This document shows positions 1 through 64,000 of a DNA stretch of 64,000 nt, piece after piece (within the stretch, counting starts at the first letter, position 1; every line of letters begins with the position of its first letter). The position numbers and the translations under genes were made by a program. The stretch is from Candidatus Schekmanbacteria bacterium (lineage in GTDB: Bacteria; Schekmanbacteria; GWA2-38-11; J061), in assembly GCA_016219965.1 (NCBI GenBank), contig JACRJM010000015.1:549963-613962 (forward strand), written 5' to 3'. The notes under the pieces were generated by a model. That model saw only the letters and a list, made by a program, of their open reading frames with translations. It ran no database searches and was not told where the DNA came from.

Positions 1-67
1 CTTTTATTATTGAATTAAGAATAGCTATATCATTTGCAACGCACAAAATTCCTATCGGTTCATCCAT
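1..67 (-). CDS. Possible 5' end of a minus-strand gene, cut by the window start
   Basis: An ATG at 67 on the minus strand opens a frame of 22 codons that runs off the window edge without a stop. The visible peptide begins MDEPIGILCVAND. A GGGAG sequence lies about 10 bases upstream, a plausible but slightly distant ribosome binding site. The peptide is too short to name a family. It could be a chance open frame. Confidence 0.3.
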   Translation of the reverse strand, partial: MDEPIGILCVANDIAILNSIIK

Positions 68-149
68 TCTACTTTATCTCCCATTTTATTTAACTATCGG
101 CATACTAATATCTATCTTATGAATGAATTACGATGTTAAAAAATTTATA

Positions 150-187
150 AAAAAAAAGGCTGTAAATTTTTTTCAAAATTTACAGCC
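150..187 (-). terminator. Rho-independent terminator after the TolB-like gene
   Basis: A perfect 13-bp inverted repeat (158-170 with 175-187, 4-base loop) lies 21 bases past the stop codon of the minus-strand propeller gene. On the minus strand it is followed by a run of eight T (157 down to 150). This is the textbook arrangement of an intrinsic terminator and the clearest one in the window. Confidence 0.88.
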
Positions 188-208
188 CTTACTTTTAAAA
201 AGTAATTG

Positions 209-1252
209 TTAGTCTTTAAAAGAACTTATATCCATGATGAACAAAGACAGTGTGCGTTCACCTGGAGGAGCGTTACGGCTTGATGAAAACATCATCATTT
301 TTCCATCAGGAGAAATAGAAGGGAATCCATCAAAAGCATCAGTGTATGTAAGACGAGTTTGTTTTCCAGTTTCCATATTCATCATATATATTTCAAAGTT
401 TGGACCTGGATGTGTCTTAGCAGGTAATATTTTAACAAAAGCAAAGTGCTTTCCGTCAGGATGCGGAAAAGGAGCCCAGTTAAAGCCTTCCTTGGTAATC
501 TGTGTCAAGGTGCCAGTGCCGTCGTCTTTAATTGTAAAAATCTGCATTTCTTTGGAAGGTTTGCCTTCATCCTCTTTTTTCCATGCACGGGTGAGTATTG
601 TTTTTGAGTCAGACATATAGTTAGCACCACCTTCCTGCCAGTCAGGAGTATGGGTAATCTGTGTCTCGCCTGTACCGTCAAAGTTCATTTTCCAAAGGTC
701 CATCATGCCGTTAATCTGGCGGCCAAAAAGAATCCATTTGCCGTCAGGAGAAACTGTTACTTCAGCATCGTAGTAGTTGTTGTTGGTAAGTCGCTTTTCA
801 TTTTTGCCGTCAAGGTCAGACATATAAAGCTCAGCTCCCTGCGGATAATCTTTCGGGTCAGACCAGTTGCCTTTTGGCATGTCAAGGTGATCTTTTGTTG
901 AAGTCCAAACTATGTGTTTGCCATCAGGGCAGAAATAATTGCAGGCATCCTCCCCCTTATTATTGAGGCAGAAAATATTTGTGCCGTCAATATTTGCTGT
1001 ATAAGCATGATATGCATTGGGATCTTTTTTTGCGTCTTCCGGAAACTGTGCTTGACAGATAAGGCTCTTGCTGTCAGGAGAAAAATATGACTCGGCAGCT
1101 TTTGGGATGTTAGGAATGTGCTTTACCGGGAGTTCCTGGCTAACTTCTTGAGGTTTTACATCTTCTGCTACTGCAGTTTGTAAATTAAAAAATAGGGTAA
1201 ACATAGTCATAACGAAAAAAAACATACAAACAGCAAAAACTCTTTTTTTCAT
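209..1252 (-). CDS. Secreted TolB-like WD40/PD40 beta-propeller protein
   Basis: A 347-residue protein with an N-terminal signal peptide (KKR, a hydrophobic stretch to about residue 28, AVA|ED cleavage) and no lipobox Cys. The rest is a string of PD40/TolB-type propeller blades, recognisable by repeated SPDGK motifs: SPDSKSL, CPDGKHIVW, SPDGKWILF, HPDGKHFAF and SPDGKMMMF, alternating with GTxxxxLT strands. It is probably a periplasmic binding scaffold. It is shorter than TolB, lacks the TolB N-terminal domain, and has no tol/pal neighbours, so it should not be called tolB. The start has a strong AAGGAG site 6 bases upstream, and a terminator follows the gene, which suggests its own transcription unit. 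Confidence 0.8.
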   Translation of the reverse strand: MKKRVFAVCMFFFVMTMFTLFFNLQTAVAEDVKPQEVSQELPVKHIPNIPKAAESYFSPDSKSLICQAQFPEDAKKDPNAYHAYTANIDGTNIFCLNNKGEDACNYFCPDGKHIVWTSTKDHLDMPKGNWSDPKDYPQGAELYMSDLDGKNEKRLTNNNYYDAEVTVSPDGKWILFGRQINGMMDLWKMNFDGTGETQITHTPDWQEGGANYMSDSKTILTRAWKKEDEGKPSKEMQIFTIKDDGTGTLTQITKEGFNWAPFPHPDGKHFAFVKILPAKTHPGPNFEIYMMNMETGKQTRLTYTDAFDGFPSISPDGKMMMFSSSRNAPPGERTLSLFIMDISSFKD

Positions 1253-1309
1253 GCATTTCTCCTTTTATATTGTTTGTTCAAAAGCATTCTGCAAATCCTT
1301 AAATGGGAG

Positions 1310-1339
1310 TATATACTTTGTGAGGTTAATTCAAGTCAA
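1310..1339 (-). promoter_or_regulatory. Candidate sigma-70 promoter for the TolB-like gene
   Basis: On the minus strand, TTGACT (1334-1339) is followed after 18 bases by TATATA (1310-1315), about 58 bases upstream of the start codon at 1252. The 171-base gap to the preceding gene and the downstream terminator agree with a monocistronic unit. This was called by eye only. Confidence 0.42.
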
Positions 1340-1423
1340 GGTTAATTGTATTTGCTTTTTGTAAATGTTTTTAATTATTTGTGAAAATATGATTGACTGA
1401 ACTTGTATAGACTTTGCAATTTA

Positions 1424-2338
1424 TTAGTTCATCAAGAGACCGTACCTCAATCCCATTGTGCTTGTAATAACAAAAGAATAATTAAAATGGTTCATTATTT
1501 CCTGCAGTATAACAGCTCCTGCAAGAATCACATCTGCCCGATCCGGATGAAGACCAGTTATTTTCTTACGCTCTTCAATTTTTAACATAGAGAGCTTATC
1601 AATAAGCTCTTCTAATCTTTGTATTTCAATTTTGTATCCCTCAATTAAACTCCTTTTGTAATGCATAATACCAAGCATTATCTGTGCGACAGTAGTAACT
1701 GTTCCAGCAACGCCTATACAGCACTCTGCTTCCCATTCAGAAGGGATTATTTCAGATAATTTTCTTTGTACAATTTTCCTCAGTAATTTCATTTCGAAAG
1801 GTGTTGGCGGGTCATCTCTCAAGCATTCTTCTGTCATTCTAACTGAACCACATTGCAAGCTTCTTACTTTTTCAATTTTACTTTCTTTTCCAACTATAAA
1901 TTCTGTGCTACCCCCTCCGATATCAACAACAAGCATCCGATTGATGTGAAATGACTTCGCTGATGTTATTGCAGATTCATATACCAACTCTGCTTCTCTA
2001 TCACCAGATATTATCTCTACATCTATGTTGACACTTTGTTTTGCCAAGGCAATAAATTCACTTGAATTCTTTGCATCTCTTACTGCACTTGTTGCAACTA
2101 CTTTGACAACTGATGCCCCAAGTTCAGTAGCTATTTTTTTATATTCTTGCAGAACATTGATTGTTCTTTTCATTGCATCATACTTTAAAAACGAACTGTC
2201 ACTAACTCCCTCCCCTATTCTTGTAATTCTTGCATCTTCCGCAAGAATTTCAAAATTATTCCCTTCCTCTTTTGAGCTAATTACAAGAAGGAGCACAGAA
2301 TTTGTTCCAATATCTATAGATGCTTTTATAGAATCCAT
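1424..2338 (-). CDS. Ppx/GppA-family phosphatase, short form
   Basis: A 304-residue protein of the exopolyphosphatase/guanosine pentaphosphate phosphatase family (ASKHA fold). The N-terminal phosphate-1 motif IDIGTNSV (residues 8-15) and the phosphate-2 motif VDIGGGSTEF (around 139-148) are intact, and a VAGTVTTVAQ segment near 210 matches the family. The length fits the two-domain form without the C-terminal HD-like domain. Known members hydrolyse polyphosphate or pppGpp, and the sequence alone does not choose between them. It lies 28 bases downstream of an HD-domain phosphohydrolase gene on the same strand. A separately encoded HD protein beside a short Ppx is suggestive, but that protein is of a different HD subfamily. 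Confidence 0.9.
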   Translation of the reverse strand: MDSIKASIDIGTNSVLLLVISSKEEGNNFEILAEDARITRIGEGVSDSSFLKYDAMKRTINVLQEYKKIATELGASVVKVVATSAVRDAKNSSEFIALAKQSVNIDVEIISGDREAELVYESAITSAKSFHINRMLVVDIGGGSTEFIVGKESKIEKVRSLQCGSVRMTEECLRDDPPTPFEMKLLRKIVQRKLSEIIPSEWEAECCIGVAGTVTTVAQIMLGIMHYKRSLIEGYKIEIQRLEELIDKLSMLKIEERKKITGLHPDRADVILAGAVILQEIMNHFNYSFVITSTMGLRYGLLMN

Positions 2339-2366
2339 TTTATAAGATAAAATAGTAGCTCGTAGC

Positions 2367-3779
2367 TCAAATATTTGTTTTTAACCTATCAAATGTGCTG
2401 CCGGTGAGAGCACTCATAGCAATGTCTCCTACAATCTTGTCATATTGGTGCTTAAGTGTAAAAACCCTATAATGAAAAACTTTCGATGGTATAAATTCAA
2501 ATAATTCTTTCAGGGCTTCTTTAGATATTTTGTCAGAGTTCGGATTATAAATATAGATTTGTTCATTTCCCATTGATAGAGGATTTTCAGGTCGAGGATC
2601 TTGTTCCTGAACATCCACTGCAAAATTTAAATCTTTCAATTCTTCTGGAAGCCGTTCCCTGATTCTTTGAGTCCATTCTTTTTCGCTTATTACTGGATTT
2701 GCCACATTTAATTGTTCCATGCTCCTCGTATAATCAAATGCGAGTTTCCACTTTGGTTTTCTCAAAAGTATCATCTCCCACTCTTTTGAAAGTTCTTTTT
2801 TAACTTTCACATTTGAAGTCTTCCAGTTAGTAACTTCTTCAGAAAGTGACCAGTCTGTAAGCTTAAGATACTTGTCTAGGTTATCTATTGGATTGTCCTG
2901 AAATATAAGAGATGTTGTCTTCCTGAATATTTCCCTTAAATGAAGATCAATGGCCCTTGTAGTTCTATGATAATACACATTAGAATAAAGGTAAAAACGG
3001 GCATTTAAAAACATTGTCAGAGCAGAAGTACCTGCCTTATGGAGAGTTAATCCTTTGTCAGAATAAAATGTGTAATATATTAGTCTGTCTATATCGACTG
3101 GTCCAACCTTAACTCCGCACATATATGAATCCCTGAGAACATAATCCATATTATCCGCAGTATAAATCCCGTTAAAAATTGGAAGTAACATTCTAAGCCA
3201 TTGAGGATATCCTTCAGTTTTTTTTATTTTTTCTTTTTTTATAAGAAGAGCTACATATTCAGGTTTAAGAATTTCACCTGATTTAAATTCTCCAGAAGGA
3301 CTTCTTCTTATTTTCTTTATCAACCCTGCAAGTTTTTCATTTATTATCCTTTGCCCCAAATCCTCATGAGTGATCCCGTAGTAGTCAAGAAAGTTATCAT
3401 CAAAAAAATGGCCAAATGGCCCGTGTCCAACATCATGAAGAAGCCCTGTAACTCTTAAAAGCTCTTCAATATAGTTGGCTGAGGGACAGTCTTTGCATTT
3501 TTTTTTCAGGAATGGATAAAGATGCTTTCCCAAACGTCCTGCAATATGCATTGCACCTAAAGAATGCTGGAACCTGCTATGTTCAGCAGACGGGAAAACC
3601 CATCTTAGGCTCTGAAGTTGATATATGCGCCTTAATCTTTGCAACCATGGAGTATCAATAAGTTCTTTTTCAGAAGACTCTTTGTTGTTCCGCGGTAAAG
3701 TGAAAATAATGTATGAATGAACAGGATCTGCAATTAGCGCAGATCCTTCATAAAATTGCTCAAACTCTTCTTTATCCAT
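2367..3779 (-). CDS. HD-domain phosphohydrolase (dNTPase/SAMHD1-like)
   Basis: A 470-residue metal-dependent phosphohydrolase. The family signature is clear: the LQRLRRIYQL segment near residue 50, FQHSLGAMH, then HDVGHGPFGH around residue 115 carrying the HD metal ligands, and a DNMDYVLRD motif near 213 supplying a further Asp. This arrangement is typical of the COG1078 branch related to dGTP triphosphohydrolases and SAMHD1. The preferred substrate cannot be told from sequence. The C-terminal third is family-specific helical sequence. The gene is 41 bases downstream of a UvrD-type helicase gene and 28 bases upstream of the Ppx gene, probably one transcript. No convincing Shine-Dalgarno site precedes the ATG. 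Confidence 0.88.
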   Translation of the reverse strand: MDKEEFEQFYEGSALIADPVHSYIIFTLPRNNKESSEKELIDTPWLQRLRRIYQLQSLRWVFPSAEHSRFQHSLGAMHIAGRLGKHLYPFLKKKCKDCPSANYIEELLRVTGLLHDVGHGPFGHFFDDNFLDYYGITHEDLGQRIINEKLAGLIKKIRRSPSGEFKSGEILKPEYVALLIKKEKIKKTEGYPQWLRMLLPIFNGIYTADNMDYVLRDSYMCGVKVGPVDIDRLIYYTFYSDKGLTLHKAGTSALTMFLNARFYLYSNVYYHRTTRAIDLHLREIFRKTTSLIFQDNPIDNLDKYLKLTDWSLSEEVTNWKTSNVKVKKELSKEWEMILLRKPKWKLAFDYTRSMEQLNVANPVISEKEWTQRIRERLPEELKDLNFAVDVQEQDPRPENPLSMGNEQIYIYNPNSDKISKEALKELFEFIPSKVFHYRVFTLKHQYDKIVGDIAMSALTGSTFDRLKTNI

Positions 3780-3820
3780 TTTTTCACTTTTACATAGTAA
3801 TAGTTATGGTAATGTGTTTT

Positions 3821-5809
3821 TCAATCATCATCTACCAGTGCCCAATGCTCAAGCAAGCTTCCAGGTATACCTGTTAGAAATTGTGATGGTTTAGTAAGCA
3901 GAATACCACTTCCACGCTCATAAATATTAACCGGATAAGAAATGAAAAGATTCTCTTTTGCTCTAGTGGCTGCAACATACATCAGTCTTCTTTCTTCTTC
4001 AAGCTCATCTTCGCGCCAAAGTGAATAGCTGGATGGGAATATCCCTTCCAATGTCCATATTATGAAAACAGTGTGCCATTCAAGGCCTTTTGCTGAGTGG
4101 ATTGTTGAGAGTACAAGCAAATCATCATATTTATCTTCCGCTGTTACGTCAGAAATACTTTTCCGTTCAGATGGTGGTTCTAACACCATATCGCTTGCTA
4201 ACGTTTCCATATTCTTGAACCTTTCAGAAATAGCAATGAAGTGATCAATGTCTTTAACTCTTTTAGGATAGTCATCATATTTTTCTTTTAATATTGGCAA
4301 ATAGTATTCAATTATAAATCTAATCTGTTCTGCTACTGATAACGTTTTATCATTAAGTTTGAATAAAAGATCGAGCAGCTTTTTGATTCCTTCTTTGTTT
4401 CGTTTATTTGCATATGAAAGTATCTTATCTTTATCAGTAATAATTGATGTATTCTTCATTACTTCAGCAAGCAGCATAGCTGTTTTTTCTCCAAGACCAT
4501 CTATGAGCTGAAGCATCCTACTCCAGCTAATTATGTCATTTCGATTGATCATAACACGTATGAAAGAAAGAATATCTTTGATATGAGATGTTTCTATAAA
4601 TTTAAAACCACCATATTTTACATAAGGAATATTCCTGCGGTTTAATTCTATTTCAAGATCATATGATAAATGTCCAAACCTGAAAAGTACTGCAATATCT
4701 CTTAAATCTACACCTTCCTCATTAAGTTCCATGATTTTTTGGACTACAAATCTTGACTGATAAAATTCGTCAGGAGCTTTTATAAGTGCTGGTGCATTTC
4801 CTGTATTTTTAGATGAAAATAATTTTTTAGGGTATTTTTCTTTAGCTGAACTGATAATTTTGTTTGTTAAATCAAGGACACTCTGCGTGCTTCTGTAATT
4901 TTCCTCGAGAGTAATCAGTTTAGTGCCCGGAAATTCTTTTGGGAAATCCATAATATTCCTAAATGTTGCTCCCCTAAAAGAATAAATGCTTTGAGAATCA
5001 TCCCCTACAGCAACAACGTTATCATGAGTATAAGCTAATAATCTGACCATTTGTGCCTGAATCCGGTTAGTATCCTGATATTCATCAACCATTATATACT
5101 GGTAAAATTGAGACAATTTATGCCTAACATCTTCTTTCTGTTCGAGGATATGATTAGTCAAGATAAGCAGATCATCATAATCTACAAGGTTATTTTCTTT
5201 TTTGTATGATATATAGTTATCTTTAAGTTTTACAATTTCATCTGTCCATTCCTCAAAATGCGGACAGTCTTTTTTTATAGCTTCATTTATTGATATGCAT
5301 TGGTTTACACTGAGGCTTATAATATTTTGGATGGTATTTTTTTTGGGAAATCTTTTTTCCTTATCTGACAGACCTAATTTGTTTCTTATAATACCTATAA
5401 CATCTTCATTATCTCCTCTGTCCAGAATTGTAAAATTATTATTCATCCCAATTAAATGGACATATTTTCTAAGTAAGCTATTTGCAAATGAATGAAAAGT
5501 TCCCCCTGAGACTTTTTCGCATCTGTTATCAATAAGTATGGACGAACGCCTAAGCATCTCCTGAGCAGCTTTTTTTGTAAAGGTAAGAAGTAAGATTGAT
5601 TCAGGGAATATATTGTCATTAATTAGTCTTGCGACTCTGTATATGAGAGTTCTTGTTTTACCACTTCCAGCACCTGCAATGACAAGCATAGGGCCGTTGC
5701 GGTGCATAACTGCCTCATATTGGGTACTATTGAGATCCTCTTTATAATCTATTGGTTTATTTAAGTGAATTTCTTCATTTGTATGTTTAACTAATATATA
5801 TTTTTCCAT
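3821..5809 (-). CDS. UvrD/PcrA/Rep-family superfamily 1 DNA helicase
   Basis: A 662-residue ATP-dependent 3'-5' helicase. Motifs in order: Q motif LNSTQYEAV (about 27-35), Walker A AGAGSGKT (45-52), LTFTKKAAQEM, DEYQDTN (Walker B, around 245), GDDSQSIYSFRGA, ENYRSTQ, STIHSAKGLEWHTVF, and RRLMYVAATRAKENL near the C terminus. Every catalytic motif is intact. The length is at the lower end for UvrD/PcrA, and the C terminus lacks the long PcrA tail that binds RNA polymerase. It belongs to the broad UvrD/Rep group used in repair and replication restart. It is followed on the same strand by the HD phosphohydrolase and Ppx genes. Confidence 0.93.
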   Translation of the reverse strand: MEKYILVKHTNEEIHLNKPIDYKEDLNSTQYEAVMHRNGPMLVIAGAGSGKTRTLIYRVARLINDNIFPESILLLTFTKKAAQEMLRRSSILIDNRCEKVSGGTFHSFANSLLRKYVHLIGMNNNFTILDRGDNEDVIGIIRNKLGLSDKEKRFPKKNTIQNIISLSVNQCISINEAIKKDCPHFEEWTDEIVKLKDNYISYKKENNLVDYDDLLILTNHILEQKEDVRHKLSQFYQYIMVDEYQDTNRIQAQMVRLLAYTHDNVVAVGDDSQSIYSFRGATFRNIMDFPKEFPGTKLITLEENYRSTQSVLDLTNKIISSAKEKYPKKLFSSKNTGNAPALIKAPDEFYQSRFVVQKIMELNEEGVDLRDIAVLFRFGHLSYDLEIELNRRNIPYVKYGGFKFIETSHIKDILSFIRVMINRNDIISWSRMLQLIDGLGEKTAMLLAEVMKNTSIITDKDKILSYANKRNKEGIKKLLDLLFKLNDKTLSVAEQIRFIIEYYLPILKEKYDDYPKRVKDIDHFIAISERFKNMETLASDMVLEPPSERKSISDVTAEDKYDDLLVLSTIHSAKGLEWHTVFIIWTLEGIFPSSYSLWREDELEEERRLMYVAATRAKENLFISYPVNIYERGSGILLTKPSQFLTGIPGSLLEHWALVDDD

Positions 5810-5864
5810 TTTATTCCGGCATAATTATTAACGTAGGCCCGTAAAGATCTAAGTAATGAAGAAA

Positions 5865-6311
5865 TCAACCAATGATAAAGGTAGCGACTAGAATTATCAT
5901 TGCAAGCAGTACAAAAAAAAGAAGGCCAGCAAATAAGTACTTGGAACTTTTTTTAATAGTTTCTTCAGTTATCTCAAGTTCAGTCTTGTTCTGTGAACTG
6001 TGTTTAGATTTTATTCTATGTTTTTTTTCTTCATATTCTTCTTTAGTCAACCAGTATAAGTTGCCAGCTCTGTCCTTTACAGGGATATACCCCTTTTCTT
6101 TATAGAATTTTCTTTTTTCTTCCTCAGCAATTTCAATTCTTCTGAGTTCATCCCTTTTCTCTGCATCAACTTCACTTTGATTAAAACTATTATCATTTTG
6201 CTGAACTTGTTTTAAATGAGCGATAGCTTCCAGACGCTCTTTTTCTTTTCTTTCAAGTTCTTCTCTCATGCGAATTCTTATTTCATCTTCTTCTTTATCG
6301 CTTATTGCCAT
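5865..6311 (-). CDS. Charged coiled-coil protein with C-terminal membrane anchor, function unknown
   Basis: A 148-residue protein that I do not recognise by family. Residues 1-85 are very rich in Glu, Arg and Lys with heptad-like spacing, predicting a long helix or coiled coil. A short aromatic segment, GNLYWLTKEEYEE, follows near 83-95, and residues 125-147 form one hydrophobic helix ending at the C terminus. It is therefore probably a tail-anchored inner-membrane protein with its charged part in the cytoplasm. It lies 55 bases upstream of the helicase gene on the same strand. Confidence 0.7.
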   Translation of the reverse strand: MAISDKEEDEIRIRMREELERKEKERLEAIAHLKQVQQNDNSFNQSEVDAEKRDELRRIEIAEEEKRKFYKEKGYIPVKDRAGNLYWLTKEEYEEKKHRIKSKHSSQNKTELEITEETIKKSSKYLFAGLLFFVLLAMIILVATFIIG

Positions 6312-6404
6312 TTACCTGATCCTCATCAAAGATAATATAAAGTACAATTATTATAATATGATTTTATATGATATATAAACATTTTTCAATTTATCTCATT
6401 GTTT

Positions 6405-6716
6405 CTATTTTTTAAAAAGAGAATCAGCTTTTTTCTTAAGCTCTTCCTTCAATTTCTCCCCTGGAAAACCTTCATAACTCTCTAATCTGTATTCAAAAAA
6501 ACTGCAATAATTTCTTCTCTCTCTATTACTAATCCACTCACTTTCCGGTTCAGAACATTTATTTGGTTTAGATTCGTCAAAATATTTACAATTCAAACAG
6601 CAATGAAGGTCATTACCACACCAATGGCATGTTCCATTAATGCTTACTTTAGAACTTTCAGAAGCAACTTCCTTTTTGCAAAAATAACAAATTCTATTGT
6701 CATTTTCTATCTTCAT
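6405..6716 (-). CDS. Small Cys-rich (zinc-binding-like) protein, function unknown
   Basis: A 103-residue protein with CYFC, CHWC and CCLNC pairs followed by two further Cys (in NKCSEP and NYCSFF) in the first 75 residues. The pattern of CxxC knuckles, then an acidic SEWISNRERRNYC stretch and a basic helix, suggests a small zinc-ribbon protein. Similar small Cys-rich proteins occur in deltaproteobacterial genomes, but I know of no assigned function. It is the first gene of the minus-strand run leading to the helicase, HD and Ppx genes, and the 170-base gap upstream probably holds the promoter. Confidence 0.72.
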   Translation of the reverse strand: MKIENDNRICYFCKKEVASESSKVSINGTCHWCGNDLHCCLNCKYFDESKPNKCSEPESEWISNRERRNYCSFFEYRLESYEGFPGEKLKEELKKKADSLFKK

Positions 6717-6886
6717 ATTTAGCCTATCAATGACCTGTTTCCCAGAGTTTGTAGGAAAACCCTGTGGATAATTTGTTAAAAAGGTAATTTAACTTCATGC
6801 CATCATTTGCAATTTACCATTTTGCACTATAATTGTGCAAAGATTTAAAATAATTTTTATCCCCCATGGATTAAAGAAATTTTTTT

Positions 6887-7855
6887 TTAGTGCTTCTTCT
6901 CTTTCATCAAAACAACCTTTTTCTCTACAAAATCAACAAAATCTTTCTCAAGCTTTTTATTGTATAACTTGTTTATTGGAATTATCCCAGCAGGACATGT
7001 TACATTTATCTCTGTAAGCTTTCCTCCAATAGAATCTATTCCTCCAAAATATATACCATGAGCTAAAACATCTTTCGCTAATTTACAATAAATAACATCT
7101 TCCTTCTTTGATAATATTGCTGGCATGTTTTCACCACCATAATCAGGGTCGCTTCTAAAATCATTTTTCTTAGGAACCCTCTTATAAGCTCCAATAATCT
7201 TGCCATCCAAAAAAAGTATCCTTTTATCTCCTTCCACATGAATATCATCCAGGTATTTTTGAGCCATCACATATTTTTCACCATTGTTTGTAGCAAATTT
7301 AAGTGGTTCATGAAGCTCTTTTGAAGAGCTATCAATTATTACAAGTTGTTTACTGGCAAACATATTTAGTTGTTTTACAATCACTTTTCTGTACGAAAGA
7401 ATAAATTGTTTTAATAATCTGATGTCTTTAGAAACAATTGTGGGAGGTATAAGTTCCGGGTATTTTAAAATAAATAGTTTTTCAGAAACTTCTCTCAATC
7501 CCTTAGGGTAGTTTACCAGGAAAACATTTTTTTTTATTAGATTAAGGAGGTGTGTAATATAGAAGTAATTAAGATCATATGGTGGTTCAAGCCTTACCAT
7601 AAGGCAATCTAAAGTGTCAGCAGTTACAACCTTTATCCGTATCGAAATAGGGTCAAAATTTTTATTGTATTCTCCATAACAAAGTCTTGCCATTAATTTT
7701 CCGTTTTGAACAAAAATATCGGATGAATGAATATAAAATGGCTCATGCCCTCTTGATTTAAACTCGTTGAACAATAGAAGAGAAGTGTCATCTGAAACAT
7801 CAAGCTTTTCAACAGGGTCGAGTAAAAATCCGACTTTAAGTTTTTTTATTTTCAT
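6887..7855 (-). CDS. gshB: Glutathione synthetase
   Basis: A 322-residue ATP-grasp ligase of the prokaryotic GshB type, which joins gamma-glutamylcysteine and glycine. The N-terminal domain starts KVGFLLDPVEKL, matching the GshB substrate-domain opening. VKQLNMFASKQL (around 160) and the ATP-grasp segment GDKRILFLDGKIIGAYKR (around 210-227) match the family, as does EINVTCPAG near 285, which carries the metal-binding N. The length is normal. Its start lies inside the 3' end of the upstream gshA-type gene (20-base overlap), implying translational coupling, so both steps of glutathione synthesis are made from one message. Confidence 0.88.
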   Translation of the reverse strand: MKIKKLKVGFLLDPVEKLDVSDDTSLLLFNEFKSRGHEPFYIHSSDIFVQNGKLMARLCYGEYNKNFDPISIRIKVVTADTLDCLMVRLEPPYDLNYFYITHLLNLIKKNVFLVNYPKGLREVSEKLFILKYPELIPPTIVSKDIRLLKQFILSYRKVIVKQLNMFASKQLVIIDSSSKELHEPLKFATNNGEKYVMAQKYLDDIHVEGDKRILFLDGKIIGAYKRVPKKNDFRSDPDYGGENMPAILSKKEDVIYCKLAKDVLAHGIYFGGIDSIGGKLTEINVTCPAGIIPINKLYNKKLEKDFVDFVEKKVVLMKEKKH

Positions 7856-9092
7856 GGCTAATTATTTGTTGTGATTCGTATGCTTGGGCTATAGTGGACA
7901 GTATTCCTATTAGTTTATAAATTTGAATGTTTTCTTGACCGACATTCGACTGCTTAGCGGTTGAAAACATGCCTGAATCCATAGGGCAAAGATTGTCATA
8001 ATCAAAAAGCATCCCTCTTACATTCAAATTTTCTTTTTTATTTCTTTGAGTGTGAAAACGAAAAAAACCTCCGACTGGATGTTTGCCTATAAAATAAAGA
8101 AGAGGTTCTGCGACTTTACCGTTAAGCATATCAATTGTAGGTATCCCTTCCTGGATAATTACACTACTAACCAACGCTTTATTTTTACCATATGACATTT
8201 TGTTTTTTGTCGCACGATTCATTAAAATAAAATCCTTACCTGATTCAGCTGTCATAACTGCCATTCCATATGTACCTGAGTTGTTTTTTATGAATACAAA
8301 AGGCTTATCAGGGATTGAATATTCATTATACTTCATCTGAATCTTTTTGAGAACGCTATCAATTTTTTCACCTGTTTCTTCAAACATTTTTTCTGATTTA
8401 AAATCAATTCCTTCTACCCAATCATAATAACCAGAAATAAGCCATGGATCAAATGAATACTTCATTGCGATTTCTTCAGCCAATTTGCAATATAATCTGA
8501 AATGCTCACTTTTTCTTCTTCTATACCACCCCATTTCAGGCAAAGGAATTACAGGTTGATCAATTGAAAATAATTGTTCTGGTTTTCCTGAAGAAAAATC
8601 ATTATTACTTAAGACAATGTCAGGTATGAAACCTGCTACTGCGATTTTTCTTTGATTATACTCTACGGGGTATAAAATAATTTCTTTTCTGGATACAGTA
8701 TTCAGATTATACTTCGAAGTTCCAAGAATACCACATACAACATCGTAACCAGCATTTTTTATTATTTCACTAAGAATAAAAACATTTTCTAGATAAAAAA
8801 GATTCCTTGTGTGTTCTTCAACAAGTAAAAGAATGTTTCTTACAAAAGGAAAATTTGAAACCATATATTCTCTTAAATATTCTGAGCTAATTTTCAGACT
8901 GTTATCACATAGGTTGTTGAACCCGGCAGGAAATGCATTTGCATCAACTGTTGAAACTTTAAATCCGCTATTTCTAATATCGTGCGAAGAGTAAACAGGT
9001 AGCAAGAGACCTTCGGTGGATTTATCTATCCATGTTTGTATACCTTCATTATCTGTAGAAATTATATCAAAGAGGCTTCTTATTGCGTTCAT
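7836..9092 (-). CDS. gshA: Glutamate-cysteine ligase, Acidithiobacillus-type
   Basis: A 418-residue protein matching the distinct glutamate-cysteine ligase family first recognised in Acidithiobacillus (TIGR02049-like), not the enterobacterial GshA or plant-type GCS. Supporting segments are GWYRRRKSEHFRLY (around 188), WVEGIDFKSEKMFEETGEKI (around 225), the glycine-rich ATP-binding-like FIKNNSGTYGMAVMTAESG (around 268) and GKHPVGGFFRFH (around 348). It catalyses ATP-dependent formation of gamma-glutamylcysteine, the first and committed step. The overlap with gshB makes the assignment strong. No clear Shine-Dalgarno site is seen before the ATG. Confidence 0.85.
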   Translation of the reverse strand: MNAIRSLFDIISTDNEGIQTWIDKSTEGLLLPVYSSHDIRNSGFKVSTVDANAFPAGFNNLCDNSLKISSEYLREYMVSNFPFVRNILLLVEEHTRNLFYLENVFILSEIIKNAGYDVVCGILGTSKYNLNTVSRKEIILYPVEYNQRKIAVAGFIPDIVLSNNDFSSGKPEQLFSIDQPVIPLPEMGWYRRRKSEHFRLYCKLAEEIAMKYSFDPWLISGYYDWVEGIDFKSEKMFEETGEKIDSVLKKIQMKYNEYSIPDKPFVFIKNNSGTYGMAVMTAESGKDFILMNRATKNKMSYGKNKALVSSVIIQEGIPTIDMLNGKVAEPLLYFIGKHPVGGFFRFHTQRNKKENLNVRGMLFDYDNLCPMDSGMFSTAKQSNVGQENIQIYKLIGILSTIAQAYESQQIISHENKKT

Positions 9093-9288
9093 TATATATG
9101 GTATTTAATTATTTCTTTAAGATTATTGTTCCCTATATATATTTTAGAGAACAGTCAAATCAAGGGTTTTTCTTAAAAGAAATAATTAATACATAAATAA
9201 TATTTTCGCAGGAACTATATACATAGCGCTAATAACGGAATTTACATGGAAAATTTATCTTTATTCGGAGATAAAAAAGGACAGACTG

Positions 9289-9513
9289 TTAACGGTTAGT
9301 TTTTTGTTTGACGTACAAAAAAATGGGGTAGAATAAAAGATATTCATTAATTAATGCATCAGATACAATTTTTTCAGCAATTTTGTCTGCATCAATTATA
9401 TAATTTCCTTTCTTAACAAGGCGTTTAATTCTCTTAACTTTTGCTTGTCTATTGACATTATCTTCAATCAACGCTATCAATTCCCTGGTTTTCTCTTTCT
9501 TATATTTGTCCAT
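9289..9513 (-). CDS. flgM: FlgM-like anti-sigma-28 factor
   Basis: A small basic protein (74 residues from ATG at 9513; a TTG at 9534 would add seven). The segment RIKRLVKKGNYIIDADKIA followed by EKIVSDAL matches the conserved C-terminal FlgM motif (LKxxIxxGxYxVDxxKIAxKLL) that wraps around sigma-28. The last 20 residues are a hydrophobic, basic extension beyond the usual FlgM end. FlgM holds FliA inactive until the hook is finished and is then exported. Its location three genes below fliA on the same strand supports the call. ATG 9513 is preferred because an AAGG lies just upstream, although its spacing is short. Confidence 0.68.
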   Translation of the reverse strand: MDKYKKEKTRELIALIEDNVNRQAKVKRIKRLVKKGNYIIDADKIAEKIVSDALINEYLLFYPIFLYVKQKTNR

Positions 9514-9815
9514 AGACCTTGTCAGTTTATACAAGAGACTTGTATCAAATTAATTAATTCAACAATCGACTTCTAATATTTATTACTTTAGACAGCGTAT
9601 ATCAATTGTCAAATATAATTTTCTTAAAGATATCCACAGCAGTAGTTGATCGATTCTTCATAATAGAAGGTTGGGGCATTTTATTATGTCCGGTCACTTA
9701 CCTAATATAGGATTATGAGGCTTAATTTTCGCGCTCATATTCTAAGGACAGACAATGATCTGATTAAAAAAAGTGATAAATAAGGAACTTCAAAAAATAG
9801 AATTTTACCAGAAAT
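9514..9815. other. 302-base intergenic region upstream of flgM
   Basis: A gap between the degenerate kinase gene and flgM. It holds a sigma-28-like promoter (9563-9590), one DnaA-box-like word with a single mismatch (9630-9638) and otherwise A/T-rich sequence. I see no convincing ORF, tRNA or terminator hairpin. Confidence 0.5.
9563..9590 (-). promoter_or_regulatory. Candidate sigma-28 (FliA) promoter upstream of flgM
   Basis: On the minus strand, TAAAGTAA (9583-9590) is followed 12 bases later by GTCGATTG (9563-9570). The sigma-28 consensus is TAAAGTTT, 11 bases, GCCGATAA. Here the TAAAG and the G.CGAT core are kept and the spacer is one base longer. It lies about 50 bases before the flgM start, the position expected for late (class 3) expression of flgM by FliA. 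Confidence 0.42.
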
Positions 9816-10526
9816 CTATAAATTATATTTCTTTTCATCGAGTAGAACAGTTATTGAATCTGGCGATCCAATAATAGTTCCACCTAATTTATTCTTTAAC
9901 ACATATAATGCTACATATCCGTCATAATATCTAGTAACTGCATCATCCTTATATAAATCTTCAAAGCTATTTTCTTCTTCTGTTGCATGTATTATTGTAT
10001 CGATATGAGTTGAACTGATATTTTCATACAAAAATGATATTTTTATTTTTTCGCTACCTGCCTTTTCTACATTTACAGATACGGTACCACCGTTCTCAAG
10101 ATTCTCAAAAAGAAACGATATCATACTTAATACAGCATGTCTCAACAATCCGGTGTCTGTTGAAAATGATATAATCCCATTATTATTAAACGATATTTGT
10201 GCTCCTTTTTTTGTAAAGCTTTTCTTTACTAGTTGAATGCACTCTGAAATCAGCAACGAGACGTCATTAATCCCAGCAGACCCATTATAATCTGATAAAT
10301 AATTTTGTGCAGATCTGCTTATTTCTTTAACTCTTCCGGTAGAGCGAAGCACTACTTCTATCATTTTTTTAATATCATCTTCTTTCATACTAATTTGCGC
10401 AAGCTGGGCAAATCCTATAGATGCACCTACTATATTATTGACTTCATGGAAAATATCACCTGTAAATTTACCTAAAAGGTATTTATGATGAATACTGATA
10501 AGTACATCTTTAAGATTTTTGTTCAT
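9816..10526 (-). CDS. Degenerate histidine-kinase-like (DHp plus non-ATP-binding CA) protein
   Basis: A 236-residue protein. The H-box DIFHEVNNIVGASIGFAQL (around 23-41) has the conserved phosphoacceptor His in an HxxNN context, and the following helices (to about 80) resemble a DHp dimerisation domain. The remainder has the length of a kinase ATP-binding domain, but I find none of the N, G1 (DxGxG), F or G2 boxes, so it probably does not bind ATP. Family comparison suggests a phosphotransfer protein of the ChpT/Spo0B kind; this is inference. It lies between fliA and flgM, so a role in motility signalling is plausible. Confidence 0.65.
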   Translation of the reverse strand: MNKNLKDVLISIHHKYLLGKFTGDIFHEVNNIVGASIGFAQLAQISMKEDDIKKMIEVVLRSTGRVKEISRSAQNYLSDYNGSAGINDVSLLISECIQLVKKSFTKKGAQISFNNNGIISFSTDTGLLRHAVLSMISFLFENLENGGTVSVNVEKAGSEKIKISFLYENISSTHIDTIIHATEEENSFEDLYKDDAVTRYYDGYVALYVLKNKLGGTIIGSPDSITVLLDEKKYNL

Positions 10527-10608
10527 TGATTTCCTCTGTAATTACACTAACTAACAAAATGTCTTTTTTGTTTATTTCAAGTTTCATAAAAAAATGATAG
10601 TAAATATT

Positions 10609-11370
10609 TTAAAGATTTGCTGCTTTTTTAAATCTATTTTTAAGGATTATAGTTGCCTTAGTATGAATCTGTGAAATCCGTGATTCAGTTACATCCATAA
10701 TTTGTCCAATCTCTTTCATAGTCAATTCTTCGTAATAGTATAGTGATATTACTAGTCGTTCTTTTTCAGGCAGCGCTTCAATTGCCTTAGCAACTATTTC
10801 TTTTGTTTCTTTTGCCCTGGTTTTTTCTAGTGGATCTTTTGTATCCGGACTTGCAATACATTCGAGCAATGTCTTCCCTTTGACTTCACCATCTATTGGC
10901 TCGTCAAGACTGATAAGTGACTTTCCCCTAACGCTTTTTAACATATCATAAAGCTCACTTACATCTATATTTAAGAAATCCGCTACCTCTTTATCTGTTG
11001 CTGGTCTGCCAAAATCCTGCTCAAGCTTGGAGTAAGCATCTTCTAACTGAGAAGTCTTACGTCGCAAGGAACGCGGCAACCAGTCCATAGCGCGCAATTC
11101 ATCCAATATTGCTCCACGAATTCTGAATTCAGCATATGTCTTAAACTTGATCTGTTTTGAAGGATCAAATTTTTCGACTGCATCCATTAGGCCAATTATG
11201 CCTGCTGCTACAAGTTCATCTACCTCAACATTCTTTGGCAGCCTTAGAGATATCCTTTCAGCTATAGACTTTGTAAAGGGTAGAAACTTAATAATAAGTT
11301 CTTCTCTATTAACAACCCTGCAATTACCAGTTTTGCTCCGAATCCTCTTTTTTAAGACTAATCGTTTCAT
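10609..11370 (-). CDS. fliA: Flagellar sigma factor FliA/WhiG (sigma-28)
   Basis: A 253-residue RNA polymerase sigma factor. Region 2 is recognisable in VDELVAAGIIGLMDAVEKFD and KFKTYAEFRIRGAILDELR followed by DWLPRSLRRK, the diagnostic FliA segment. Region 3 follows (LEDAYSKLEQDFGRPATDKEVADFL), and region 4 lies in LPEKERLVISLYYYEELTMKEIG with the ESRISQIHTKA helix-turn-helix. It directs transcription of late flagellar and chemotaxis genes. It follows flhG by 11 bases, as in many flhF-flhG-fliA operons. flhF itself is not in the window. Confidence 0.94.
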   Translation of the reverse strand: MKRLVLKKRIRSKTGNCRVVNREELIIKFLPFTKSIAERISLRLPKNVEVDELVAAGIIGLMDAVEKFDPSKQIKFKTYAEFRIRGAILDELRAMDWLPRSLRRKTSQLEDAYSKLEQDFGRPATDKEVADFLNIDVSELYDMLKSVRGKSLISLDEPIDGEVKGKTLLECIASPDTKDPLEKTRAKETKEIVAKAIEALPEKERLVISLYYYEELTMKEIGQIMDVTESRISQIHTKATIILKNRFKKAANL

Positions 11371-11381
11371 GTTATTTACCT

Positions 11382-12221
11382 TTATATTTTAGTGAACCTT
11401 TGTTTAGACTGCTCGAGAGAGTTTCTGAGTAGCAGCTGCAAATTTCCTTTAGGAAAAGGTTTGTTAGGAAGGTCCATCAAAACTTTAGACATTTGCTTGA
11501 ACTCCTTAGATGAAGCTGTATCGGGAAATATTTCACAAACTGCCTTTTGCTTCTGAACAGCTTCAATTAATTTAGCATCAAATGCCACTGTTCCAAGATA
11601 ATGGAGGCTTACATTGCATTTCTTATCCACCATGTTTGCAAAATCGATGAATAATTGTTTTCCTTCTTTTTCATTTCGCGCGCAGTTTGCAATAACATTG
11701 AAGGATTTTTCTCCATATTTATTTGAAAGGATATTTATAAGTGCGAGCGCATCATGGAGAGATGCCGGGTCGGGTGTTATTACAACAGATATTTCCTGCG
11801 ATATCGTTGCAAAGTAAATTACGTTTGAAGATATTCCTGCATCTGTATCTATTAAAAGTATGTCAAAACAGTTTTTGAAGTTATCAAATTCAGATATGAG
11901 ATTTATTTTTTGCTCTTCATTTAAAAAAATCATATCCTGATCACCAGAAGATGTAGGGATGATCTTTATCCCATTACCTGCGTCTATAACTATTTCATCA
12001 AGTTTTTTCTGGCCGTTAATTACATCCCGTAAAGTAAATAGAGGTCTTATTCCTGCAAAAAGATCGATATTCCCTAGAGCAAGGTCTGCATCAAGAATTA
12101 ATACCTTTATACCCATCTCATTAAGGGCAGAGGCAAGGTTATAAACTATAGTAGTTTTGCCTACTCCACCTTTTCCACTTGTTATGCTGACTACTCTTTT
12201 TATATTTTGATTATGAGTCAT
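11382..12221 (-). CDS. flhG: MinD-like ATPase FlhG (FleN/YlxH), flagellar number regulator
   Basis: A ParA/MinD-family ATPase, 279 residues from ATG 12221. The deviant Walker A SGKGGVGKTT is near the N terminus, followed by LILDADLALGNIDLFAG (A'), DILLIDTDAGIS (Walker B) and a basic C-terminal tail with short hydrophobic pieces. FlhG controls flagellar number and placement with the GTPase FlhF. The open frame extends 25 codons further upstream, but the extension is not conserved-looking, and AGGATGG lies 6-7 bases before the ATG chosen here. Immediate linkage to fliA separates it from a cell-division MinD. Confidence 0.88.
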   Translation of the reverse strand: MTHNQNIKRVVSITSGKGGVGKTTIVYNLASALNEMGIKVLILDADLALGNIDLFAGIRPLFTLRDVINGQKKLDEIVIDAGNGIKIIPTSSGDQDMIFLNEEQKINLISEFDNFKNCFDILLIDTDAGISSNVIYFATISQEISVVITPDPASLHDALALINILSNKYGEKSFNVIANCARNEKEGKQLFIDFANMVDKKCNVSLHYLGTVAFDAKLIEAVQKQKAVCEIFPDTASSKEFKQMSKVLMDLPNKPFPKGNLQLLLRNSLEQSKQRFTKI

Positions 12222-12525
12222 AATTTCCATCCTAATTTTACAGCTTGTTATGTTTACTTCTGTTTCGCTTAAGGTAAAAAGCAAGAAATATGCCATTAGA
12301 AGTTCTGCAAACGTGATTTCAAGTTTAGTTCCTATTATTCAATTAGTTACAGGGGTAGATAATATTTTATTGCGGTATTTTAAGATAAAATAGTATTTTA
12401 AGGTTTTCAAATATAGGCAATTATTTGCCACATAAATGAATGACATCGTTATTTATTTAACGATATGAAGAGGAATCTAGAGGAATCTAATTGTATAGAG
12501 AATAGATGAACGTTCAGAAAAAACT
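12222..12525. other. 304-base intergenic region upstream of flhG
   Basis: A/T-rich DNA between the sigma-54 activator gene and flhG. It contains two adjacent copies of the 10-mer AGAGGAATCT (about 12470-12490) and no ORF or hairpin I can support. If the unlikely upstream flhG start at 12296 is used, the gap shrinks to 229 bases. Confidence 0.4.
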
Positions 12526-13914
12526 TTATAAAAGCTTACCCATTGCTGACTTTTTTTTAATTTTCTGAACAAGTGTAGTTCTATTTAAACCTAATAGTTT
12601 TGCTGCTTTTTCTTTGATACCATGTGTTTTATCAAGTGCCTGCCTTATCAGATCGTTTTCAATGTCATCAAGGAGATGATTTAGGTCAAGCCCTTCGCTT
12701 GGAAGTGCTACTTTGTGAGCAGAAGTGGATACATTGCTTTTTCTAAATTTTTCCGGCAGATCTTCACTGCTAAGCCTTTCTTTTTTACCGCTGAAGATCA
12801 CCATCCTTTCCATGAGGTTTTCAAGCTCTCTTACATTTCCGGGCCATTCATATTCTAAAAACGTGGACATTACTTCATCTGAAACTGACTGTGCAACAGT
12901 TCCTTTTTCTTTTTTCATCTTTTCAAGAAAATGGTTAACAAGTAAAGGGATGTCACTTTTCCTTTCTCTGAGCGTTGGAAGATGTATTGGTATTACATTT
13001 AATCTATAATATAAATCTTCCCTGAACTTCTTCTCAGCAACTGCTTTTTCAAGATCCTGGTTTGTTGCTGCAATGACCCTGACATCTATTTTTATTGGAT
13101 TTGTCCCGCCAACAGGTGTAATTTCCTTTTCCTGAAGCACTCTTAGTAACTTTACCTGTAGATTCAACGACATATCACCTATTTCATCAAGGAATATTGT
13201 TCCCCCGTGGGCATACTCGAATCTTCCAATCCTTGTATTTATTGCCCCGGTAAATGAACCTTTAATATGACCGAAAAGTTCACTTTCAAGTAAGTCTTCT
13301 GGTATTGCCCCGCAATTAACCGGAACCAGATATTTGTCTTTTCTGTTTGAATTGTAATGAATGGCTTTGGCAACAAGTTCTTTTCCTGTGCCACTGTCAC
13401 CAAAAATAAGAACTGTACTGCTAGTGTTTGCTATTGTTTCAATAGTTTTAAAAACCTTCAGCATCAAGTCGCTTGAACCAATAAAATTCTCAAATTTATA
13501 CTTTGTTCTGAGTTGCTCCTTCAGGTAAACATTTTCTCCCTTTAGATCCTGATATTCTAATGCCTTATTAATTGTTATAAGCATTTCCTCAAGATTGAAT
13601 GGCTTTGGAAGGTAATCAAAAGCACCCGCCTTCATTGCTTCAACAGCTGAATTTATAGTTGCAAACCCGGTCACAATTATTCCAATTATGTTGCTGTTTA
13701 TCTTATGTATTTTTTTCAATATATCTATTCCGTTGGTATCAGGCATGATCAAATCTATAATGGCAAGGCTTATAAGATTTTTTTGAACAGCTTCTAAAGC
13801 TTCGCTGCAAGTGCTGGCTTCAACTACTGAGAAATGTTTATCATTCAAAAATCGCGCAAGCATTGACCTAATGTCAGCTTCATCATCAACTAATAAAATC
13901 TTTTTTTCTGTCAT
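12526..13914 (-). CDS. NtrC-family sigma-54-dependent response regulator
   Basis: About 462 residues from ATG 13914 (a TTG six codons upstream is possible). The receiver domain opens [11 protein letters not shown], with the phosphoacceptor Asp in [12 protein letters not shown] and Lys in YLPKPF. The AAA+ sigma-54 activator domain has Walker A GDSGTGKE, the sigma-54 loop GSFTGA, Walker [13 protein letters not shown] and [16 protein letters not shown]. The C-terminal Fis-type helix-turn-helix is in [21 protein letters not shown]. All three modules look functional. It is transcribed toward flhG-fliA and divergently from a hybrid PAS kinase, which suggests an FlrC/FleR-like or other cognate pair. 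Control of flagellar genes is inference from position. Confidence 0.9.
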
Positions 13915-13964
13915 AGATAACCGATTTAACAAATCACTTTTTTTTAACTTTCTTTTGAATATAG

Positions 13965-13986
13965 TAAGATATTATGATATATCTTA
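13965..13986. promoter_or_regulatory. Perfect 8-bp inverted repeat in a divergent regulator/kinase promoter region
   Basis: TAAGATAT (13965-13972) is repeated inverted as ATATCTTA (13979-13986) around a 6-base spacer, within the region between the sigma-54 activator and the divergent hybrid kinase. Size and spacing fit a dimeric regulator binding site. In such A/T-rich DNA a chance palindrome remains possible. Confidence 0.35.
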
Positions 13987-14023
13987 TCAAGACAAAAAAA
14001 ATGAATCATAAAGAGGGCTGATA

Positions 14024-16357
14024 TTGTTAAGAAAAATTCAGATGACAGCTAAACAAGACAGCTTTGTCATGGAAATTGATTCATCTGGAAAGGTAACTGA
14101 TTGGTCCGACCTTGCCTGTCAACTATTTGGATATGATAAATCTGATGTCTTAAATTCATACCTTCCTCTCATCCCTGAAAGGATTTTTCATGAATTTCTT
14201 GATGCCAAGAACAAAGTATTGAAGGGTGAACAACATGCTTTAATTTCCACAAAAAGGATGCTTGAAGACGGAGCAATGGTAGAACTTAATTTCCTATGTA
14301 ATCTTCTATCCTTAAACCATGACAGAAAAAATTCAATCAGGTTTAATCTGCATAGTATTAAAAAACTCAAATCCATCTCCGCTGACACCCAGCGGCAAAA
14401 TGAAAGTATTGTTGAACAGGAAACTAATGAGCCGTTAAATAATGGATTTAAGAACTTATTACATAATCAAGAAAACGATATTCTTATAAACCTTCCAGAA
14501 GCAGTTGTTATAATTGACACCTCAGGAGTAATTAAGTTCGTAAACAAGTGTGCTGAATCGTTTACTGGCTACAAGCATGATGAGCTGTCGGGAAAGAATA
14601 TAACATTTATTACTGAGCATACCGGATTCGGAGGTAACGGCTCATTTAGCTTTATAACAAAGAAAACCTGCCCACAGTCTTTCCGGGCAACGATTCTCAC
14701 GAGGAATGGCGATTCAGAAGTTCCGGTAGAAATTCTCCCAGTTATGAATCATTCTTCATCAGGGGCAATAGAAGGCTATACGCTTATTTTAAAAGATATT
14801 AGTGAGCTGCTTAGCAAAGATGAACTAATAAGTTATCTTCGTGATTACACAGATTATACTATCGAGAGCCTTGATGATGCATTAATAACATCAAGGGAGG
14901 ATAACACAATAATGTATTGGAACCGGGGAGCGGAGGAGATGTTCGGTTATTCATCTGCCGAAGCAACAGGAAAGAATATCCTGACGATTCTTTTAGGAAA
15001 TAAATACAAAGATGCTGAAAGTCCTTCCGAAAAAGAGGGGTCTAAAAATCCCCTGATTGCCTATCTGGCAAACAGCAGCAATGAAACAGCAAAACTTAGT
15101 TTTGAAAAGAAGCTGGTAAGGAGAAATGGTGAATTGTTCCCTGCCCTGCTATCGGTTTCGGTCCCCAGAAATAACAAAGGAGAGTCTGTAGTAGGCAATG
15201 TAATTCTTATTAAAGATATAACGGAACGGAAAAAGCTTGAGCAGCAGTTATTGCATTCTGAGAAGCTAGCCTCTTTAGGTTCTATGATATCAGGTATTAC
15301 CCATGAGCTTAACAATAAACTTGCACCAATACTCGGCTATGCCCAACTAATTAAATTAATGGATATAGACGGTGAACTCAGCGATATGATTTCTAAAATT
15401 GAAATAAGTGCAAAGAGTGCAAAGAATATAATCCATTCACTTCTTGGATTTGCCCGTCATAATAAACCGGATTTCAAACCAGTAGATTTGAATGAAATAC
15501 TCATCAGGGTAGTTAATCTATTTAAATATAAACTTGATGCAAGCAATATAATTTTGAAAACAGATTTGGGCAAAAATATTCCAAAGACTATGGCAGACGA
15601 GAATCAGATTGAACAGGTTTTTGTAAATATCATAAATAATTCTCTTCAGGCTCTTGAAACTACGGATGGGGTAGTAGATGTAACATCGAGGTATATAAAC
15701 AACTCAATTTTCATCAACATATCTGACACCGGACCGGGCATTCATGAAGAAAATCTCAAAAGAATATTTGATCCTTTCTTCACTACAAAGGAACCGTCAA
15801 TAGGGACAGGTTTGGGACTGAGTGTTTGCTATGGTATTATAAATAATCATAATGGCCGTATTACAGTTGAAAGCGAACCTTTAAAGAAAACAATTTTTGT
15901 TATTGAACTTCCTGTAAAAGAAATCATACAAAAAAATGATGATTTTTCCATCGAGCTAGCTAAAGACAAATTCAAAGGCAGTAAAAAAAATATACTGGTG
16001 ATTGATGACGATCCAATGATAAGGGACCTGATGGAATCTGTTCTTAAAAGAAACCACCATGTTGATTTAGCCAATGCTGGAGGCGAAGCAATGGAAATGC
16101 TCGAGCATAAGAAATATGATCTCATAATTTCTGATCTACGGATGCCCGGCATTGATGGTTTTAAACTTTTTCAGCTTCTAAAAGATAAATCTACAGGAAT
16201 GGAGAAAAAAATTATATTTACTACCGGAGATACTTACGATCACAAAACCAAACAGTTCATAGAAAAAACCGGGTCTAAATGCCTTGCAAAGCCTTTCAAT
16301 GTTGAAGATCTTATGGAATACATCAATAGTTTCTTTTCTTCCAACCTATCTGTCTAA
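14024..16357 (+). CDS. PAS-rich hybrid histidine kinase with C-terminal receiver
   Basis: A 777-residue cytoplasmic hybrid kinase with no transmembrane segment visible. Three PAS domains (about 10-110, 150-265, 280-405) each end in the usual linker (TLILKDISELL, VILIKDITERKKLE). The HisKA H-box SGITHELNNKLAPILGYAQL lies near 430, the HATPase boxes follow (NIINNSLQAL, DTGPGIHEEN, FFTTKE, GTGLGLSV), and a receiver starts at about 655 (NILVIDDDP, SDLRMPGIDG, KPF). The TTG start is favoured over the ATG six codons later because AGAGGG lies 6 bases upstream of it. The divergent NtrC-type regulator is the likely partner, and the receiver could act as a sink or relay. It converges with mfd with only 13 bases between stops. 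Confidence 0.9.
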   Translation: MLRKIQMTAKQDSFVMEIDSSGKVTDWSDLACQLFGYDKSDVLNSYLPLIPERIFHEFLDAKNKVLKGEQHALISTKRMLEDGAMVELNFLCNLLSLNHDRKNSIRFNLHSIKKLKSISADTQRQNESIVEQETNEPLNNGFKNLLHNQENDILINLPEAVVIIDTSGVIKFVNKCAESFTGYKHDELSGKNITFITEHTGFGGNGSFSFITKKTCPQSFRATILTRNGDSEVPVEILPVMNHSSSGAIEGYTLILKDISELLSKDELISYLRDYTDYTIESLDDALITSREDNTIMYWNRGAEEMFGYSSAEATGKNILTILLGNKYKDAESPSEKEGSKNPLIAYLANSSNETAKLSFEKKLVRRNGELFPALLSVSVPRNNKGESVVGNVILIKDITERKKLEQQLLHSEKLASLGSMISGITHELNNKLAPILGYAQLIKLMDIDGELSDMISKIEISAKSAKNIIHSLLGFARHNKPDFKPVDLNEILIRVVNLFKYKLDASNIILKTDLGKNIPKTMADENQIEQVFVNIINNSLQALETTDGVVDVTSRYINNSIFINISDTGPGIHEENLKRIFDPFFTTKEPSIGTGLGLSVCYGIINNHNGRITVESEPLKKTIFVIELPVKEIIQKNDDFSIELAKDKFKGSKKNILVIDDDPMIRDLMESVLKRNHHVDLANAGGEAMEMLEHKKYDLIISDLRMPGIDGFKLFQLLKDKSTGMEKKIIFTTGDTYDHKTKQFIEKTGSKCLAKPFNVEDLMEYINSFFSSNLSV

Positions 16358-16370
16358 ATACAACAATCTT

Positions 16371-19300
16371 TTATACCTTTTCTATTCCAGCTTTTTTGAG
16401 AAATTCAAGTATGTTTAATGCAAGGTTCAGACCTTCTCTGTTATTTAATGGTGTTTTTACAAGCATACTTCTGTCATCAAGGAACCTGAGCGGATATTTT
16501 TTTGAAGTCGCAATATGAGTTACCAATCCTGCGGATGGAACAAAGGCTTCGGAAAAATATAATACAAATCCATCTTTTGAATCTGATATTCTTTCAATAC
16601 AATTCTCGGCTGCAAGGATTCTAAGTCTTGAAAGAAGAAAGACATTTTCAAAAGGCAATGGGATTTCTCCGTACCTGTCTACAATCTCCTTTTTAAATTC
16701 ATCTAGCTCCTGAAAATCACTTATTTCTGATATCTTCTTATAAATAGATACTCTTTCCATTGAATCACGGATAAATTCCTCGGGGATAAAAGCGTTTACT
16801 TTCACTTCAATCTTACAATCAGTTAATTTTTCTTTATGGCCGCGCAATTTTGCAACCGTTTCTTCTACAAGCTGACAGTAAAGGTCGTAACCTATTGACG
16901 CAATATTTCCAGATTGAGCCTCTCCAAGTATGTTACCCGCACCCCTTATTTCAAGGTCATGGGCGGCTATTTTAAAACCTGAACCAAAATCTGTGAGTTC
17001 CTCAATAACCATGAGTCTTTTCCTGGCCTCATCCGTTATATCCTTATCTGCCGGAACAAGAAGATATGCAAAAGCCTCTATATTGCTTCTCCCTACTCTT
17101 CCGCGAAGCTGGTAAAGCTGCGCTAATCCAAGTCTGTCGGCCCTATTGATAACAATAGTGTTAACTGCCGGTATATCCAGTCCCGACTCAATTATTGTAG
17201 TACAAAGCAAAAGATCGAACTGCCTTTCCACAAAATCCACCATTATCTTTTCAAGTTCAGAAGGTTTCATCTGCCCATGGGCAACTCCTATCCTGACTTC
17301 AGGTATGTTATTTTTAAGAAACATTTCCATTGCAGGCAGGCTCTTTACATTGTTATGGACAAAATAAACCTGGCCTCCGCGTTCAAGTTCATTTTTTATT
17401 GCTCTTACTATCATCTCACGGTTAAATTTTATAACTACAGTCTTTATTGGAAGCCTTTCTTCAGGAGGAGTGTCTATTATACTTATATCCCTTATGCCTG
17501 TAAGAGACAGTTGCAGAGTCCTTGGTATCGGGGTAGCCGTAAGTGTGAGCACATCAATATTTCTCGCAATATCCTTTATCTTTTCCTTGTGTCTCACTCC
17601 AAACCGGTGCTCCTCATCAACAATTAAAAGTCCAAGGTCGTTGAATTCTATGTTTCCCATGAGGAGCTTGTGTGTTCCAATCACGATGTCGACCTTCTTC
17701 TCTCTTATCCCATTCAGTATCTCTTTCTGCTTTGAAAGATTGCAGAACCTTGAAAGCATCTCTACCTTCACAGGAAAGTGAGAAAATCTTTCAGAGAATG
17801 TCTGGAAATGCTGATGCGCAAGAATCGTGGTCGGAACGAGTACAGAAACCTGTTTTCCGTCCAGCACAGCTTTGAACGCAGCTCTCATTGCCACCTCAGT
17901 TTTCCCGAATCCAACATCCCCGCATATAAGCCTGTCCATGGGCTTTACAGATTCCATATCTTTTTTCACATCTTTTATTGCTCTAATCTGATGGGGAGTC
18001 TCATCGTACTCAAACCTGTTCTCAAATTCACGCATCCAGTTGTCATCCTGAGAAAAAGATATACCCGATGAAAACTGTCTATCTGCGTAAAGCTCAAGAA
18101 GTCCTTTTGCCATCGTTTCAATTGCTTTTTTCGCTTTCTGCTTTACTCTAGCCCAGTTCTGACTCCCTAACTTTTCAATGACAGGTTTAGATCCCTTTAC
18201 GCCAATATACTTCTGTACAAGATTTAAGTTCTCAGAAGGAACATAAAGTTTCTCATTGTCCTGATATTCAATCATGAGGAAGTCCTTGGTCCTGCCCGCT
18301 GTAATCATCTGGGCAATACCAAGAAACCTCCCAACGCCATAATTGACATGCACGATGTAATCCCCCTCCTTGAGGCTTTGAAACGATGAAGATAATTTCA
18401 GAGGGGTTGATATTTTTCTCCTGTATGGGGAATGCTTTTTCCCGAATATGTCTTCTTCTGTTATAAAAGCTATCCCTAACTCTTCAATAAAAAAACCTTC
18501 AGTAAGATTCCCAACAATTATGAGTGGGGGGAATGGCTCTTTGTTCTCTGTATATGAAAGCACTATTTCACCGCGCCCCTCCATTCCCATTGACAGATGA
18601 TAATCCATGAATATTGCTATCATCCTTTCTGCGCTGTTTTCAGACCTTACTGTAATATAAATCCTGTATCCTTCATCCCGTTTTTTCTTTATTTCTTCCG
18701 CCACAGAAGAAAATCTGTCTGATTTCAAATCCTCCTGGACATGCATATAGCTTGTTCTTTTGACCGTGAATTTCAGCGAATCATCTCCGGATGAGATCGA
18801 TGAGATAGCGACTCTTTTAAATCCGCAAAGTTTCTTTTTGACTTCCTCGCAACCTGAATAGATATACTGGGGTTCGATGACAGGTTCGCCCTTCTCTACT
18901 GCACTATAGTATTTCTTTGTTGCTTCTCTGTATTGCGTTTCGATTTCATCAAATATCTTTTCTTTCTCTTCAAAAATAACAATGGAATCTTCAGAATTAT
19001 AATCAAATGTGGTTTCAAGGGTTTTATGAAAAAGAGGGAGGTAGTTTTCAACTCCCGGAAAATACTCACGACGCTCAAATCTTTCCCTTAACTGCATCAG
19101 CCGATTTCTGTCCGAATAATCTTCGAAGAAAAGGTCAAAAACTTCGAGCAGTTCAGAATTATTTTCCGGATAAGCAACTTCCCTTACCGGGAAAAGCGCT
19201 GTACTCAAAACTTTTTTTACGGAGCGCTGGGAATGAGGGTCAAATTCCCTGATTGAAGAAATCTCATCTCCAAAGAATTCAATCCTTATAGGGAAGTCGT

Positions 19301-19871
19301 GGAGCCCTGAAAAAATATCAGCAATCCCTCCTCTGATGCTGAAATCCCCCTTCTCTTCTACAAAATCTTTTCTCTTGTAACCGCTTAAAAGAAGGTAATT
19401 AAGAAGCGAATCCCTTAAAATTACACTGCCAGTATCAAGAGAGAGTTTCTTCCCTGAAATAGAAGTGCGCGGTATGAGCTTTTGGACAAGTGATTCAGCA
19501 GGAATTATAAAAATACCTTCTTTGTCCATCATCTCACAGAGAAATTCCACACGGCGTGATGAAATCTCATGGAAAGGAGATATATCCTCGTAGGGAAGTG
19601 TATCCCATGGAATAAGAATATCCGTCCTTGAATCTGAATATTTGGACTTTAATTTCCTGTCCGCATTCCGGAAAAAAAGAACATCATTTAACACCTCTTC
19701 TGCACGTTTTACAGATGGAGCAAGATATACTATTTGTTTTCCGGTATGTTTAAAAGCTTCGTAGAGAATGAGTGACGCAGAAGAGGATGATACTCCGCTT
19801 ATTTCAAACTCTCTTTCTTCCTCTAAGCATTTAAAAAGTCTGTTGAGGCTTTGACTGCTGTTCTCCATCAT
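16371..19871 (-). CDS. mfd: Transcription-repair coupling factor
   Basis: A 1166-residue superfamily 2 translocase that removes stalled RNA polymerase and recruits UvrA to DNA damage. The N-terminal UvrB-like module includes WDTLPYEDISPFHEISSRR, and the RNA polymerase-interaction region around 490-560 includes GDYIVHVNYGVGRFLGI. Helicase motifs follow: Walker A GDVGFGKTEVAMRAAF (around 660), DEEHRFGVRHKEK, LTATPIPRTLQLSL, TTIIESGLDIPAVNT and QLRGRVGRS. The C-terminal TRCF domain carries AGNILGEAQSGNIASIGYDLY. The length is typical. It is the last gene of a pheA-M50-trpS-mfd operon and starts 8 bases after trpS. Confidence 0.96.
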   Translation of the reverse strand: MMENSSQSLNRLFKCLEEEREFEISGVSSSSASLILYEAFKHTGKQIVYLAPSVKRAEEVLNDVLFFRNADRKLKSKYSDSRTDILIPWDTLPYEDISPFHEISSRRVEFLCEMMDKEGIFIIPAESLVQKLIPRTSISGKKLSLDTGSVILRDSLLNYLLLSGYKRKDFVEEKGDFSIRGGIADIFSGLHDFPIRIEFFGDEISSIREFDPHSQRSVKKVLSTALFPVREVAYPENNSELLEVFDLFFEDYSDRNRLMQLRERFERREYFPGVENYLPLFHKTLETTFDYNSEDSIVIFEEKEKIFDEIETQYREATKKYYSAVEKGEPVIEPQYIYSGCEEVKKKLCGFKRVAISSISSGDDSLKFTVKRTSYMHVQEDLKSDRFSSVAEEIKKKRDEGYRIYITVRSENSAERMIAIFMDYHLSMGMEGRGEIVLSYTENKEPFPPLIIVGNLTEGFFIEELGIAFITEEDIFGKKHSPYRRKISTPLKLSSSFQSLKEGDYIVHVNYGVGRFLGIAQMITAGRTKDFLMIEYQDNEKLYVPSENLNLVQKYIGVKGSKPVIEKLGSQNWARVKQKAKKAIETMAKGLLELYADRQFSSGISFSQDDNWMREFENRFEYDETPHQIRAIKDVKKDMESVKPMDRLICGDVGFGKTEVAMRAAFKAVLDGKQVSVLVPTTILAHQHFQTFSERFSHFPVKVEMLSRFCNLSKQKEILNGIREKKVDIVIGTHKLLMGNIEFNDLGLLIVDEEHRFGVRHKEKIKDIARNIDVLTLTATPIPRTLQLSLTGIRDISIIDTPPEERLPIKTVVIKFNREMIVRAIKNELERGGQVYFVHNNVKSLPAMEMFLKNNIPEVRIGVAHGQMKPSELEKIMVDFVERQFDLLLCTTIIESGLDIPAVNTIVINRADRLGLAQLYQLRGRVGRSNIEAFAYLLVPADKDITDEARKRLMVIEELTDFGSGFKIAAHDLEIRGAGNILGEAQSGNIASIGYDLYCQLVEETVAKLRGHKEKLTDCKIEVKVNAFIPEEFIRDSMERVSIYKKISEISDFQELDEFKKEIVDRYGEIPLPFENVFLLSRLRILAAENCIERISDSKDGFVLYFSEAFVPSAGLVTHIATSKKYPLRFLDDRSMLVKTPLNNREGLNLALNILEFLKKAGIEKV

Positions 19872-19879
19872 TCTTAATG

Positions 19880-20875
19880 CTACTTCAATTTCATTGTGCG
19901 TCTGACCCGTTCCATCATTTTTCGTGCTTCAGCCGACGCCTTTCCTTTTCCTTCATTTATTATATCATTAACAAAGGAGCGGTTTTTTTCAAGTTCTGTC
20001 CGCCTGGCACGGAATCCGGAAAATGCTGAAAGCAGATTTTGGATTAAAATCTTTTTGCACTGGACGCATCCGATTGATGCTGTCCTGCACCCCTCTGCTA
20101 TCTCAGCAACTTTTTCTCCGGGAGTAAATATCTTATGATAAGCATAAACTGTAGAAAGTTCAGGGTCGCCGCAGTCCGATTTTTTTATGCGATGAGGATC
20201 CGTGACCATCTGCATAACCTTTTTTTCAACAGTTTCCGGGTTGTCGCTTATAAAGATGCAGTTGTCAAAACTCTTGCTCATCTTTCTGCCGTCTATTCCT
20301 GGAAGTTTTGGTGTAGCTGTAAGCATTGACTGCGGTTCAACCAGAGTATTCTCTCCGTAGAGGAAATTAAACCTCCTTGCCACCTCTCTTGTAAGCTCTA
20401 TATGCGGGACCTGGTCAATCCCGACAGGAACTGTGTCAGCACCATAAATCAGTATGTCTGCCGACTGAAGAAGAGGATATCCAAGAAAACCATATGTTGT
20501 GAGATCTCGCTCTGAAAGGCTTTCCTGTGTTTCCTTGTAAGATGGCACCCTTTCCAGCCAGGGGATTGGAATGATCATGGAAAGAAGGAGATGCAGCTCT
20601 GCATGTTCGAGAATATCAGACTGTACGAACATCGTACATTTTTCCGGGTCTATACCAGAAGCAAGCCAGTCAATAACCATGTCTTCAGTATATTCCCTGA
20701 TCTTTGAAGGATCATTGTAATCTGTAGTGAGAGCATGCCAGTCAGCGACAAAAAAGAAGCACTCATTGTCCTGCTGAAGTTTTTTCCAGTTTTCAAGAAC
20801 ACCAATATAATGACCAAGATGCAGTTTACCCGTAGGTCTCATTCCGCTTAAAACACGTTTTTTTACATTGTTCAT
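19880..20875 (-). CDS. trpS: Tryptophanyl-tRNA synthetase
   Basis: A 331-residue class I aminoacyl-tRNA synthetase that charges tRNA-Trp. The HIGH-type motif sits in RPTGKLHLGHYIGVL (about 12-26) and the KMSKS motif in GRKMSKSFDN (about 196-205). GADTVPVGIDQVPHIELTREVARRF is the family's tryptophan-pocket region. The length matches bacterial TrpS. It lies 23 bases downstream of the M50 protease gene and 8 bases upstream of mfd. In many deltaproteobacteria trpS is followed by scpA-scpB-rluB; here those genes are elsewhere in the window. No T-box or trp leader is visible. Confidence 0.96.
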   Translation of the reverse strand: MNNVKKRVLSGMRPTGKLHLGHYIGVLENWKKLQQDNECFFFVADWHALTTDYNDPSKIREYTEDMVIDWLASGIDPEKCTMFVQSDILEHAELHLLLSMIIPIPWLERVPSYKETQESLSERDLTTYGFLGYPLLQSADILIYGADTVPVGIDQVPHIELTREVARRFNFLYGENTLVEPQSMLTATPKLPGIDGRKMSKSFDNCIFISDNPETVEKKVMQMVTDPHRIKKSDCGDPELSTVYAYHKIFTPGEKVAEIAEGCRTASIGCVQCKKILIQNLLSAFSGFRARRTELEKNRSFVNDIINEGKGKASAEARKMMERVRRTMKLK

Positions 20876-20898
20876 TTGCTTTGCCTGCCTTATTTATA

Positions 20899-21549
20899 TT
20901 AATCCACACCCAGGAGACTGAAAACTATATTACTTACAGGAACTATTATAAAATTTAAAACATTGGAATAGACGAGAAGAAGCAATATCATAAATCCATA
21001 TGGTCTCAGCTTTTCGTAGGAAATAGCCTGTCTTACCGGAAGAAGACCTTCAAGTACTCCGCTGCCATCAAGAGGGAAAATGGGGATTAAATTAAAAATA
21101 GCAAGAAACACATTTATCTTGATGCTGAAGTATATAAAAATTATCAATGGTCCTACTATAGATGGGTTTCCTGGCACTGCCATAGATGACGTTGTTCTTA
21201 TAAGAGTGTGAAAGATAATAGCGAATATTCCTCCCATCAGCAGATTGCTCAAAGGGCCTGCAAAGGATATCCAAAGATTGTCATTTCTCGGGTTTTTAAG
21301 ATTTGATGGGTTGACAGGAACCGGCTTTGCCCATCCTATTAGAAACCCGGTACCTGAGAATATCATCAGTGCAGGAAGAATTATCGTGCCTAGAAGATCA
21401 ATATGGGGTATCGGGTTAAGGGTAACGCGCCCAAGCCTCTTTGCAGTACTGTCGCCAAAGCGGTCAGCTGTCCATGCATGGGAGCACTCGTGAACTGAAA
21501 TAGAGAAAAGAAGTGCCACGTAGTTGATAATCATGTAACCAGTGTTCAT
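20899..21549 (-). CDS. Site-2 protease family (M50) membrane metalloprotease
   Basis: A 216-residue multi-spanning membrane protein. The zinc-binding HECSH (residues 20-24, HExxH) lies in the first membrane segment, and the distal Asp is in FNLIPIFPLDG (about 160-170). GWAKPVPVNPSNLKNPRND after the second helix is typical of the small, PDZ-less M50B group (YwhC/Rip3-like). Such proteases cut membrane-spanning segments of substrate proteins; the substrate is unknown. It sits between pheA (3-base gap) and trpS (23-base gap). The M50-trpS neighbourhood is widely conserved in deltaproteobacteria. Confidence 0.9.
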   Translation of the reverse strand: MNTGYMIINYVALLFSISVHECSHAWTADRFGDSTAKRLGRVTLNPIPHIDLLGTIILPALMIFSGTGFLIGWAKPVPVNPSNLKNPRNDNLWISFAGPLSNLLMGGIFAIIFHTLIRTTSSMAVPGNPSIVGPLIIFIYFSIKINVFLAIFNLIPIFPLDGSGVLEGLLPVRQAISYEKLRPYGFMILLLLVYSNVLNFIIVPVSNIVFSLLGVD

Positions 21550-21552
21550 CTG

Positions 21553-22632
21553 TCAGTCTAGTTTCCCGCGCGGATATGACCCGAGGATAGTAAGAAAAAC
21601 ACAGTCTTTTTCAAGGCGCATAATAGTTTTTTTGACCGGCAGGTCCTCCATGTGGCCACGGCAGTCAACGAAAAAAATATACTCCCATGGCTTCTTTTTC
21701 GATGGCCTTGACTCGATCTTGGACAAGCTTATCCTGTTTGCTGCAAAATGTTTCAGCACATCATTGAGAGCCCCTGCCCTGTCCTTTGTCGTAAACATAA
21801 GGGATGTCTTGTCATCTCCGGTCCTGCAAAAAGACTCCTTGCCTATGATTACAAACCGCGTAAAATTGTTGCAGTTGTCCTCTATATGAGAATGGACCAT
21901 CTTGAGATCATATATCTTCATTGCCATTTCGCTTGCGATTGCTGCTTTGTATTTATCCTTAGATGCAATTACGGCAGCAGTTGCGGTACTTGAAACCTCT
22001 TCGACAGGTATTCCCGGCATATTCCTTGAAATCCATTCCCTGCACTGGGCTATCGGCTGAGGATGGGAAATAATTTTTTTAATGTCACTATTTTTCCCTG
22101 AGATGTTAAGGAGATTATGGTTTATACGCATCAATATCTCACCGCAAATCTTAAGCGGGTAGTCAAGGAAAAGATCTACTGTCTGGGTCACAGTCCCCTC
22201 ATTAGAATTTTCGACAGGAACTACCCCATACTTAGCGACCCCCTTTTCAACATTTTCAAAAACATCCTTTATATAATCAACGGGTATTGCGACAGACATG
22301 CGGCCAAACTGTTTTAGTGATGCAATATGTGAAAAAGATGCCTGCGGTCCGAGGTAAGAGACCTTGATAGGCTCCTCAAGAGCAAGAGAGGCTGAGAGTA
22401 TCTCCCTGAAAAGAGTTTTTATCGCCGCATTTGAAAATGGTCCTTTATTTTCACGGGTAATCTTATTCAGAATCTGCGCCTCGCGGGCAGGGACATGGAT
22501 GTCCGCATTGTCTCTTTTTTTAACTTCGCCTATCTGGCTTGCAAGTTTACCTCTATAACTTAAAAGCTTCAGCAGCTTTGAATCTATAAGATCAATTTTC
22601 CGCCTGAGTTCCTGAAGGTTTTTTGCAGCCAT
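21553..22632 (-). CDS. pheA: Bifunctional chorismate mutase/prephenate dehydratase
   Basis: A 359-residue P-protein that makes phenylpyruvate from chorismate. The N-terminal AroQ chorismate mutase spans about 5-88 (LQELRRKIDLIDSKLLKLL). The prephenate dehydratase domain is about 90-265, with YLGPQASFSH, VPVENSNEGTV and the STATAA catalytic segment. The C-terminal ACT domain (about 278-355) carries DRAGALNDVL and ISLSKIESRPSK, the GAL and ESRP signatures for phenylalanine feedback inhibition. The full three-domain layout and normal length make this a firm call. It is the first gene of the operon continuing through the M50 protease, trpS and mfd. Confidence 0.95.
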   Translation of the reverse strand: MAAKNLQELRRKIDLIDSKLLKLLSYRGKLASQIGEVKKRDNADIHVPAREAQILNKITRENKGPFSNAAIKTLFREILSASLALEEPIKVSYLGPQASFSHIASLKQFGRMSVAIPVDYIKDVFENVEKGVAKYGVVPVENSNEGTVTQTVDLFLDYPLKICGEILMRINHNLLNISGKNSDIKKIISHPQPIAQCREWISRNMPGIPVEEVSSTATAAVIASKDKYKAAIASEMAMKIYDLKMVHSHIEDNCNNFTRFVIIGKESFCRTGDDKTSLMFTTKDRAGALNDVLKHFAANRISLSKIESRPSKKKPWEYIFFVDCRGHMEDLPVKKTIMRLEKDCVFLTILGSYPRGKLD

Positions 22633-22758
22633 AATTATTATGTTCCAATCACCTATTAGCTTGATAAAAACTGTTTTTTAATCAAAAATAAATTACTCTA
22701 AGTACAAAGTTAATTTTTTTTTATACAATAAATAAAAATATCTTAAAAGTCTTTTCTC

Positions 22759-23994
22759 ATGGAATTGAAAAAAAGAATTTCCATATATGTTGATGAAGGG
22801 GCATCCCATTCTTTCATCTGGCTCATCGAACTTTTTGAAATCTACGGTCTGTTTGATATAAAATTTGTGAAGTCTGAGGATATACGGTCCGGCATATTGG
22901 GTAAGACCGATGTTCTTATAATATCAGGCGGGGATAGTTTTGCAGTTGCAGGAAGTCTTGAAGAAGCAGCCGCTCTGGCAATAAAGTCATTTATTGAAAA
23001 TGGAGGGACTTATGTTGGGATATGCGCAGGCGCTTATCTTATGCTTAGATCATCCAAGAGCCCGCTCCATTACTTTAATATGACCTCAGGGAAAATCGCA
23101 AATCTCTCGAGCCGGCTTCCCGAGGCAAAGGCACTTGAATACAAATATTCAACGCCATATGGATGCAGTTATATCTTCCACCCTGTTCGCGGAGAAATAT
23201 CAGTCACTCTTTGTGAGTTTGGGCTGTTTCAGAAGGAAGGGGTGATTAAAGCACCTGTTTACGGCGGGCCTTTCATAAAAAATGACGGCTCTATAATCCC
23301 TCTTTCTTTTTTTCGCGATTTTACGGAAAGCACCCTCTTCCTTGTTGACAATGAAATCGCCGCTTCGATATGCAGAGGTTCGATTGTCTCTGGTTATAAA
23401 ACTCTCGGAAAAGGGATTCTCTTTTTTTTCAGCACTCACATGGAACATCCGGACTACCCAGAAGCCAATGAATTATTCATCAGATTGATAACCGGGGATC
23501 CCTTAATATCAAGGATGCTATTAAGGGGTAAAGACAAAACCTCTCTAAAAAATGAAACTCCTTATAGACCGAGCAATAACTCTTCATACAAAAAGTTCAG
23601 GAAAAACCTTAGCCTTATGCGCCTTGTAGCTGCTGGCCTTGAGAAGATCCCACATTTCTGGAAAATCGGCGAAAAAGTCTGGGAAACGGAAAAGATCAGG
23701 TTTTTTACCGAGTCCATTCTAAAGATGGAAAAAAAATATGGAAAAATGTTGTCGCTCTCTATTGCTGAAAAAAATGCTGAAGAACTCGATTCACTGTCTT
23801 CAATATGCCTGAGCTTGTTAAAAAATATTTACGATTCTCTGTCTCATGGAAAATCTTCCCAGCAGGAAGCAGCTTTTTTTATAAATAATATAAAAGATCT
23901 TTATACCATATATTGTTCCTGCTGTTTCAGGTATATCAATGAAAATGGGACTTTTACAACTAAGTATAACAACCATTTCAACCCTACTGCATAG
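22759..23994 (+). CDS. BPL_N-type glutamine-amidotransferase-like protein with unknown C-terminal domain
   Basis: A 411-residue protein. Residues 1-250 match the BPL_N family (class I glutamine amidotransferase-like fold found at the N terminus of eukaryotic biotin-protein ligases). A nucleophile-elbow Cys sits at about residue 89 in VGICAGAYLML, and HPVRGEISVTL and GPFIKNDGSIIPL follow. No biotin-ligase domain is attached. Residues 270-400 are helical, charged and unrecognised, with many Lys and Ser. The enzymatic role of free-standing BPL_N proteins is unknown. A PilZ-domain gene follows in the same direction; the two may be co-transcribed. Confidence 0.72.
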   Translation: MELKKRISIYVDEGASHSFIWLIELFEIYGLFDIKFVKSEDIRSGILGKTDVLIISGGDSFAVAGSLEEAAALAIKSFIENGGTYVGICAGAYLMLRSSKSPLHYFNMTSGKIANLSSRLPEAKALEYKYSTPYGCSYIFHPVRGEISVTLCEFGLFQKEGVIKAPVYGGPFIKNDGSIIPLSFFRDFTESTLFLVDNEIAASICRGSIVSGYKTLGKGILFFFSTHMEHPDYPEANELFIRLITGDPLISRMLLRGKDKTSLKNETPYRPSNNSSYKKFRKNLSLMRLVAAGLEKIPHFWKIGEKVWETEKIRFFTESILKMEKKYGKMLSLSIAEKNAEELDSLSSICLSLLKNIYDSLSHGKSSQQEAAFFINNIKDLYTIYCSCCFRYINENGTFTTKYNNHFNPTA

Positions 23995-24047
23995 CATTAA
24001 AATAATATTTATTCCGAATCTAACAAATTAAATTGACTGCAAGCTGT

Positions 24048-24962
24048 ATGGTGCATTATCATTTAAGAAAATTCTTAATGAATGATGCCATGCAAGATAA
24101 ATTAGAAACAAGAGGTTATCTCCCGGATATTGTCGAACTCAATCTGGCATCTGACAATATATCTGACCTGTTTCAGGAAGTAGCAGGTATAATCTGCAGT
24201 TCCAAAAAAATCGTCAATTCTCAGTCCGCTCTTCGCGAATTCCAGAACTTCTCAAGGGAATGGAACAGAAACAAAAAAAATATGGTAGATGAAGGAATAA
24301 ATTTCTTCAGAAATGGGATATTCCCGTTTACCATCAATTACTGTCCCTTTCTTGAGATGTCAGAATCTCTGTTGTTCCTCGGAAAGACAAATAAAGGGCT
24401 CTCTACAGGGATCAATGACACGCCTCCCGTAAGAGTAATCTGTTCCATGCTGTTTCATTCAGTAGAGTCATTCGAACAAAAGAAACAGGAAGACCTCGAA
24501 AGACAGAAATTCAATCTGTACTGGAATAACCTCTTTACCAATAAAAAGTTTATAGAGGGTTTTCTGGAACTTACAAGCTCTGATGATTTGATAATGTTAA
24601 TTGCTGAAACTCACAACTATCTTGAAAAACGCCGTTATCCCCGTTACAGCATCGATACAGTGGCATACTGCCGTACACTCCTCTTTGATGATGATGTTGC
24701 AGAAAACAAGGAAAAAGTAAGGGTCAGGAACATCAGCCATCAGGGGATCTTGTTAGAGCATTCAAACCCGTTCCCTGTGAACAATGCTGTAGAAATAAGC
24801 CTTCTTCTCGACGACCGTATTCTCTATATGGTAGGAAAAGTCTGCAGAGTCGATAAACTCAAAGAGATTGAATCTGACAAGTATTATTCAGGCGTAAACC
24901 TGACTCAGATCTCATCTGAAAATCAGCTTCTTATAAGCAGATATCTCCAAAGCTGCCAGTAA
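24048..24962 (+). CDS. PilZ-domain protein with unknown N-terminal region
   Basis: About 304 residues. The C-terminal 105 residues form a PilZ domain. RRYPRYSIDT supplies the RxxxR-type c-di-GMP arginine segment, and NISHQGILLE matches the (D/N)xSxxG motif, so c-di-GMP binding is plausible. The first 190 residues are helical and match nothing I recognise. The start is uncertain: TTG 24033, ATG 24048 and ATG 24078 are all in frame and none has a clear ribosome site. It ends 10 bases from the convergent lytic transglycosylase gene. A cyclic-di-GMP-responsive role in surface behaviour is inference from the family. Confidence 0.72.
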   Translation: MVHYHLRKFLMNDAMQDKLETRGYLPDIVELNLASDNISDLFQEVAGIICSSKKIVNSQSALREFQNFSREWNRNKKNMVDEGINFFRNGIFPFTINYCPFLEMSESLLFLGKTNKGLSTGINDTPPVRVICSMLFHSVESFEQKKQEDLERQKFNLYWNNLFTNKKFIEGFLELTSSDDLIMLIAETHNYLEKRRYPRYSIDTVAYCRTLLFDDDVAENKEKVRVRNISHQGILLEHSNPFPVNNAVEISLLLDDRILYMVGKVCRVDKLKEIESDKYYSGVNLTQISSENQLLISRYLQSCQ

Positions 24963-24972
24963 GAACAGTTTA

Positions 24973-27093
24973 TTAATTGCAGTAAATACTTCTGTAAGTC
25001 AGATAGTTCGACAATATCCTCTTTACATAATCACAGGTTTCTCTGTATGTAATCCGCTCAATGAATTCCTCAGGCTCACATGAACCTGATTTTTTTATCC
25101 ATTCATCGAGTTTAGACTCTCCTGCATTGTATGCTGAAAGTGCATAGTGTATATTCCCGTTGTTTTCCTTTATAAGTCCTGAAAGATAATTAACACCGAT
25201 ACGTACGTTTGTCTCCGGTGAGAACAAATCCTCTCTGCCAATCGGTTTTTTATTTACCTTCCTAGCAGTTGCAGGCATAACCTGCATAAGACCGACTGCA
25301 CCGGCAGGTGACAGAGCATCAGAATTAAACATGCTTTCCTGCCTCATTACGGAAAGTACGAAGAAAGGGTCCAGCCCTTCACTTTCACAATATTTCTTAA
25401 CATAAGGATAAAAAGCCAGCGGATAAAGTACTTGTGAGATCTCCCTGTCATTCATCGCCTTTTCTTTTTCTGCCTCCGAGAGACGCGCAAGGAGGGGAAC
25501 GGCATCAATATAATCCCCTTCGAGAACAAAGAGATTTGCAAATATTTTTACCTTGTCACTGGTAAAGGTTTCTTCTGATTTTACTGCCTGCTTCAGCTCG
25601 AAAAAACAATCATTCTGAAACCCGAGCTCTTTTAATGTCTTTGCCCTTTTAAAAAACAACAAAACTTTTCCCGCTTTTATCTGTTTTTCCGCAATGTCCC
25701 ATATCTCGTTATCATTTATATTTTCACGCAGAGCGTCGGGGCTTCCGCAGTATTCATCCCTGTTGAGCTTGAATGAAAGCACCTTATCATTCACTCTCAA
25801 ATCACAAAGTTTTCCATAATAACTCGTTGATGAAACCCCTTTTTTAAAAAGTGCCGCTGCATCAGCTTCTCCGGACTTTTCTGCTGCCTTTCCTGCCCAA
25901 AAAAATGATTTGCAGTACTGAACACCCTTTTCTTCTGATGAATTGGCAGAAAGATTAAAGAGTCTCAATGCTTCCGGATAGTCAGATGCAAGATAATTAA
26001 TGAATCCGGCTTCCCAGAGAAGTTCTGCATTATTAAAAGATGAAAGCTTTGCCGTGTTTGCTTTCAGCATCATTGATATATAATCAAGAGCATTCCGGAC
26101 ATCACCGGCATTTTTGTAGAATTTAAAAATAAGATAAGCTGTCTTTAAACCGTAAGGTGAGCTGCTTTCCTTCTCAACAGCTTTTTTGGAAACTAAAAGA
26201 AATTGTTCATCGTCAGAGCCCTGGAAATAAGCATTTGCAAGCCTGTACCCGGCAAGCTCTATACTCTCTCTCTTGCCTGTCTTTCCTAATCTTTTAAGCA
26301 GGCTCTCATAGAGAATTGATGCTTTTTTATATTGCTTCAGCTTTTCAAGCGCTTCGCCCTTGCCAAGATATACATCTGTGAGAGTCTCTAAGCTTAATTT
26401 CTTTGAATGTTCGAAAAGATAATCATATTCTTTTATCGATTCACTGAAATGAAATGTCTTTTTTAGTTCGTCACATCTTCGTAATAATGTCCCTGTCTTG
26501 ACATGTCCTCTTATGTTCCCGCCGTTATAATATTCTTTCATGAGAATAGCTTCAGCTCTGTCGGCTTCCGGAGACTCCGGATGATCGTACCATAAACCGG
26601 TCAGAATATTTTTAGCCTCTGCTTTTTGTTTATCCCTGATTAGTTCTTCACAGAGAAGGAGCAAAACTTTTGTTATGTTTCTCCCTGAAGGAAAAGAGGA
26701 GGCATATTTCTTTAGAGTAGCGATAGACTTTTTATGAAACCCTGCATTGGCATAAATGCTTCCCATGTCCAATATCATGGGGCCATACCAGCGACTGTAT
26801 CCGAAATGAAGCTCTATATCCTCAAAAGTCTTTTCAGCAAGTCTTAGATCCCCCTCTTTTTTGGCAGTCAAAAAAATCCTGTAAAGCGAGTAATCCCGAA
26901 TATCTGGATACTCTGCCAGTGAGCGGATAAAGAAAGACTTTGCTTCCAGCAGGTTTCCCGACTCAAACAGGGTATCACCCTTCTTTAAGAAGTTATCCTC
27001 TGCGTATACAGGAATTACAACTGAAGGAATTATCAGGAAAAGGAATAAAAGAATAAAAAAAGGTCTATGCCGCAATGCCTTCATTACTCCCAT
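24973..27093 (-). CDS. Soluble lytic murein transglycosylase (Slt-like) with TPR array
   Basis: A 706-residue secreted protein. It has a signal peptide at about 10-31 ([22 protein letters not shown]), then some 520 residues of TPR/Slt-type superhelical repeats, then a C-terminal SLT domain (about 560-690). The SLT domain carries the catalytic Glu in [35 protein letters not shown] and [12 protein letters not shown]. It cleaves peptidoglycan between MurNAc and GlcNAc to give 1,6-anhydro ends. The starts ATG 27093 and ATG 27084 are both possible; the latter overlaps the guaA stop as TAATG. Translation is coupled to guaA in either case. It is the last gene of the guaB3-guaA run. Confidence 0.9.
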
Positions 27094-28655
27094 TCAATGG
27101 TGCTTGGCGGCTTGGAGCTTATGTCGTATACAACCCGGTTAACTCCCCTTACCTCGCTGATTATACGGTTTGATATTGTATTTAAAACTTCATATGGAAG
27201 TTTAACCCAGTCTGCCGTCATACCGTCAACGCTCTCCACGGCCCGAATGGCAATGACGTTCTCATAAGTCCGTTCATCCCCCATAACTCCAACTGTCTTG
27301 ACCGGCACAAGTACTGCAAAGGATTGCCATATTGCTCTGTAAAGCGATGCCCTCTTTATCTCTTCCATTACTATGGCATCAGCCTGTCTTAATATCCTCA
27401 GATGTTCGCGCGTTATCTCACCGATTATTCTTATTGCAAGCCCAGGGCCCGGGAAAGGCTGCCTGTATATTATCTCTTCCGGCATTTGCAATGATAATCC
27501 AACCATCCTCACTTCATCTTTGAAAAGCTCTCTGAATGGTTCTATTAGTTTGAAATTGAATTTTTCCGGCAGACCTCCCACATTGTGGTGGGTCTTTATT
27601 GTCGCCGAAGGTCCCTTGAATGAAACAGATTCGATGACATCTGGATAGAGCGTACCCTGTGCAAGGAACTCTATCCCTCCAAGTTTTCCGGCTTCCCTCT
27701 CAAATACCTTTATGAAATGATTCCCAATTATCTTCCTTTTCTTTTCAGGATCAGTCACTCCATCGAGAAGCTGTAAAAGTTCCTCTTCAGCGTCAACGTA
27801 TGTGAGGTTGATATCGTAGTGGTTCCTGAATGTATCTATGACCTTCTCAGCCTCACCTGCCCGGAGCACGCCGTTATTTACAAAAATGCAATGAAGGTTG
27901 TGTCCGATTGCCTTGTTTATCAGCACAGCCGCAACAGATGAATCAACGCCGCCGCTAAGCGCAAGGAGGACTTTCCTGCTCCCCACTTTATCACGTATCT
28001 CGGCTACCTTCTCTTCAACGAACGAACCCATGTCCCAGTCCCCTTTGCATGCGCATATCCGGAAAAGAAAATTAGCAAGGATCTCTTTTCCCTTTTCCGT
28101 ATGTGCGACTTCAGGGTGGAATTGGAGACCATAGATCTTCTTCTCAATATGGCGTGCGACCGCATTGGGACAGTTTTCTGTAGATGCAATCCTTCTGAAA
28201 CATTTTGGCAGTTCTTCCACATGGTCGCCGTGGCTCATCCATACAATTGAACCAGACACAACTGAACCTAACAATCCTTCATTGTTGATACCGTTAAGCA
28301 CAGGGTCCTTTTCAAGCACGCTGATAATTGCCTTCCCGTATTCCCTTTTGTCCGATTCCTGCACCCTGCCGCCAAAAAGTTTTCCCATCAGCTGGAATCC
28401 ATAGCATATTCCGAGCACAGGAACGCCGAGTTCAAATACTTCAGGACTGCAAACAGGAGAGGAATTTTCCTTTACGCTTGAAGGACTTCCTGAAAGGACT
28501 AACCCTGCGGGGTGGAACTCCTTTATCTTCTCAATACCTATATTGAAAGGATGTATCTCGCAATACACTTTGAGTTCGCGTATCTTCCTTGCTATCAACT
28601 GCGTGTACTGCGAGCCGAAATCAAGGATTAATATTTTTTCTCTTTCAATGTCCAT
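27084..28655 (-). CDS. guaA: GMP synthase (glutamine-hydrolysing)
   Basis: A 523-residue enzyme that converts XMP to GMP. The class I glutamine amidotransferase domain (1-195) has its Cys nucleophile in [10 protein letters not shown] (around 83) and His/Glu in [10 protein letters not shown]. The ATP-pyrophosphatase domain has the P-loop [12 protein letters not shown] (around 232-243). The C-terminal dimerisation domain (about 400-523) includes [16 protein letters not shown] and ends PPSTIEWE, the standard GuaA terminus. The length is normal. It follows a GuaB3-type IMP dehydrogenase-like gene by 6 bases, so the two last steps of GMP synthesis are plausibly made together. Confidence 0.97.
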
Positions 28656-28661
28656 TGATTC

Positions 28662-29822
28662 TTACTTCCCCATTCCGACTTTCTGCGCCTGCTGGAAAAT
28701 CTTTCCTTCAGTCTTTATGGCAGGGGCAATTATAATCTGCGTTTCCTGCATTTCCCTTATGTTCGTTGCACCGCAATTCCCCATAGATGTCTGAAGCGCA
28801 CCAATAAGGTTTTGCGAGCCGTCATCAAACTCTGCCGGTCCGTAAAGTATCTGCTTTAAAGGTCCTGTCGTGCCTACTCTTATCCTTGTACCTCTTGGCA
28901 GGTTAGCGTGTGGAGTCGCCATTCCCCAGTGGAAACCCTTCCCCGGTGCTTCATGTGCCTTGGCAAATGCTGAGCCGATCATTACCGCATCCGAGCCGCA
29001 TGCAAATGCTTTGCATACGTCTCCACCCGAGCTCATGCCGCCGTCTGTTATGATAGGTATGTATTTTCCGGTTTTCTTAAAATATGCATCCCGGGCTGCT
29101 GCCGCATCACAAGTCGCAGTTACCTGCGGGACTCCTATTCCCAGCACACCTCTCGTTGTGCAGGCAGCACCGGGTCCGATGCCTACAAGCACACCTTGAA
29201 CTCCTGTTTCCATAAGCTCTAAGGTTGCTTTAAATGTAACAGTGTTACCCACAATGACGGGAATCTTAAGCCCCTTACACAGTTTCTCGAAGTCAACTAC
29301 TTCGTATTCAGTGGAAATATGTTTTACCGTAGTAACGGTTGATTGAACAAAGAATATGTCTGCTCCTGCTTCCTCTGCTATTTTTCCGTATCTGTATGCC
29401 TTCTGCGGTATGGCTGATACAGCCGCTATAACTCCTGCCGCTTTAATTTCCCTTATTCTCTCTGATATAAGTTCTTCCTTTATTGGTTCAAGATAAATTG
29501 ACTGGACAAGCTTAGTCGCCTCTTCATTAGTTGCACCTGCTATCCTCGCCAATATTTCCTCAGGATGTTTATAGCGGGTCTGCACACCTTCAAGGTTTAA
29601 AACCGCAATGCCGCCATATTTGCCCATCTCTATGGCAAACCTTGTATCTACTACACCATCCATGGCTGCGGCAAGTATTGGTATGCCGATCTTTTTTTCC
29701 CCGATTGCCCAGGTAATATCAACTTCGTTTGGATTGATCGTAACATCTCCCGGGACAAGAGCTATCTCATCGAACCCGTAGCATATGCGAGCCTTCCTGT
29801 TAATCCCTATCCACATTCCCAT
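28662..29822 (-). CDS. guaB3: GuaB3-type IMP dehydrogenase-related protein (no CBS domains)
   Basis: A 386-residue TIM-barrel protein of the IMPDH/GMP reductase superfamily. The loop GPGAACTTRGVLGIGVPQVTA (around 225-245) carries the catalytic Cys in CTTR, ITDGGMSSGGDVCKA is the phosphate-binding segment, and SMGNCGATNI lies near the end. It lacks the tandem CBS (Bateman) insert of ordinary GuaB. The opening GINRKARICYGFDEIALVPG fits the GuaB3 group known mainly from actinobacteria and cyanobacteria. Linkage to guaA (6 bases) supports an IMP-to-XMP role. A perfect GGAGGT ribosome site 9 bases before the ATG fixes the start. Confidence 0.85.
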   Translation of the reverse strand: MGMWIGINRKARICYGFDEIALVPGDVTINPNEVDITWAIGEKKIGIPILAAAMDGVVDTRFAIEMGKYGGIAVLNLEGVQTRYKHPEEILARIAGATNEEATKLVQSIYLEPIKEELISERIREIKAAGVIAAVSAIPQKAYRYGKIAEEAGADIFFVQSTVTTVKHISTEYEVVDFEKLCKGLKIPVIVGNTVTFKATLELMETGVQGVLVGIGPGAACTTRGVLGIGVPQVTATCDAAAARDAYFKKTGKYIPIITDGGMSSGGDVCKAFACGSDAVMIGSAFAKAHEAPGKGFHWGMATPHANLPRGTRIRVGTTGPLKQILYGPAEFDDGSQNLIGALQTSMGNCGATNIREMQETQIIIAPAIKTEGKIFQQAQKVGMGK

Positions 29823-29866
29823 TTCTGTTTAACCTCCGTTTATTTTATATTAAATATAAATCCTTG

Positions 29867-30598
29867 TTATTGTCTGCCCTTCTCAGTTATCTCCCCGGCA
29901 ATTCTGACCTCATCAGCAGTGAATTTTCTGTACTCGCCGGGTGTTAATGTCCCAATGGAATAGGGCCCATACTTTATCCTTTTAAGCCTTACGGTGGTCA
30001 GCCTGAATTTATCCATTATCCTCCGGACTTCCCTGTTTCTGCCAGTTTTAAGACTTACTGATAACCATGTGTTTTTTTCTGTTTCTCTGCGCATCTTCAC
30101 AACAGGTTTTGATATTGTCCCGTCGTCAAGTCTCACCCTGCCATTCATCTTGCTCACAATATCTTTTTCTACTTTTCCCCTGATCTTGACTTCATAAACC
30201 CTTTCAATCTGTCCCGATGCATCAGTCATGGCTTTGCAGAAATCACCGTCATTTGTGATTATAAGCAGTCCCTCTGAATTGAAATCGAGTCTTCCCACCG
30301 GGAACATGCCTTCTCCTGCCTTTATATAATCCATTACCACCGGCCTTCCCTCTTCATCTGAAATGGAAGTGATTACACCGGCTGGCTTGTGAAAAATCAA
30401 ATATTCTTTTTTCCGGCCCCTGAGAGAAAAATTTATCAGCTTCCCGTCAACCTTGATATGGTCTTTCTGAAGGTCAGCTCTTGTGCCGAGCTCGGTAACG
30501 CATTTGCCGTTAACAGTCACCCTCTTCTCGAGGATCATCTCCTCCGCCCTGCGGCGCGACGCTATCCCCGCCATAGAGAGAATCTTCTGGAGACGCAT
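29867..30598 (-). CDS. rluB: Ribosomal large-subunit pseudouridine synthase, RluB/RsuA family
   Basis: About 243 residues from ATG 30598. The N-terminal S4 RNA-binding domain is MRLQKILSMAGIASRRRAEEMI. The pseudouridine synthase domain has the catalytic Asp in VGRLDFNSEGLLIITNDG and ends in GRNREVRRIMDKF. RluB modifies U2605 of 23S rRNA in E. coli. The frame is open back to 30721 with a basic extension, all of it inside the 3' end of scpB. I chose the ATG at the S4 domain, which still overlaps scpB by 89 bases. There is no clear ribosome site, so translational coupling to scpB is likely. Confidence 0.9.
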   Translation of the reverse strand: MRLQKILSMAGIASRRRAEEMILEKRVTVNGKCVTELGTRADLQKDHIKVDGKLINFSLRGRKKEYLIFHKPAGVITSISDEEGRPVVMDYIKAGEGMFPVGRLDFNSEGLLIITNDGDFCKAMTDASGQIERVYEVKIRGKVEKDIVSKMNGRVRLDDGTISKPVVKMRRETEKNTWLSVSLKTGRNREVRRIMDKFRLTTVRLKRIKYGPYSIGTLTPGEYRKFTADEVRIAGEITEKGRQ

Positions 30599-31268
30599 CC
30601 CCGGAAGGCTCTGTTTCTTCGTCTCCGGCTGCTTCTCCGTCCTGCAGCTCTTCTTGCTCATCGCCGCCGGTTGCCTCTCCGCTCTGTAACTGTTCTGATT
30701 CTGCGAATGTAATTTCTTCATTAAGACCTAGCTCCGAAAATTCCTTCAGTGTTGGAAGAGCTGACAGATCGCTTAAACCGAAATACTCGAGGAAATCCCG
30801 GGTCGTTCCATACATGATCGGTCTGCCCGGTGCTTCCTTTTTTCCCAGTATTCTTAAAAGGTTCCGGTCAAGAAGAGTCTTTATAGTTCCGCCTATATTG
30901 ACTCCCCTTATCTGCTCTATCTCCGCTTTTGTAATTGGCTGTTTATAAGCTATAACAGCGAGAGTTTCAAGTGCCTGTGTTGAAAGCCTTGCTTTTTTCT
31001 TTTCCGTAAAGAGAGCTGATATCCAGCTTGAAAACTCGGCTCTCGTGCACATCTTGAAACCCTCAGCCACCTCTATGATCTGAATCCCGCGCCCTTCCCT
31101 TTCATAATCCCCAATCAAGGCTGATATGGCTTCGCGTATTAATGTCTCCTCAGTACCCGGTATTATCTCTGCAATACGGTCTATGCTCAATGGTTCATCA
31201 GAAACAAATATAAGTGCCTCCACAACGGGTTTTAGAGAGTCCGACGTGAAGCTGAAACTTTTCTGCAT
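30510..31268 (-). CDS. scpB: Segregation and condensation protein B
   Basis: A 252-residue kleisin-associated protein of the SMC-ScpAB condensin. Residues 8-180 form the two winged-helix domains (VVEALIFVSDEPLSIDRIAEII, QALETLAVIAYKQPITKAEIEQIRGVNI, GRPIMYGTTRDFLEYFGL), an excellent match. The last 70 residues are a repetitive acidic tail rich in Gly, Glu and Asp, absent from standard ScpB. This tail is read from DNA that also encodes the N-terminal part of rluB in another frame. A strong AAAGGAG site precedes the ATG. ScpA is about 19 kb away in the window instead of adjacent. Confidence 0.94.
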   Translation of the reverse strand: MQKSFSFTSDSLKPVVEALIFVSDEPLSIDRIAEIIPGTEETLIREAISALIGDYEREGRGIQIIEVAEGFKMCTRAEFSSWISALFTEKKKARLSTQALETLAVIAYKQPITKAEIEQIRGVNIGGTIKTLLDRNLLRILGKKEAPGRPIMYGTTRDFLEYFGLSDLSALPTLKEFSELGLNEEITFAESEQLQSGEATGGDEQEELQDGEAAGDEETEPSGDASPEDSLYGGDSVAPQGGGDDPREEGDC

Positions 31269-31305
31269 TAAATCTCCTTTCTAATTAAATCTACTGCAAA
31301 TTTCT

Positions 31306-31377
31306 TAAACCACAGAGTACTCAGAGTTTTAAAAACTTCACCATAATTACTACTTTCTCTGTGACCTCTGTGGTAAA
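31306..31377. repeat. Imperfect inverted repeat between mraY and scpB (CCACAGAG family)
   Basis: The arm AAACCACAGAGTACTCAGAG (31307-31326) is matched inverted by 31357-31376, with about 30 bases between. It resembles the short CCACAGAG...CTCTGTGG intergenic repeats seen in many bacterial genomes. The element fills most of the 133-base gap between mraY and scpB. It has no T run on either side, so it is not a standard terminator. Confidence 0.55.
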
Positions 31378-31401
31378 TTTTTTTGTATACTGTACTATCT
31401 G

Positions 31402-32502
31402 TCATCTGACCTTCAATGTACTAAGCGCTATAAGAGCAAAAATAGCCGCAATAATCCAGAACCTTATTACAACTTTAGGCTCCGCTATTCCTCTCTTCTG
31501 GAAAGTGTGGTGTATCGGAGCCATGAAAAAAAGCCTTCTTCCGGCAAAGTTAATTGAGATCATCTGTATGAAAACTGATGCCGCTTCCATGACGAACACC
31601 ATCCCTGCAATTATTAAAAGCACTTCCTGTTTTACAAGAACTGCCACAGTCCCCATTACTCCTCCTATCATGAGAGAACCTGTGTCCCCCATAAATACCT
31701 GCGCCGGGTATGAATTAAACCAGAGGAACCCTATCCCTGCCCCTATAAAGGCGGCACACAGAACTGAAAGTTCACCTGTGCCGTTAGTAAACCTGAACTG
31801 AAAGTATTTTGCAAGATTAAGGTTGCCAATAACATATGCAAATATTCCAAAAACCATGGCTACCATGATCGAAGGTCCTATGGCAAGTCCGTCAAGACCG
31901 TCGGCAAAATTTACAGCATTGGATGTCGCCATTATGACTAACACGACAAAGGGTATATAGAACCAGCCGATGTTGAGCGGATATTTATAGAAAGGAATGT
32001 TTATTGATGACGCTGACTGCCATCCTATAGGTGAATAAGGGGAAACCATAAGAATCCCAAGTATGAGCCCGAACAATGCCTGCCAGAAAAGCTTCTCCGT
32101 TTTTGACATCCCGTCTTTGACCTTCTTTCTTACTTTTATCAGGTCATCCTTTATTCCAAGAGCAGCAAACCAGATTATTGAAAACACTGTTATCTGTACA
32201 AAGGGATTAAATATATTGCACCAGAGAAGTATAGGGACCAGTGCCGAGATGAGGATAAGTATCCCTCCCATCGTAGGAGTGCCGTATTTCTGTGAAGGAT
32301 TGACCATGTCTATCTCGCTGCGCGGTTCATCTTTTATGGAGTTGAGCCTCAATTTTCTTATTATTATAGGCCCTGAAAAGAACGCGATAAGAAGCGCCGT
32401 AACCATTGCGTAGATTATCCTGAATGTTAAATACCTGAATAGCCTGAGCACAGAGAAGATGCTGTCAGGATCGTAAAAATATTCGTAAAGAAGATAAAGC
32501 AT
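31402..32502 (-). CDS. mraY: Phospho-N-acetylmuramoyl-pentapeptide transferase
   Basis: About 366 residues and ten membrane segments. It transfers phospho-MurNAc-pentapeptide to undecaprenyl phosphate, making lipid I at the inner membrane. The signature acidic motifs are intact: GIKDDLIKVRKK (around 115), NAVNFADGLDGLA (around 193) and FMGDTGSLMIGG (around 267), then the HHTFQKRG-type cytoplasmic segment. The start at 32502 gives the usual MLYLLYEYF opening; the longer frame adds nine basic residues overlapping the upstream HEAT gene. mraY lies outside any visible mur/fts cluster here, beside a HEAT protein and scpB. Confidence 0.95.
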   Translation of the reverse strand: MLYLLYEYFYDPDSIFSVLRLFRYLTFRIIYAMVTALLIAFFSGPIIIRKLRLNSIKDEPRSEIDMVNPSQKYGTPTMGGILILISALVPILLWCNIFNPFVQITVFSIIWFAALGIKDDLIKVRKKVKDGMSKTEKLFWQALFGLILGILMVSPYSPIGWQSASSINIPFYKYPLNIGWFYIPFVVLVIMATSNAVNFADGLDGLAIGPSIMVAMVFGIFAYVIGNLNLAKYFQFRFTNGTGELSVLCAAFIGAGIGFLWFNSYPAQVFMGDTGSLMIGGVMGTVAVLVKQEVLLIIAGMVFVMEAASVFIQMISINFAGRRLFFMAPIHHTFQKRGIAEPKVVIRFWIIAAIFALIALSTLKVR

Positions 32503-32506
32503 TGTT

Positions 32507-33274
32507 TTAATCCCTTTTCTTTTTCTCAACTACACGTGAAAAGATTTCTTTTAAAGGAAACACCGGCCTGAATGATTCGCATGTAAGGTTCATTCCCTCT
32601 ACCAACTTTCTTAACTTGTCACCTCCATCAGGGAGTTTACTCAAGGAACGTAGCGCCGCTGCCCTTACAATCCAGTTGTCGTCGTTAAGGAGAAGCAATA
32701 AAGCTGGCACTGCATACTTGTACTTGAGAAAGTTTCCCAAAGCCTCGGCTATCGCCTCCCTTACTTCGAAATTCTTTTCCTTTGACCGCAGACGTGGAGG
32801 TTTGCTGCCATTAAGGTTCACCGCATAATCGTTGCCAAGATATCTTTTTATAATAATTTCAGCCGTCAATTCATCGCCGCCGCAGAGCGCTGCTGCTGTC
32901 TTGATGGACTCTACCCTTACTTCCCAGTAACCATCATTTATCCCGGTCATAAGCGCTTCCTTTATCTGCTGGTTAATAACCCCTATCGTTTTTATGGCTT
33001 TTGCAGAGTTTCTTCTTACAAACCCGACCTGCCTTTTATCTTTCAACAAATCAGCAAGAATAATAGAGTGTCTCTCATTTCCGGCTTTACCGAGAATTTT
33101 TACGCCAATATTCCTTACCTGCCAGTTGTTCTCTTTAATAAAAGCTTCCGCCTTTGCCTGCACAGATTCCTTGTCAGAAACGCATAGCGAGTCAATTTGA
33201 TTGAGAAGCTTCTGCGCTTCATCAATTGTCTTTTTACTTAGACCTATATAATTGCCTGAAAATAGGGGAAACAT
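32507..33274 (-). CDS. HEAT-repeat protein
   Basis: A 255-residue, all-helical protein with about five HEAT/PBS-lyase-type repeats: NWQVRNIGVKILGKAG, FVRRNSAKAIKTIG, YWEVRVESIKTAAAL, NFEVREAIAEALGNFL and NWIVRAAALRSLSKL. Each has the VR..A...L pattern at a turn. Such arrays bind protein partners, and none can be named. No signal peptide is seen. It ends just before the mraY start (4-base gap to the chosen start), so the two are co-translated. It begins the mraY-scpB-rluB-guaB3-guaA run, unless the inverted repeat after mraY splits it. Confidence 0.78.
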   Translation of the reverse strand: MFPLFSGNYIGLSKKTIDEAQKLLNQIDSLCVSDKESVQAKAEAFIKENNWQVRNIGVKILGKAGNERHSIILADLLKDKRQVGFVRRNSAKAIKTIGVINQQIKEALMTGINDGYWEVRVESIKTAAALCGGDELTAEIIIKRYLGNDYAVNLNGSKPPRLRSKEKNFEVREAIAEALGNFLKYKYAVPALLLLLNDDNWIVRAAALRSLSKLPDGGDKLRKLVEGMNLTCESFRPVFPLKEIFSRVVEKKKRD

Positions 33275-33518
33275 CGATTATTGTAAGATGGTTTTCTGTT
33301 GGAGTATAATTTCAAAACTCGCCGGTGTCAAAGAAAATAAATTTTGTAAAGTATTATAAGATATTGTTTTTTATCGCACAAAAAAACTTTGTTTTATTTC
33401 ATGGTAATGTTTGATTTAGATTGATGCCTTAAAAGCTATAATGATACAATAACATACTGATAATATTTTAAAAAATGAGTGTTGAATTTTCAGCAATGTA
33501 ATTTAACTTGAGCATTGA

Positions 33519-34367
33519 ATGAATACGTTCAATAAAAAAAATATCAAACTCAAAAATGCTCTCCACAAACTGGATGTTCATGACCATCTCTGCCTTATTT
33601 ACGAAACCCAGCAAGAACAGTTCGCTGCTGTCGTCCCCTTCATACGTATCGGTCTTGAAAGAAAGGAAAAGTGCGTTTATATCGCAGATGACAATAGTGC
33701 CAGCTCTGTAATAGATGCCATGCGCACTGAAGGAATTGACGTAGAAACAGCCATTAAATCCGGTGCATTGGCAGTTCTTACCAAGAAAGACGCATATTTA
33801 AAGAATGGGTACTTTGACCCGGACCTTATGATTCAGTTTCTGAAAGATGCAGTTGATTCTGCTAAAGCTGAAGGCTTTAAAGCGCTAAGGGCAACGGGTG
33901 AGATGACATGGGCGCTGGGCAATGATATCGGTGTCGAACGATTAATAGAGTATGAGGCAAAACTGAACTACTTATTGCCCAAGTCAGACATTCTCGCTAT
34001 ATGCCAGTATAACCGCAAACGTTTTAGTCCTGAAATCATACTTGATATTATCCACACCCATCCTCTCGTTGTTTACAAAGAAATGGTTTGCAGGAATTTC
34101 TACTATGTCCCTCCAGATGAATTTTTAAATCATGCTCAGACTTCCCTTGAAGTTGAAAGATTCCTTCACAATATAAAAGACAGGGAAGAAGTTGAAGAAG
34201 AACTGCTTAAACTCAACACAGAACTTGAACAAAGGATAAAAGAAAGAACGGCTGAACTGGAAGAAAGGAATATAGAGCTTGAACGTATAAACAGTCTTTT
34301 TGTCGGCAGGGAACTCCGTATGATGGAACTCAAGGAAAAGATCAGGGAACTGGAAACAAAGTGGTGA
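33519..34367 (+). CDS. MEDS-domain sensory protein with C-terminal coiled coil
   Basis: A 282-residue protein. Residues 14-190 match the MEDS domain (methanogen/methylotroph DcmR sensory domain): DVHDHLCLIYETQQEQF, RIGLERKEKCVYIADDN, GEMTWALGNDIGVERLIEYEAKLN and ICQYNRKRFSPEIILDIIHTHP. Residues 200-280 are a long Glu/Arg-rich coiled coil like those linking sensor to kinase. The domain is proposed to sense small organic molecules, and the ligand is unknown here. There is no output domain, and the next gene, a PAS kinase, starts one base after the stop. A likely reading is a sensor subunit feeding that kinase. Confidence 0.83.
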   Translation: MNTFNKKNIKLKNALHKLDVHDHLCLIYETQQEQFAAVVPFIRIGLERKEKCVYIADDNSASSVIDAMRTEGIDVETAIKSGALAVLTKKDAYLKNGYFDPDLMIQFLKDAVDSAKAEGFKALRATGEMTWALGNDIGVERLIEYEAKLNYLLPKSDILAICQYNRKRFSPEIILDIIHTHPLVVYKEMVCRNFYYVPPDEFLNHAQTSLEVERFLHNIKDREEVEEELLKLNTELEQRIKERTAELEERNIELERINSLFVGRELRMMELKEKIRELETKW

Positions 34368-34368
34368 A

Positions 34369-36714
34369 ATGATGGAGATGAAGCCTTCCGAGATATTGGA
34401 TGCATTCTTCAAACATTCAATTACTCCTTTAGTGATACTTGACAGGGATTTCAATTTTATCAGAGTCAACGAGGCTTATGCAAAGTCATGCCAGCGTGAT
34501 GTCTCAGAATTTCCCGGACATAACCATTTCGAATTTTATCCTTCAGATGCCCAAAAGATATTTGAAAATGTAGTCAAAACAAAAGAACCGTATCAGGCGC
34601 TTGCAAGACCTTTTATCTATCCTGATCATCCTGAATGGGGAGTGACTTACTGGGATTGGACGCTGACCCCTATTTTAGACAATCAGAATGAAGTGGAATT
34701 CCTGGTATTTTCTCTTAAAGATGTGACAGAGCAGAAACGCGCTGAAGATTCTTTGTTCCTTTTCAGGGATTTGATCAATAACTCAAACGATGCGATTTTT
34801 GTTGTTGACCCGAAAACATGCAAGATTCTTAATTTCAATGACAAGGCATGCAGCAGTCTTGGATACAACCGCAATGAACTTATTAATATGAGAATTATAG
34901 ATATAGAAGCGATTTTCCCGGATAACTTTTCATGGGATAACCATGTAAAAGAAGTAAAAAGCAAAGGGTATATGCTTATTGAGGGGGTCAATAAGCGTAA
35001 AGACAGTACAACTTTTCCGGTGGAAACAAGCGTCAGGTATATATCCCATAATGAAATGAATTATATTATCGGGGTAGTCCGCGACATAACCGAGCGCAGG
35101 AAGCTCGAAAAGGAACGGGAACAGTTTTATAGATTTTTCCAAACCTCTTCAGATCTAATGTGTATTGCTGATCCAAATGGGCACTTCATAAAGACAAACC
35201 CTGCTTGCTCAGAGCTTCTCGGGTTTTCCGAAACAGAACTCACTTCAAAGCCTTTCGTTGAATTCGTTCATCCGGATGACAGGCAGTCAACCCTTGATGA
35301 AATGGCTAGACAACTGAGGACAGGTTTTACATTAAACTTCGAAAACCGCTATATTTGCAAAGATGGTTCTTTTCGTTGGCTGTCTTGGCGGGCAATTTAT
35401 AATAAAGATGAAGGAATCACCTATGCCACAGCCCGTGACATCACTGATTACAAAAATGCAGAGAAAAAGTTAAAGCAGGCTCTAAGCTATAACCGTATTC
35501 TTATTGAAACAAGTCTTGACCCTCTCGTAACTATAGATTCAAGAGGAAAGATAACCGACGTAAATTCTGCCACAGAGAAAGTGACAGGGTATTTACGTAA
35601 CGAACTTATCGGCTCAGACTTCTCAGACTATTTCACAGAACCTGATAAAGCACGTGATGGTTATCAGAAAGTATTCAGATATGGCTCGGTCCAGGATTAT
35701 GAACTGGCAATAAGGCACCGGGATGGACATATAACTTCTGTTTTCTATAATGCAGCAGTTTACAGGAATGAAGCCGGTGAAATTTCCGGAGTATTTGCAG
35801 CAGCCAGAGATATTTCCGCACGGCTACAGGTTGAACAAGAGCTTCAAAGACTGAATGAAGAGCTTGAAGAACGGGTAAGACATCGTACTACCGCGCTGGA
35901 AAAACTAGCAAATAATATCCGTGAAAATCAGAAGGCGCTTTTAAATATTGTTGATGACCTTAATCTCAGCAAGAAAGAGCTTGAGAAAGCAAACGCGAAA
36001 TTAAAAGAACTGGACAGAATGAAGTCCATGTTTATTGCCTCCATGAGCCATGAGCTCAGAACGCCTTTAAACTCCATAATCGGTTTTTCAAGCATCCTTG
36101 GCAATGAATGGATTGGCAGTGTAAACTCCGAACAAAAGGAGAAGCTCGCCACAATTCTCAGGGCAGGAAAACATCTCCTCAATCTCATAAATGATGTAAT
36201 AGATGTCTCAAAGATCGAAGCAGGAAAGATCGGGAGCTCAGCTAATGATTTCGACCTTTATGAGCTTATATCAGAAGCTCTGGAACTCTTTAAAAGCGAT
36301 ATTGATAAAAAAGGACTTAATCTTGAGATCAATTCAATGCATCGGACAATGCATACCGACAGGAGAAGACTGCTTCAGTGCATAATTAATCTTATAAGCA
36401 ATGCGGTCAAGTTTACAGAAAAAGGCTCAATCAGCATTAAAACTCAATTTTCACATACGAACGGAGCTCCATCTGATTCCGTTGAAATAATCATTGCAGA
36501 CACCGGGATAGGGATAAAGGAAGAAGACATACCAAAGTTATTTTTCCCCTTTGTACGCATTCATACGCCTTTAAGTTCAACTATACCCGGAACAGGCCTG
36601 GGGCTTTATCTTTCAAAGAAAATCGCTGTTGAAATATTGAAGGGGGACATAGCCGTAAAAAGCAGATACAACGATGGAAGTGTTTTTACATTAAAAGCGC
36701 CTGTAACGTTATAA
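34369..36714 (+). CDS. Multi-PAS sensor histidine kinase
   Basis: A 781-residue cytoplasmic kinase. Four PAS domains (about 10-120, 130-245, 250-365, 375-490) include a PAS/PAC pair with FRWLSWRAIYN. A coiled linker (LNEELEERVRHRT) leads to HisKA with the phosphoacceptor His in ASMSHELRTPLNSIIGF (around 560), and the HATPase domain has NLISNAVKFTE, DTGIGIKEED, FFPFVRIHTP and GTGLGLYL. No receiver is attached. The following gene is a stand-alone receiver, a natural acceptor. Its ATG is one base past the stop of the MEDS gene, indicating a translationally coupled pair. Confidence 0.92.
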   Translation: MMEMKPSEILDAFFKHSITPLVILDRDFNFIRVNEAYAKSCQRDVSEFPGHNHFEFYPSDAQKIFENVVKTKEPYQALARPFIYPDHPEWGVTYWDWTLTPILDNQNEVEFLVFSLKDVTEQKRAEDSLFLFRDLINNSNDAIFVVDPKTCKILNFNDKACSSLGYNRNELINMRIIDIEAIFPDNFSWDNHVKEVKSKGYMLIEGVNKRKDSTTFPVETSVRYISHNEMNYIIGVVRDITERRKLEKEREQFYRFFQTSSDLMCIADPNGHFIKTNPACSELLGFSETELTSKPFVEFVHPDDRQSTLDEMARQLRTGFTLNFENRYICKDGSFRWLSWRAIYNKDEGITYATARDITDYKNAEKKLKQALSYNRILIETSLDPLVTIDSRGKITDVNSATEKVTGYLRNELIGSDFSDYFTEPDKARDGYQKVFRYGSVQDYELAIRHRDGHITSVFYNAAVYRNEAGEISGVFAAARDISARLQVEQELQRLNEELEERVRHRTTALEKLANNIRENQKALLNIVDDLNLSKKELEKANAKLKELDRMKSMFIASMSHELRTPLNSIIGFSSILGNEWIGSVNSEQKEKLATILRAGKHLLNLINDVIDVSKIEAGKIGSSANDFDLYELISEALELFKSDIDKKGLNLEINSMHRTMHTDRRRLLQCIINLISNAVKFTEKGSISIKTQFSHTNGAPSDSVEIIIADTGIGIKEEDIPKLFFPFVRIHTPLSSTIPGTGLGLYLSKKIAVEILKGDIAVKSRYNDGSVFTLKAPVTL

Positions 36715-36732
36715 GCAAGGGAGGGAATTTTT

Positions 36733-37107
36733 ATGAAAAAAGTGCTTGTTGTTGAAGATGATATAGATAATCTGGCGCTTATCACTTATGCCCTCAAAAG
36801 GGGAGGATATGAAGTAATAGCCGCTCAAACCGGTGAGATGGGCCTGGAGCTTGCTATAAAAGAAAAACCTTATTTCATTATAATGGACATAAGCCTGCCT
36901 GGAATTGACGGGATTGAAACCACAAAAAGGATACGAGAATCAAAGATTGATCATAATATACCCATAATTGCTATAACCTCTTTTGCGATGAAGGGAGATA
37001 TGGAAAGAGCTATTAATGCCGGTTGTAACGCTTATTTTGAAAAGCCAATAGACCCTCTTACAATTGTTGATGAGATACATAAAATAATCTCGAGGAGCGC
37101 AAAATGA
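36733..37107 (+). CDS. Single-domain response regulator (DivK/CheY-like)
   Basis: A 124-residue receiver domain and nothing else. The acidic pocket is VEDDIDN, the phosphoacceptor Asp lies in IIMDISLPGIDGIE, Thr/Ser in IAITSFAM, and Lys in AYFEKPIDP. The pattern resembles DivK-like receivers that pass signals through protein contact or a phosphorelay. GGGAGG lies about 7 bases before the ATG. The stop overlaps the ATG of the next receiver gene by 4 bases, so the operon is tightly coupled. Confidence 0.92.
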   Translation: MKKVLVVEDDIDNLALITYALKRGGYEVIAAQTGEMGLELAIKEKPYFIIMDISLPGIDGIETTKRIRESKIDHNIPIIAITSFAMKGDMERAINAGCNAYFEKPIDPLTIVDEIHKIISRSAK

Positions 37108-38252
37108 AGATACTCATTGTTGACGACAATAGTGATGACAGAGAGTTATTGCGTTTAATCATTGAAAGACACGGACATCAGGTCATAGAAGCCTGCAACG
37201 GACAGGAGGGGCTGTCGATTGCTGCTAAACAAAAACCTAATATAATAATCTCTGATGCACTGATGCCTGTGATGGATGGATTTCAGTTCCTTAGAAACAC
37301 AAAAAAAGACAAGACTCTGAACTCCATACCTTTCATATTTTACTCAGCCACTTACAAAGAATATCAGGATGCAGAGCTTGCATTGTCTCTTGGAGCCGAT
37401 GCTTTCATCATTAAACCAAAAGACCCGGCGGAATTATGGAAGGAGATAGAAGATATATTAAAAGAAAATAAGAGTGAGAAACCTGTAACAGCCCAACTCA
37501 TCGAAGAAGATGAAGAGTACCTGAAAAGGTACAGCGAGATAGTTGCAATAAAGCTTGAAGAAAAAATCAGAGAACTTGAAGGCGAGATTGCCGCCCGTAG
37601 GAAGACAGAAGAACTGATTAAGAAGAGCGAAAAAAAATTATTAGATATCACCTCAAGTTTAGGCGAGGGGATTTACGTTTTTGATTTGCAGGGCTTAATT
37701 ACCTTCATGAATCCTATGGCTGAGCGTCTCATTGGCTGGACAATGGATGAATTAAATGAAAAAGGAGCACATAATCTTATCCATTACCGCAAGGCAGACG
37801 GCACTCCGCTGCCATTGGAGGAGTGCCCTATGCATAATATCACCAAAACCGGCAATCACTATATTTCAAAAGATGAAGTTTTTATACGCAAAGACGGCAC
37901 TGTTCTCCCAATATCAGTTATATCAACACCCATTATTGAAGAAGGAAAAATTATTGCTTCAGTTACAGCTTTTCGCGATTTTACGGATCGCAGACGGTTA
38001 GAGGAAGAAAGAGAAAAACTGATACTTGAACTGCAGGACGCGCTTGCCAAAGTCAAGACCCTTAGCGGGATGCTTCCTATCTGCTCTTCCTGCAAAAAGA
38101 TAAGAGATGACAAAGGGTACTGGAACCAGATTGAATCATATATCTCGGAAAATTCCGATGTTCTTTTCAGTCACAGCCTGTGCCCTGATTGCGCGGAAAA
38201 AATGCTTGAAGAGATTAAACAGATGAAATTAAAAAACCATCCGGAAAAATAA
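37104..38252 (+). CDS. Receiver-PAS protein with C-terminal Cys-rich module
   Basis: A 382-residue protein. The receiver (1-125) has VDDNSDD, Asp in IISDALMPVMDGF and Lys in FIIKPKDP. A coiled coil follows (about 140-180), then a PAS domain (about 190-305, YVFDLQGLITFMNPMAERLIGW). The C-terminal module (about 320-370) contains LPICSSCKKIRDDKGYWNQI and SLCPDCAEKM, two CxxC pairs that look zinc-binding. This module recurs at the ends of bacterial signalling proteins without assigned function. There is no kinase or DNA-binding domain. The receiver and linker closely resemble those of the next protein, pointing to a local duplication. Confidence 0.86.
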   Translation: MKILIVDDNSDDRELLRLIIERHGHQVIEACNGQEGLSIAAKQKPNIIISDALMPVMDGFQFLRNTKKDKTLNSIPFIFYSATYKEYQDAELALSLGADAFIIKPKDPAELWKEIEDILKENKSEKPVTAQLIEEDEEYLKRYSEIVAIKLEEKIRELEGEIAARRKTEELIKKSEKKLLDITSSLGEGIYVFDLQGLITFMNPMAERLIGWTMDELNEKGAHNLIHYRKADGTPLPLEECPMHNITKTGNHYISKDEVFIRKDGTVLPISVISTPIIEEGKIIASVTAFRDFTDRRRLEEEREKLILELQDALAKVKTLSGMLPICSSCKKIRDDKGYWNQIESYISENSDVLFSHSLCPDCAEKMLEEIKQMKLKNHPEK

Positions 38253-38257
38253 TAAAA

Positions 38258-40300
38258 ATGATAATACTCATCGTTGATGACAATAGTGATGACAGGGAAA
38301 TCCTGAAGTGCACTCTTGAGAGACATGGACATGAAACCATAGAAGCCTGCAATGGACAGGAAGCTCTTTCAATAGCGGCTCTCAAAAAACCTGACATCAT
38401 AATCTCCGATGCACTGATGCCTGTTATGGATGGATTCCAGTTCCTCAGGACCATAAAGAAAAACAAGATTCTTAACGCCATACCTTTCATATTCTACTCG
38501 GCTACTTACAAAGAATATCAGGATGCAGAGCTTGCATTGTCTCTTGGAGCAGAGGCTTTTATCATAAAACCCAAAGATCCTTCTGAATTGTGGAAGGAGA
38601 TAGAATTCATATTAAAAGAAAACAAGGTAGAGAAAATCGTGACAGCCGAGCTTATAAAGGAAGATGAAGAGTATCTGAAGAGATACAGCGAAGTCGTCGC
38701 GATCAAGCTTGAAGAAAAAGTCAGAGAGCTTGAAGAAAGCCGTAACAATTACCAGAAAATTGCAGAAAGTCTGCGGGAAAAGGAAGCCTTCATCAAAAAC
38801 ATCTTTGAAACAGTTGATGAAGGGTTCATTATAATAAACAAAGATTTCAAGATATTGACTGCCAACAGCTCATTTTGCAATGAATTTAAACTTGCACTTG
38901 CGGATATCGTGGGAAACCACTGTTATAAGATATCTCATCACTTGGATAAGCCCTGTTTCGAATTCGGAGAAGCATGTCCGGTTAAAGAGACCTTTGAAAC
39001 GGGAAAGCCTCATTCATCAGTTTATGCACTTTATGATGAGAGTGAGGTACCAATTTATATAGAAGTAAAGGCTTATCCTGTGACTGACAGTTCCAACAAA
39101 GTCACTTCCGTAATAGAGACTTTGAATAATATTACGGAAAAAAGAAAGCTTGAAGAACAGCTTCGCCAGGCGCAGAAGATGGAGGCAATCGGTCAGCTTG
39201 CCGGCGGGATCGCCCATGACTTCAACAATATTCTTTCCGCAATAATCGGTTATGGCAACCTCTTAGAGATGAAGATGAAATCTGACAACCCGTTAAAGGT
39301 CAATGTCAACCATATACTTGAATCAGCAGAAAGAGCAGCCAGCCTGACACACAGCCTCCTTGCATTCAGCAGAAAACAGATAATTGAAATGAAGCATGTC
39401 AATCTGAATGAAGTGATAAAAAGGGTTGATAAGTTCCTCGCAAGGATTATAGGCGAAGACATAGATCTAAGCATGAAACTGAGCGAAACCAGTTTAAATA
39501 TAATGGCTGACGCCGGCCAGATAGAACAGGTGCTGATGAACATAGCGGCAAACGCAAGGGATGCTATGCCTCAGGGAGGCAAGTTGTCAATTGAAACAGA
39601 ATCAGTTGAATTGGATGAAATATTCATAAAGGCGCACGGTTATGGGGAAAAAGGAAATTATGCTCTTATATCTGTCTCGGATACAGGGATAGGAATGGAT
39701 GAAAAAACCCAGAAAAAGATATTCGAGCCGTTTTTTACGACAAAGGAAACAGGGAAAGGCACGGGACTTGGACTTTCAATCGTGTACGGGATAATAAAAC
39801 AGCATAATGGATATATAAATGTTTACAGTGAACCCGGGCAAGGCACAACATTTAAAATATATCTTCCTGCTATAACAGCAAAGGAAGAAGAGAAGCAGAC
39901 AGCAATCATTCAGCCTGTGATGCCCACCGGCAGTGAGACAATACTTGTCGCAGAAGATAATGAAACAGTAAGAGAACTTATGTCATCTATGCTTGAGACA
40001 TTCGGCTACAAGGTTATGACGGCAGATGACGGACAGGATGCAATAATTAAATTTACCGAAGATAAAGACAAGATTGATCTTGTCATCCTTGATCTGATAA
40101 TGCCAAAAAAAAACGGCAGAGAGGCTTACAATGCGATAAAGAAAATAAAGCCTGCTATGAAATTTATTTTTATGAGCGGATATACGGCAGACAAGATATA
40201 CAAGGATGGTTACCTTGAGGAAGGCTCAAATTACATCCTGAAACCTTTCTCTCCAAGGGACTTTTTAATTAAAGTAAGAGATGTGCTGGATAAAGCATGA
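38258..40300 (+). CDS. Hybrid histidine kinase: receiver-PAS-HisKA-HATPase-receiver
   Basis: A 680-residue protein. The N-terminal receiver (1-125) is nearly a copy of the preceding protein's, followed by the same linker KEDEEYLKRYSEVVAIKLEE. The PAS domain (about 180-290) contains CPVKETFETG. The HisKA H-box is GGIAHDFNNILSAIIGYGNL (around 314), and the HATPase has NIAANARDAMPQGG, DTGIGMDEKT, FFTTKE and GTGLGLSIVYGII. A second receiver lies at about 560-680 (VAEDNETVR, LVILDLIMPKKNG, LKPFSP). Receivers at both ends of the kinase suggest a phosphorelay within the operon. It ends 18 bases from a convergent HEPN gene, without a visible terminator. Confidence 0.92.
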   Translation: MIILIVDDNSDDREILKCTLERHGHETIEACNGQEALSIAALKKPDIIISDALMPVMDGFQFLRTIKKNKILNAIPFIFYSATYKEYQDAELALSLGAEAFIIKPKDPSELWKEIEFILKENKVEKIVTAELIKEDEEYLKRYSEVVAIKLEEKVRELEESRNNYQKIAESLREKEAFIKNIFETVDEGFIIINKDFKILTANSSFCNEFKLALADIVGNHCYKISHHLDKPCFEFGEACPVKETFETGKPHSSVYALYDESEVPIYIEVKAYPVTDSSNKVTSVIETLNNITEKRKLEEQLRQAQKMEAIGQLAGGIAHDFNNILSAIIGYGNLLEMKMKSDNPLKVNVNHILESAERAASLTHSLLAFSRKQIIEMKHVNLNEVIKRVDKFLARIIGEDIDLSMKLSETSLNIMADAGQIEQVLMNIAANARDAMPQGGKLSIETESVELDEIFIKAHGYGEKGNYALISVSDTGIGMDEKTQKKIFEPFFTTKETGKGTGLGLSIVYGIIKQHNGYINVYSEPGQGTTFKIYLPAITAKEEEKQTAIIQPVMPTGSETILVAEDNETVRELMSSMLETFGYKVMTADDGQDAIIKFTEDKDKIDLVILDLIMPKKNGREAYNAIKKIKPAMKFIFMSGYTADKIYKDGYLEEGSNYILKPFSPRDFLIKVRDVLDKA

Positions 40301-40318
40301 TGGGGAAAGCGGTTTTAT

Positions 40319-40753
40319 CTAATAAATAAGCTTACCTAAATTCAGTATATTGTCAGCATATCTCTTATATAAAGCAACTATTACATCAATCTTTCTTTTC
40401 CCCCATGTCAGATAGATGTTCACATCATAAGAATGCACAATCTCATTTCTGAGTGAAACAGTATCAATGAAGAGCTTGATGTCTTTATCTTCAAAAGCAA
40501 TTCCATTTTTATCACAAATATCCTGAAGATCCCTGAATGAACGCTTTGATGAAAAAGGTTTCTCGTTCTTAACCTTTTTTATTACAATCTCATTCACATC
40601 AATGGCACAATCAACCAGCTCCTGAATTATCTTTTCAACGAATTTGAGGTCTTTGTAATTTTTTCTGATCTCATCAATTGTCTTCCCTTCAAACTCCTTG
40701 AGTATTTTAAGATGATCAGCCAGAAAATGTAATTTTTTCTCAATCTGCTTCAT
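40319..40753 (-). CDS. HepT-like HEPN-domain toxin (first MNT/HEPN pair)
   Basis: A 144-residue helical protein of the HEPN/HepT (DUF86-like) group. The RNase-type motif RNEIVHSYD (RNxxxH, about 108-116) is intact. The family includes HepT toxins, tRNA-directed RNases that are silenced when a partner nucleotidyltransferase adenylylates the HEPN Tyr; a Tyr follows the His here. The gene lies 4 bases downstream of the MNT nucleotidyltransferase gene, the standard order. The long N-terminal region, LHFLADHLKILKEFEGK, differs from the other two HEPN proteins in the window, so this is not a recent duplicate. Confidence 0.83.
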   Translation of the reverse strand: MKQIEKKLHFLADHLKILKEFEGKTIDEIRKNYKDLKFVEKIIQELVDCAIDVNEIVIKKVKNEKPFSSKRSFRDLQDICDKNGIAFEDKDIKLFIDTVSLRNEIVHSYDVNIYLTWGKRKIDVIVALYKRYADNILNLGKLIY

Positions 40754-40757
40754 AAGA

Positions 40758-41174
40758 TCATATATTCCTTAACTTTTCTTTAACAGTCTCAGACAACCCT
40801 GTTATAAACCTCATGTTATCTTCATAAGTAAACCGTGCCCAGCTCAGAAAGTTCTGATATGTCTCATCGCTTTCTGAATAAAGAGGGACTCCATATTTTG
40901 CTATCTGGTAAAGGAGAATCGGGTTTTCCGAAGTTACAAGAACAATGTCAGCCTCCCTTCTCTCAATATCTTCAACTTCCATGAAATCATAAATTAAATT
41001 GCTCAGCATTTCCTTCTCAATAAACTCATTTGTATTTTGCGGAAGTATGGCAATATCCATATCGCTTTTCTCATCATATATCCCCTTTGCCAGCCCGCCA
41101 AAGAGTATGACAAGTTTCAGGGAGTATTTCCCCGCCAGTTTGCTTATTATTTCAAGGCTTTTTTCAGTGAGCAT
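40758..41174 (-). CDS. MNT-type nucleotidyltransferase antitoxin (first MNT/HEPN pair)
   Basis: A 138-residue minimal nucleotidyltransferase. The core is LFGGLAKGIYDEKSDMDIAIL (around 25-45), with the DxD metal pair and a third Asp in READIVLV. The usual GSx10DxD motif reads GG here, so the normally conserved Ser is Gly. In characterised MntA/HepT systems this enzyme AMPylates the toxin. It starts 9 bases after the stop of a 31-residue ORF that itself follows a RhuM-Fic gene, so it sits in a chain of toxin-type genes read from hsdM. Confidence 0.8.
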   Translation of the reverse strand: MLTEKSLEIISKLAGKYSLKLVILFGGLAKGIYDEKSDMDIAILPQNTNEFIEKEMLSNLIYDFMEVEDIERREADIVLVTSENPILLYQIAKYGVPLYSESDETYQNFLSWARFTYEDNMRFITGLSETVKEKLRNI

Positions 41175-41183
41175 ATAATCATC

Positions 41184-41279
41184 TTATAATTCTGAAAGGC
41201 TGTCCTGCAAGGGAAAAATAGAATTGTTTAATGCATAAGAAATTAAATTTGTGAATTCAATTTTTGTTAACGCTGCCAT
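41184..41279 (-). CDS. Short 31-residue ORF between Fic and MNT genes, function unknown
   Basis: An ATG at 41279, two bases after the Fic stop, opens 31 codons ending in TAA nine bases before the MNT start. The peptide begins MAALTKIEFTNLISYALNN and ends FPLQDSLSEL. It fills the 107-base gap almost exactly, with GAGAA upstream, as expected for an operonic small gene. It could be a small antitoxin, the stub of a decayed gene such as hsdS or hsdR, or chance. Confidence 0.35.
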   Translation of the reverse strand: MAALTKIEFTNLISYALNNSIFPLQDSLSEL

Positions 41280-41281
41280 AA

Positions 41282-42232
41282 CTATTTTCTCAAAAGCATT
41301 GTTACCAATCCTGTCATTTTATCTTTGTCTTTTGGATTACTTTCAGCAATTAGAAGAGTTAATGCTGTAAGGGCTTCCGGCGTAAGTTTCGAGGTGTTGA
41401 GTGCGCATGCTCTTTTCAAATACCATACAAAGGCAAATGCGCCGCTCCGCTTGTTGCCGTCAGCAAAGGGGTGGTTTTTTACCATAAAATAGAGAAGATG
41501 AGCCGCCTTTTCTTCGATACCCGGATACAGCTCTTCTCCGGCGAAAGACTGCATTACATTCCCTACAATTCCTTCAATTGCATCTTTGTTTTTTTCAACA
41601 GCAAACAGATTGCTTGCTTCCCCTTTTTTCAGGAGCTCTGCTTTGAGTTCCGCGATACCTCCCATAAGGTCGCCTGCAACAAAGGAAACCTTTTTCTTTG
41701 TTGTTTTCCCATGAGGGAAAGTGTTCTTGTCATAAGCATCAAGGGAAAACCATGTGCCGGCAAATGCTTTGATGAGTTCCAGAATAGTGTCGGTGTCGGA
41801 TTTCATTCCTGCCGGCAAAAGTGTGCGGACGTTTTCGACAGCCAGTATAAACGAGTCGTAGTTTTTGGCTATCCGCTTTCTGTTGATGGTATAGCCGTCT
41901 AAAATATGAGACCTGAGGGTTTTTGTCGCCCACTTACGAAATTCAATTGCCACTTTTGAATTTGTTCGATAGCCTACAGACAACACAACATCCAGAGAAT
42001 AAAAAGCCACTGGTTTATCGGCATTTGCAATATGCATTTTTTGCATATTGCTTTTTTCATCAATTTCATTGTCTTTAAAGATATTATTAATATGACGTGA
42101 TACCACTGATTGATCAACACCAAAAAGTTTTACAATTTGCGCCTGACTTGCCCATAGAGTTTCTTTCCTCAAATCGCCTTTTAGCTCTATTGCACCTGAT
42201 TTGCTTTGGTAAATAATAACTTCTTTTTTCAT
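41282..42232 (-). CDS. RhuM-Fic fusion protein (Fic/Doc AMPylase-like toxin)
   Basis: A 316-residue two-part protein. Residues 1-115 match the RhuM/virulence-protein domain ([71 protein letters not shown]), with a winged-helix-like segment. The C-terminal half is a Fic/Doc domain with [13 protein letters not shown] (around 254), agreeing with HxFx(D/E)GNxR in all key positions. Fic proteins transfer AMP or other groups to target proteins. No inhibitory [S/T]xxxE[G/N] helix is obvious by eye. It overlaps the hsdM stop by 4 bases (ATGA). RhuM and Fic genes often sit inside type I restriction operons. Confidence 0.85.
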
Positions 42233-43785
42233 AAGTCTTCCAAATTAAAACCAATGTTTTTCAGTTGTTTTTTTATTTCCTCATTCATCTTTTGTTCTTC
42301 AGCTATTTGCGCTGAAAGTTCAGTCATTAACTTTGCAATTTTATCTTCAAACAGAATGCCGTCATCTTCTTCATCTTTAATGCCAACATAACGTCCGGGC
42401 GTAAGGACAAAATTATGTTTGGTTACTTCTTCAATGTTTGCAGACTTGCAGAATCCTTTGATATTTTCATATTTTCCGCCTTCTGTTCTCCATTCATGAT
42501 AGGTACCTGCGATTTTGGCAATGTCGTCTTCGCTGAAAGCACGATGTGTGCGGTCTTCCATATAACCTATCTCACTTGTATCAATAAATAGAATCTCACC
42601 AGCACGTTTCCTGTCCCCATTCCCGCTTCTTTTCCTTGAAATAAACCAGATGCAGGCAGGAATCCCGGTGTTATAGAAAAGCTGTTTTGGAAGTGCGACA
42701 ATACAATCAACGAGATCATTTTCAATAAGAGTTTTTCTGATTTCCCCTTCGTTGCTGGTTTGAGATGAAAGTGAACCATTGGCAAGAACACAAGCCATCA
42801 AACCCTTTGGCGAAAGATGATAAATCATCTGCTGAAGCCAGGCAAAATTGGCATTGTTTGCAGGAGGGGTGCCATATTTCCAGCGGGGGTCATTCTGCAA
42901 TAAGTTTCCTGACCAGTCACTGTCATTAAATGGCGGATTTGCGATGATAAAGTCGGCTTTCAGATCTTTGTGCTGGTCGTTAAGAAAAGAGCCTTCAGTA
43001 TTCCATTTTACCTGTGAGCCATCAATGCCGCGGATTGCAAGATTCATCCGGCACAGGCGATAGGTTGTCTGATTGCTTTCCTGTCCGTAGATCGAGATGT
43101 CGTCAATCTTCCCCTTGTGGCTTTCAACAAATTTTTCACTCATGATGAACATTCCACCGCTTCCGCAGGCAGGGTCAAAGACTCTTCCTTTGAATGGCTC
43201 AATCATTTCAACCATGAGGCGGACTATTGATTTTGGAGTATAGAATTGCCCTCCCTTTTTTCCTTCTGCATTGGCGAATTCGCCAAGAAAATATTCATAC
43301 ACTCTGCCGAGCAGATCTTTAGCTTTTGCCGCCTGATCACCGAGGGCAATATTGCCTATAAGGTCAATCAATCCGCCAAGTGCTGCTTTATCCAGATTAA
43401 GGCGTGCATATACCTTTGGTAAAATACCCTTGAGTGTCTGATTTTCTTTTTCAATCGCTTCCATAGCATCATCAACATCTTTGCCGACTGATGGGAGCTT
43501 TGCTCGTGAATGAAGATAAGACCAGCGTGAAATCTGCGGCACAAAGAAAACATTCTCAGCCCTGTATTCGTCAGGATCTTCCGGGTCAGCTCCGGCATAT
43601 TCTTCTTTACCTTCGGAAAGCTTTGTGTGCAGTTCCTCAAAGGAATCAGAAATGTATTTCAGGAAAATAAGACCAAGAACAATATGCTTATATTCAGCGG
43701 CATCCATATTTTTACGCAGCTTATCCGCTGCCTTAAAGAGAGTTTTCTCAAAGCCCTCTGCTTTGCCATTGTTATTTTTTGCCAT
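42229..43785 (-). CDS. hsdM: Type I restriction-modification methyltransferase subunit
   Basis: A 518-residue N6-adenine DNA methyltransferase. The N-terminal HsdM_N helical domain spans about 10-145 ([21 protein letters not shown]). The AdoMet-binding region is [12 protein letters not shown], the catalytic NPPF is in [13 protein letters not shown], and [17 protein letters not shown] and [11 protein letters not shown] complete the family pattern. A full-length HsdM needs HsdS for sequence recognition and HsdR for cleavage. Neither is in the window: a RhuM-Fic gene overlaps its 3' end and proS lies upstream. It may be an orphan or depend on HsdS encoded elsewhere. Confidence 0.94.
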
Positions 43786-43890
43786 AAGTTTCCTTGGGTT
43801 AATTGCTCATGTAGGTGTCATTTTTTAGTTGATTAAATATATAACAACAAAAGGATATAACAAAAGAAGAAAATACGTGATCATTATTTC

Positions 43891-43917
43891 TGGATCCCCG
43901 CTTTCGCGGGGATGACA
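43891..43917. repeat. Palindromic intergenic repeat, copy A
   Basis: A perfect 8-bp stem (ATCCCCGC 43894-43901 with GCGGGGAT 43906-43913) around a TTTC loop, framed by TGG and GACA. The same element with two or three changes is found inverted at 54941-54968. It lies between hsdM and proS at the border of the toxin/restriction patch. It resembles the TGGATTCCCGC...GCGGGAATGACA repeats widespread in bacterial genomes. No T run follows, so it is not a plain terminator. Confidence 0.65.
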
Positions 43918-44042
43918 ATGAAGAAGCATGGATGACCTAATGAGAAGCGAAGATAACCAAAAAAGAAAGAAGTATGGCAGAAAAAAAATATGGCAAAATA
44001 AAACGAGTGAATCGCAAAAAAAATAAGGATAGAGATTATTAC

Positions 44043-45749
44043 TCAGGCAAATAGCTTTTTCAGATACTCCTCGGCAGAGCTTTTATCAACGAGGTCGGTC
44101 TTTCCGGTGCGGCGGTCGCGGATTTCGACCATGCCGTTTTTTAAGTTCTTCTCGCCGATTGTCACCCTGTACGGAACACCTATAAGGTCTGCATCCTTGA
44201 ATTTGACACCCGGTCTTTCATCCCTGTCATCAAGCAATACTTCAATATTATCATCACGCAGATTACCATATAATTTCAATGCAATATCAATAGACTCTTC
44301 ATGTTTTGCATTGACAGGAAGGATTATCACTTTAAATGGCGAAATTGGAAGAGGCCAGATGATTCCATTTTCGTCAAAGTTCTGCTCAATGGCAGCGGCG
44401 ATGATCCTGCTTACACCTATGCCATAGCAGCCCATTATCATAAGTTTCTCCGCGCCGTTCTGATCAAGATAGGTCACATTCATAGCCTTTGAATATTTTG
44501 TGCCAAGCTTGAATATATGCCCAACTTCTATCCCCTTCATAAAAGAAAGTGTCCCTCCTTCACAGCGCGGACATCCGTCCCCTTCTACAACAGTTCTGAT
44601 ATCGTAATACTGCTTTATCTCGAAGTCCCTTCCGATGTTGACATTTATAATATGCTTGTCATCTGCATTTGCGCCTGTCACAAAGTTTTCCATCGCTTCC
44701 ACGGAGCTGTCTGCCAATATTCTAATCCCCTTAAGCCCCACTGGACCGGCAAAACCGGTTGCCGCCCCTGTCACGCGCTTTACTGTTTCATCATCTGCAA
44801 GCTCCACAATATCAGAGCCAAGCGCTAACCTTAACTTCGCTTCGTTTATCTCGTAATCTCCTCTTACTATGGCAACAACAGCCTTTCCGTCAGCATTGTA
44901 TATGATGGTCTTTAAAAGGTCTGAAGGTTTAACATTAAGAAACTCCGATACTTCTGCTATCGTTCTCTTGCCTGGCGTGTCAACGGTCTCCAGCTTTTTT
45001 GCTTCTCTGCTTCCCTGATTTTTCTCCCCTCCCCTTACCTCTGCCTTTTCAAGATTTGCCGCATATTTACAAGAACCGCATGTGGCTATCGTCTCTTCGC
45101 CGGTGTCTGCAAGTACCATGAACTCATGTGAGAATTTCCCGCCGATTGTCCCTGTATCAGCCTCGACAGCCCTGTATTTCAAACCGCAGCGGTCAAATAT
45201 CCTGCAATAGGCTTCGTGCATCTTCCGGTAGCTTTCCTCGGCACCCGGCTCATCCGTGTCAAAGCTGTAGGCGTCTTTCATTATGAATTCGCGTGCGCGC
45301 ATAACGCCGAAACGCGGCCTTATCTCGTCCCTGAACTTGGTCTGTATCTGGTAAAGGTTTATTGGAAGCTGGCGGTAGGATTTCACTTCTTTTCTCACTA
45401 TGTCCGTCACGACCTCTTCGTGCGTGGGGCCGTAGCAGAAATCCCTCTCATGCCTGTCCTTTATCCGGAGAAGTTCCTTCCCGTAAAATTCCCAGCGTCC
45501 GCTCTCCTGCCAGAGTTCGCAGGGCTGAATTGAAGGCATCAGTATCTCTATTGCCCCTGCCCTGTTCATTTCTTCGCGGATGATGTTCTCTATTTTCTGT
45601 AATACTTTCATCCCGAGAGGAAGAAAATTATATATGCCGGCAGAAAGCTTCCTTATCATCCCTGCTCTCAGCATCAACTGGTGGCTTATGACTTCAGCTT
45701 CAGAGGGTATTTCCCTAAGCGTTGGTATCAGATAATTGCTCCATTTCAT
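44043..45749 (-). CDS. proS: Prolyl-tRNA synthetase (bacterial type, with editing domain)
   Basis: About 568 residues. A class II synthetase charging tRNA-Pro. Motif 2/3 regions are visible (FRDEIRPRFGVMRAREFIMKD, CYGIGVSRIIAAAIEQ), and TYLDQNGAEKLMIMGCYGIG marks the catalytic end. The YbaK-like editing insert lies at about 230-390 (FLNVKPSDLLKTIIY, VIVRGD-like VAIVRGDYEINE), which clears Ala-tRNA-Pro. The C-terminal anticodon-binding domain includes DDRDERPGVKFKDADLIGVP. I use the inner ATG at 45749, which gives the usual MKWSNYLIPT opening and has GGAG upstream; ATG 45764 is also in frame. It is the last gene of the gltX-to-proS operon. Confidence 0.96.
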   Translation of the reverse strand: MKWSNYLIPTLREIPSEAEVISHQLMLRAGMIRKLSAGIYNFLPLGMKVLQKIENIIREEMNRAGAIEILMPSIQPCELWQESGRWEFYGKELLRIKDRHERDFCYGPTHEEVVTDIVRKEVKSYRQLPINLYQIQTKFRDEIRPRFGVMRAREFIMKDAYSFDTDEPGAEESYRKMHEAYCRIFDRCGLKYRAVEADTGTIGGKFSHEFMVLADTGEETIATCGSCKYAANLEKAEVRGGEKNQGSREAKKLETVDTPGKRTIAEVSEFLNVKPSDLLKTIIYNADGKAVVAIVRGDYEINEAKLRLALGSDIVELADDETVKRVTGAATGFAGPVGLKGIRILADSSVEAMENFVTGANADDKHIINVNIGRDFEIKQYYDIRTVVEGDGCPRCEGGTLSFMKGIEVGHIFKLGTKYSKAMNVTYLDQNGAEKLMIMGCYGIGVSRIIAAAIEQNFDENGIIWPLPISPFKVIILPVNAKHEESIDIALKLYGNLRDDNIEVLLDDRDERPGVKFKDADLIGVPYRVTIGEKNLKNGMVEIRDRRTGKTDLVDKSSAEEYLKKLFA

Positions 45750-45792
45750 TTGTAATTTCTCCATTTCATCTTACGTTTCTCAGGATGTTCTA

Positions 45793-46863
45793 TTACTTTT
45801 TTCTTGTTCTGATTATCTCAGTAGCGCCTTCAATCAGCTCACGTGCAAAATCTTTCTCTTTTATTTTTTTTACCTGTACACCATGCTTAAAAAGAATTCC
45901 AACCCCTTTTCCGCCTGCCACCCCGATGTCGGCTTCTTTTGCCTCGCCGGGCCCGTTTACAACGCATCCCATTACAGCAACAGTGAGCGGCTCCGTGAAA
46001 TGCGAAAGCGCATTTTCAACCTCTGTTGCGATTCCTTCGACATCAACCTCCCGTCTGCTGCATGTGGGGCATGAAATGACATCTACTCCCACATCCCTTA
46101 ATTTCAATGAGCGTAAAATTGTAAAGCCTGCTTTTACCTCATTTACAGGATCTCCTGTTAGCGAGACCCTGATGGTATCACCGATACCCTCATAGAGCAT
46201 TATCCCGATGCCTGCCCCGCTCTTTGTGCTTCCCGTAACAAGCGTCCCTGCTTCTGTTATGCCAAGGTGTAAAGGCGCATCGCATCTTTTTGAAAATTCC
46301 CTGTTTGCATTTATTGTTTCAAGAACATCAGACCCTTTGAGAGACACTTTGAAGTTTTTAAACCCTTCCCTTTCGCATACTTCAATGCTGCGCAAAGCGC
46401 TTTCCACCATTGCAAATGCATCAGGTTTGCCGTGCTTTTCAAGTATGTCCTTTTCTATTGAACCTGAGTTAACGCCGACTCTCATGGACCTGCCGTACTC
46501 TTTACAGCATCGGATCACTTCCCTGAATTTGTCTTCTCCGCCGACATTGCCAGGATTAATGCGCACTGCATCAGCGCCTTTTTCCAAAGCACCGATTGCA
46601 AGCTTGTAATCGAAATGTATGTCCGCAATGACCGGTATCTGCGAAGCGCTTTTAATCTCGGCGAATGCGGAAAGTGCGTCCCTGTCTTTTACTGCGACCC
46701 TGATTATCTCGCATCCTACGCCGGCAAGCTTTACTATCTGGGAAACAGTGGCTTTTACATCATTTGTATCAGTCTTGGTCATCGACTGGACGGAAACAGG
46801 TGCATCTCCGCCGATTGAGACACTGCCTACTTTAATGAGCCTTGTTTTTCTGCGGGTCTGCAT
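45793..46863 (-). CDS. ispG: 4-Hydroxy-3-methylbut-2-enyl diphosphate synthase
   Basis: A 356-residue iron-sulfur enzyme of the MEP isoprenoid pathway, converting MEcPP to HMBPP. It opens RKTRLIKVGSVSIGGDAPVSVQSMTKTDT, the IspG signature. Four-iron cluster Cys lie in SCPTCSRREVD (around 262-272) and VAVMGCVVNGPGEAKEADIGVAGG (around 305). The length is that of the two-domain bacterial form. It lies between rseP (23-base gap) and proS (28-base gap); rseP-ispG-proS is a common order. dxr, often beside rseP, is not here. No Shine-Dalgarno site is evident. Confidence 0.96.
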   Translation of the reverse strand: MQTRRKTRLIKVGSVSIGGDAPVSVQSMTKTDTNDVKATVSQIVKLAGVGCEIIRVAVKDRDALSAFAEIKSASQIPVIADIHFDYKLAIGALEKGADAVRINPGNVGGEDKFREVIRCCKEYGRSMRVGVNSGSIEKDILEKHGKPDAFAMVESALRSIEVCEREGFKNFKVSLKGSDVLETINANREFSKRCDAPLHLGITEAGTLVTGSTKSGAGIGIMLYEGIGDTIRVSLTGDPVNEVKAGFTILRSLKLRDVGVDVISCPTCSRREVDVEGIATEVENALSHFTEPLTVAVMGCVVNGPGEAKEADIGVAGGKGVGILFKHGVQVKKIKEKDFARELIEGATEIIRTRKK

Positions 46864-46886
46864 CGCTATGGTTATAATGGATTATT

Positions 46887-48569
46887 TCAGACGCCTATCA
46901 TTCGCCTGAAAAAGTCTATTATGTCGCCAAGATAGCGGCTAAAATCATTATAGAGGGCATAACCCATTATGAGCGCTATCAGTGCAAGCCCGATATATTG
47001 GGTAACAGCACGCAGCTTCTCATTAATAGGCCTCCTTATTATCCCTTCAACAAGGAAGAGCGCAATAAGACCTCCGTCTGTGATAGTGCCCAGAGGAATG
47101 AAGTTTATTATGCCGAGATTGATGCTTATGAAAGCCACGAAAGATGCAAATTCGTAAATTCCTCTCTTAGCCTGGTCTCCCGCCATCTTTGCGATAGCTA
47201 TAGGGCCTGATATTGCCTTTCCGGAAATCTGCCCTGTCACAAGCTTTCCGATTCCTTTGAACATCAAGCCCGAAAGGGTCACAGTCCGTTCTGTTGCATT
47301 TAAAAAAGCAGACGGAATAGAATATTTCTTTTCCTCTGTTTTGATGTCCGTATAACGGTTGGCAGACGCCACTCCGAGAATGCCTATCTTTATCTTGTCT
47401 CCAAGCATATCTCTTTCAGTTGTTTCACCGAGAGTCATGGCTATATCAATACGCTCATTTTTTCTCATTACAGCGATTTTCACCGTTTCGCCGGGCTTCT
47501 TTGTTATCGCCTCCAGAAATTCATCCCAATTGGAAAGAGACTTCCCGTTTAATTCTATTATCTTGTCGAATGGTTTTAACCCCGCTTTGTCAGCAGCAGA
47601 GTCTTTTACGACTTCGTCAATATAAAGATCCGTTGGCTCAATCCCAAGAAGGGCCGGAAAAGAGGATGCATCCGGAGTTGCCTCTTTCAGGAGGCTGGCA
47701 GGAATATTGATTTCAACCTTCTCAGGTTTATCATTAACCTTTCCAACCTTCTCTCTTTCTATTCCTACCGAAAGGTCCTTTCCGGATGAGAGGATATTTT
47801 CTGTTGATATATCCTCAATCTGGCTTAAAGCTTCAACCTTCTTCCCGTTTACAGATACAATGGTATCGCCGTCCTTAATGCCTGATTTCTCCGCAATTGA
47901 AGAGGCAAGGACTCCGCCAATCCTTGCTTTAAGGGCAACCGGCTTTATACCTACAAGTCCTATAGTCTTTTGCTCATTGAGTAAATCGGTTATCACCCTT
48001 TGATCAGGTATGATCTCCTTATTCATCAAATTGCCATCACGGCTTATTGTGAACATGAGAGTCTTCCCTGAGCTTACATGAATTATATTGGTGAGTTCAT
48101 CCCAGGAAGCAACCGGCGTATCATTGATTTTTACGACTTCGTCGCCGAATTTCAAACCCGCTTTCCATGCAGGAGAGTCTTTATCCACTTCGCCGACAAC
48201 TGCCTTTAAGACTGTTATCCCGCTCATATAGATTCCGGCTAGGATGAATATTGCAAAGATTATATTAAAAATAGGACCAGCTGCTGCCACCGAAAGCTTT
48301 GCAAGAGGAGACTTGCGTGAAAATGACTTTTCAGGATTTTCACATTCCTCGTCAGGTTCTTCGCCTTCGAGCTTTACATAGCCTCCGAGAGGAAGCGCAG
48401 ATATGAGATACTCTGTTTCTCCCCATTTTCTCCCGATTATTTTCGGGCCGAATCCCAGGGAAAATTTCTTAACACCAATACCATTTTTTTTAGCTACAAG
48501 AAAATGGCCAAGTTCATGTACAAAAATCAGGAGACCCAGCGCTACTATCATTGAAACCAGATATATCAT
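46887..48569 (-). CDS. rseP: Site-2 intramembrane metalloprotease RseP, with three PDZ-like segments
   Basis: A 560-residue inner-membrane zinc protease. HELGH (18-22) is in the first membrane helix, GFGPKIIGRKWGETEY follows, and the distal Asp is in NFIPLGTITDGG near 495. The periplasmic part has three PDZ-like segments: GEVDKDSPAWKAGLKFGD (around 125), ASSIAEKSGIKDGDTIVSVNG (around 220) and VVKDSAADKAGLKPFDKIIELNG (around 325). E. coli RseP is about 450 residues with two PDZ domains, so this one carries an extra unit of about 100 residues. RseP cleaves anti-sigma factors and leftover signal peptides; its substrate here is unknown. AGAAG precedes the ATG. Confidence 0.92.
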   Translation of the reverse strand: MIYLVSMIVALGLLIFVHELGHFLVAKKNGIGVKKFSLGFGPKIIGRKWGETEYLISALPLGGYVKLEGEEPDEECENPEKSFSRKSPLAKLSVAAAGPIFNIIFAIFILAGIYMSGITVLKAVVGEVDKDSPAWKAGLKFGDEVVKINDTPVASWDELTNIIHVSSGKTLMFTISRDGNLMNKEIIPDQRVITDLLNEQKTIGLVGIKPVALKARIGGVLASSIAEKSGIKDGDTIVSVNGKKVEALSQIEDISTENILSSGKDLSVGIEREKVGKVNDKPEKVEINIPASLLKEATPDASSFPALLGIEPTDLYIDEVVKDSAADKAGLKPFDKIIELNGKSLSNWDEFLEAITKKPGETVKIAVMRKNERIDIAMTLGETTERDMLGDKIKIGILGVASANRYTDIKTEEKKYSIPSAFLNATERTVTLSGLMFKGIGKLVTGQISGKAISGPIAIAKMAGDQAKRGIYEFASFVAFISINLGIINFIPLGTITDGGLIALFLVEGIIRRPINEKLRAVTQYIGLALIALIMGYALYNDFSRYLGDIIDFFRRMIGV

Positions 48570-48634
48570 GTCGTTATCTTCTTTCTGTTTTGTTTATGAT
48601 TATAACTTCTTATTACCTTTATATCCCCCTTATA

Positions 48635-49294
48635 TCAAAGAGAAGAGGAATCCACAACCTCAACTCCCTGAGACGGCGTATATATAAATTGAGAATCCGG
48701 TATCTGCTTATTAAAAACTATTCCTGTAAATGAATATTTAGACCTGTTTTCGTAGGCATCGTATATCTCGACACCTGTTATTTTGAAGGTCTTTTTATCA
48801 ATAATGAGAGAGGCGCTCTTTATATCAACGCTTTTTTCAACAGGGTCAAGAGCGAGAGCCACGATGTCTCCGCTTTCAGATTTTACGGTAATATGGAAGT
48901 TCTTTTTTATTTCCGTGAAATCTGAAAGAAGCAGCAATGCGAACTTCGACCTTCCGCCAATGCTTGCTTTTTCCTTAATGACCTGATTGTTCTCTGCTGT
49001 GTATATCCAGAGATTAACGCCATCAATGAGTATAAGCTGGGTTTCAGGGTCTTTTATCTCCCACCTGAACTTGTCCGGCCTTCTTATAAGTATCTTACCT
49101 TTGAAGGTGAAAGTCCTGTCCATTGTCCTGTTGTAAAACTCCTGACTGCACTCTGTCTCCAATGATTTTACGTCCTTATACTCCTTTTCAATGCGGTCAA
49201 GATATAGAGATGCGCTGTCCGCAAGCGCACTTAATGGGAACAGAAATAAAACCATGAGAAATAGTGAAAGCGATTTTTTTCTTTCAGTTCGCAT
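48635..49294 (-). CDS. lolA: Outer-membrane lipoprotein carrier LolA
   Basis: A 219-residue periplasmic chaperone that shuttles lipoproteins from LolCDE to the outer membrane. It has a signal peptide (KKSLSLFLMVLFLFPLSALA|DS). The mature part has the LolA hallmarks: TFKGKILIRRPDKFRWEI, PETQLILIDGVNLWIY, NNQVI, and the C-terminal VFNKQIPDSQFIYTPSQGVEVV. It starts inside the scpA 3' end (11-base overlap). Its presence is good evidence for a diderm cell envelope. Confidence 0.92.
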   Translation of the reverse strand: MRTERKKSLSLFLMVLFLFPLSALADSASLYLDRIEKEYKDVKSLETECSQEFYNRTMDRTFTFKGKILIRRPDKFRWEIKDPETQLILIDGVNLWIYTAENNQVIKEKASIGGRSKFALLLLSDFTEIKKNFHITVKSESGDIVALALDPVEKSVDIKSASLIIDKKTFKITGVEIYDAYENRSKYSFTGIVFNKQIPDSQFIYTPSQGVEVVDSSSL

Positions 49295-50003
49295 AAATCA
49301 TTATTCTTCCTAAAATGGACTCCTGCGTTACCTTTATGAGATGCAGTTTTGTCAGCTCAAGCATTGCAAGGAAAGTGATTATCATCTCCATCCTTTCTTC
49401 CATCGGTTCAAAAAGCTGCTCGATGGATAGAGATTCATTCTTCTCGAGCAGATCCATTATCCATGATATCTTATCATTGACGCTGAATCTTGTTACGAGT
49501 ATCTCCCTGACATGAACCTCTTTTGTCCTGCTTAAAATCCTTTCAAACGCCTTGATAAGGTCAAATACAGAGACCTGAAGCATTATCTCCTCTTTTTTCT
49601 CAGTATCACCGGCAGGGTTTTTCCTGCTGTACATTTCACTGAAATATGCTTCACGACCGCCAAGCTGTTTTGATGCTTCTTTAAACTGCTTGTACTCAAG
49701 CAGCTTCTGAACAAGCTCTGTCCTTGGATCTTCAATTGCTTCATCATCAGCGGATGACCGTGGCAGCAACATCTTTGATTTTATGAAGATGAGCTGTGCT
49801 GCAAGAACGAGGAAATCACCGATGGTGTTTAAATTCAACACCTTCAACATATCAACGTACTTTATGTACTCATCGAGTATAAAGGCAATAGGAATATCGT
49901 AAATATTCAGCTCATTGGTCTTGATGAGATAAAGCAGAAGGTCCATCGGCCCTTCAAATTCCGGAAGCTGGACCTTGTAATTGTTTGCATCATCTGTTGC
50001 CAT
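49284..50003 (-). CDS. scpA: Segregation and condensation protein A
   Basis: A 239-residue kleisin of the bacterial SMC complex. The N-terminal SMC-head-binding region is VQLPEFEGPMDLLLYLIKTNELNIYDIPI, and FLVLAAQLIFIKSKMLLP is the second signature. The C-terminal winged helix (TFLAMLELTKLHLIKVTQE) contacts the other SMC head. The length is normal. It shares one base with the stop of the upstream TPR gene (TAATG) and overlaps lolA by 11 bases. Unusually, it is separated from scpB by about 19 kb. Confidence 0.94.
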   Translation of the reverse strand: MATDDANNYKVQLPEFEGPMDLLLYLIKTNELNIYDIPIAFILDEYIKYVDMLKVLNLNTIGDFLVLAAQLIFIKSKMLLPRSSADDEAIEDPRTELVQKLLEYKQFKEASKQLGGREAYFSEMYSRKNPAGDTEKKEEIMLQVSVFDLIKAFERILSRTKEVHVREILVTRFSVNDKISWIMDLLEKNESLSIEQLFEPMEERMEMIITFLAMLELTKLHLIKVTQESILGRIMIYAN

Positions 50004-50743
50004 TAAAGTCCCTGCATCACGATTGTCTTGATGTTATCAGCCTTTTCTTTAGCTATCCCGCTAAGCTGAGACTCAGGGTACTCTTCAACAATCCTCCGGT
50101 AAGCTATCTCGGCGTTCTTCAGGTCTTTCTTCTGCTCATAGCAAAAAGCTATCCTGTTTAAAAATTCCTCCGGCACCATTGAGCCTTCCTTGCCGATATA
50201 GTCGTTACTATATTTTATGGCATCATCAAATTTCTTCTCGTCGACAAGTATGGTAGTCAGATTCTGGTATGCCTCGAACATTACGAGATCAGTCTTGCTG
50301 TAATCTTTTATGAAATCAAGGTAGTAACCCTTTGCTTTCTCATCTTCACCGATTTTCCTGTAGCAGTTCCCGACATAGACTTTAGACCATGCTCCGTAAA
50401 CGCTTCCTCCATAGTTTGAGATAATGCCGTTGAATCTTTCTATAGAGCTGTTATAGGAAGTCTTCGAGACCTGTTTGCTCTTTACAGCAGAAGCTGCTGA
50501 GAGGTCAGAATCCTTTCTGTATGTGTCAAGGGCTGCAAAAAAAGCGTCTGATGCTGATTTTGATTTCCCTTCGAAATAATAATAGATGCCTACTGAAATT
50601 GCTATAACCGCAACTATCCCTGCCGCCCAAATCGCGATAGCCTTGCCGTTCGTGCTTACAGCGTGCATGAATTTTTCAGGGAGGGAAATATACGGGTCTG
50701 TTATATCCCCCTTCTTCTTTCTCTTCTTAATGGGTTTAACCAA
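50003..50743 (-). CDS. Membrane-anchored TPR protein (YfgM-like)
   Basis: A 246-residue protein. It has a very basic N terminus (KPIKKRKKKGD), one membrane helix at about 35-56 (AIWAAGIVAVIAISVGIYYYF), and then a periplasmic domain of TPR-like repeats (AWSKVYVGNCYRKIGEDEKAKGYYLDFI, AYQNLTTILVDEKKFDDAIKY, NRIAFCYEQKKDLKNAEIAYRRIVEEYPES). This layout matches the YfgM/TPR_21 group, ancillary to the Sec translocon in E. coli; a specific role is not shown here. It lies 26 bases below gltX and is directly coupled to scpA. Confidence 0.83.
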   Translation of the reverse strand: MVKPIKKRKKKGDITDPYISLPEKFMHAVSTNGKAIAIWAAGIVAVIAISVGIYYYFEGKSKSASDAFFAALDTYRKDSDLSAASAVKSKQVSKTSYNSSIERFNGIISNYGGSVYGAWSKVYVGNCYRKIGEDEKAKGYYLDFIKDYSKTDLVMFEAYQNLTTILVDEKKFDDAIKYSNDYIGKEGSMVPEEFLNRIAFCYEQKKDLKNAEIAYRRIVEEYPESQLSGIAKEKADNIKTIVMQGL

Positions 50744-50769
50744 TGTTCATTCTCCTGTGTTATATAATG

Positions 50770-52173
50770 TTAGATCTTTTCAATAAATCTTTTTATTCTT
50801 TTTTCCACAGCTTCCTTGCCAATAATTTCCATTATTTCAAAAAGGCCGGGGCTGACTGTTGTTCCCGTGAGAGAGATTCTAACAGGCTGTGCTATTTTTA
50901 CAAGTTTAATATTCTGTTCAGCGCAGAGATTTTTCATGAAGTCTTCAATCCCGCTCTGTTCAAGCCGAGGGCTCTGTGAAATATATTCAAGAAGTTTTTC
51001 GAGAAGTTCTTTAACGCCCGGCTGAATCCATTTTTTCAGGTCATCTTCTTTGCAAGTGATTTCGTCCGTGAAGAAATATGAGGCGCTTTTCGCAAGCTCT
51101 ATCAGTGTCCGGCTCCGCGGCTTTAAAGCAGTCAAGATTTTCAGCATATGGGCTTTATCAGCAAGCACCGATTTCCCATATCCTTCCGCTTCAAGAAAAG
51201 GTATTGCCCTTCGTAAAAGTTCCTCTTCATTCATATCCCTTATATATATACTGTTCATCCAGAGAAGCTTTTCGGGGTTGAATATACCGGCAGATTTTGA
51301 AACACTGGTAAGATCAAATAGCTTTATCATCTCATCTATTTTGAATACTTCCTGATCCCCGGAAGACCACCCTAACCTTACAAGATAATTCATCAGGGCT
51401 TCTGCAACAAATCCCTGGTTCCTGTATTCTTCGACCGACGTTGCGCCGTGCCTTTTGCTGAGTCTTGCCTTGTCCGTACCAAGAATAAGCGGGACATGTG
51501 CGAATTTAGGAGGAGTATAACCCAAGGCAGAACATATCTGTATCTGCTTTGGCGTATTGGCAAGATGGTCTTCGCCTCTTATCACATGGTTTATACCCAT
51601 TGTCGCATCATCAACCACGACAACGAAGTTGTATGTCGGAGTGCCGTCAGAGCGCATGATTATAAGGTCATCAATCTGCTGGTTCTGTATAACGACAGTC
51701 CCCTTTACCATATCTTCTATCACTGTCTCGCCGTCCACCGGTGCCGCAAACCTTACTGAAAATGGCCCATCGCTTTCTTTGATCTCCTTGTCCCTACATC
51801 GCCTGTCATATCCCGGAGGCTTTCCCTCTGCAAGGGCCTTTGCCCGCATCCCGTCAAGCTCATCCTTAGTACAGCGGCATCTGTAGGCTTTCCCGCTATC
51901 CAATAGTTTTTTTACAGCTTCACGGTATAAGTCATAGCGTTCACTCTGAAAGAACGGACCTTCATCATAGTCAAGGTTTAGCCATTCCATGGAGTTAAGT
52001 ATTGCGTCAGTGAATTCCTGTGTTGACCTCTCCCTGTCAGTATCTTCTATGCGGAGGATAAACTTGCCTTTATGGTGTCTTGAAAAAAGCCAGTTGAAAA
52101 GAGCAGTTCTCGCGCCCCCTATATGAAGATACCCGGTGGGGCTTGGTGCAAATCTTGTTCTGATTTCAGTCAT
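50770..52173 (-). CDS. gltX: Glutamyl-tRNA synthetase
   Basis: A 467-residue class I synthetase. The HIGH-type motif is in RFAPSPTGYLHIGGARTALF (7-26), and the KMSKS-equivalent ARLSKRHGA lies near 240. The CxC...YxxxC zinc-site-like region is seen in CRCTKDELDG and YDRRCRD. VSPGLFEIMEIIG closes the anticodon-binding part. It charges tRNA-Glu, and in organisms lacking GlnRS also tRNA-Gln, which the window cannot settle. It is the first gene of the run gltX-TPR-scpA-lolA-rseP-ispG-proS and is divergent from dapL. Confidence 0.95.
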   Translation of the reverse strand: MTEIRTRFAPSPTGYLHIGGARTALFNWLFSRHHKGKFILRIEDTDRERSTQEFTDAILNSMEWLNLDYDEGPFFQSERYDLYREAVKKLLDSGKAYRCRCTKDELDGMRAKALAEGKPPGYDRRCRDKEIKESDGPFSVRFAAPVDGETVIEDMVKGTVVIQNQQIDDLIIMRSDGTPTYNFVVVVDDATMGINHVIRGEDHLANTPKQIQICSALGYTPPKFAHVPLILGTDKARLSKRHGATSVEEYRNQGFVAEALMNYLVRLGWSSGDQEVFKIDEMIKLFDLTSVSKSAGIFNPEKLLWMNSIYIRDMNEEELLRRAIPFLEAEGYGKSVLADKAHMLKILTALKPRSRTLIELAKSASYFFTDEITCKEDDLKKWIQPGVKELLEKLLEYISQSPRLEQSGIEDFMKNLCAEQNIKLVKIAQPVRISLTGTTVSPGLFEIMEIIGKEAVEKRIKRFIEKI

Positions 52174-52323
52174 CTATTTCCCTTTTCATTCATTAGTTTC
52201 AGCATTAGTTTCAGCATTTGACAAAAGCAAATCACTCATTTACTATCCGTAAAACTTTTTTGCAATATATCAGGAATGATTAGCTAATTAAAAGAAATAA
52301 TTAACCGGGAAAAGGAATCGTAA
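52174..52323. promoter_or_regulatory. Divergent gltX/dapL promoter region with a 12-bp tandem repeat
   Basis: A 150-base gap between divergently read gltX and dapL, so it must hold promoters in both directions. It contains two adjacent identical 12-mers CATTAGTTTCAG (52191-52202 and 52203-52214) close to the gltX start. I could not fix -35/-10 boxes with confidence. Confidence 0.4.
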
Positions 52324-53502
52324 ATGAGCAGAGAATTCAATGTTACATTATCTGAGCGCCTCGGTAAACTTCCTCCATACCTTTTTGCTGAACTTGACCG
52401 CTTAAAGTCAAAAGCCATATCAGAGGGAAAAGATGTCATAGATCTGGGAATCGGCGACCCCGATACGCCTACGCCGGAACATATAATCGAAGCATTGAGG
52501 AAAACTGCCGGAAACCCTGAAAACCACCGCTATCCTTCTTATATCGGGATGAAGATATTCCGCGAAGCCTGCTCCAAATGGGTGAAAAAGCGTTTCGGAG
52601 TTTCATTCAATCCTGACAATGAAGTGATCTCACTCATTGGCTCAAAGGAGGCTGTTGCAAACATTCCATTTGCATTCGTAAACCCGGGTGACACCGTGCT
52701 CATACCGAGTCCCGGCTATCCTGTTTACACTTCGAGCACGATATTCTGCGGCGGCACCCAGCACATCATGCCTCTTAAGGCGGAAAATAAATTCCTCCCT
52801 GATTTCAAAATAATCCCTGAGAATGTTTTGAAAAATGCAAAGCTCATGTTCCTCAATTATCCGAACAATCCAACATCGGTAACAGCAGAAATTGATTTCT
52901 ACAGGGAGGCTGTTGAGCTTGCGTATAAATATAACATCATAATCTGCCATGATGCAGCTTACTCAGAGACAGCATTCGGCGGATACAAAGCGCCTTCCAT
53001 ATTCAATGTTGACGGTGCGCGTGATGTTGCAATCGAACTTCATTCATTCTCGAAGACATATAACATGACCGGATGGAGGGTCGGCTTCGCAATAGGGAAT
53101 GAGAAAATAGTAGGAGGCCTTGCAAAGATAAAGACCAACGTAGATTCCGGAGTATTTCAGGCAATCCAGTACGCTGCGATTGAAGCCATGGAGAACGGCG
53201 AGAAAGATATTGAGATGATGGCGGAGATTTACTCGGGAAGAAGAAAAGTTATGGAGGACGGTTTAAAGCGCGCAGGCTTCAGCGTAACTCCAAGCAGAGC
53301 GACTTTCTATATGTGGATACCATGTCCAAAAGGTTATGACTCAAAGAAGCTCTCATCAAAAATCCTCGAAGAGGCAGCAATAGTCACAACACCCGGGGTC
53401 GGCTTCGGAGAATTCGGAGAAGGATATATAAGATTCGCACTTACTTCAGACAAAAAGCGTCTTGAGGAGGCATGCGACCGTCTTGCAAGGCTCAAACTCT
53501 AA
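52324..53502 (+). CDS. dapL: LL-diaminopimelate aminotransferase (DapL-type class I/II aminotransferase)
   Basis: A 392-residue PLP enzyme. RLGKLPPYLFAELDRLK and DLGIGDPDTPTPEHII match DapL, in particular the branch shared by methanogens and several bacterial phyla. The PLP-Lys is in LHSFSKTYNMTGWRVGFAIGN (around 238), with NYPNNPTS and HDAAYSE upstream and the phosphate-binding Arg in GYIRFALT near the end. It converts tetrahydrodipicolinate to LL-DAP in one step for lysine and peptidoglycan synthesis. A related aminotransferase specificity (for example AlaC) cannot be excluded from sequence. An AAAGGAA ribosome site precedes the ATG. Confidence 0.88.
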   Translation: MSREFNVTLSERLGKLPPYLFAELDRLKSKAISEGKDVIDLGIGDPDTPTPEHIIEALRKTAGNPENHRYPSYIGMKIFREACSKWVKKRFGVSFNPDNEVISLIGSKEAVANIPFAFVNPGDTVLIPSPGYPVYTSSTIFCGGTQHIMPLKAENKFLPDFKIIPENVLKNAKLMFLNYPNNPTSVTAEIDFYREAVELAYKYNIIICHDAAYSETAFGGYKAPSIFNVDGARDVAIELHSFSKTYNMTGWRVGFAIGNEKIVGGLAKIKTNVDSGVFQAIQYAAIEAMENGEKDIEMMAEIYSGRRKVMEDGLKRAGFSVTPSRATFYMWIPCPKGYDSKKLSSKILEEAAIVTTPGVGFGEFGEGYIRFALTSDKKRLEEACDRLARLKL

Positions 53503-53992
53503 GATTAATAAGGTTTATCTAAGCCTTGGTTCCAACTGGGGTGACAGGGCTTCGTATATCAACTCCGCAATAAAACGGATAGATAAAATTGACGGAGTAA
53601 GAATAGCCGCAGTTTCATCCAGATATCTCACTGAACCTTTTGACATAGACACCAGCGAATGGTTTATAAACTGCGCGGTTGAAATCGAGACTTCACTTCC
53701 CGCTTCTGAACTCCTTGACAAGTTCATTAAAATAGAAAGCGAGATGGGGCGTCCGCTAATCAGGAAAAAAAAGATGCCGCGGTCAATAGACATTGACATC
53801 CTTCTCTACGGGGATGATATTATTTCAACAGATTCATTGATAATACCTCATTCCGGGATGTGCAGGAGAAAGTTTGTTCTTGTCCCGCTTGCGGAGATTG
53901 CATCTGAGGCAGTGCATCCGGGTAACGGGCTTACTATAAAAGAGCTGCTCGAAAGATGTGAAGACAGGAGCAAGGTGATTAAACAGGGGTAA
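53483..53992 (+). CDS. folK: 6-Hydroxymethyl-7,8-dihydropterin pyrophosphokinase
   Basis: About 169 residues. It transfers pyrophosphate from ATP to hydroxymethyl-dihydropterin in folate synthesis. Family motifs are intact: VYLSLGSNWGDR, SRYLTEPFD, FINCAVEIET, RSIDIDILLYGDD and the C-terminal IPHSGMCRRKFVLVPLAEI. The start is awkward. No ATG is available before the first strand, so TTG 53483 (AGGAGG 12 bases upstream) or TTG 53462 must be used, both inside dapL. The chosen start overlaps dapL by 20 bases, implying coupled translation. panB follows 11 bases later. Confidence 0.9.
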   Translation: MQGSNSKINKVYLSLGSNWGDRASYINSAIKRIDKIDGVRIAAVSSRYLTEPFDIDTSEWFINCAVEIETSLPASELLDKFIKIESEMGRPLIRKKKMPRSIDIDILLYGDDIISTDSLIIPHSGMCRRKFVLVPLAEIASEAVHPGNGLTIKELLERCEDRSKVIKQG

Positions 53993-54003
53993 ATATTACC
54001 AAC

Positions 54004-54825
54004 ATGAATAATAAAATGGATAAACGCGCTGATAAAATCACAGTTTCAACAATAAAAAAGAAAAAGGCGGCAGGGGAAAAAATAATAATGCTTACCGCCT
54101 ATGATTTCCAGTTTGCACGTCTTCTTGATGAGGCAGGAGTTGACATAATTCTTGTAGGCGACAGCGTAGGCAATGTTGTACTCGGCTATGAAAACACGAT
54201 TCCCGTTACAATGGAAGATATGCTTCATCACACAAGAGCTGTAGCACGCGGCAGAAAGCATGCCTTGCTGATCGTTGACATGCCTTTCATGTCTTATCAG
54301 GTAAAGGTGGACAAGGCTTTGGTCAATGCATCGAGATTCCTAAAAGAAGCCGGCGCTGAAGGAGTGAAACTTGAAGGCGGAGCAGAATATGCTGAGACCA
54401 TAAGGAAAATCACTCAGGCAGGGATACCTGTCATGGCGCACATAGGACTTATGCCTCAGGCTGTTAACCGAATCGGCGGCTACAGGGTGCAGGGGAAGAA
54501 AGAAGACGAAGAGAAAAAAATACTCAATGATGCAAAGGCGCTTGAAGAGGCTGGCGCGTTTGCAATAGTCCTTGAAAAGGTTCCTTCAAAGCTTGCAGAA
54601 AAAGTCACAGCTTCAGTCTCAATCCCGACTATCGGCATAGGCGCAGGACCTGACTGCGACGGACAAGTCCTCGTGATATACGACCTTCTTGGCTTCGATG
54701 ACACTTTCAAACCCCGTTTTATCAAACAATATGCCAACATGAAGAATGACATCATCAGTGCAGTTTCAAAGTTCTCAGAGGAAGTGAAACAGGGAAAGTT
54801 CCCGACAAAGAATCACGGATATTGA
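54004..54825 (+). CDS. panB: 3-Methyl-2-oxobutanoate hydroxymethyltransferase
   Basis: A 273-residue TIM-barrel enzyme making ketopantoate from 2-ketoisovalerate and methylene-tetrahydrofolate, the first step of pantothenate synthesis. Motifs are IIMLTAYDFQFARLLDEAG, the metal-binding GDSVGNVVLGYENTIPVT, MAHIGLMPQAVNRIGGYRVQG (catalytic Glu region nearby in EGVKLEGG) and TIGIGAGPDCDGQVLVIYDLLG. All are standard. It follows folK closely, so a folate-dependent enzyme is co-expressed with a folate-synthesis gene. It ends just before a repeat-rich intergenic region. Confidence 0.96.
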   Translation: MNNKMDKRADKITVSTIKKKKAAGEKIIMLTAYDFQFARLLDEAGVDIILVGDSVGNVVLGYENTIPVTMEDMLHHTRAVARGRKHALLIVDMPFMSYQVKVDKALVNASRFLKEAGAEGVKLEGGAEYAETIRKITQAGIPVMAHIGLMPQAVNRIGGYRVQGKKEDEEKKILNDAKALEEAGAFAIVLEKVPSKLAEKVTASVSIPTIGIGAGPDCDGQVLVIYDLLGFDDTFKPRFIKQYANMKNDIISAVSKFSEEVKQGKFPTKNHGY

Positions 54826-54851
54826 CGTCCCAATCAGACTTTCTTTTTTTT

Positions 54852-54940
54852 GTCATTCCCTTTTTGCAGTCATTCCCATTTCTGCAGTCATTCCCATTTC
54901 TGCTGTCATTCTCATTTCTGCTGTCATTCCTATTTTTTCT
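54852..54940. repeat. Tandem array of five ~18-bp units abutting a palindromic repeat
   Basis: Five consecutive units of the form GTCATTCCCATTTCTGCA start at 54852 (17 bases), 54869, 54887, 54905 and 54923, each differing at one to five positions. The array runs directly into the palindromic repeat at 54941, whose left end is the same GTCATTCCC. The array therefore seems to have grown by copying the end of that element. An open frame across it gives a His/Ser/Cys repeat peptide that I do not regard as a gene. Confidence 0.85.
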
Positions 54941-54968
54941 GTCATTCCCGCGGAAGCGGGAATCCAGT
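54941..54968. repeat. Palindromic intergenic repeat, copy B
   Basis: The segment GTCATTCCCGCGGAAGCGGG continued by AATCCAGT. It pairs ATTCCCGC with GCGGGAAT around a short loop and is the reverse complement, with few changes, of the element at 43891-43917. It lies between panB and the second MNT/HEPN pair and forms the end unit of the tandem array. Confidence 0.75.
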
Positions 54969-55092
54969 GTCTTTCTCTGTTAATTCTTTAGCATCCCCAA
55001 AAGAACAAGCTAATATTTCCAACTTTCCATTGCTTCTTAAGGAATTCCATATTATTTTATATAATGTAATCTCTAAAGATTAGAGCCAGCTT

Positions 55093-55542
55093 ATGAAAGA
55101 AGATAATTTACTAACAAACAATGACATTGAAATTCTGAGGTGCTATTTCGCATCTCACCCTGAGATATGTACAGCTTATCTTTTTGGCTCGCAGGCCTCC
55201 GGCTCTTCAACAGAGCTTAGCGACATAGATATAGCCATTCTTTTAAAAGATGACACCACAAAGAATAATATTTTCAGGAACGAAATGCTTCTTGAAGCAG
55301 AGATTTCCCTTCTTCTTAAAAAAGAGAAAATAGATCTTTTAATCCTTAATGCTGCCCCTTTATATCTTACATACAATGTCATATCTCAGGGGAAAATAGT
55401 TTATGAGTCAGACCCTGTTGTAACAATGGATTTTGTTGAAATGGTAATAACTCAATATCTTGATTTTGCACCGACTCTTAAAGAGTATTTCAAGGAGTAT
55501 GACGCTTCTCTTAAGCAGGAGTATCTTGGTGGTAAATCCTGA
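55093..55542 (+). CDS. MNT-type nucleotidyltransferase antitoxin (second MNT/HEPN pair)
   Basis: A 149-residue protein with the full minimal nucleotidyltransferase motif FGSQASGSSTELSDIDIAIL (GSx10DxD, around 32-51) and a third Asp in EKIDLLILN. About 40 residues follow the domain. It is predicted to AMPylate the HEPN partner encoded immediately downstream with a 14-base overlap. It follows a repeat array and begins a short plus-strand accessory unit. Confidence 0.86.
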   Translation: MKEDNLLTNNDIEILRCYFASHPEICTAYLFGSQASGSSTELSDIDIAILLKDDTTKNNIFRNEMLLEAEISLLLKKEKIDLLILNAAPLYLTYNVISQGKIVYESDPVVTMDFVEMVITQYLDFAPTLKEYFKEYDASLKQEYLGGKS

Positions 55543-55948
55543 AAAAATCCGCGCAAAGATTTCAGTCATTGAGGAAAACCTTGGAAAGCTTGATGAGCTG
55601 AGACAGCTTCCAGCAGATGAATTTAAAAAGGACTTCAGAAATATTGAAGCCGCAAAACATCTTCTTCAGGTATCAATAGAGGCAATGACAGACATAGGCA
55701 CCCACATAATATCAAGGATGAGATTGAAGATTCCTGCAACAAACGCTGATGTGTTCAGAACTTTAAGCGAAAACGGTTACATCCCCGGTAATCATCTTGA
55801 TAAATTCATTCTAATGACAAGGTTCAGAAATAAAATAGTTCATTTTTATGTAAAAGTTACTCCTGATGAAATCTATAACATTCTGCAGGAAGACCTTCCG
55901 GATTTTAAACTTTTTATTTCTGATGTTCTTAAGAAGAACTTGCTCTGA
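55529..55948 (+). CDS. HepT-like HEPN-domain toxin (second MNT/HEPN pair)
   Basis: About 139 residues from GTG 55529. AGGAG at 55517-55521 lies 7 bases upstream and decides this start over more distant ATGs, whose upstream codons would lie wholly inside the MNT gene. The helical HEPN/DUF86 domain contains EAAKHLLQVSIEAMTDIGTHII and the RNase motif RNKIVHFY (RNxxxHxY). A toxin silenced by its MNT partner is the expected role. It resembles the long-branch HepT rather than the compact form at 57960. Confidence 0.85.
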   Translation: MVNPEKIRAKISVIEENLGKLDELRQLPADEFKKDFRNIEAAKHLLQVSIEAMTDIGTHIISRMRLKIPATNADVFRTLSENGYIPGNHLDKFILMTRFRNKIVHFYVKVTPDEIYNILQEDLPDFKLFISDVLKKNLL

Positions 55949-55953
55949 ATATG

Positions 55954-55972
55954 ACAGCAAGTGCATTGCTGT
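55954..55972. terminator. Possible bidirectional hairpin between convergent genes
   Basis: ACAGCAA (55954-55960) pairs with TTGCTGT (55966-55972) around GTGCA, in the 45-base gap between the convergent HEPN and beta-helix genes. There is no T run of useful length on either strand, so termination strength is doubtful. Confidence 0.3.
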
Positions 55973-55993
55973 AATGTTGAAGTATACTCTCCA

Positions 55994-57349
55994 TCACTTC
56001 TTTTCAAATGTCGCACTTATGGTATGGTTTTTTGTGATGTTCGTAAAAGTATAAGTTTCACTTCCATCAGAAGAAACTCCATCTACTTTTACCTTTGATA
56101 TTTTGTAGCCTTTTTTCGGTGTAATGGTAAATGTTGTGCTCTCCCCGGAATTAACTTTCACCTGCCCTTTCGGTGCAATACTTCCTCCTGAGCCTGCAGA
56201 CGCAGTGATTGTAAAAGTCTGTGGAGTTGAGACCGATTCATAAGCTCCTAAATCAATGGCAGTGCCTACAACACGCTTTTGCCCATCCTTATCTGTTTTC
56301 AATGCATTTAAAACTGCTTTATCTTTTACTAATTTTTTAAATTGGCTTGAGTCAGGATTCAATCCTTTATCAATGGCAATCGAACCAGGGTTTAACCTGA
56401 AATCCGAGTCGGCAAAGTTAAGGCTTCCTGCACTGGGAAAAACATTGTTCTCCTTTGTAATGGCAAAAGTCCATTCGTTTTCAAGTTTTGTCGGGTCAAT
56501 ATAGTTGTTATAAACATTGCTATCTCCGCCAAAATAAACGTCTGATGAATTATCCGCGAAAATGTTGTTTATAAAAGTTCCTTTGCCGTAAATGCCGCCG
56601 CCATCAACATAAGCAGAATTGCCGTAGATTGTAGAGCTTGTAACAGTTACATTGCCAGAGCTATAAATACCGCCGCCAGCTCCCGGGATGTAGATGCTGG
56701 AGTAATCGAAGTTGTTAGCAGAGTTCCCGTAGATGATGGAGTTTGTAATAGTCACATTGCCACCAAAAATACCGCCGCCATGACCTCCGGCCGTATTTGC
56801 AGAAATGATGGAGTTCGTAACAGTCACAGAGCCGCCGCAAATTCCGCCGCCGCTCCCAAAAGCAGAATTTCCCGTGATTGCGGAATTTATGACAACTAAG
56901 CTGCCACGATAAATCCCATTTTTATCTCCGATTCTGATACCGCCGCCGCTGCCATAATTATCAGCGCTTCCATTTTTAACAGTAATTCTATCAATAGTTA
57001 AAACAGCATTTTTACTGTTCACATAATTGAAGACCTGATGCGTGTTATCTCCATCCAGGATAACGTCATTACATGTCAATCCGTCCCTGGCTTTTATGGT
57101 GATGTTGCGGGCTTCAGTGTCTGTAAACTTGAAAGTCCCGAATCCGTCATCTGTTGTTCTATAAGTCCCGGCATCTAAAATGATTGCGTCATCTGCTTTG
57201 TTCCCAGCAGCACTAAGAAGTGCCTGCCGGAACTGGCTTGTTGTGCTTACGTTGAAGGTTGCAGCTGATGTATAGCCGCAAAAGAATGAAGAAATACAAA
57301 GTATGAAAAGCAAAATAAAGACAATATTTTTTGCGTTTTTTGAATCCAT
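55994..57349 (-). CDS. Secreted right-handed beta-helix protein with C-terminal bacterial repeat domain
   Basis: About 451 residues. It has a signal peptide (NIVFILLFILCISSFFCGYTSA), then a beta-helix region (about 35-270) with repeated GGGI and VTxTNSII/YGNSA rungs (GSGGGI, GHGGGIFGG, GAGGGIYSS, DGGGIYGKG). A choice-of-anchor-Q-like segment, NPGSIAIDKG, lies near 325. The last 75 residues (TFTITASAGSGGSIAPKG and FTNITKNHTISATFEK) form a Listeria-Bacteroides-type or bacterial repeat domain found in cell-surface proteins. A surface adhesin or carbohydrate-active role is possible; no catalytic residues can be assigned. I use ATG 57349; ATG 57364 is also in frame. Confidence 0.82.
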   Translation of the reverse strand: MDSKNAKNIVFILLFILCISSFFCGYTSAATFNVSTTSQFRQALLSAAGNKADDAIILDAGTYRTTDDGFGTFKFTDTEARNITIKARDGLTCNDVILDGDNTHQVFNYVNSKNAVLTIDRITVKNGSADNYGSGGGIRIGDKNGIYRGSLVVINSAITGNSAFGSGGGICGGSVTVTNSIISANTAGGHGGGIFGGNVTITNSIIYGNSANNFDYSSIYIPGAGGGIYSSGNVTVTSSTIYGNSAYVDGGGIYGKGTFINNIFADNSSDVYFGGDSNVYNNYIDPTKLENEWTFAITKENNVFPSAGSLNFADSDFRLNPGSIAIDKGLNPDSSQFKKLVKDKAVLNALKTDKDGQKRVVGTAIDLGAYESVSTPQTFTITASAGSGGSIAPKGQVKVNSGESTTFTITPKKGYKISKVKVDGVSSDGSETYTFTNITKNHTISATFEKK

Positions 57350-57673
57350 CCCCAACCTCTCCACTAACGCAGTAAATCCATCTGAAATTAATCAAATCAC
57401 ATTGATAAAAGCATATAGTAAATTCCATTATTAATAACAAGGTACTTTAAGCTTTTTATGTTCATTCTTTTGCGTGCCCAAAAGAACGAACCAAGAAAAG
57501 GGGACCCTATGAAAGTAGTCTGGTATTAAGTAACCCAGTAAACAAAGTATCTAAGAATTCTCTTTATTAAAGCATTATTTAAGTTTTTATTTGATTATTC
57601 CAACTTTACACGGCTGAAAAATCAGATTAAAATATGTTTGATATATTATTAAGTATTTATCAGAGGTTTAAAT
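57350..57673. other. 324-base intergenic region with hairpin repeat copy 1
   Basis: A/T-rich divergent region between the beta-helix and third MNT genes. It contains the 48-base hairpin repeat (57460-57507) and must hold the promoters of both flanking genes. I see no other ORF or RNA gene. Confidence 0.5.
57460..57507. repeat. 48-bp hairpin repeat, copy 1
   Basis: Begins GTTCATTCTTTTGCGTGCCC and ends AAAAGGGGACCC. Its first half folds back on itself: TTCATTCTTTTG pairs with the following CAAAAGAACGAA with one mismatch. A second copy, differing at about three positions and in the same orientation, is at 58332-58379, on the other side of an MNT/HEPN pair. Similar CCAAGAAAAGGG(C/G)ACCC repeats occur in other bacterial genomes. 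Confidence 0.85.
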
Positions 57674-57967
57674 ATGAAACCACTTGAGCAAATAAAGCAG
57701 ATAATCCAACAACACAAAGCAGAACTAAAAACTAAATATTGTGTCCGTGAGATAGGTATCTTTGGTTCGTATGTGAGAGGGGAGCAAGCGGATAACAGCG
57801 ACATCGATATTCTCATAGAGCTTGACAGACCAATCGGTTTTGTTAAATTCATGAAGCTTGAAAAATATATTTCTGACCTCATTGGCATCAAAGTTGACCT
57901 TGTAACAAAAAAAGCTTTAAAGCCATACATAGGAAAGAGGATTCTGCAAGAGGTACAGTATGTCTGA
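57674..57967 (+). CDS. MNT-type nucleotidyltransferase antitoxin (third MNT/HEPN pair)
   Basis: A 97-residue minimal nucleotidyltransferase. IGIFGSYVRGEQADNSDIDIL (around 31-51) gives the complete GSx10DxD motif, and IKVDLVTKK supplies the third Asp. It is smaller than the other two MNT proteins in the window and of the classic MntA/COG1669 type. GAGG lies shortly upstream of the ATG. It overlaps the HEPN gene by 8 bases. The pair is bracketed by two copies of a 48-bp hairpin repeat. Confidence 0.9.
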   Translation: MKPLEQIKQIIQQHKAELKTKYCVREIGIFGSYVRGEQADNSDIDILIELDRPIGFVKFMKLEKYISDLIGIKVDLVTKKALKPYIGKRILQEVQYV

Positions 57968-58313
57968 AGAGAGACTTTTGCAGGATTATCTGAATGACAT
58001 AATCGAATCAATAACTGATATAAAAGATTTTACTCATGGATTAAGTTTTGAAGAATTTATTAAAGATAAGAAAACTGCAAAAGCTGTTGTTAGAAGCCTT
58101 GAGGTTATTGGAGAAGCAGTCAGTAAAATTCCTCAAAATATTTTAGATAATTACCCAAATATGTCCTGGCAGGAAATAAAAGGGATGAGGAATAGATTGA
58201 TTCATGAATATTTCGGCGTTGATCTTGAAATTGTCTGGCAGACAATGAAAGAGGACATAGAACCATTAGAATCTACAGCAAGAAAAATGTTTTCTGATTT
58301 GTATGGCGGTTGA
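57960..58313 (+). CDS. HepT-like HEPN toxin, DUF86 type (third MNT/HEPN pair)
   Basis: A 117-residue compact DUF86 protein. It opens RLLQDYLNDIIESITDI, contains VVRSLEVIGEAVSKIP, and carries the canonical RNRLIHEYFGVDLEIVW motif (around 84-100) with R, H and Y all in place. In the characterised HepT/MntA pair this RNase cleaves tRNA ends and is neutralised by AMPylation of the motif Tyr. The match to the type family is the best of the three HEPN proteins here. The hairpin repeat copy 2 begins 19 bases after the stop. Confidence 0.92.
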   Translation: MSEERLLQDYLNDIIESITDIKDFTHGLSFEEFIKDKKTAKAVVRSLEVIGEAVSKIPQNILDNYPNMSWQEIKGMRNRLIHEYFGVDLEIVWQTMKEDIEPLESTARKMFSDLYGG

Positions 58314-58331
58314 TTAATAGTTTGTTTTTCT

Positions 58332-58379
58332 GTTCATTCTTTTGCGTGCCTAAAAGAATGAACCAAGAAAAGGGCACCC
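58332..58379. repeat. 48-bp hairpin repeat, copy 2
   Basis: Same orientation as copy 1 at 57460 and about 94 percent identical by eye. Here TTCATTCTTTT (58333-58343) pairs perfectly with AAAAGAATGAA (58352-58362), an 11-bp stem with an 8-base loop. The pairing is kept by compensating bases relative to copy 1, which suggests the structure matters. It lies in the 112-base gap between convergent HEPN and RelA/SpoT-domain genes. Confidence 0.85.
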
Positions 58380-58425
58380 CTGGTATTGCCAATTAATAAT
58401 TCTAGACCTAACTTTCGCTTTATAA

Positions 58426-59505
58426 TTATTTTGAAATCCCATGAATAACATCTGCTTTAATTGCCATTTTTAATAAATATTCAGCAAAGTCCTTTCTCAT
58501 CCCTATGTTATAAAGAATTTTTTCGTCTAATTTGTCTAAATTAGAAGCGACTAATAAAGTTATAATTAAATCTATTAATTCTATTGATGAATTTCTTATC
58601 ATAAGTTTATCTTTCCTCAACAATTTAAACAATTTATCACCCCCATCTATTTCCCGTAATATAATGCGTTCAAGTAACAGAATATGGTTGATCCCAATTT
58701 TATGACATAGATTTTTTATCAACAAAATCTCGTCAGCATAATAATCACCAAATAAAAGAAGAGGCTTTTGTAAGCTTAATTTAATATTAAATCTTTCAAG
58801 GCGACATTCTATTAAACTATGAACACTATCAGTTGAAAAATACTTAAAAAGATTAATTGAGTTAATGTTATATTTAGGAGTTCTCTTTGATTTTTTAAAC
58901 TTCATGTTTACTTTAATTTTTGCTTCTTCTTTTCTAAGTGCTGAGAATTCATTGTCAGCAACTTCTAACAACGCAGAGATGGACAGTAATCTTCTAGTTA
59001 TATTGACTGGAAGATCTGGTTCTTTTTTATAATAAATATTATGAGAGACTGCATTCCACGCGTGTGCTAATACTGTACAAACCTGTATCTCTGCAACTAA
59101 ACCCCTATATCTATTCCCGTTAGGAAATAAGCAGTTTTCATTTATAGAAACTATATAATGGTAACCACGATACCCAAATCTTTCGTGGTCAGAAGGTTTT
59201 TGTATATTTTCAATTATCTTAAATTCTCTTTTTAATATTTTTAAAATCTTTTTATAATCTTTTTGATAATAATGAATTATGCGTAAACCTGAAAAGTCTT
59301 TTATGTTTTCTAGGGGAGTCTGATATTTTTTTCGTATAATTTTATTTTTTACACTTTCGAGAGATTTTGTCCTTTTTTCTATGTTATATATTTTTATATT
59401 TGCCTTAGATAAGAGTTCATTTAAACGCTTATGTAATTCATCAGTAAATTTGTCATAGCGTGGTTTAATCGATTTATATTTTCTGAGCGTCTGATTTATA
59501 TCCAT
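58426..59505 (-). CDS. RelA/SpoT-domain nucleotide pyrophosphokinase-like protein (small alarmone synthetase type)
   Basis: A 359-residue protein. Residues 20-190 match the RelA/SpoT synthetase domain: ENIKDFSGLRIIHYY, FGYRGYHYIVSIN and GLVAEIQVCTVLAHAWNAVSH, which carry the acidic and aromatic residues used for GTP and ATP. There is no HD hydrolase, TGS or ACT domain. About 160 helical residues follow that I do not recognise. Single-domain members include ppGpp synthetases, toxic (pp)pApp-type synthetases and tRNA-CCA pyrophosphorylating toxins, and which one applies here is open. Base composition is visibly more A/T-rich than the surrounding operons, and the gene stands alone between two repeat elements, suggesting acquisition. 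Confidence 0.82.
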   Translation of the reverse strand: MDINQTLRKYKSIKPRYDKFTDELHKRLNELLSKANIKIYNIEKRTKSLESVKNKIIRKKYQTPLENIKDFSGLRIIHYYQKDYKKILKILKREFKIIENIQKPSDHERFGYRGYHYIVSINENCLFPNGNRYRGLVAEIQVCTVLAHAWNAVSHNIYYKKEPDLPVNITRRLLSISALLEVADNEFSALRKEEAKIKVNMKFKKSKRTPKYNINSINLFKYFSTDSVHSLIECRLERFNIKLSLQKPLLLFGDYYADEILLIKNLCHKIGINHILLLERIILREIDGGDKLFKLLRKDKLMIRNSSIELIDLIITLLVASNLDKLDEKILYNIGMRKDFAEYLLKMAIKADVIHGISK

Positions 59506-59627
59506 ATATTATTATCCCAAATTTGCCTTGGTAGTGTAAATCCATGTGTAAAGATAACCATATTTTAATATGCTTGAAATATCATTTTCATGAAATATAT
59601 GTCAAAATATCAAGAAAGAATATCTTT

Positions 59628-59757
59628 TTTGCAACTTCAAGTTTTGAGAGGAAGACGAGAAAGTGGACAGCGAGCAATACCGGAGTGTACTCTTCTGTAC
59701 ATGAGGATTTGCGAGCTGGTCACTGACGAAGTATAACTCCAAAAATTGAAGTTGCAC
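59628..59757. repeat. About 130-bp imperfect inverted-repeat element
   Basis: The left end TTGCAACTTCAAGTTTT (about 59629-59645) is mirrored by AAAAATTGAAGTTGCAC (about 59741-59757). Inner segments also pair: GACAGCGAGCAA with TTGCGAGCTGGTC (imperfect), around a central GTAC...GTAC. The whole can fold into one long bulged hairpin. It ends two bases from the glycosyltransferase stop. It looks like a MITE-type element or structured RNA; no protein is encoded in it. Confidence 0.65.
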
Positions 59758-59758
59758 A

Positions 59759-60916
59759 CTAGCGGGTGGTGCGTTCCCAATAAGGCTTATAACTTCCCAC
59801 CATCAACTTCAAAATCCCAGTCCCCTGCGCGGCATTAGTGAATGCAAAATAGAATGGCATGTTAAAAATCGTGTGAAGTTTTTTATCGCCTCCGGAAAAT
59901 GCCAATCCAATGAGCGCGAGACAATAAAAAAAAACCTGTAATGCAAGAAGAGAGAAATAAAAATAGCCATCAAATGCAAGAAATGCGTTTGATATAAAGG
60001 CAGCAATCATGAACAGAAAAGAAAACCATCTTAGAATCTTGTGGGAAAAAAGCTGAAAGGCAATCGGGCTTTTAAAAGGTAAAAGCAGACCCAAATGATG
60101 AAGAACAACATTGAGAGAGCCGGCGGCAATCCTTTCCTTTCGCCTGTATTCATCGGAGAGCGAGCCTGAGCTCTTTTCAGATGCCATTGCTCTCTCATTA
60201 TAGATGCATCTGTAACCCTGCTCTATTATCGAAAGCGATATGGCAAGGTCATCCATGAAAATCCTGTCAGTCCTATGAAACGAAAAAGCCTCTTTTCTTA
60301 CCATATAAATCGCACCATCAAGTCCGGTGGTAGATAAAAGATTTGATTCGAGTTTCTTGACAAATGACTCATACTTCCAATATATCCCTTCAGCCATTGC
60401 AGTCTTTTCACCGCTCTGCATGATTACCTTTGCCCCGCCTGCGCATCCAACATTTTTATCTATGAAATGCTCTGCAAGCCTCCGCACAGCGCAGGGGGAA
60501 AACATCGCATTGGCATCAGTAAGCACAACAAGCTCTCCATGTGCAAGCTCCATGCACTTATTTATAACGCCAAGCTTTCCCCTTCTCTCTTTAAAATCAT
60601 AAACGCTCAATCTCTCATCACCGTTCGCTCTTGCAATCTCGACTGTGCGGTCATCTGAGCAGTCTGATGCGACTACAACATCGAGTTTTTCCCGCGGATA
60701 ATCCTGACCAAGTGCATTCTTTACTTTCATGGCAATACACTTTTCCTCATTCCTTGCGGGGATGATTATTGTGACTGTCGGAAGTGATGCATCGTCTATT
60801 ACATCATCATTTTTTTTGCCAGATACTGAAAGGCTCGTAAGCGCCGCAAGAATGAGCGGATACAAAATGTACGAATGGGCAATCAGAAGGAGAGATACCC
60901 AGAAAAGTATTGTCAT
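59759..60916 (-). CDS. Membrane GT2-family glycosyltransferase
   Basis: A 385-residue processive-type glycosyltransferase. It has an N-terminal membrane helix (ILFWVSLLLIAHSYILYPLIL) and a GT-A domain (about 45-270) opening TVTIIIPARNEEKCIAMKVKNA. VVASDCSDDRTVEIA and VVLTDANAMFSP (the DxD-equivalent) follow, then the acceptor-side MDDLAISLSIIEQGYRCIYNERA (ED-type motif), then RRKERIAAGSLN in place of QxxRW. Three or more C-terminal membrane helices end the protein. The donor sugar is unknown. It starts one base after the CDP-alcohol phosphotransferase stop and is the last gene of a five-gene operon. Confidence 0.88.
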   Translation of the reverse strand: MTILFWVSLLLIAHSYILYPLILAALTSLSVSGKKNDDVIDDASLPTVTIIIPARNEEKCIAMKVKNALGQDYPREKLDVVVASDCSDDRTVEIARANGDERLSVYDFKERRGKLGVINKCMELAHGELVVLTDANAMFSPCAVRRLAEHFIDKNVGCAGGAKVIMQSGEKTAMAEGIYWKYESFVKKLESNLLSTTGLDGAIYMVRKEAFSFHRTDRIFMDDLAISLSIIEQGYRCIYNERAMASEKSSGSLSDEYRRKERIAAGSLNVVLHHLGLLLPFKSPIAFQLFSHKILRWFSFLFMIAAFISNAFLAFDGYFYFSLLALQVFFYCLALIGLAFSGGDKKLHTIFNMPFYFAFTNAAQGTGILKLMVGSYKPYWERTTR

Positions 60917-60917
60917 A

Positions 60918-61763
60918 TTATTTGCCGCGGCAATTAATCCAATTGCTTACATAAGAGCGGCTCACAACTATAGCGAAGCGCCCTAAAAATGAAAGCGGCA
61001 GCATGAATGCATAGAAGAATACGAGTATTGCTCTTGTATCAGGATAAATATTTTCACCCAGATAAGGTCTAACCAGAAAATAATCAATGAAAGATGTGAC
61101 GAGCATTGCAACAAGAATACCTATCTCATTTATGGTTGCCCCGGTTGCAGGCCAGAGTCTCAAAAGCCATAAAAATAATTTTATTATTGCGGGTCTTTCC
61201 GGCACACCTTCCTGATTATAAAAATTGTTCTCATCGCCGGGAAATTGCAGCTTTACTTCTTTACCCTTGAATTTTCCGTAAATAGCCTGCTCTGCGGCAG
61301 TAAAAATCATCTTGTTGAAATGGTAGAAAGTAATAAAAAGTCCGCATGCGACTATAAGCCAGAATTTCCTGTGCTCTCTGTAAAGCCCAATTGAAAAGCC
61401 AACCATGGCAATGAAGCTCACCATATGGTGCCCCATTGCATCAAGGAATATCCCTTCGTCTGAAAACTGTTTTTTGTACCGTGCGACCTCACCGTCAACA
61501 CAGTCTGAAAGATACCAGAGCTGGATGAGTACGCTTCCCACAACAGCGCCTGCCATAGAAGCAGTCGCATAACAGACACCGCCAATAATCCCCAATATTA
61601 TCCCGAAAAGTGAAATCTGATTTGGCGTTATTGATGTGTTGACAAGATGCTTTGTTATATGCGCCGATACCCTGCGCATCACGAACCATGCATAGAACTG
61701 CTCTTCATCGCGGTTTTTCTGGTGGTTCCTGCGGATGAACTCTGCAGTGGGCTTTGTGCTCAC
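60918..61763 (-). CDS. CDP-alcohol phosphotransferase family membrane enzyme, fourth Asp replaced by His
   Basis: A 281-residue protein with about six membrane helices. The CDP-alcohol phosphotransferase motif is DCVDGEVARYKKQFSDEGIF followed by LDAMGHH (around 88-114). Read against D-x2-DG-x2-AR-x8-G-x3-D-x3-D, everything fits except the last Asp, normally the catalytic base, which is His. The family moves a phospho-alcohol from a CDP carrier to an acceptor, as in phosphatidylinositol phosphate and di-inositol phosphate synthesis. It overlaps the upstream dehydrogenase gene by 4 bases. With a nucleotidyltransferase and glycerol-1-phosphate dehydrogenase next door, a glycerol-phosphate-type donor is the natural guess. 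Confidence 0.85.
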   Translation of the reverse strand: MSTKPTAEFIRRNHQKNRDEEQFYAWFVMRRVSAHITKHLVNTSITPNQISLFGIILGIIGGVCYATASMAGAVVGSVLIQLWYLSDCVDGEVARYKKQFSDEGIFLDAMGHHMVSFIAMVGFSIGLYREHRKFWLIVACGLFITFYHFNKMIFTAAEQAIYGKFKGKEVKLQFPGDENNFYNQEGVPERPAIIKLFLWLLRLWPATGATINEIGILVAMLVTSFIDYFLVRPYLGENIYPDTRAILVFFYAFMLPLSFLGRFAIVVSRSYVSNWINCRGK

Positions 61764-62827
61764 TTCGTCCCCCAGACTTTTTTCACTGTCTTTGCCGCAA
61801 GCCTCTTATTGATTTTCAACTGTTCGAGTACTGTGAACCTGTCAGGTCTTGTGCGCGGTGCATAGCAGATTGCTTCAACCATCTGGTCTAAGGAAAGATT
61901 TATTTCCGATGGATGTGTAGGAAGCCCCGCCTCGCTGAAAAACGTCCTCATGGCATTGTAGTCATTCCCCTGAAGGCATGATGCAGCAAGAACGCCGAGC
62001 GCCACCTGCTCGCCGTGAAGCGCAGGGGAGCCATAGAGCGCATCAATGGCATGGCTTATCTTATGCTCGGAACCGCTGCATGGTCTGCTGTTTCCTGATA
62101 TCTCCATTGCAACACCGCTTAGAATCAATCCTTCCACAAGCCTTGTGATAAATTCTTCAGTGAATTTTATTTTTTCCTTCCGGTTATTGTAAAGCGTATA
62201 AACTGAGCTTGCCGCTGTGTGAGCGAGTATTGCCGCGTAGTCATCATATTTTTCACCTTTAAACTGCGCCGCAATTTGCCAGTCGCGCACTGCCGTTAGA
62301 TTTGATAACAGATCCCCCACTCCGGCCGCAGTGCTCCTGTGGGACGCCCTTTTTACAATATAGAGCGGCACTATGACTCCGATCGGTATTGATGCACCGA
62401 GGCTCATAGACTTCCCTTTGATGTCTTTTATTATGGCAACTGGCGAGCATATGCCGTCATGCGAGACCTGCGTGGGAATACTTATAAATGGTGTGTGGGT
62501 TTTTGAAGACGCATATTTTGCTATATCAAGGATTTTCCCACCGCCCACTCCCACTATTACATCAGGCTTTATCTCCTGTGCGATAGATTCGACGTCTTCG
62601 GTCGTAGAGATGGAGTTGTCATCAAAGACATTTATCTCCCCTTTATGTTTCTTGGACAGAGATTTGAAGAGTTCCTTGCTCAGAGTATTGTAGGTCTTTT
62701 TTCCGGAAACTATAAAAAACCTTTTGTAAGAGTTTTTTGTAAAAACATCTTCAAGCTCAGCTCGTAGTTCTTTAAACTCTGACGCAAATTTAAGATGGGA
62801 GGGTACGGAAATCTTTCTAAGATACAT
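61760..62827 (-). CDS. sn-Glycerol-1-phosphate dehydrogenase (EgsA/AraM-like)
   Basis: A 355-residue iron-containing-alcohol-dehydrogenase-fold enzyme of the G1P dehydrogenase family. The NAD(P)-binding region has VGVGGGKILDIAKYAS (around 90), then FISIPTQVSHDGICSPVA, close to archaeal EgsA. Zinc ligands are Asp in AGVGDLLSN, His in SGSEHKISHA and His in ALHGEQVALG. It reduces dihydroxyacetone phosphate to sn-glycerol-1-phosphate, the archaeal lipid stereoisomer; bacterial members include AraM. A 3-dehydroquinate-synthase-like relative is less likely. It overlaps the nucleotidyltransferase gene by 11 bases and the phosphotransferase gene by 4. Confidence 0.88.
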   Translation of the reverse strand: MYLRKISVPSHLKFASEFKELRAELEDVFTKNSYKRFFIVSGKKTYNTLSKELFKSLSKKHKGEINVFDDNSISTTEDVESIAQEIKPDVIVGVGGGKILDIAKYASSKTHTPFISIPTQVSHDGICSPVAIIKDIKGKSMSLGASIPIGVIVPLYIVKRASHRSTAAGVGDLLSNLTAVRDWQIAAQFKGEKYDDYAAILAHTAASSVYTLYNNRKEKIKFTEEFITRLVEGLILSGVAMEISGNSRPCSGSEHKISHAIDALYGSPALHGEQVALGVLAASCLQGNDYNAMRTFFSEAGLPTHPSEINLSLDQMVEAICYAPRTRPDRFTVLEQLKINKRLAAKTVKKVWGTK

Positions 62828-63584
62828 CCTCTGGAATTTCCTTAATTATTTTTAGTGCAATGTCCTTAGCCTTCTGCAAGTCCTTATGATCATCAACCTC
62901 AGTCCAGTGCATCCCCTTTGTTGAAACCGGAACAAGGCTTATCTGTCTGCATACCCTGTGAAGAGCGTCCTCATAGTATTTATCAGTCTCGCCATTTGAC
63001 AGCATCTTCGATGATTCCACAAAGAATTTATCTCTCCCCTCTCCCCTTAGATGCATTATCCCTATATACTCGCCGAGGCTTTTTGAGGGTTCAAGCCATT
63101 TCCCTATATCAACGATCTTTCCGTTGCCGTTTGTTATTACCTTCATCTCTTCCTGCGCAAGGGGTTTCACATCATCAACTACGAGAAACGAATCATCGTG
63201 TCCCGCTTCCAGTTGAACGACAGCGCGCTTTAGAATCTCAGGATCATAGAGGATGTCAGAGTTTAGAAGAAGCGTCTCATCATCAAAGAATTCTTTTGCA
63301 ATATAAACCGAGTAGAGGTTGTTCTTTGTATCATACTCCGGATTGGGAAGAAAAGTGAATGTGGCGCTGCTCTGGCCAAAGTAATTGAAGATAAAAGACT
63401 GAATCCTCTCTTTCTTATAACCCGTGACAAGGACTATCTGTTTAAAGCCATTGGCGATGAGCTCTTTTATTGAATAATAGAGCATAGGTGCAGCGCCCAC
63501 TTCTACAAGGCATTTCGGTTTGTCTTCAGTCAAAGGGAGCAGTCTTTTCCCCAAACCTGCGCAAAGTATTACAGCATTTTTCAT
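62817..63584 (-). CDS. Sugar/polyol-phosphate nucleotidyltransferase (LicC/IPCT-like)
   Basis: A 255-residue NTP-transferase. The signature AVILCAGLGKRLLPLTEDKP followed by KCLVEV (about 4-30) binds the nucleotide. IVLVTGYKKERI and LLNSDILYD (metal Asp) are standard, and WTEVDDHKDLQKA near the end resembles the phosphocholine and inositol-1-phosphate cytidylyltransferase branch. In this operon the likely reaction is activation of a phospho-alcohol to a CDP (or other NDP) derivative. Glycerol-1-phosphate from the next gene product is a candidate substrate by inference only. It overlaps the genes on both sides. Confidence 0.87.
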   Translation of the reverse strand: MKNAVILCAGLGKRLLPLTEDKPKCLVEVGAAPMLYYSIKELIANGFKQIVLVTGYKKERIQSFIFNYFGQSSATFTFLPNPEYDTKNNLYSVYIAKEFFDDETLLLNSDILYDPEILKRAVVQLEAGHDDSFLVVDDVKPLAQEEMKVITNGNGKIVDIGKWLEPSKSLGEYIGIMHLRGEGRDKFFVESSKMLSNGETDKYYEDALHRVCRQISLVPVSTKGMHWTEVDDHKDLQKAKDIALKIIKEIPEDVS

Positions 63585-64000
63585 TTACCTCTCCCTTTAA
63601 GCTTTACTGCAAGACCGCTTGTAAGCTTCCATTTCTTTGATGTCTGGCACGGTGTGTTGAAATATTTTATCCATGTGATCTTCCAGTCATCGTTGCCGGA
63701 GACTAAAGCGATATCCTTGCAAAGCTGTCCTACCGGAATCCCCACTGATTCAAGCGAATAGAGATGAAGTTTCGGCGAGCGGCATTTGCCTCCCGCTAAA
63801 CATGGCTGCGGATGGCAAAGCTGGCATGGACCCGCTCCAAAGGCATCCGTTACCGAGCCTTCGCCAAGAAGTTTTTCAATCTCTCTTTTGAGCTTAATCA
63901 TAATGACGCTGTGCCAGCCCGGTATCTGGTCACTCTTGATAAAATCCTTTGACTGCATGGCAATGAATATGTCCGCTTTGTCGAGCTTAGGTCTTATCTC
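63581..64000 (-). CDS. DUF2284-like metal-binding protein, 5' end beyond the window
   Basis: The frame is open to the window end (14 codons above the first internal ATG at 63958), so the gene is truncated here and 139 residues are visible. It carries GAGPCQLCHPQPCLAGGKCR and LYSLESVGIPVGQLCKDI, the Cys-rich signature I associate with DUF2284 predicted metal-binding proteins. Five Cys are present in the visible part. The family's usual N-terminal Cys cluster would lie outside. It overlaps the nucleotidyltransferase start by 4 bases and so belongs to the same operon. Its function is unknown; an iron-sulfur or redox role is a guess. Confidence 0.78.
   Translation of the reverse strand, partial: EIRPKLDKADIFIAMQSKDFIKSDQIPGWHSVIMIKLKREIEKLLGEGSVTDAFGAGPCQLCHPQPCLAGGKCRSPKLHLYSLESVGIPVGQLCKDIALVSGNDDWKITWIKYFNTPCQTSKKWKLTSGLAVKLKGRGK

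Follow-up and report, generated by a model that had tools for sequence, protein, structure and literature searches.

A bacterial gene set predicted to make CDP-glycerol from sn-glycerol-1-phosphate, with a proposed role in a cell-surface glycan

In the window, the 64,000-nucleotide stretch of a Candidatus Schekmanbacteria genome analysed here, a nucleotidyltransferase (NTase), a homologue of sn-glycerol-1-phosphate dehydrogenases (G1PDH) and a CDP-alcohol phosphotransferase homologue (CDP-AP) form the core of an operon. We propose, with a probability of roughly 0.55, that this operon supplies the archaeal enantiomer of glycerol phosphate and installs it on a cell-surface glycan.

An earlier note on this DNA had described five tightly packed genes, and a check of the minus-strand frames found all of them intact where it placed them, in the order DUF2284 protein, NTase, G1PDH, CDP-AP and GT2 glycosyltransferase (Table 1). 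The junctions, overlaps of 4, 11 and 4 bases followed by a 1-base gap before GT2, are likewise as described, and the family assignments were upheld with Pfam and NCBIfam. Base 64000 of the window is the end of contig C15. Since this contig shares its last 141 bp, letter for letter, with the end of contig C4, the operon starts on contig C4, and the DUF2284 frame joined across the two contigs runs uninterrupted for 269 codons plus a stop. No Shine-Dalgarno sequence is evident just upstream of the listed ATG of GT2, which differs in this respect from the three core genes.

Table 1 Features of the operon and of its contig junction (window coordinates unless a contig is named).
Feature	Position	Strand	Remarks
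141-bp assembly overlap, common to the C15 and C4 contig ends	63860..64000	.	Operon runs past the window
DUF2284 protein, C-terminal 139 codons	63581..64000	-	PF10050, 34.5 bits; first operon gene, open at the window edge
DUF2284 protein, N-terminal part	contig C4, L003:9934-10464		Contig join
NTase, predicted CTP:sn-glycerol-1-phosphate cytidylyltransferase (CDP-glycerol-forming)	62817..63584	-	PF00483
sn-glycerol-1-phosphate dehydrogenase homologue, EgsA/AraM type (G1PDH)	61760..62827	-	NF002022, 303.5 bits
CDP-alcohol phosphotransferase homologue (CDP-AP), subfamily without the fourth signature Asp	60918..61763	-	PF01066, 39.8 bits
GT2 glycosyltransferase, accessory lineage-specific member	59759..60916	-	PF00535, 70.1 bits

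The claim that all five products are surely used together stands for the NTase-G1PDH-CDP-AP core, which is kept in the nearest relative (G001; 64, 66 and 59% identity for NTase, G1PDH and CDP-AP, respectively) and co-occurs in distant phyla. It does not extend to DUF2284 and GT2, neither of which adjoins the core in G001, where the window GT2 has no match at E<=1e-30; we therefore rejected a strict five-gene unit. The linked NTase adjoins G1PDH in 60 of the 67 bacterial loci examined versus none of 13 archaeal loci. Among Streptomycetaceae it is adjacent in every G1PDH locus examined (47/47), and several other phyla also have the linkage. The gene order is CDP-AP1-NT-G1PDH-CDP-AP2-GT2-Wzm-Wzt in Streptomyces and GT2-CDP-AP-NT-G1PDH-Wzm-Wzt-CDP-AP in Thermoactinomycetaceae, while loci of Coprothermobacter, Melainabacteria and WOR-3 carry NT-G1PDH with no adjacent CDP-AP. 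The set is less unusual than supposed in the earlier note, which named no characterised pathway of this composition: Streptomyces has NT-G1PDH-CDP-AP-GT2 with unchanged order, and a 2026 synteny survey of that genus lists araM, CDP-AP, NTase, GT2, tagG and tagH as a syntenic block (PMC13118837). The excerpted text of that survey presents the block as conserved clusters only, with neither a function nor the loss of an aspartate described below. The block agrees with the window operon in its core genes and their order, but in Streptomyces the second CDP-AP and the exporter lie within the same operon. Our literature searches found no functional paper on this gene set.

The dehydrogenase is predicted from homology to reduce DHAP to sn-glycerol-1-phosphate (G1P). 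It scores 303.5 bits with NF002022 versus 97.3 for glycerol dehydrogenase, and since the former value is below the NCBIfam equivalog cut-off of 413 bits, the protein is filed as a homologue expected to have G1PDH activity and not as an equivalog. In comparison with the PDB, solved G1PDHs match at E 4e-74 and glycerol dehydrogenases at E 3e-29; 3ce9, deposited as a glycerol dehydrogenase, is a nearer entry than the others so named. An alignment with 12 archaeal G1PDHs has 62 columns without variation among the archaeal proteins; the window protein matches 47 of them and differs at 15. The same alignment shows that Asp172, His255 and His271, which we take to be the metal ligands, are kept. By score, structural matches and invariant columns alike, the enzyme groups with G1PDHs and not with glycerol dehydrogenases, as the earlier note had assumed. 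The bacterial homologue AraM is itself a G1PDH (Guldan 2008, cited in PMC7852524).

The NTase is closest to enzymes that act with CTP on small phosphorylated alcohols and phosphonates, and not to those for sugar-1-phosphates, in agreement with the activity first suggested for it. None of the three refuting outcomes named in the earlier note emerged from these sequence and structure comparisons and the survey of loci. Its nearest solved structures are LicC, PntC and IPCT, and a Foldseek search with the AF2 model (pLDDT 95.8) returned LicC at 1e-19, PntC with a TM score of 0.84 and IPCT with a TM score of about 0.8. The Arg/Lys/Asp triad of IPCT/LicC/PntC/CpgD-type cytidylyltransferases is present as Arg14, Lys24 and Asp110, which are invariant in 18 G1PDH-linked NTases; the corresponding IMPCT triad is R16/K26/D112 (PMC12275187). 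On a tree, the linked NTases cluster apart from paralogs (2 label changes versus 18 in shuffles) and make up nearly a single lineage, separate from the host genome's own paralog. Gene linkage leads us to infer G1P as the substrate, and the enzyme is accordingly a predicted CTP:sn-glycerol-1-phosphate cytidylyltransferase. Enzymes acting on phosphocholine, inositol phosphate, phosphoglycerate and phosphonates belong to the same family. No product was obtained when CpgD was given glycerol-1-phosphate (PMC12275187), and literature searches yielded no characterised CTP:glycerol-1-phosphate cytidylyltransferase.

The CDP-AP exceeds the PF01066 cut-off of 22 with 39.8 bits and keeps seven of the eight residues of the signature D1xxD2GxxAR...GxxxD3xxxD4 (D87..D90,G91..A94,R95....G104...D108...H112). 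The eighth, Asp4, is replaced by His112, an unexpected loss that the earlier note did not mention. AF2299 (4o6m), which matches at E 9.5e-14, has Asp at the aligned position, and it is also the top fold match of the all-helical AF2 model. This model has moderate confidence (pLDDT 72.5), being good near the active site and elsewhere too weak to place the acceptor. G1PDH-linked homologues carry His, Ala or Arg in place of Asp4, and genomes with an Asp4-lacking CDP-AP tend to have G1PDH as well (Fisher p 3.8e-7 when counted by genome and 1.4e-5 after collapsing families). The fourth Asp of CDP-APs has been described as "absolutely conserved" and as the probable catalytic base, and its substitution by Asn almost abolishes the activity of a PIP synthase (PMC4634129). 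Since Asp4 is missing, the activity of the CDP-AP is uncertain. A speculative and rather doubtful reading is that the Asp4-lacking CDP-AP represents a novel kind of membrane transferase. It would use CDP-(sn-1)-glycerol to build a polyprenyl-diphosphate-glycerol primer, from which mirror-image glycerol-phosphate surface polymers common to distant phyla would start. A general base would be unneeded there because the acceptor, such as polyprenyl phosphate, would already be an anion.

The gene context points toward the cell surface. A Wzm/Wzt (TagGH-type) exporter shares the operon with the core in Streptomyces and Thermoactinomycetaceae, and NT-G1PDH-CDP-AP adjoins GreA-Wzt-Wzm in G001. In the host genome (G000), Wzm/Wzt, a second CDP-AP and a GT2 lie together on contig C4, outside the window operon. 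Linkage to Wzz/Wzx/Wzy polysaccharide clusters is also seen, and in G139 both NT-G1PDH and the Asp4-lacking CDP-AP are located within polysaccharide clusters. The TagB/TagF family is present in all six NT-G1PDH genomes examined, the matches in G000 and G001 being partial, and in these two genomes its members adjoin a second NTase paralog. We therefore abandoned the idea of the CDP-AP as the sole possible user of CDP-glycerol. The TagGH transporter treated in the TagR paper (PMC10269677) is not equated with this operon.

In the proposed pathway, G1P formed from DHAP by the dehydrogenase would react with CTP on the NTase to give CDP-glycerol of a stereochemistry opposite to that of the TagD product, a step suggested by the NTase family, the conserved catalytic residues and the near-constant gene linkage. 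The window CDP-AP and the second CDP-AP encoded beside the exporter may then move phosphoglycerol onto an acceptor at the cytoplasmic membrane, possibly with a contribution from the TagF-like proteins of the genome. Glycosyltransferases would make or extend the acceptor glycan, and the Wzm/Wzt ABC exporter would move the product across the membrane in the way known from teichoic acids or O-antigens. This scheme shares a CDP-glycerol donor, a predicted phosphoglycerol surface polymer and, in related operons, the ABC-2 exporter with the wall teichoic acid pathway of B. subtilis (TagD, TagB/TagF, TagGH). However, the donor is predicted to derive from G1P, the opposite enantiomer, the cytidylyltransferase is unrelated (PF00483, not TagD type), and the operon has CDP-APs instead of, or beside, TagB/TagF.

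Where the earlier note left the product open between a polar solute and a lipid or polymer decoration, the recurrent association with Wzm/Wzt exporters and with polysaccharide clusters favors the surface option over a compatible solute. We give only a slim chance to a soluble product, in which CDP-glycerol and a small alcohol phosphate would yield either diglycerol phosphate or a glycerophospho-sugar, by analogy with the formation of di-inositol phosphate by IPCT and DIPPS. IPCT and DIPPS are among the nearest families of the NTase and CDP-AP, whose folds are alike, AF2299 binds CDP-glycerol (PMC4634129), and the logic from polyol phosphate through CDP-polyol to phosphodiester is common to both pathways. 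In contrast to the di-myo-inositol phosphate pathway, the operon has G1PDH in place of inositol-phosphate synthase, separate NTase and CDP-AP genes that fall short of the IPCT-DIPPS equivalog (81 and 52 bits versus 580), and a CDP-AP lacking Asp4, and it is associated with the exporter and GT2s. The set also holds a second CDP-AP, and it is present in all Streptomycetaceae loci examined. A membrane-lipid head group is a stronger competitor, although still unlikely: the CDP-AP would place G1P from CDP-glycerol on a glycolipid, diacylglycerol or ceramide, giving an unusual phosphoglycolipid and not an exported polymer. As membrane enzymes, CDP-APs are at the heart of glycerophospholipid synthesis (PMC4634129), a glycolipid acceptor could come from GT2, and the logic is comparable to that of ceramide diphosphoglycerate in Caulobacter, where CpgD, an IPCT-type cytidylyltransferase of the same fold, activates a C3 phosphate for a lipid head group (PMC12275187). 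CpgD nevertheless uses phosphoglycerate, with a sphingolipid acceptor and no dehydrogenase; AF2299 and DIPPS, the solved CDP-APs nearest to that of the window, have no lipid substrates (PMC4634129), and the exporter and Wzz/Wzx/Wzy linkage also speaks against a head group.

The dehydrogenase and NTase might instead act on a different phosphorylated ketone and alcohol, so that the product is not CDP-glycerol. The sub-cut-off G1PDH score, the 15 differing columns and the varied substrates of NTase relatives are consistent with this, but the 47 retained columns with the presumed metal ligands, the lead of solved G1PDHs over typical glycerol dehydrogenases and the activity of AraM make it improbable. 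Least probable is an archaeal-type ether lipid backbone, with G1P feeding GGGPS/PcrB as in archaea or Bacillus. The G1PDHs of those systems are homologous to that of the operon, and in the discussion of the "lipid divide", bacterial G1PDHs, those of Streptomyces among them, have been taken as evidence that bacteria may make lipids of the archaeal type (PMC6431249). However, there G1P goes to prenyl ethers, whereas PcrB/GGGPS (PF01884) is absent from G000-G003, in which controls matched, and from G039, G184 and G247; the linked partner is an NTase and not a prenyltransferase. G139 does carry a GGGPS. For lack of PcrB/GGGPS in the host genome we rejected an archaeal ether lipid there, and phosphonate tailoring was rejected as well because no PEP mutase (PepM) scored above the cut-off in G000, the sole sub-cut-off match being at PanB. 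In G001, a PepM match over the cut-off lies at C35. Since the host genome has GpsA and neither GGGPS nor PepM, G1P is probably not destined for ether lipids.

The spread of the same gene set across many distantly related bacteria, among them the Streptomyces loci examined, suggests a possible bacterial use for an "archaeal" building block. The cytidylyltransferase beside G1PDH in most bacterial loci examined, often with CDP-APs and a glycan exporter, points to a use of G1P other than ether lipids. If the surface-glycan proposal is true, it would define a cytidylyltransferase specificity new to the literature searched and a CDP-AP subfamily working without a residue thought essential, and the Streptomyces examined and several other phyla would make a surface component that contains the archaeal enantiomer of glycerol.

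All five minus-strand frames that the earlier note had placed at the end of the window were present when its reading frames were re-examined, with the claimed junctions (overlaps of 4, 11 and 4 bases, then a gap of 1 base). Its family assignments are shared by Pfam and NCBIfam: a DUF2284-like protein, a nucleotidyltransferase (NTase), sn-glycerol-1-phosphate dehydrogenase (G1PDH), CDP-alcohol phosphotransferase (CDP-AP) and a GT2 glycosyltransferase. The window ends where contig C15 ends, and the final 141 bp are identical to the end of contig C4 of the same genome (G000); joining the two yields a full, uninterrupted DUF2284 frame of 269 codons. Since a subtilase and TypA/BipA lie upstream of DUF2284 on C4, the operon appears to begin with DUF2284. 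Purine-rich sequence precedes all three core genes (NTase, G1PDH and CDP-AP), with none at the listed GT2 start, and DUF2284 and GT2 look like accessories of the operon. Neighboring and related features are listed in the table.

Features observed near the operon and at related loci
Feature	Location	Strand	Observation
Small gene pair	window 55093-55948	+	NTase-like/HEPN-like; MNT/HEPN toxin-antitoxin type
Small gene pair	window 57674-58313	+	Same type; its NTase matches PADLOC PDC-S09 (4e-33)
Secreted-looking protein	window 55994-57364	-	Glycine/asparagine-rich repeats (beta-helix-like by eye); InlB-like C-terminal repeat
RelA/SpoT-domain protein	window 58426-59505	-	359 aa; adjoins operon; PADLOC PDC-S33 match
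Subtilase (S8)	L003:8157-9854 (G000); L025:5369-7321 (G001)		Same kind near both operons; other neighbors differ
Second NTase paralog	L181:4158-8337 (G000 C7); L183 (G001 C45)		Immediately follows TagB/TagF-like proteins; part of a glycosyltransferase cluster
Second CDP-AP	L180:5988-6800; L182:2812-3627 (G000/G001)		Third signature Asp replaced by Glu; fourth Asp kept
PEP-mutase-family match	G001:C35:11548-12501		Above Pfam cut-off; not in G000
G1PDH lacking NTase	L027:1977-3800 (G020)		Directly beside NagD-like HAD phosphatase (by eye); recalls Bacillus araL-araM

The dehydrogenase scored 303.5 bits against the G1PDH NCBIfam model, under the cut-off of 413, and 97 against the glycerol dehydrogenase model. 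When its alignment profile was compared with solved structures, the first match was 3ce9, deposited as a glycerol dehydrogenase, followed by three G1PDH sequences (1e-67 to 1e-74); matches to the other glycerol dehydrogenases began at 3e-29. Of the 62 columns that never vary among 12 archaeal G1PDHs, the enzyme has the identical residue at 47, D172, H255 and H271 among them. In the tree, a single clade with full support holds the archaeal G1PDHs, and the window enzyme is placed among homologs from bacteria.

By sequence, the solved structures nearest to the NTase are LicC, PntC and T. maritima IPCT; by fold, LicC and PntC rank first, closely followed by IPCT (predicted model, pLDDT 95.8). R14, K24 and D110, which correspond to a reported active-site triad (PMC12275187), are invariant across 18 homologs adjacent to G1PDH genes. 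These linked NTases require 2 label changes on the tree versus 18 in shuffles, with weak deep support; the second NTase of G000 groups with unlinked ones. This paralog and its TagB/TagF-like neighbors possibly constitute a separate CDP-polyol system.

The core is conserved in gene order in the nearest relative, G001, which belongs to the same family (identities of 64, 66 and 59%), and the dehydrogenase is missing from two genomes of the same taxonomic order. A linked NTase adjoins G1PDH in 60 of 67 bacterial loci (47/47 in Streptomycetaceae) and in none of the 13 archaeal ones, in a sample of 80 named loci biased by retrieval with a profile from window-like sequences and dominated by Streptomyces. 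The order is CDP-AP1, NTase, G1PDH, CDP-AP2, GT2, Wzm, Wzt in Streptomyces and GT2, CDP-AP, NTase, G1PDH, Wzm, Wzt, CDP-AP in Thermoactinomycetaceae. PMC13118837 lists araM, CDP-AP, GT2, NTase, tagG, tagH and crtB as Streptomyces synteny and mentions teichoic acid biosynthesis, the block being known there from synteny, without functional test.

AF2299 is the nearest relative of the window CDP-AP, with IPCT-DIPPS next. Eight CDP-AP residues are termed absolutely conserved, with the fourth Asp as the probable catalytic base, and its D-to-N mutation nearly abolished the activity of a PIP synthase (PMC4634129). This position is His112 in the window enzyme, His likewise in G001, two other genomes (G139 and G329) and one Chloroflexi homolog, Ala or His in Streptomyces, and Arg in Thermoactinomycetaceae. 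In a 386-genome scan, the top five matches to this subfamily lack the Asp, and all lower motif-readable matches keep it. Four of the five genomes with an Asp-lacking CDP-AP carry G1PDH (Fisher p 3.8e-7, or 1.4e-5 when families, whose number is approximate, are collapsed). His or another group may act as the base, the acceptor may be ionized beforehand, or the protein may be a partner without catalytic activity.

Exporter and polysaccharide genes recur around these enzymes. In G001, the core adjoins GreA-Wzt-Wzm, and GT2, a second CDP-AP and sulfatases lie on a separate contig; on C4 of G000, GT2, the second CDP-AP, two sulfatase-family proteins, Wzm, Wzt and GreA occur together, the permease being a 69% homolog of that in G001. 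An N-terminal YKxxDAxWTV motif is common to the second CDP-AP and the CDP-APs of Thermoactinomycetaceae and Fictibacillus. In the unrelated G139, NTase-G1PDH follows a flippase-type gene inside a Wzz/epimerase/DegT cluster, and its CDP-AP belongs to a different cluster, which also encodes an O-antigen ligase-type protein, a sugar transferase and a heptosyltransferase. TagB/TagF-family proteins occur in 6/6 NTase-G1PDH genomes versus 3/14 controls; the matches in G000 and G001 are partial and adjoin the second NTase paralog.

The linkage to an exporter weakens the polar solute that the earlier note had offered as one possible product. The main rival to the surface-glycan reading is a lipid head group. 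The ether-lipid prenyltransferase PcrB/GGGPS was found in none of G000-G003, G039, G184, G247, G020 and G167, and once in G139; ordinary G3P lipids are expected in G000 and G001 because both have GpsA. No PEP mutase scored above cut-off in G000. The G1P-linked cytidylyltransferase lineage and the Asp-lacking CDP-AP appear undescribed in the open-access literature searched, and the logic of CDP-polyol, transferase and exporter is already known from teichoic acids and IPCT/DIPPS. Phosphoglycerol decoration of a surface glycan fits the genomic associations best: judging from homology and linkage, the dehydrogenase would convert DHAP to sn-G1P, which would be activated to CDP-glycerol and may then supply phosphoglycerol to an exported surface glycan.
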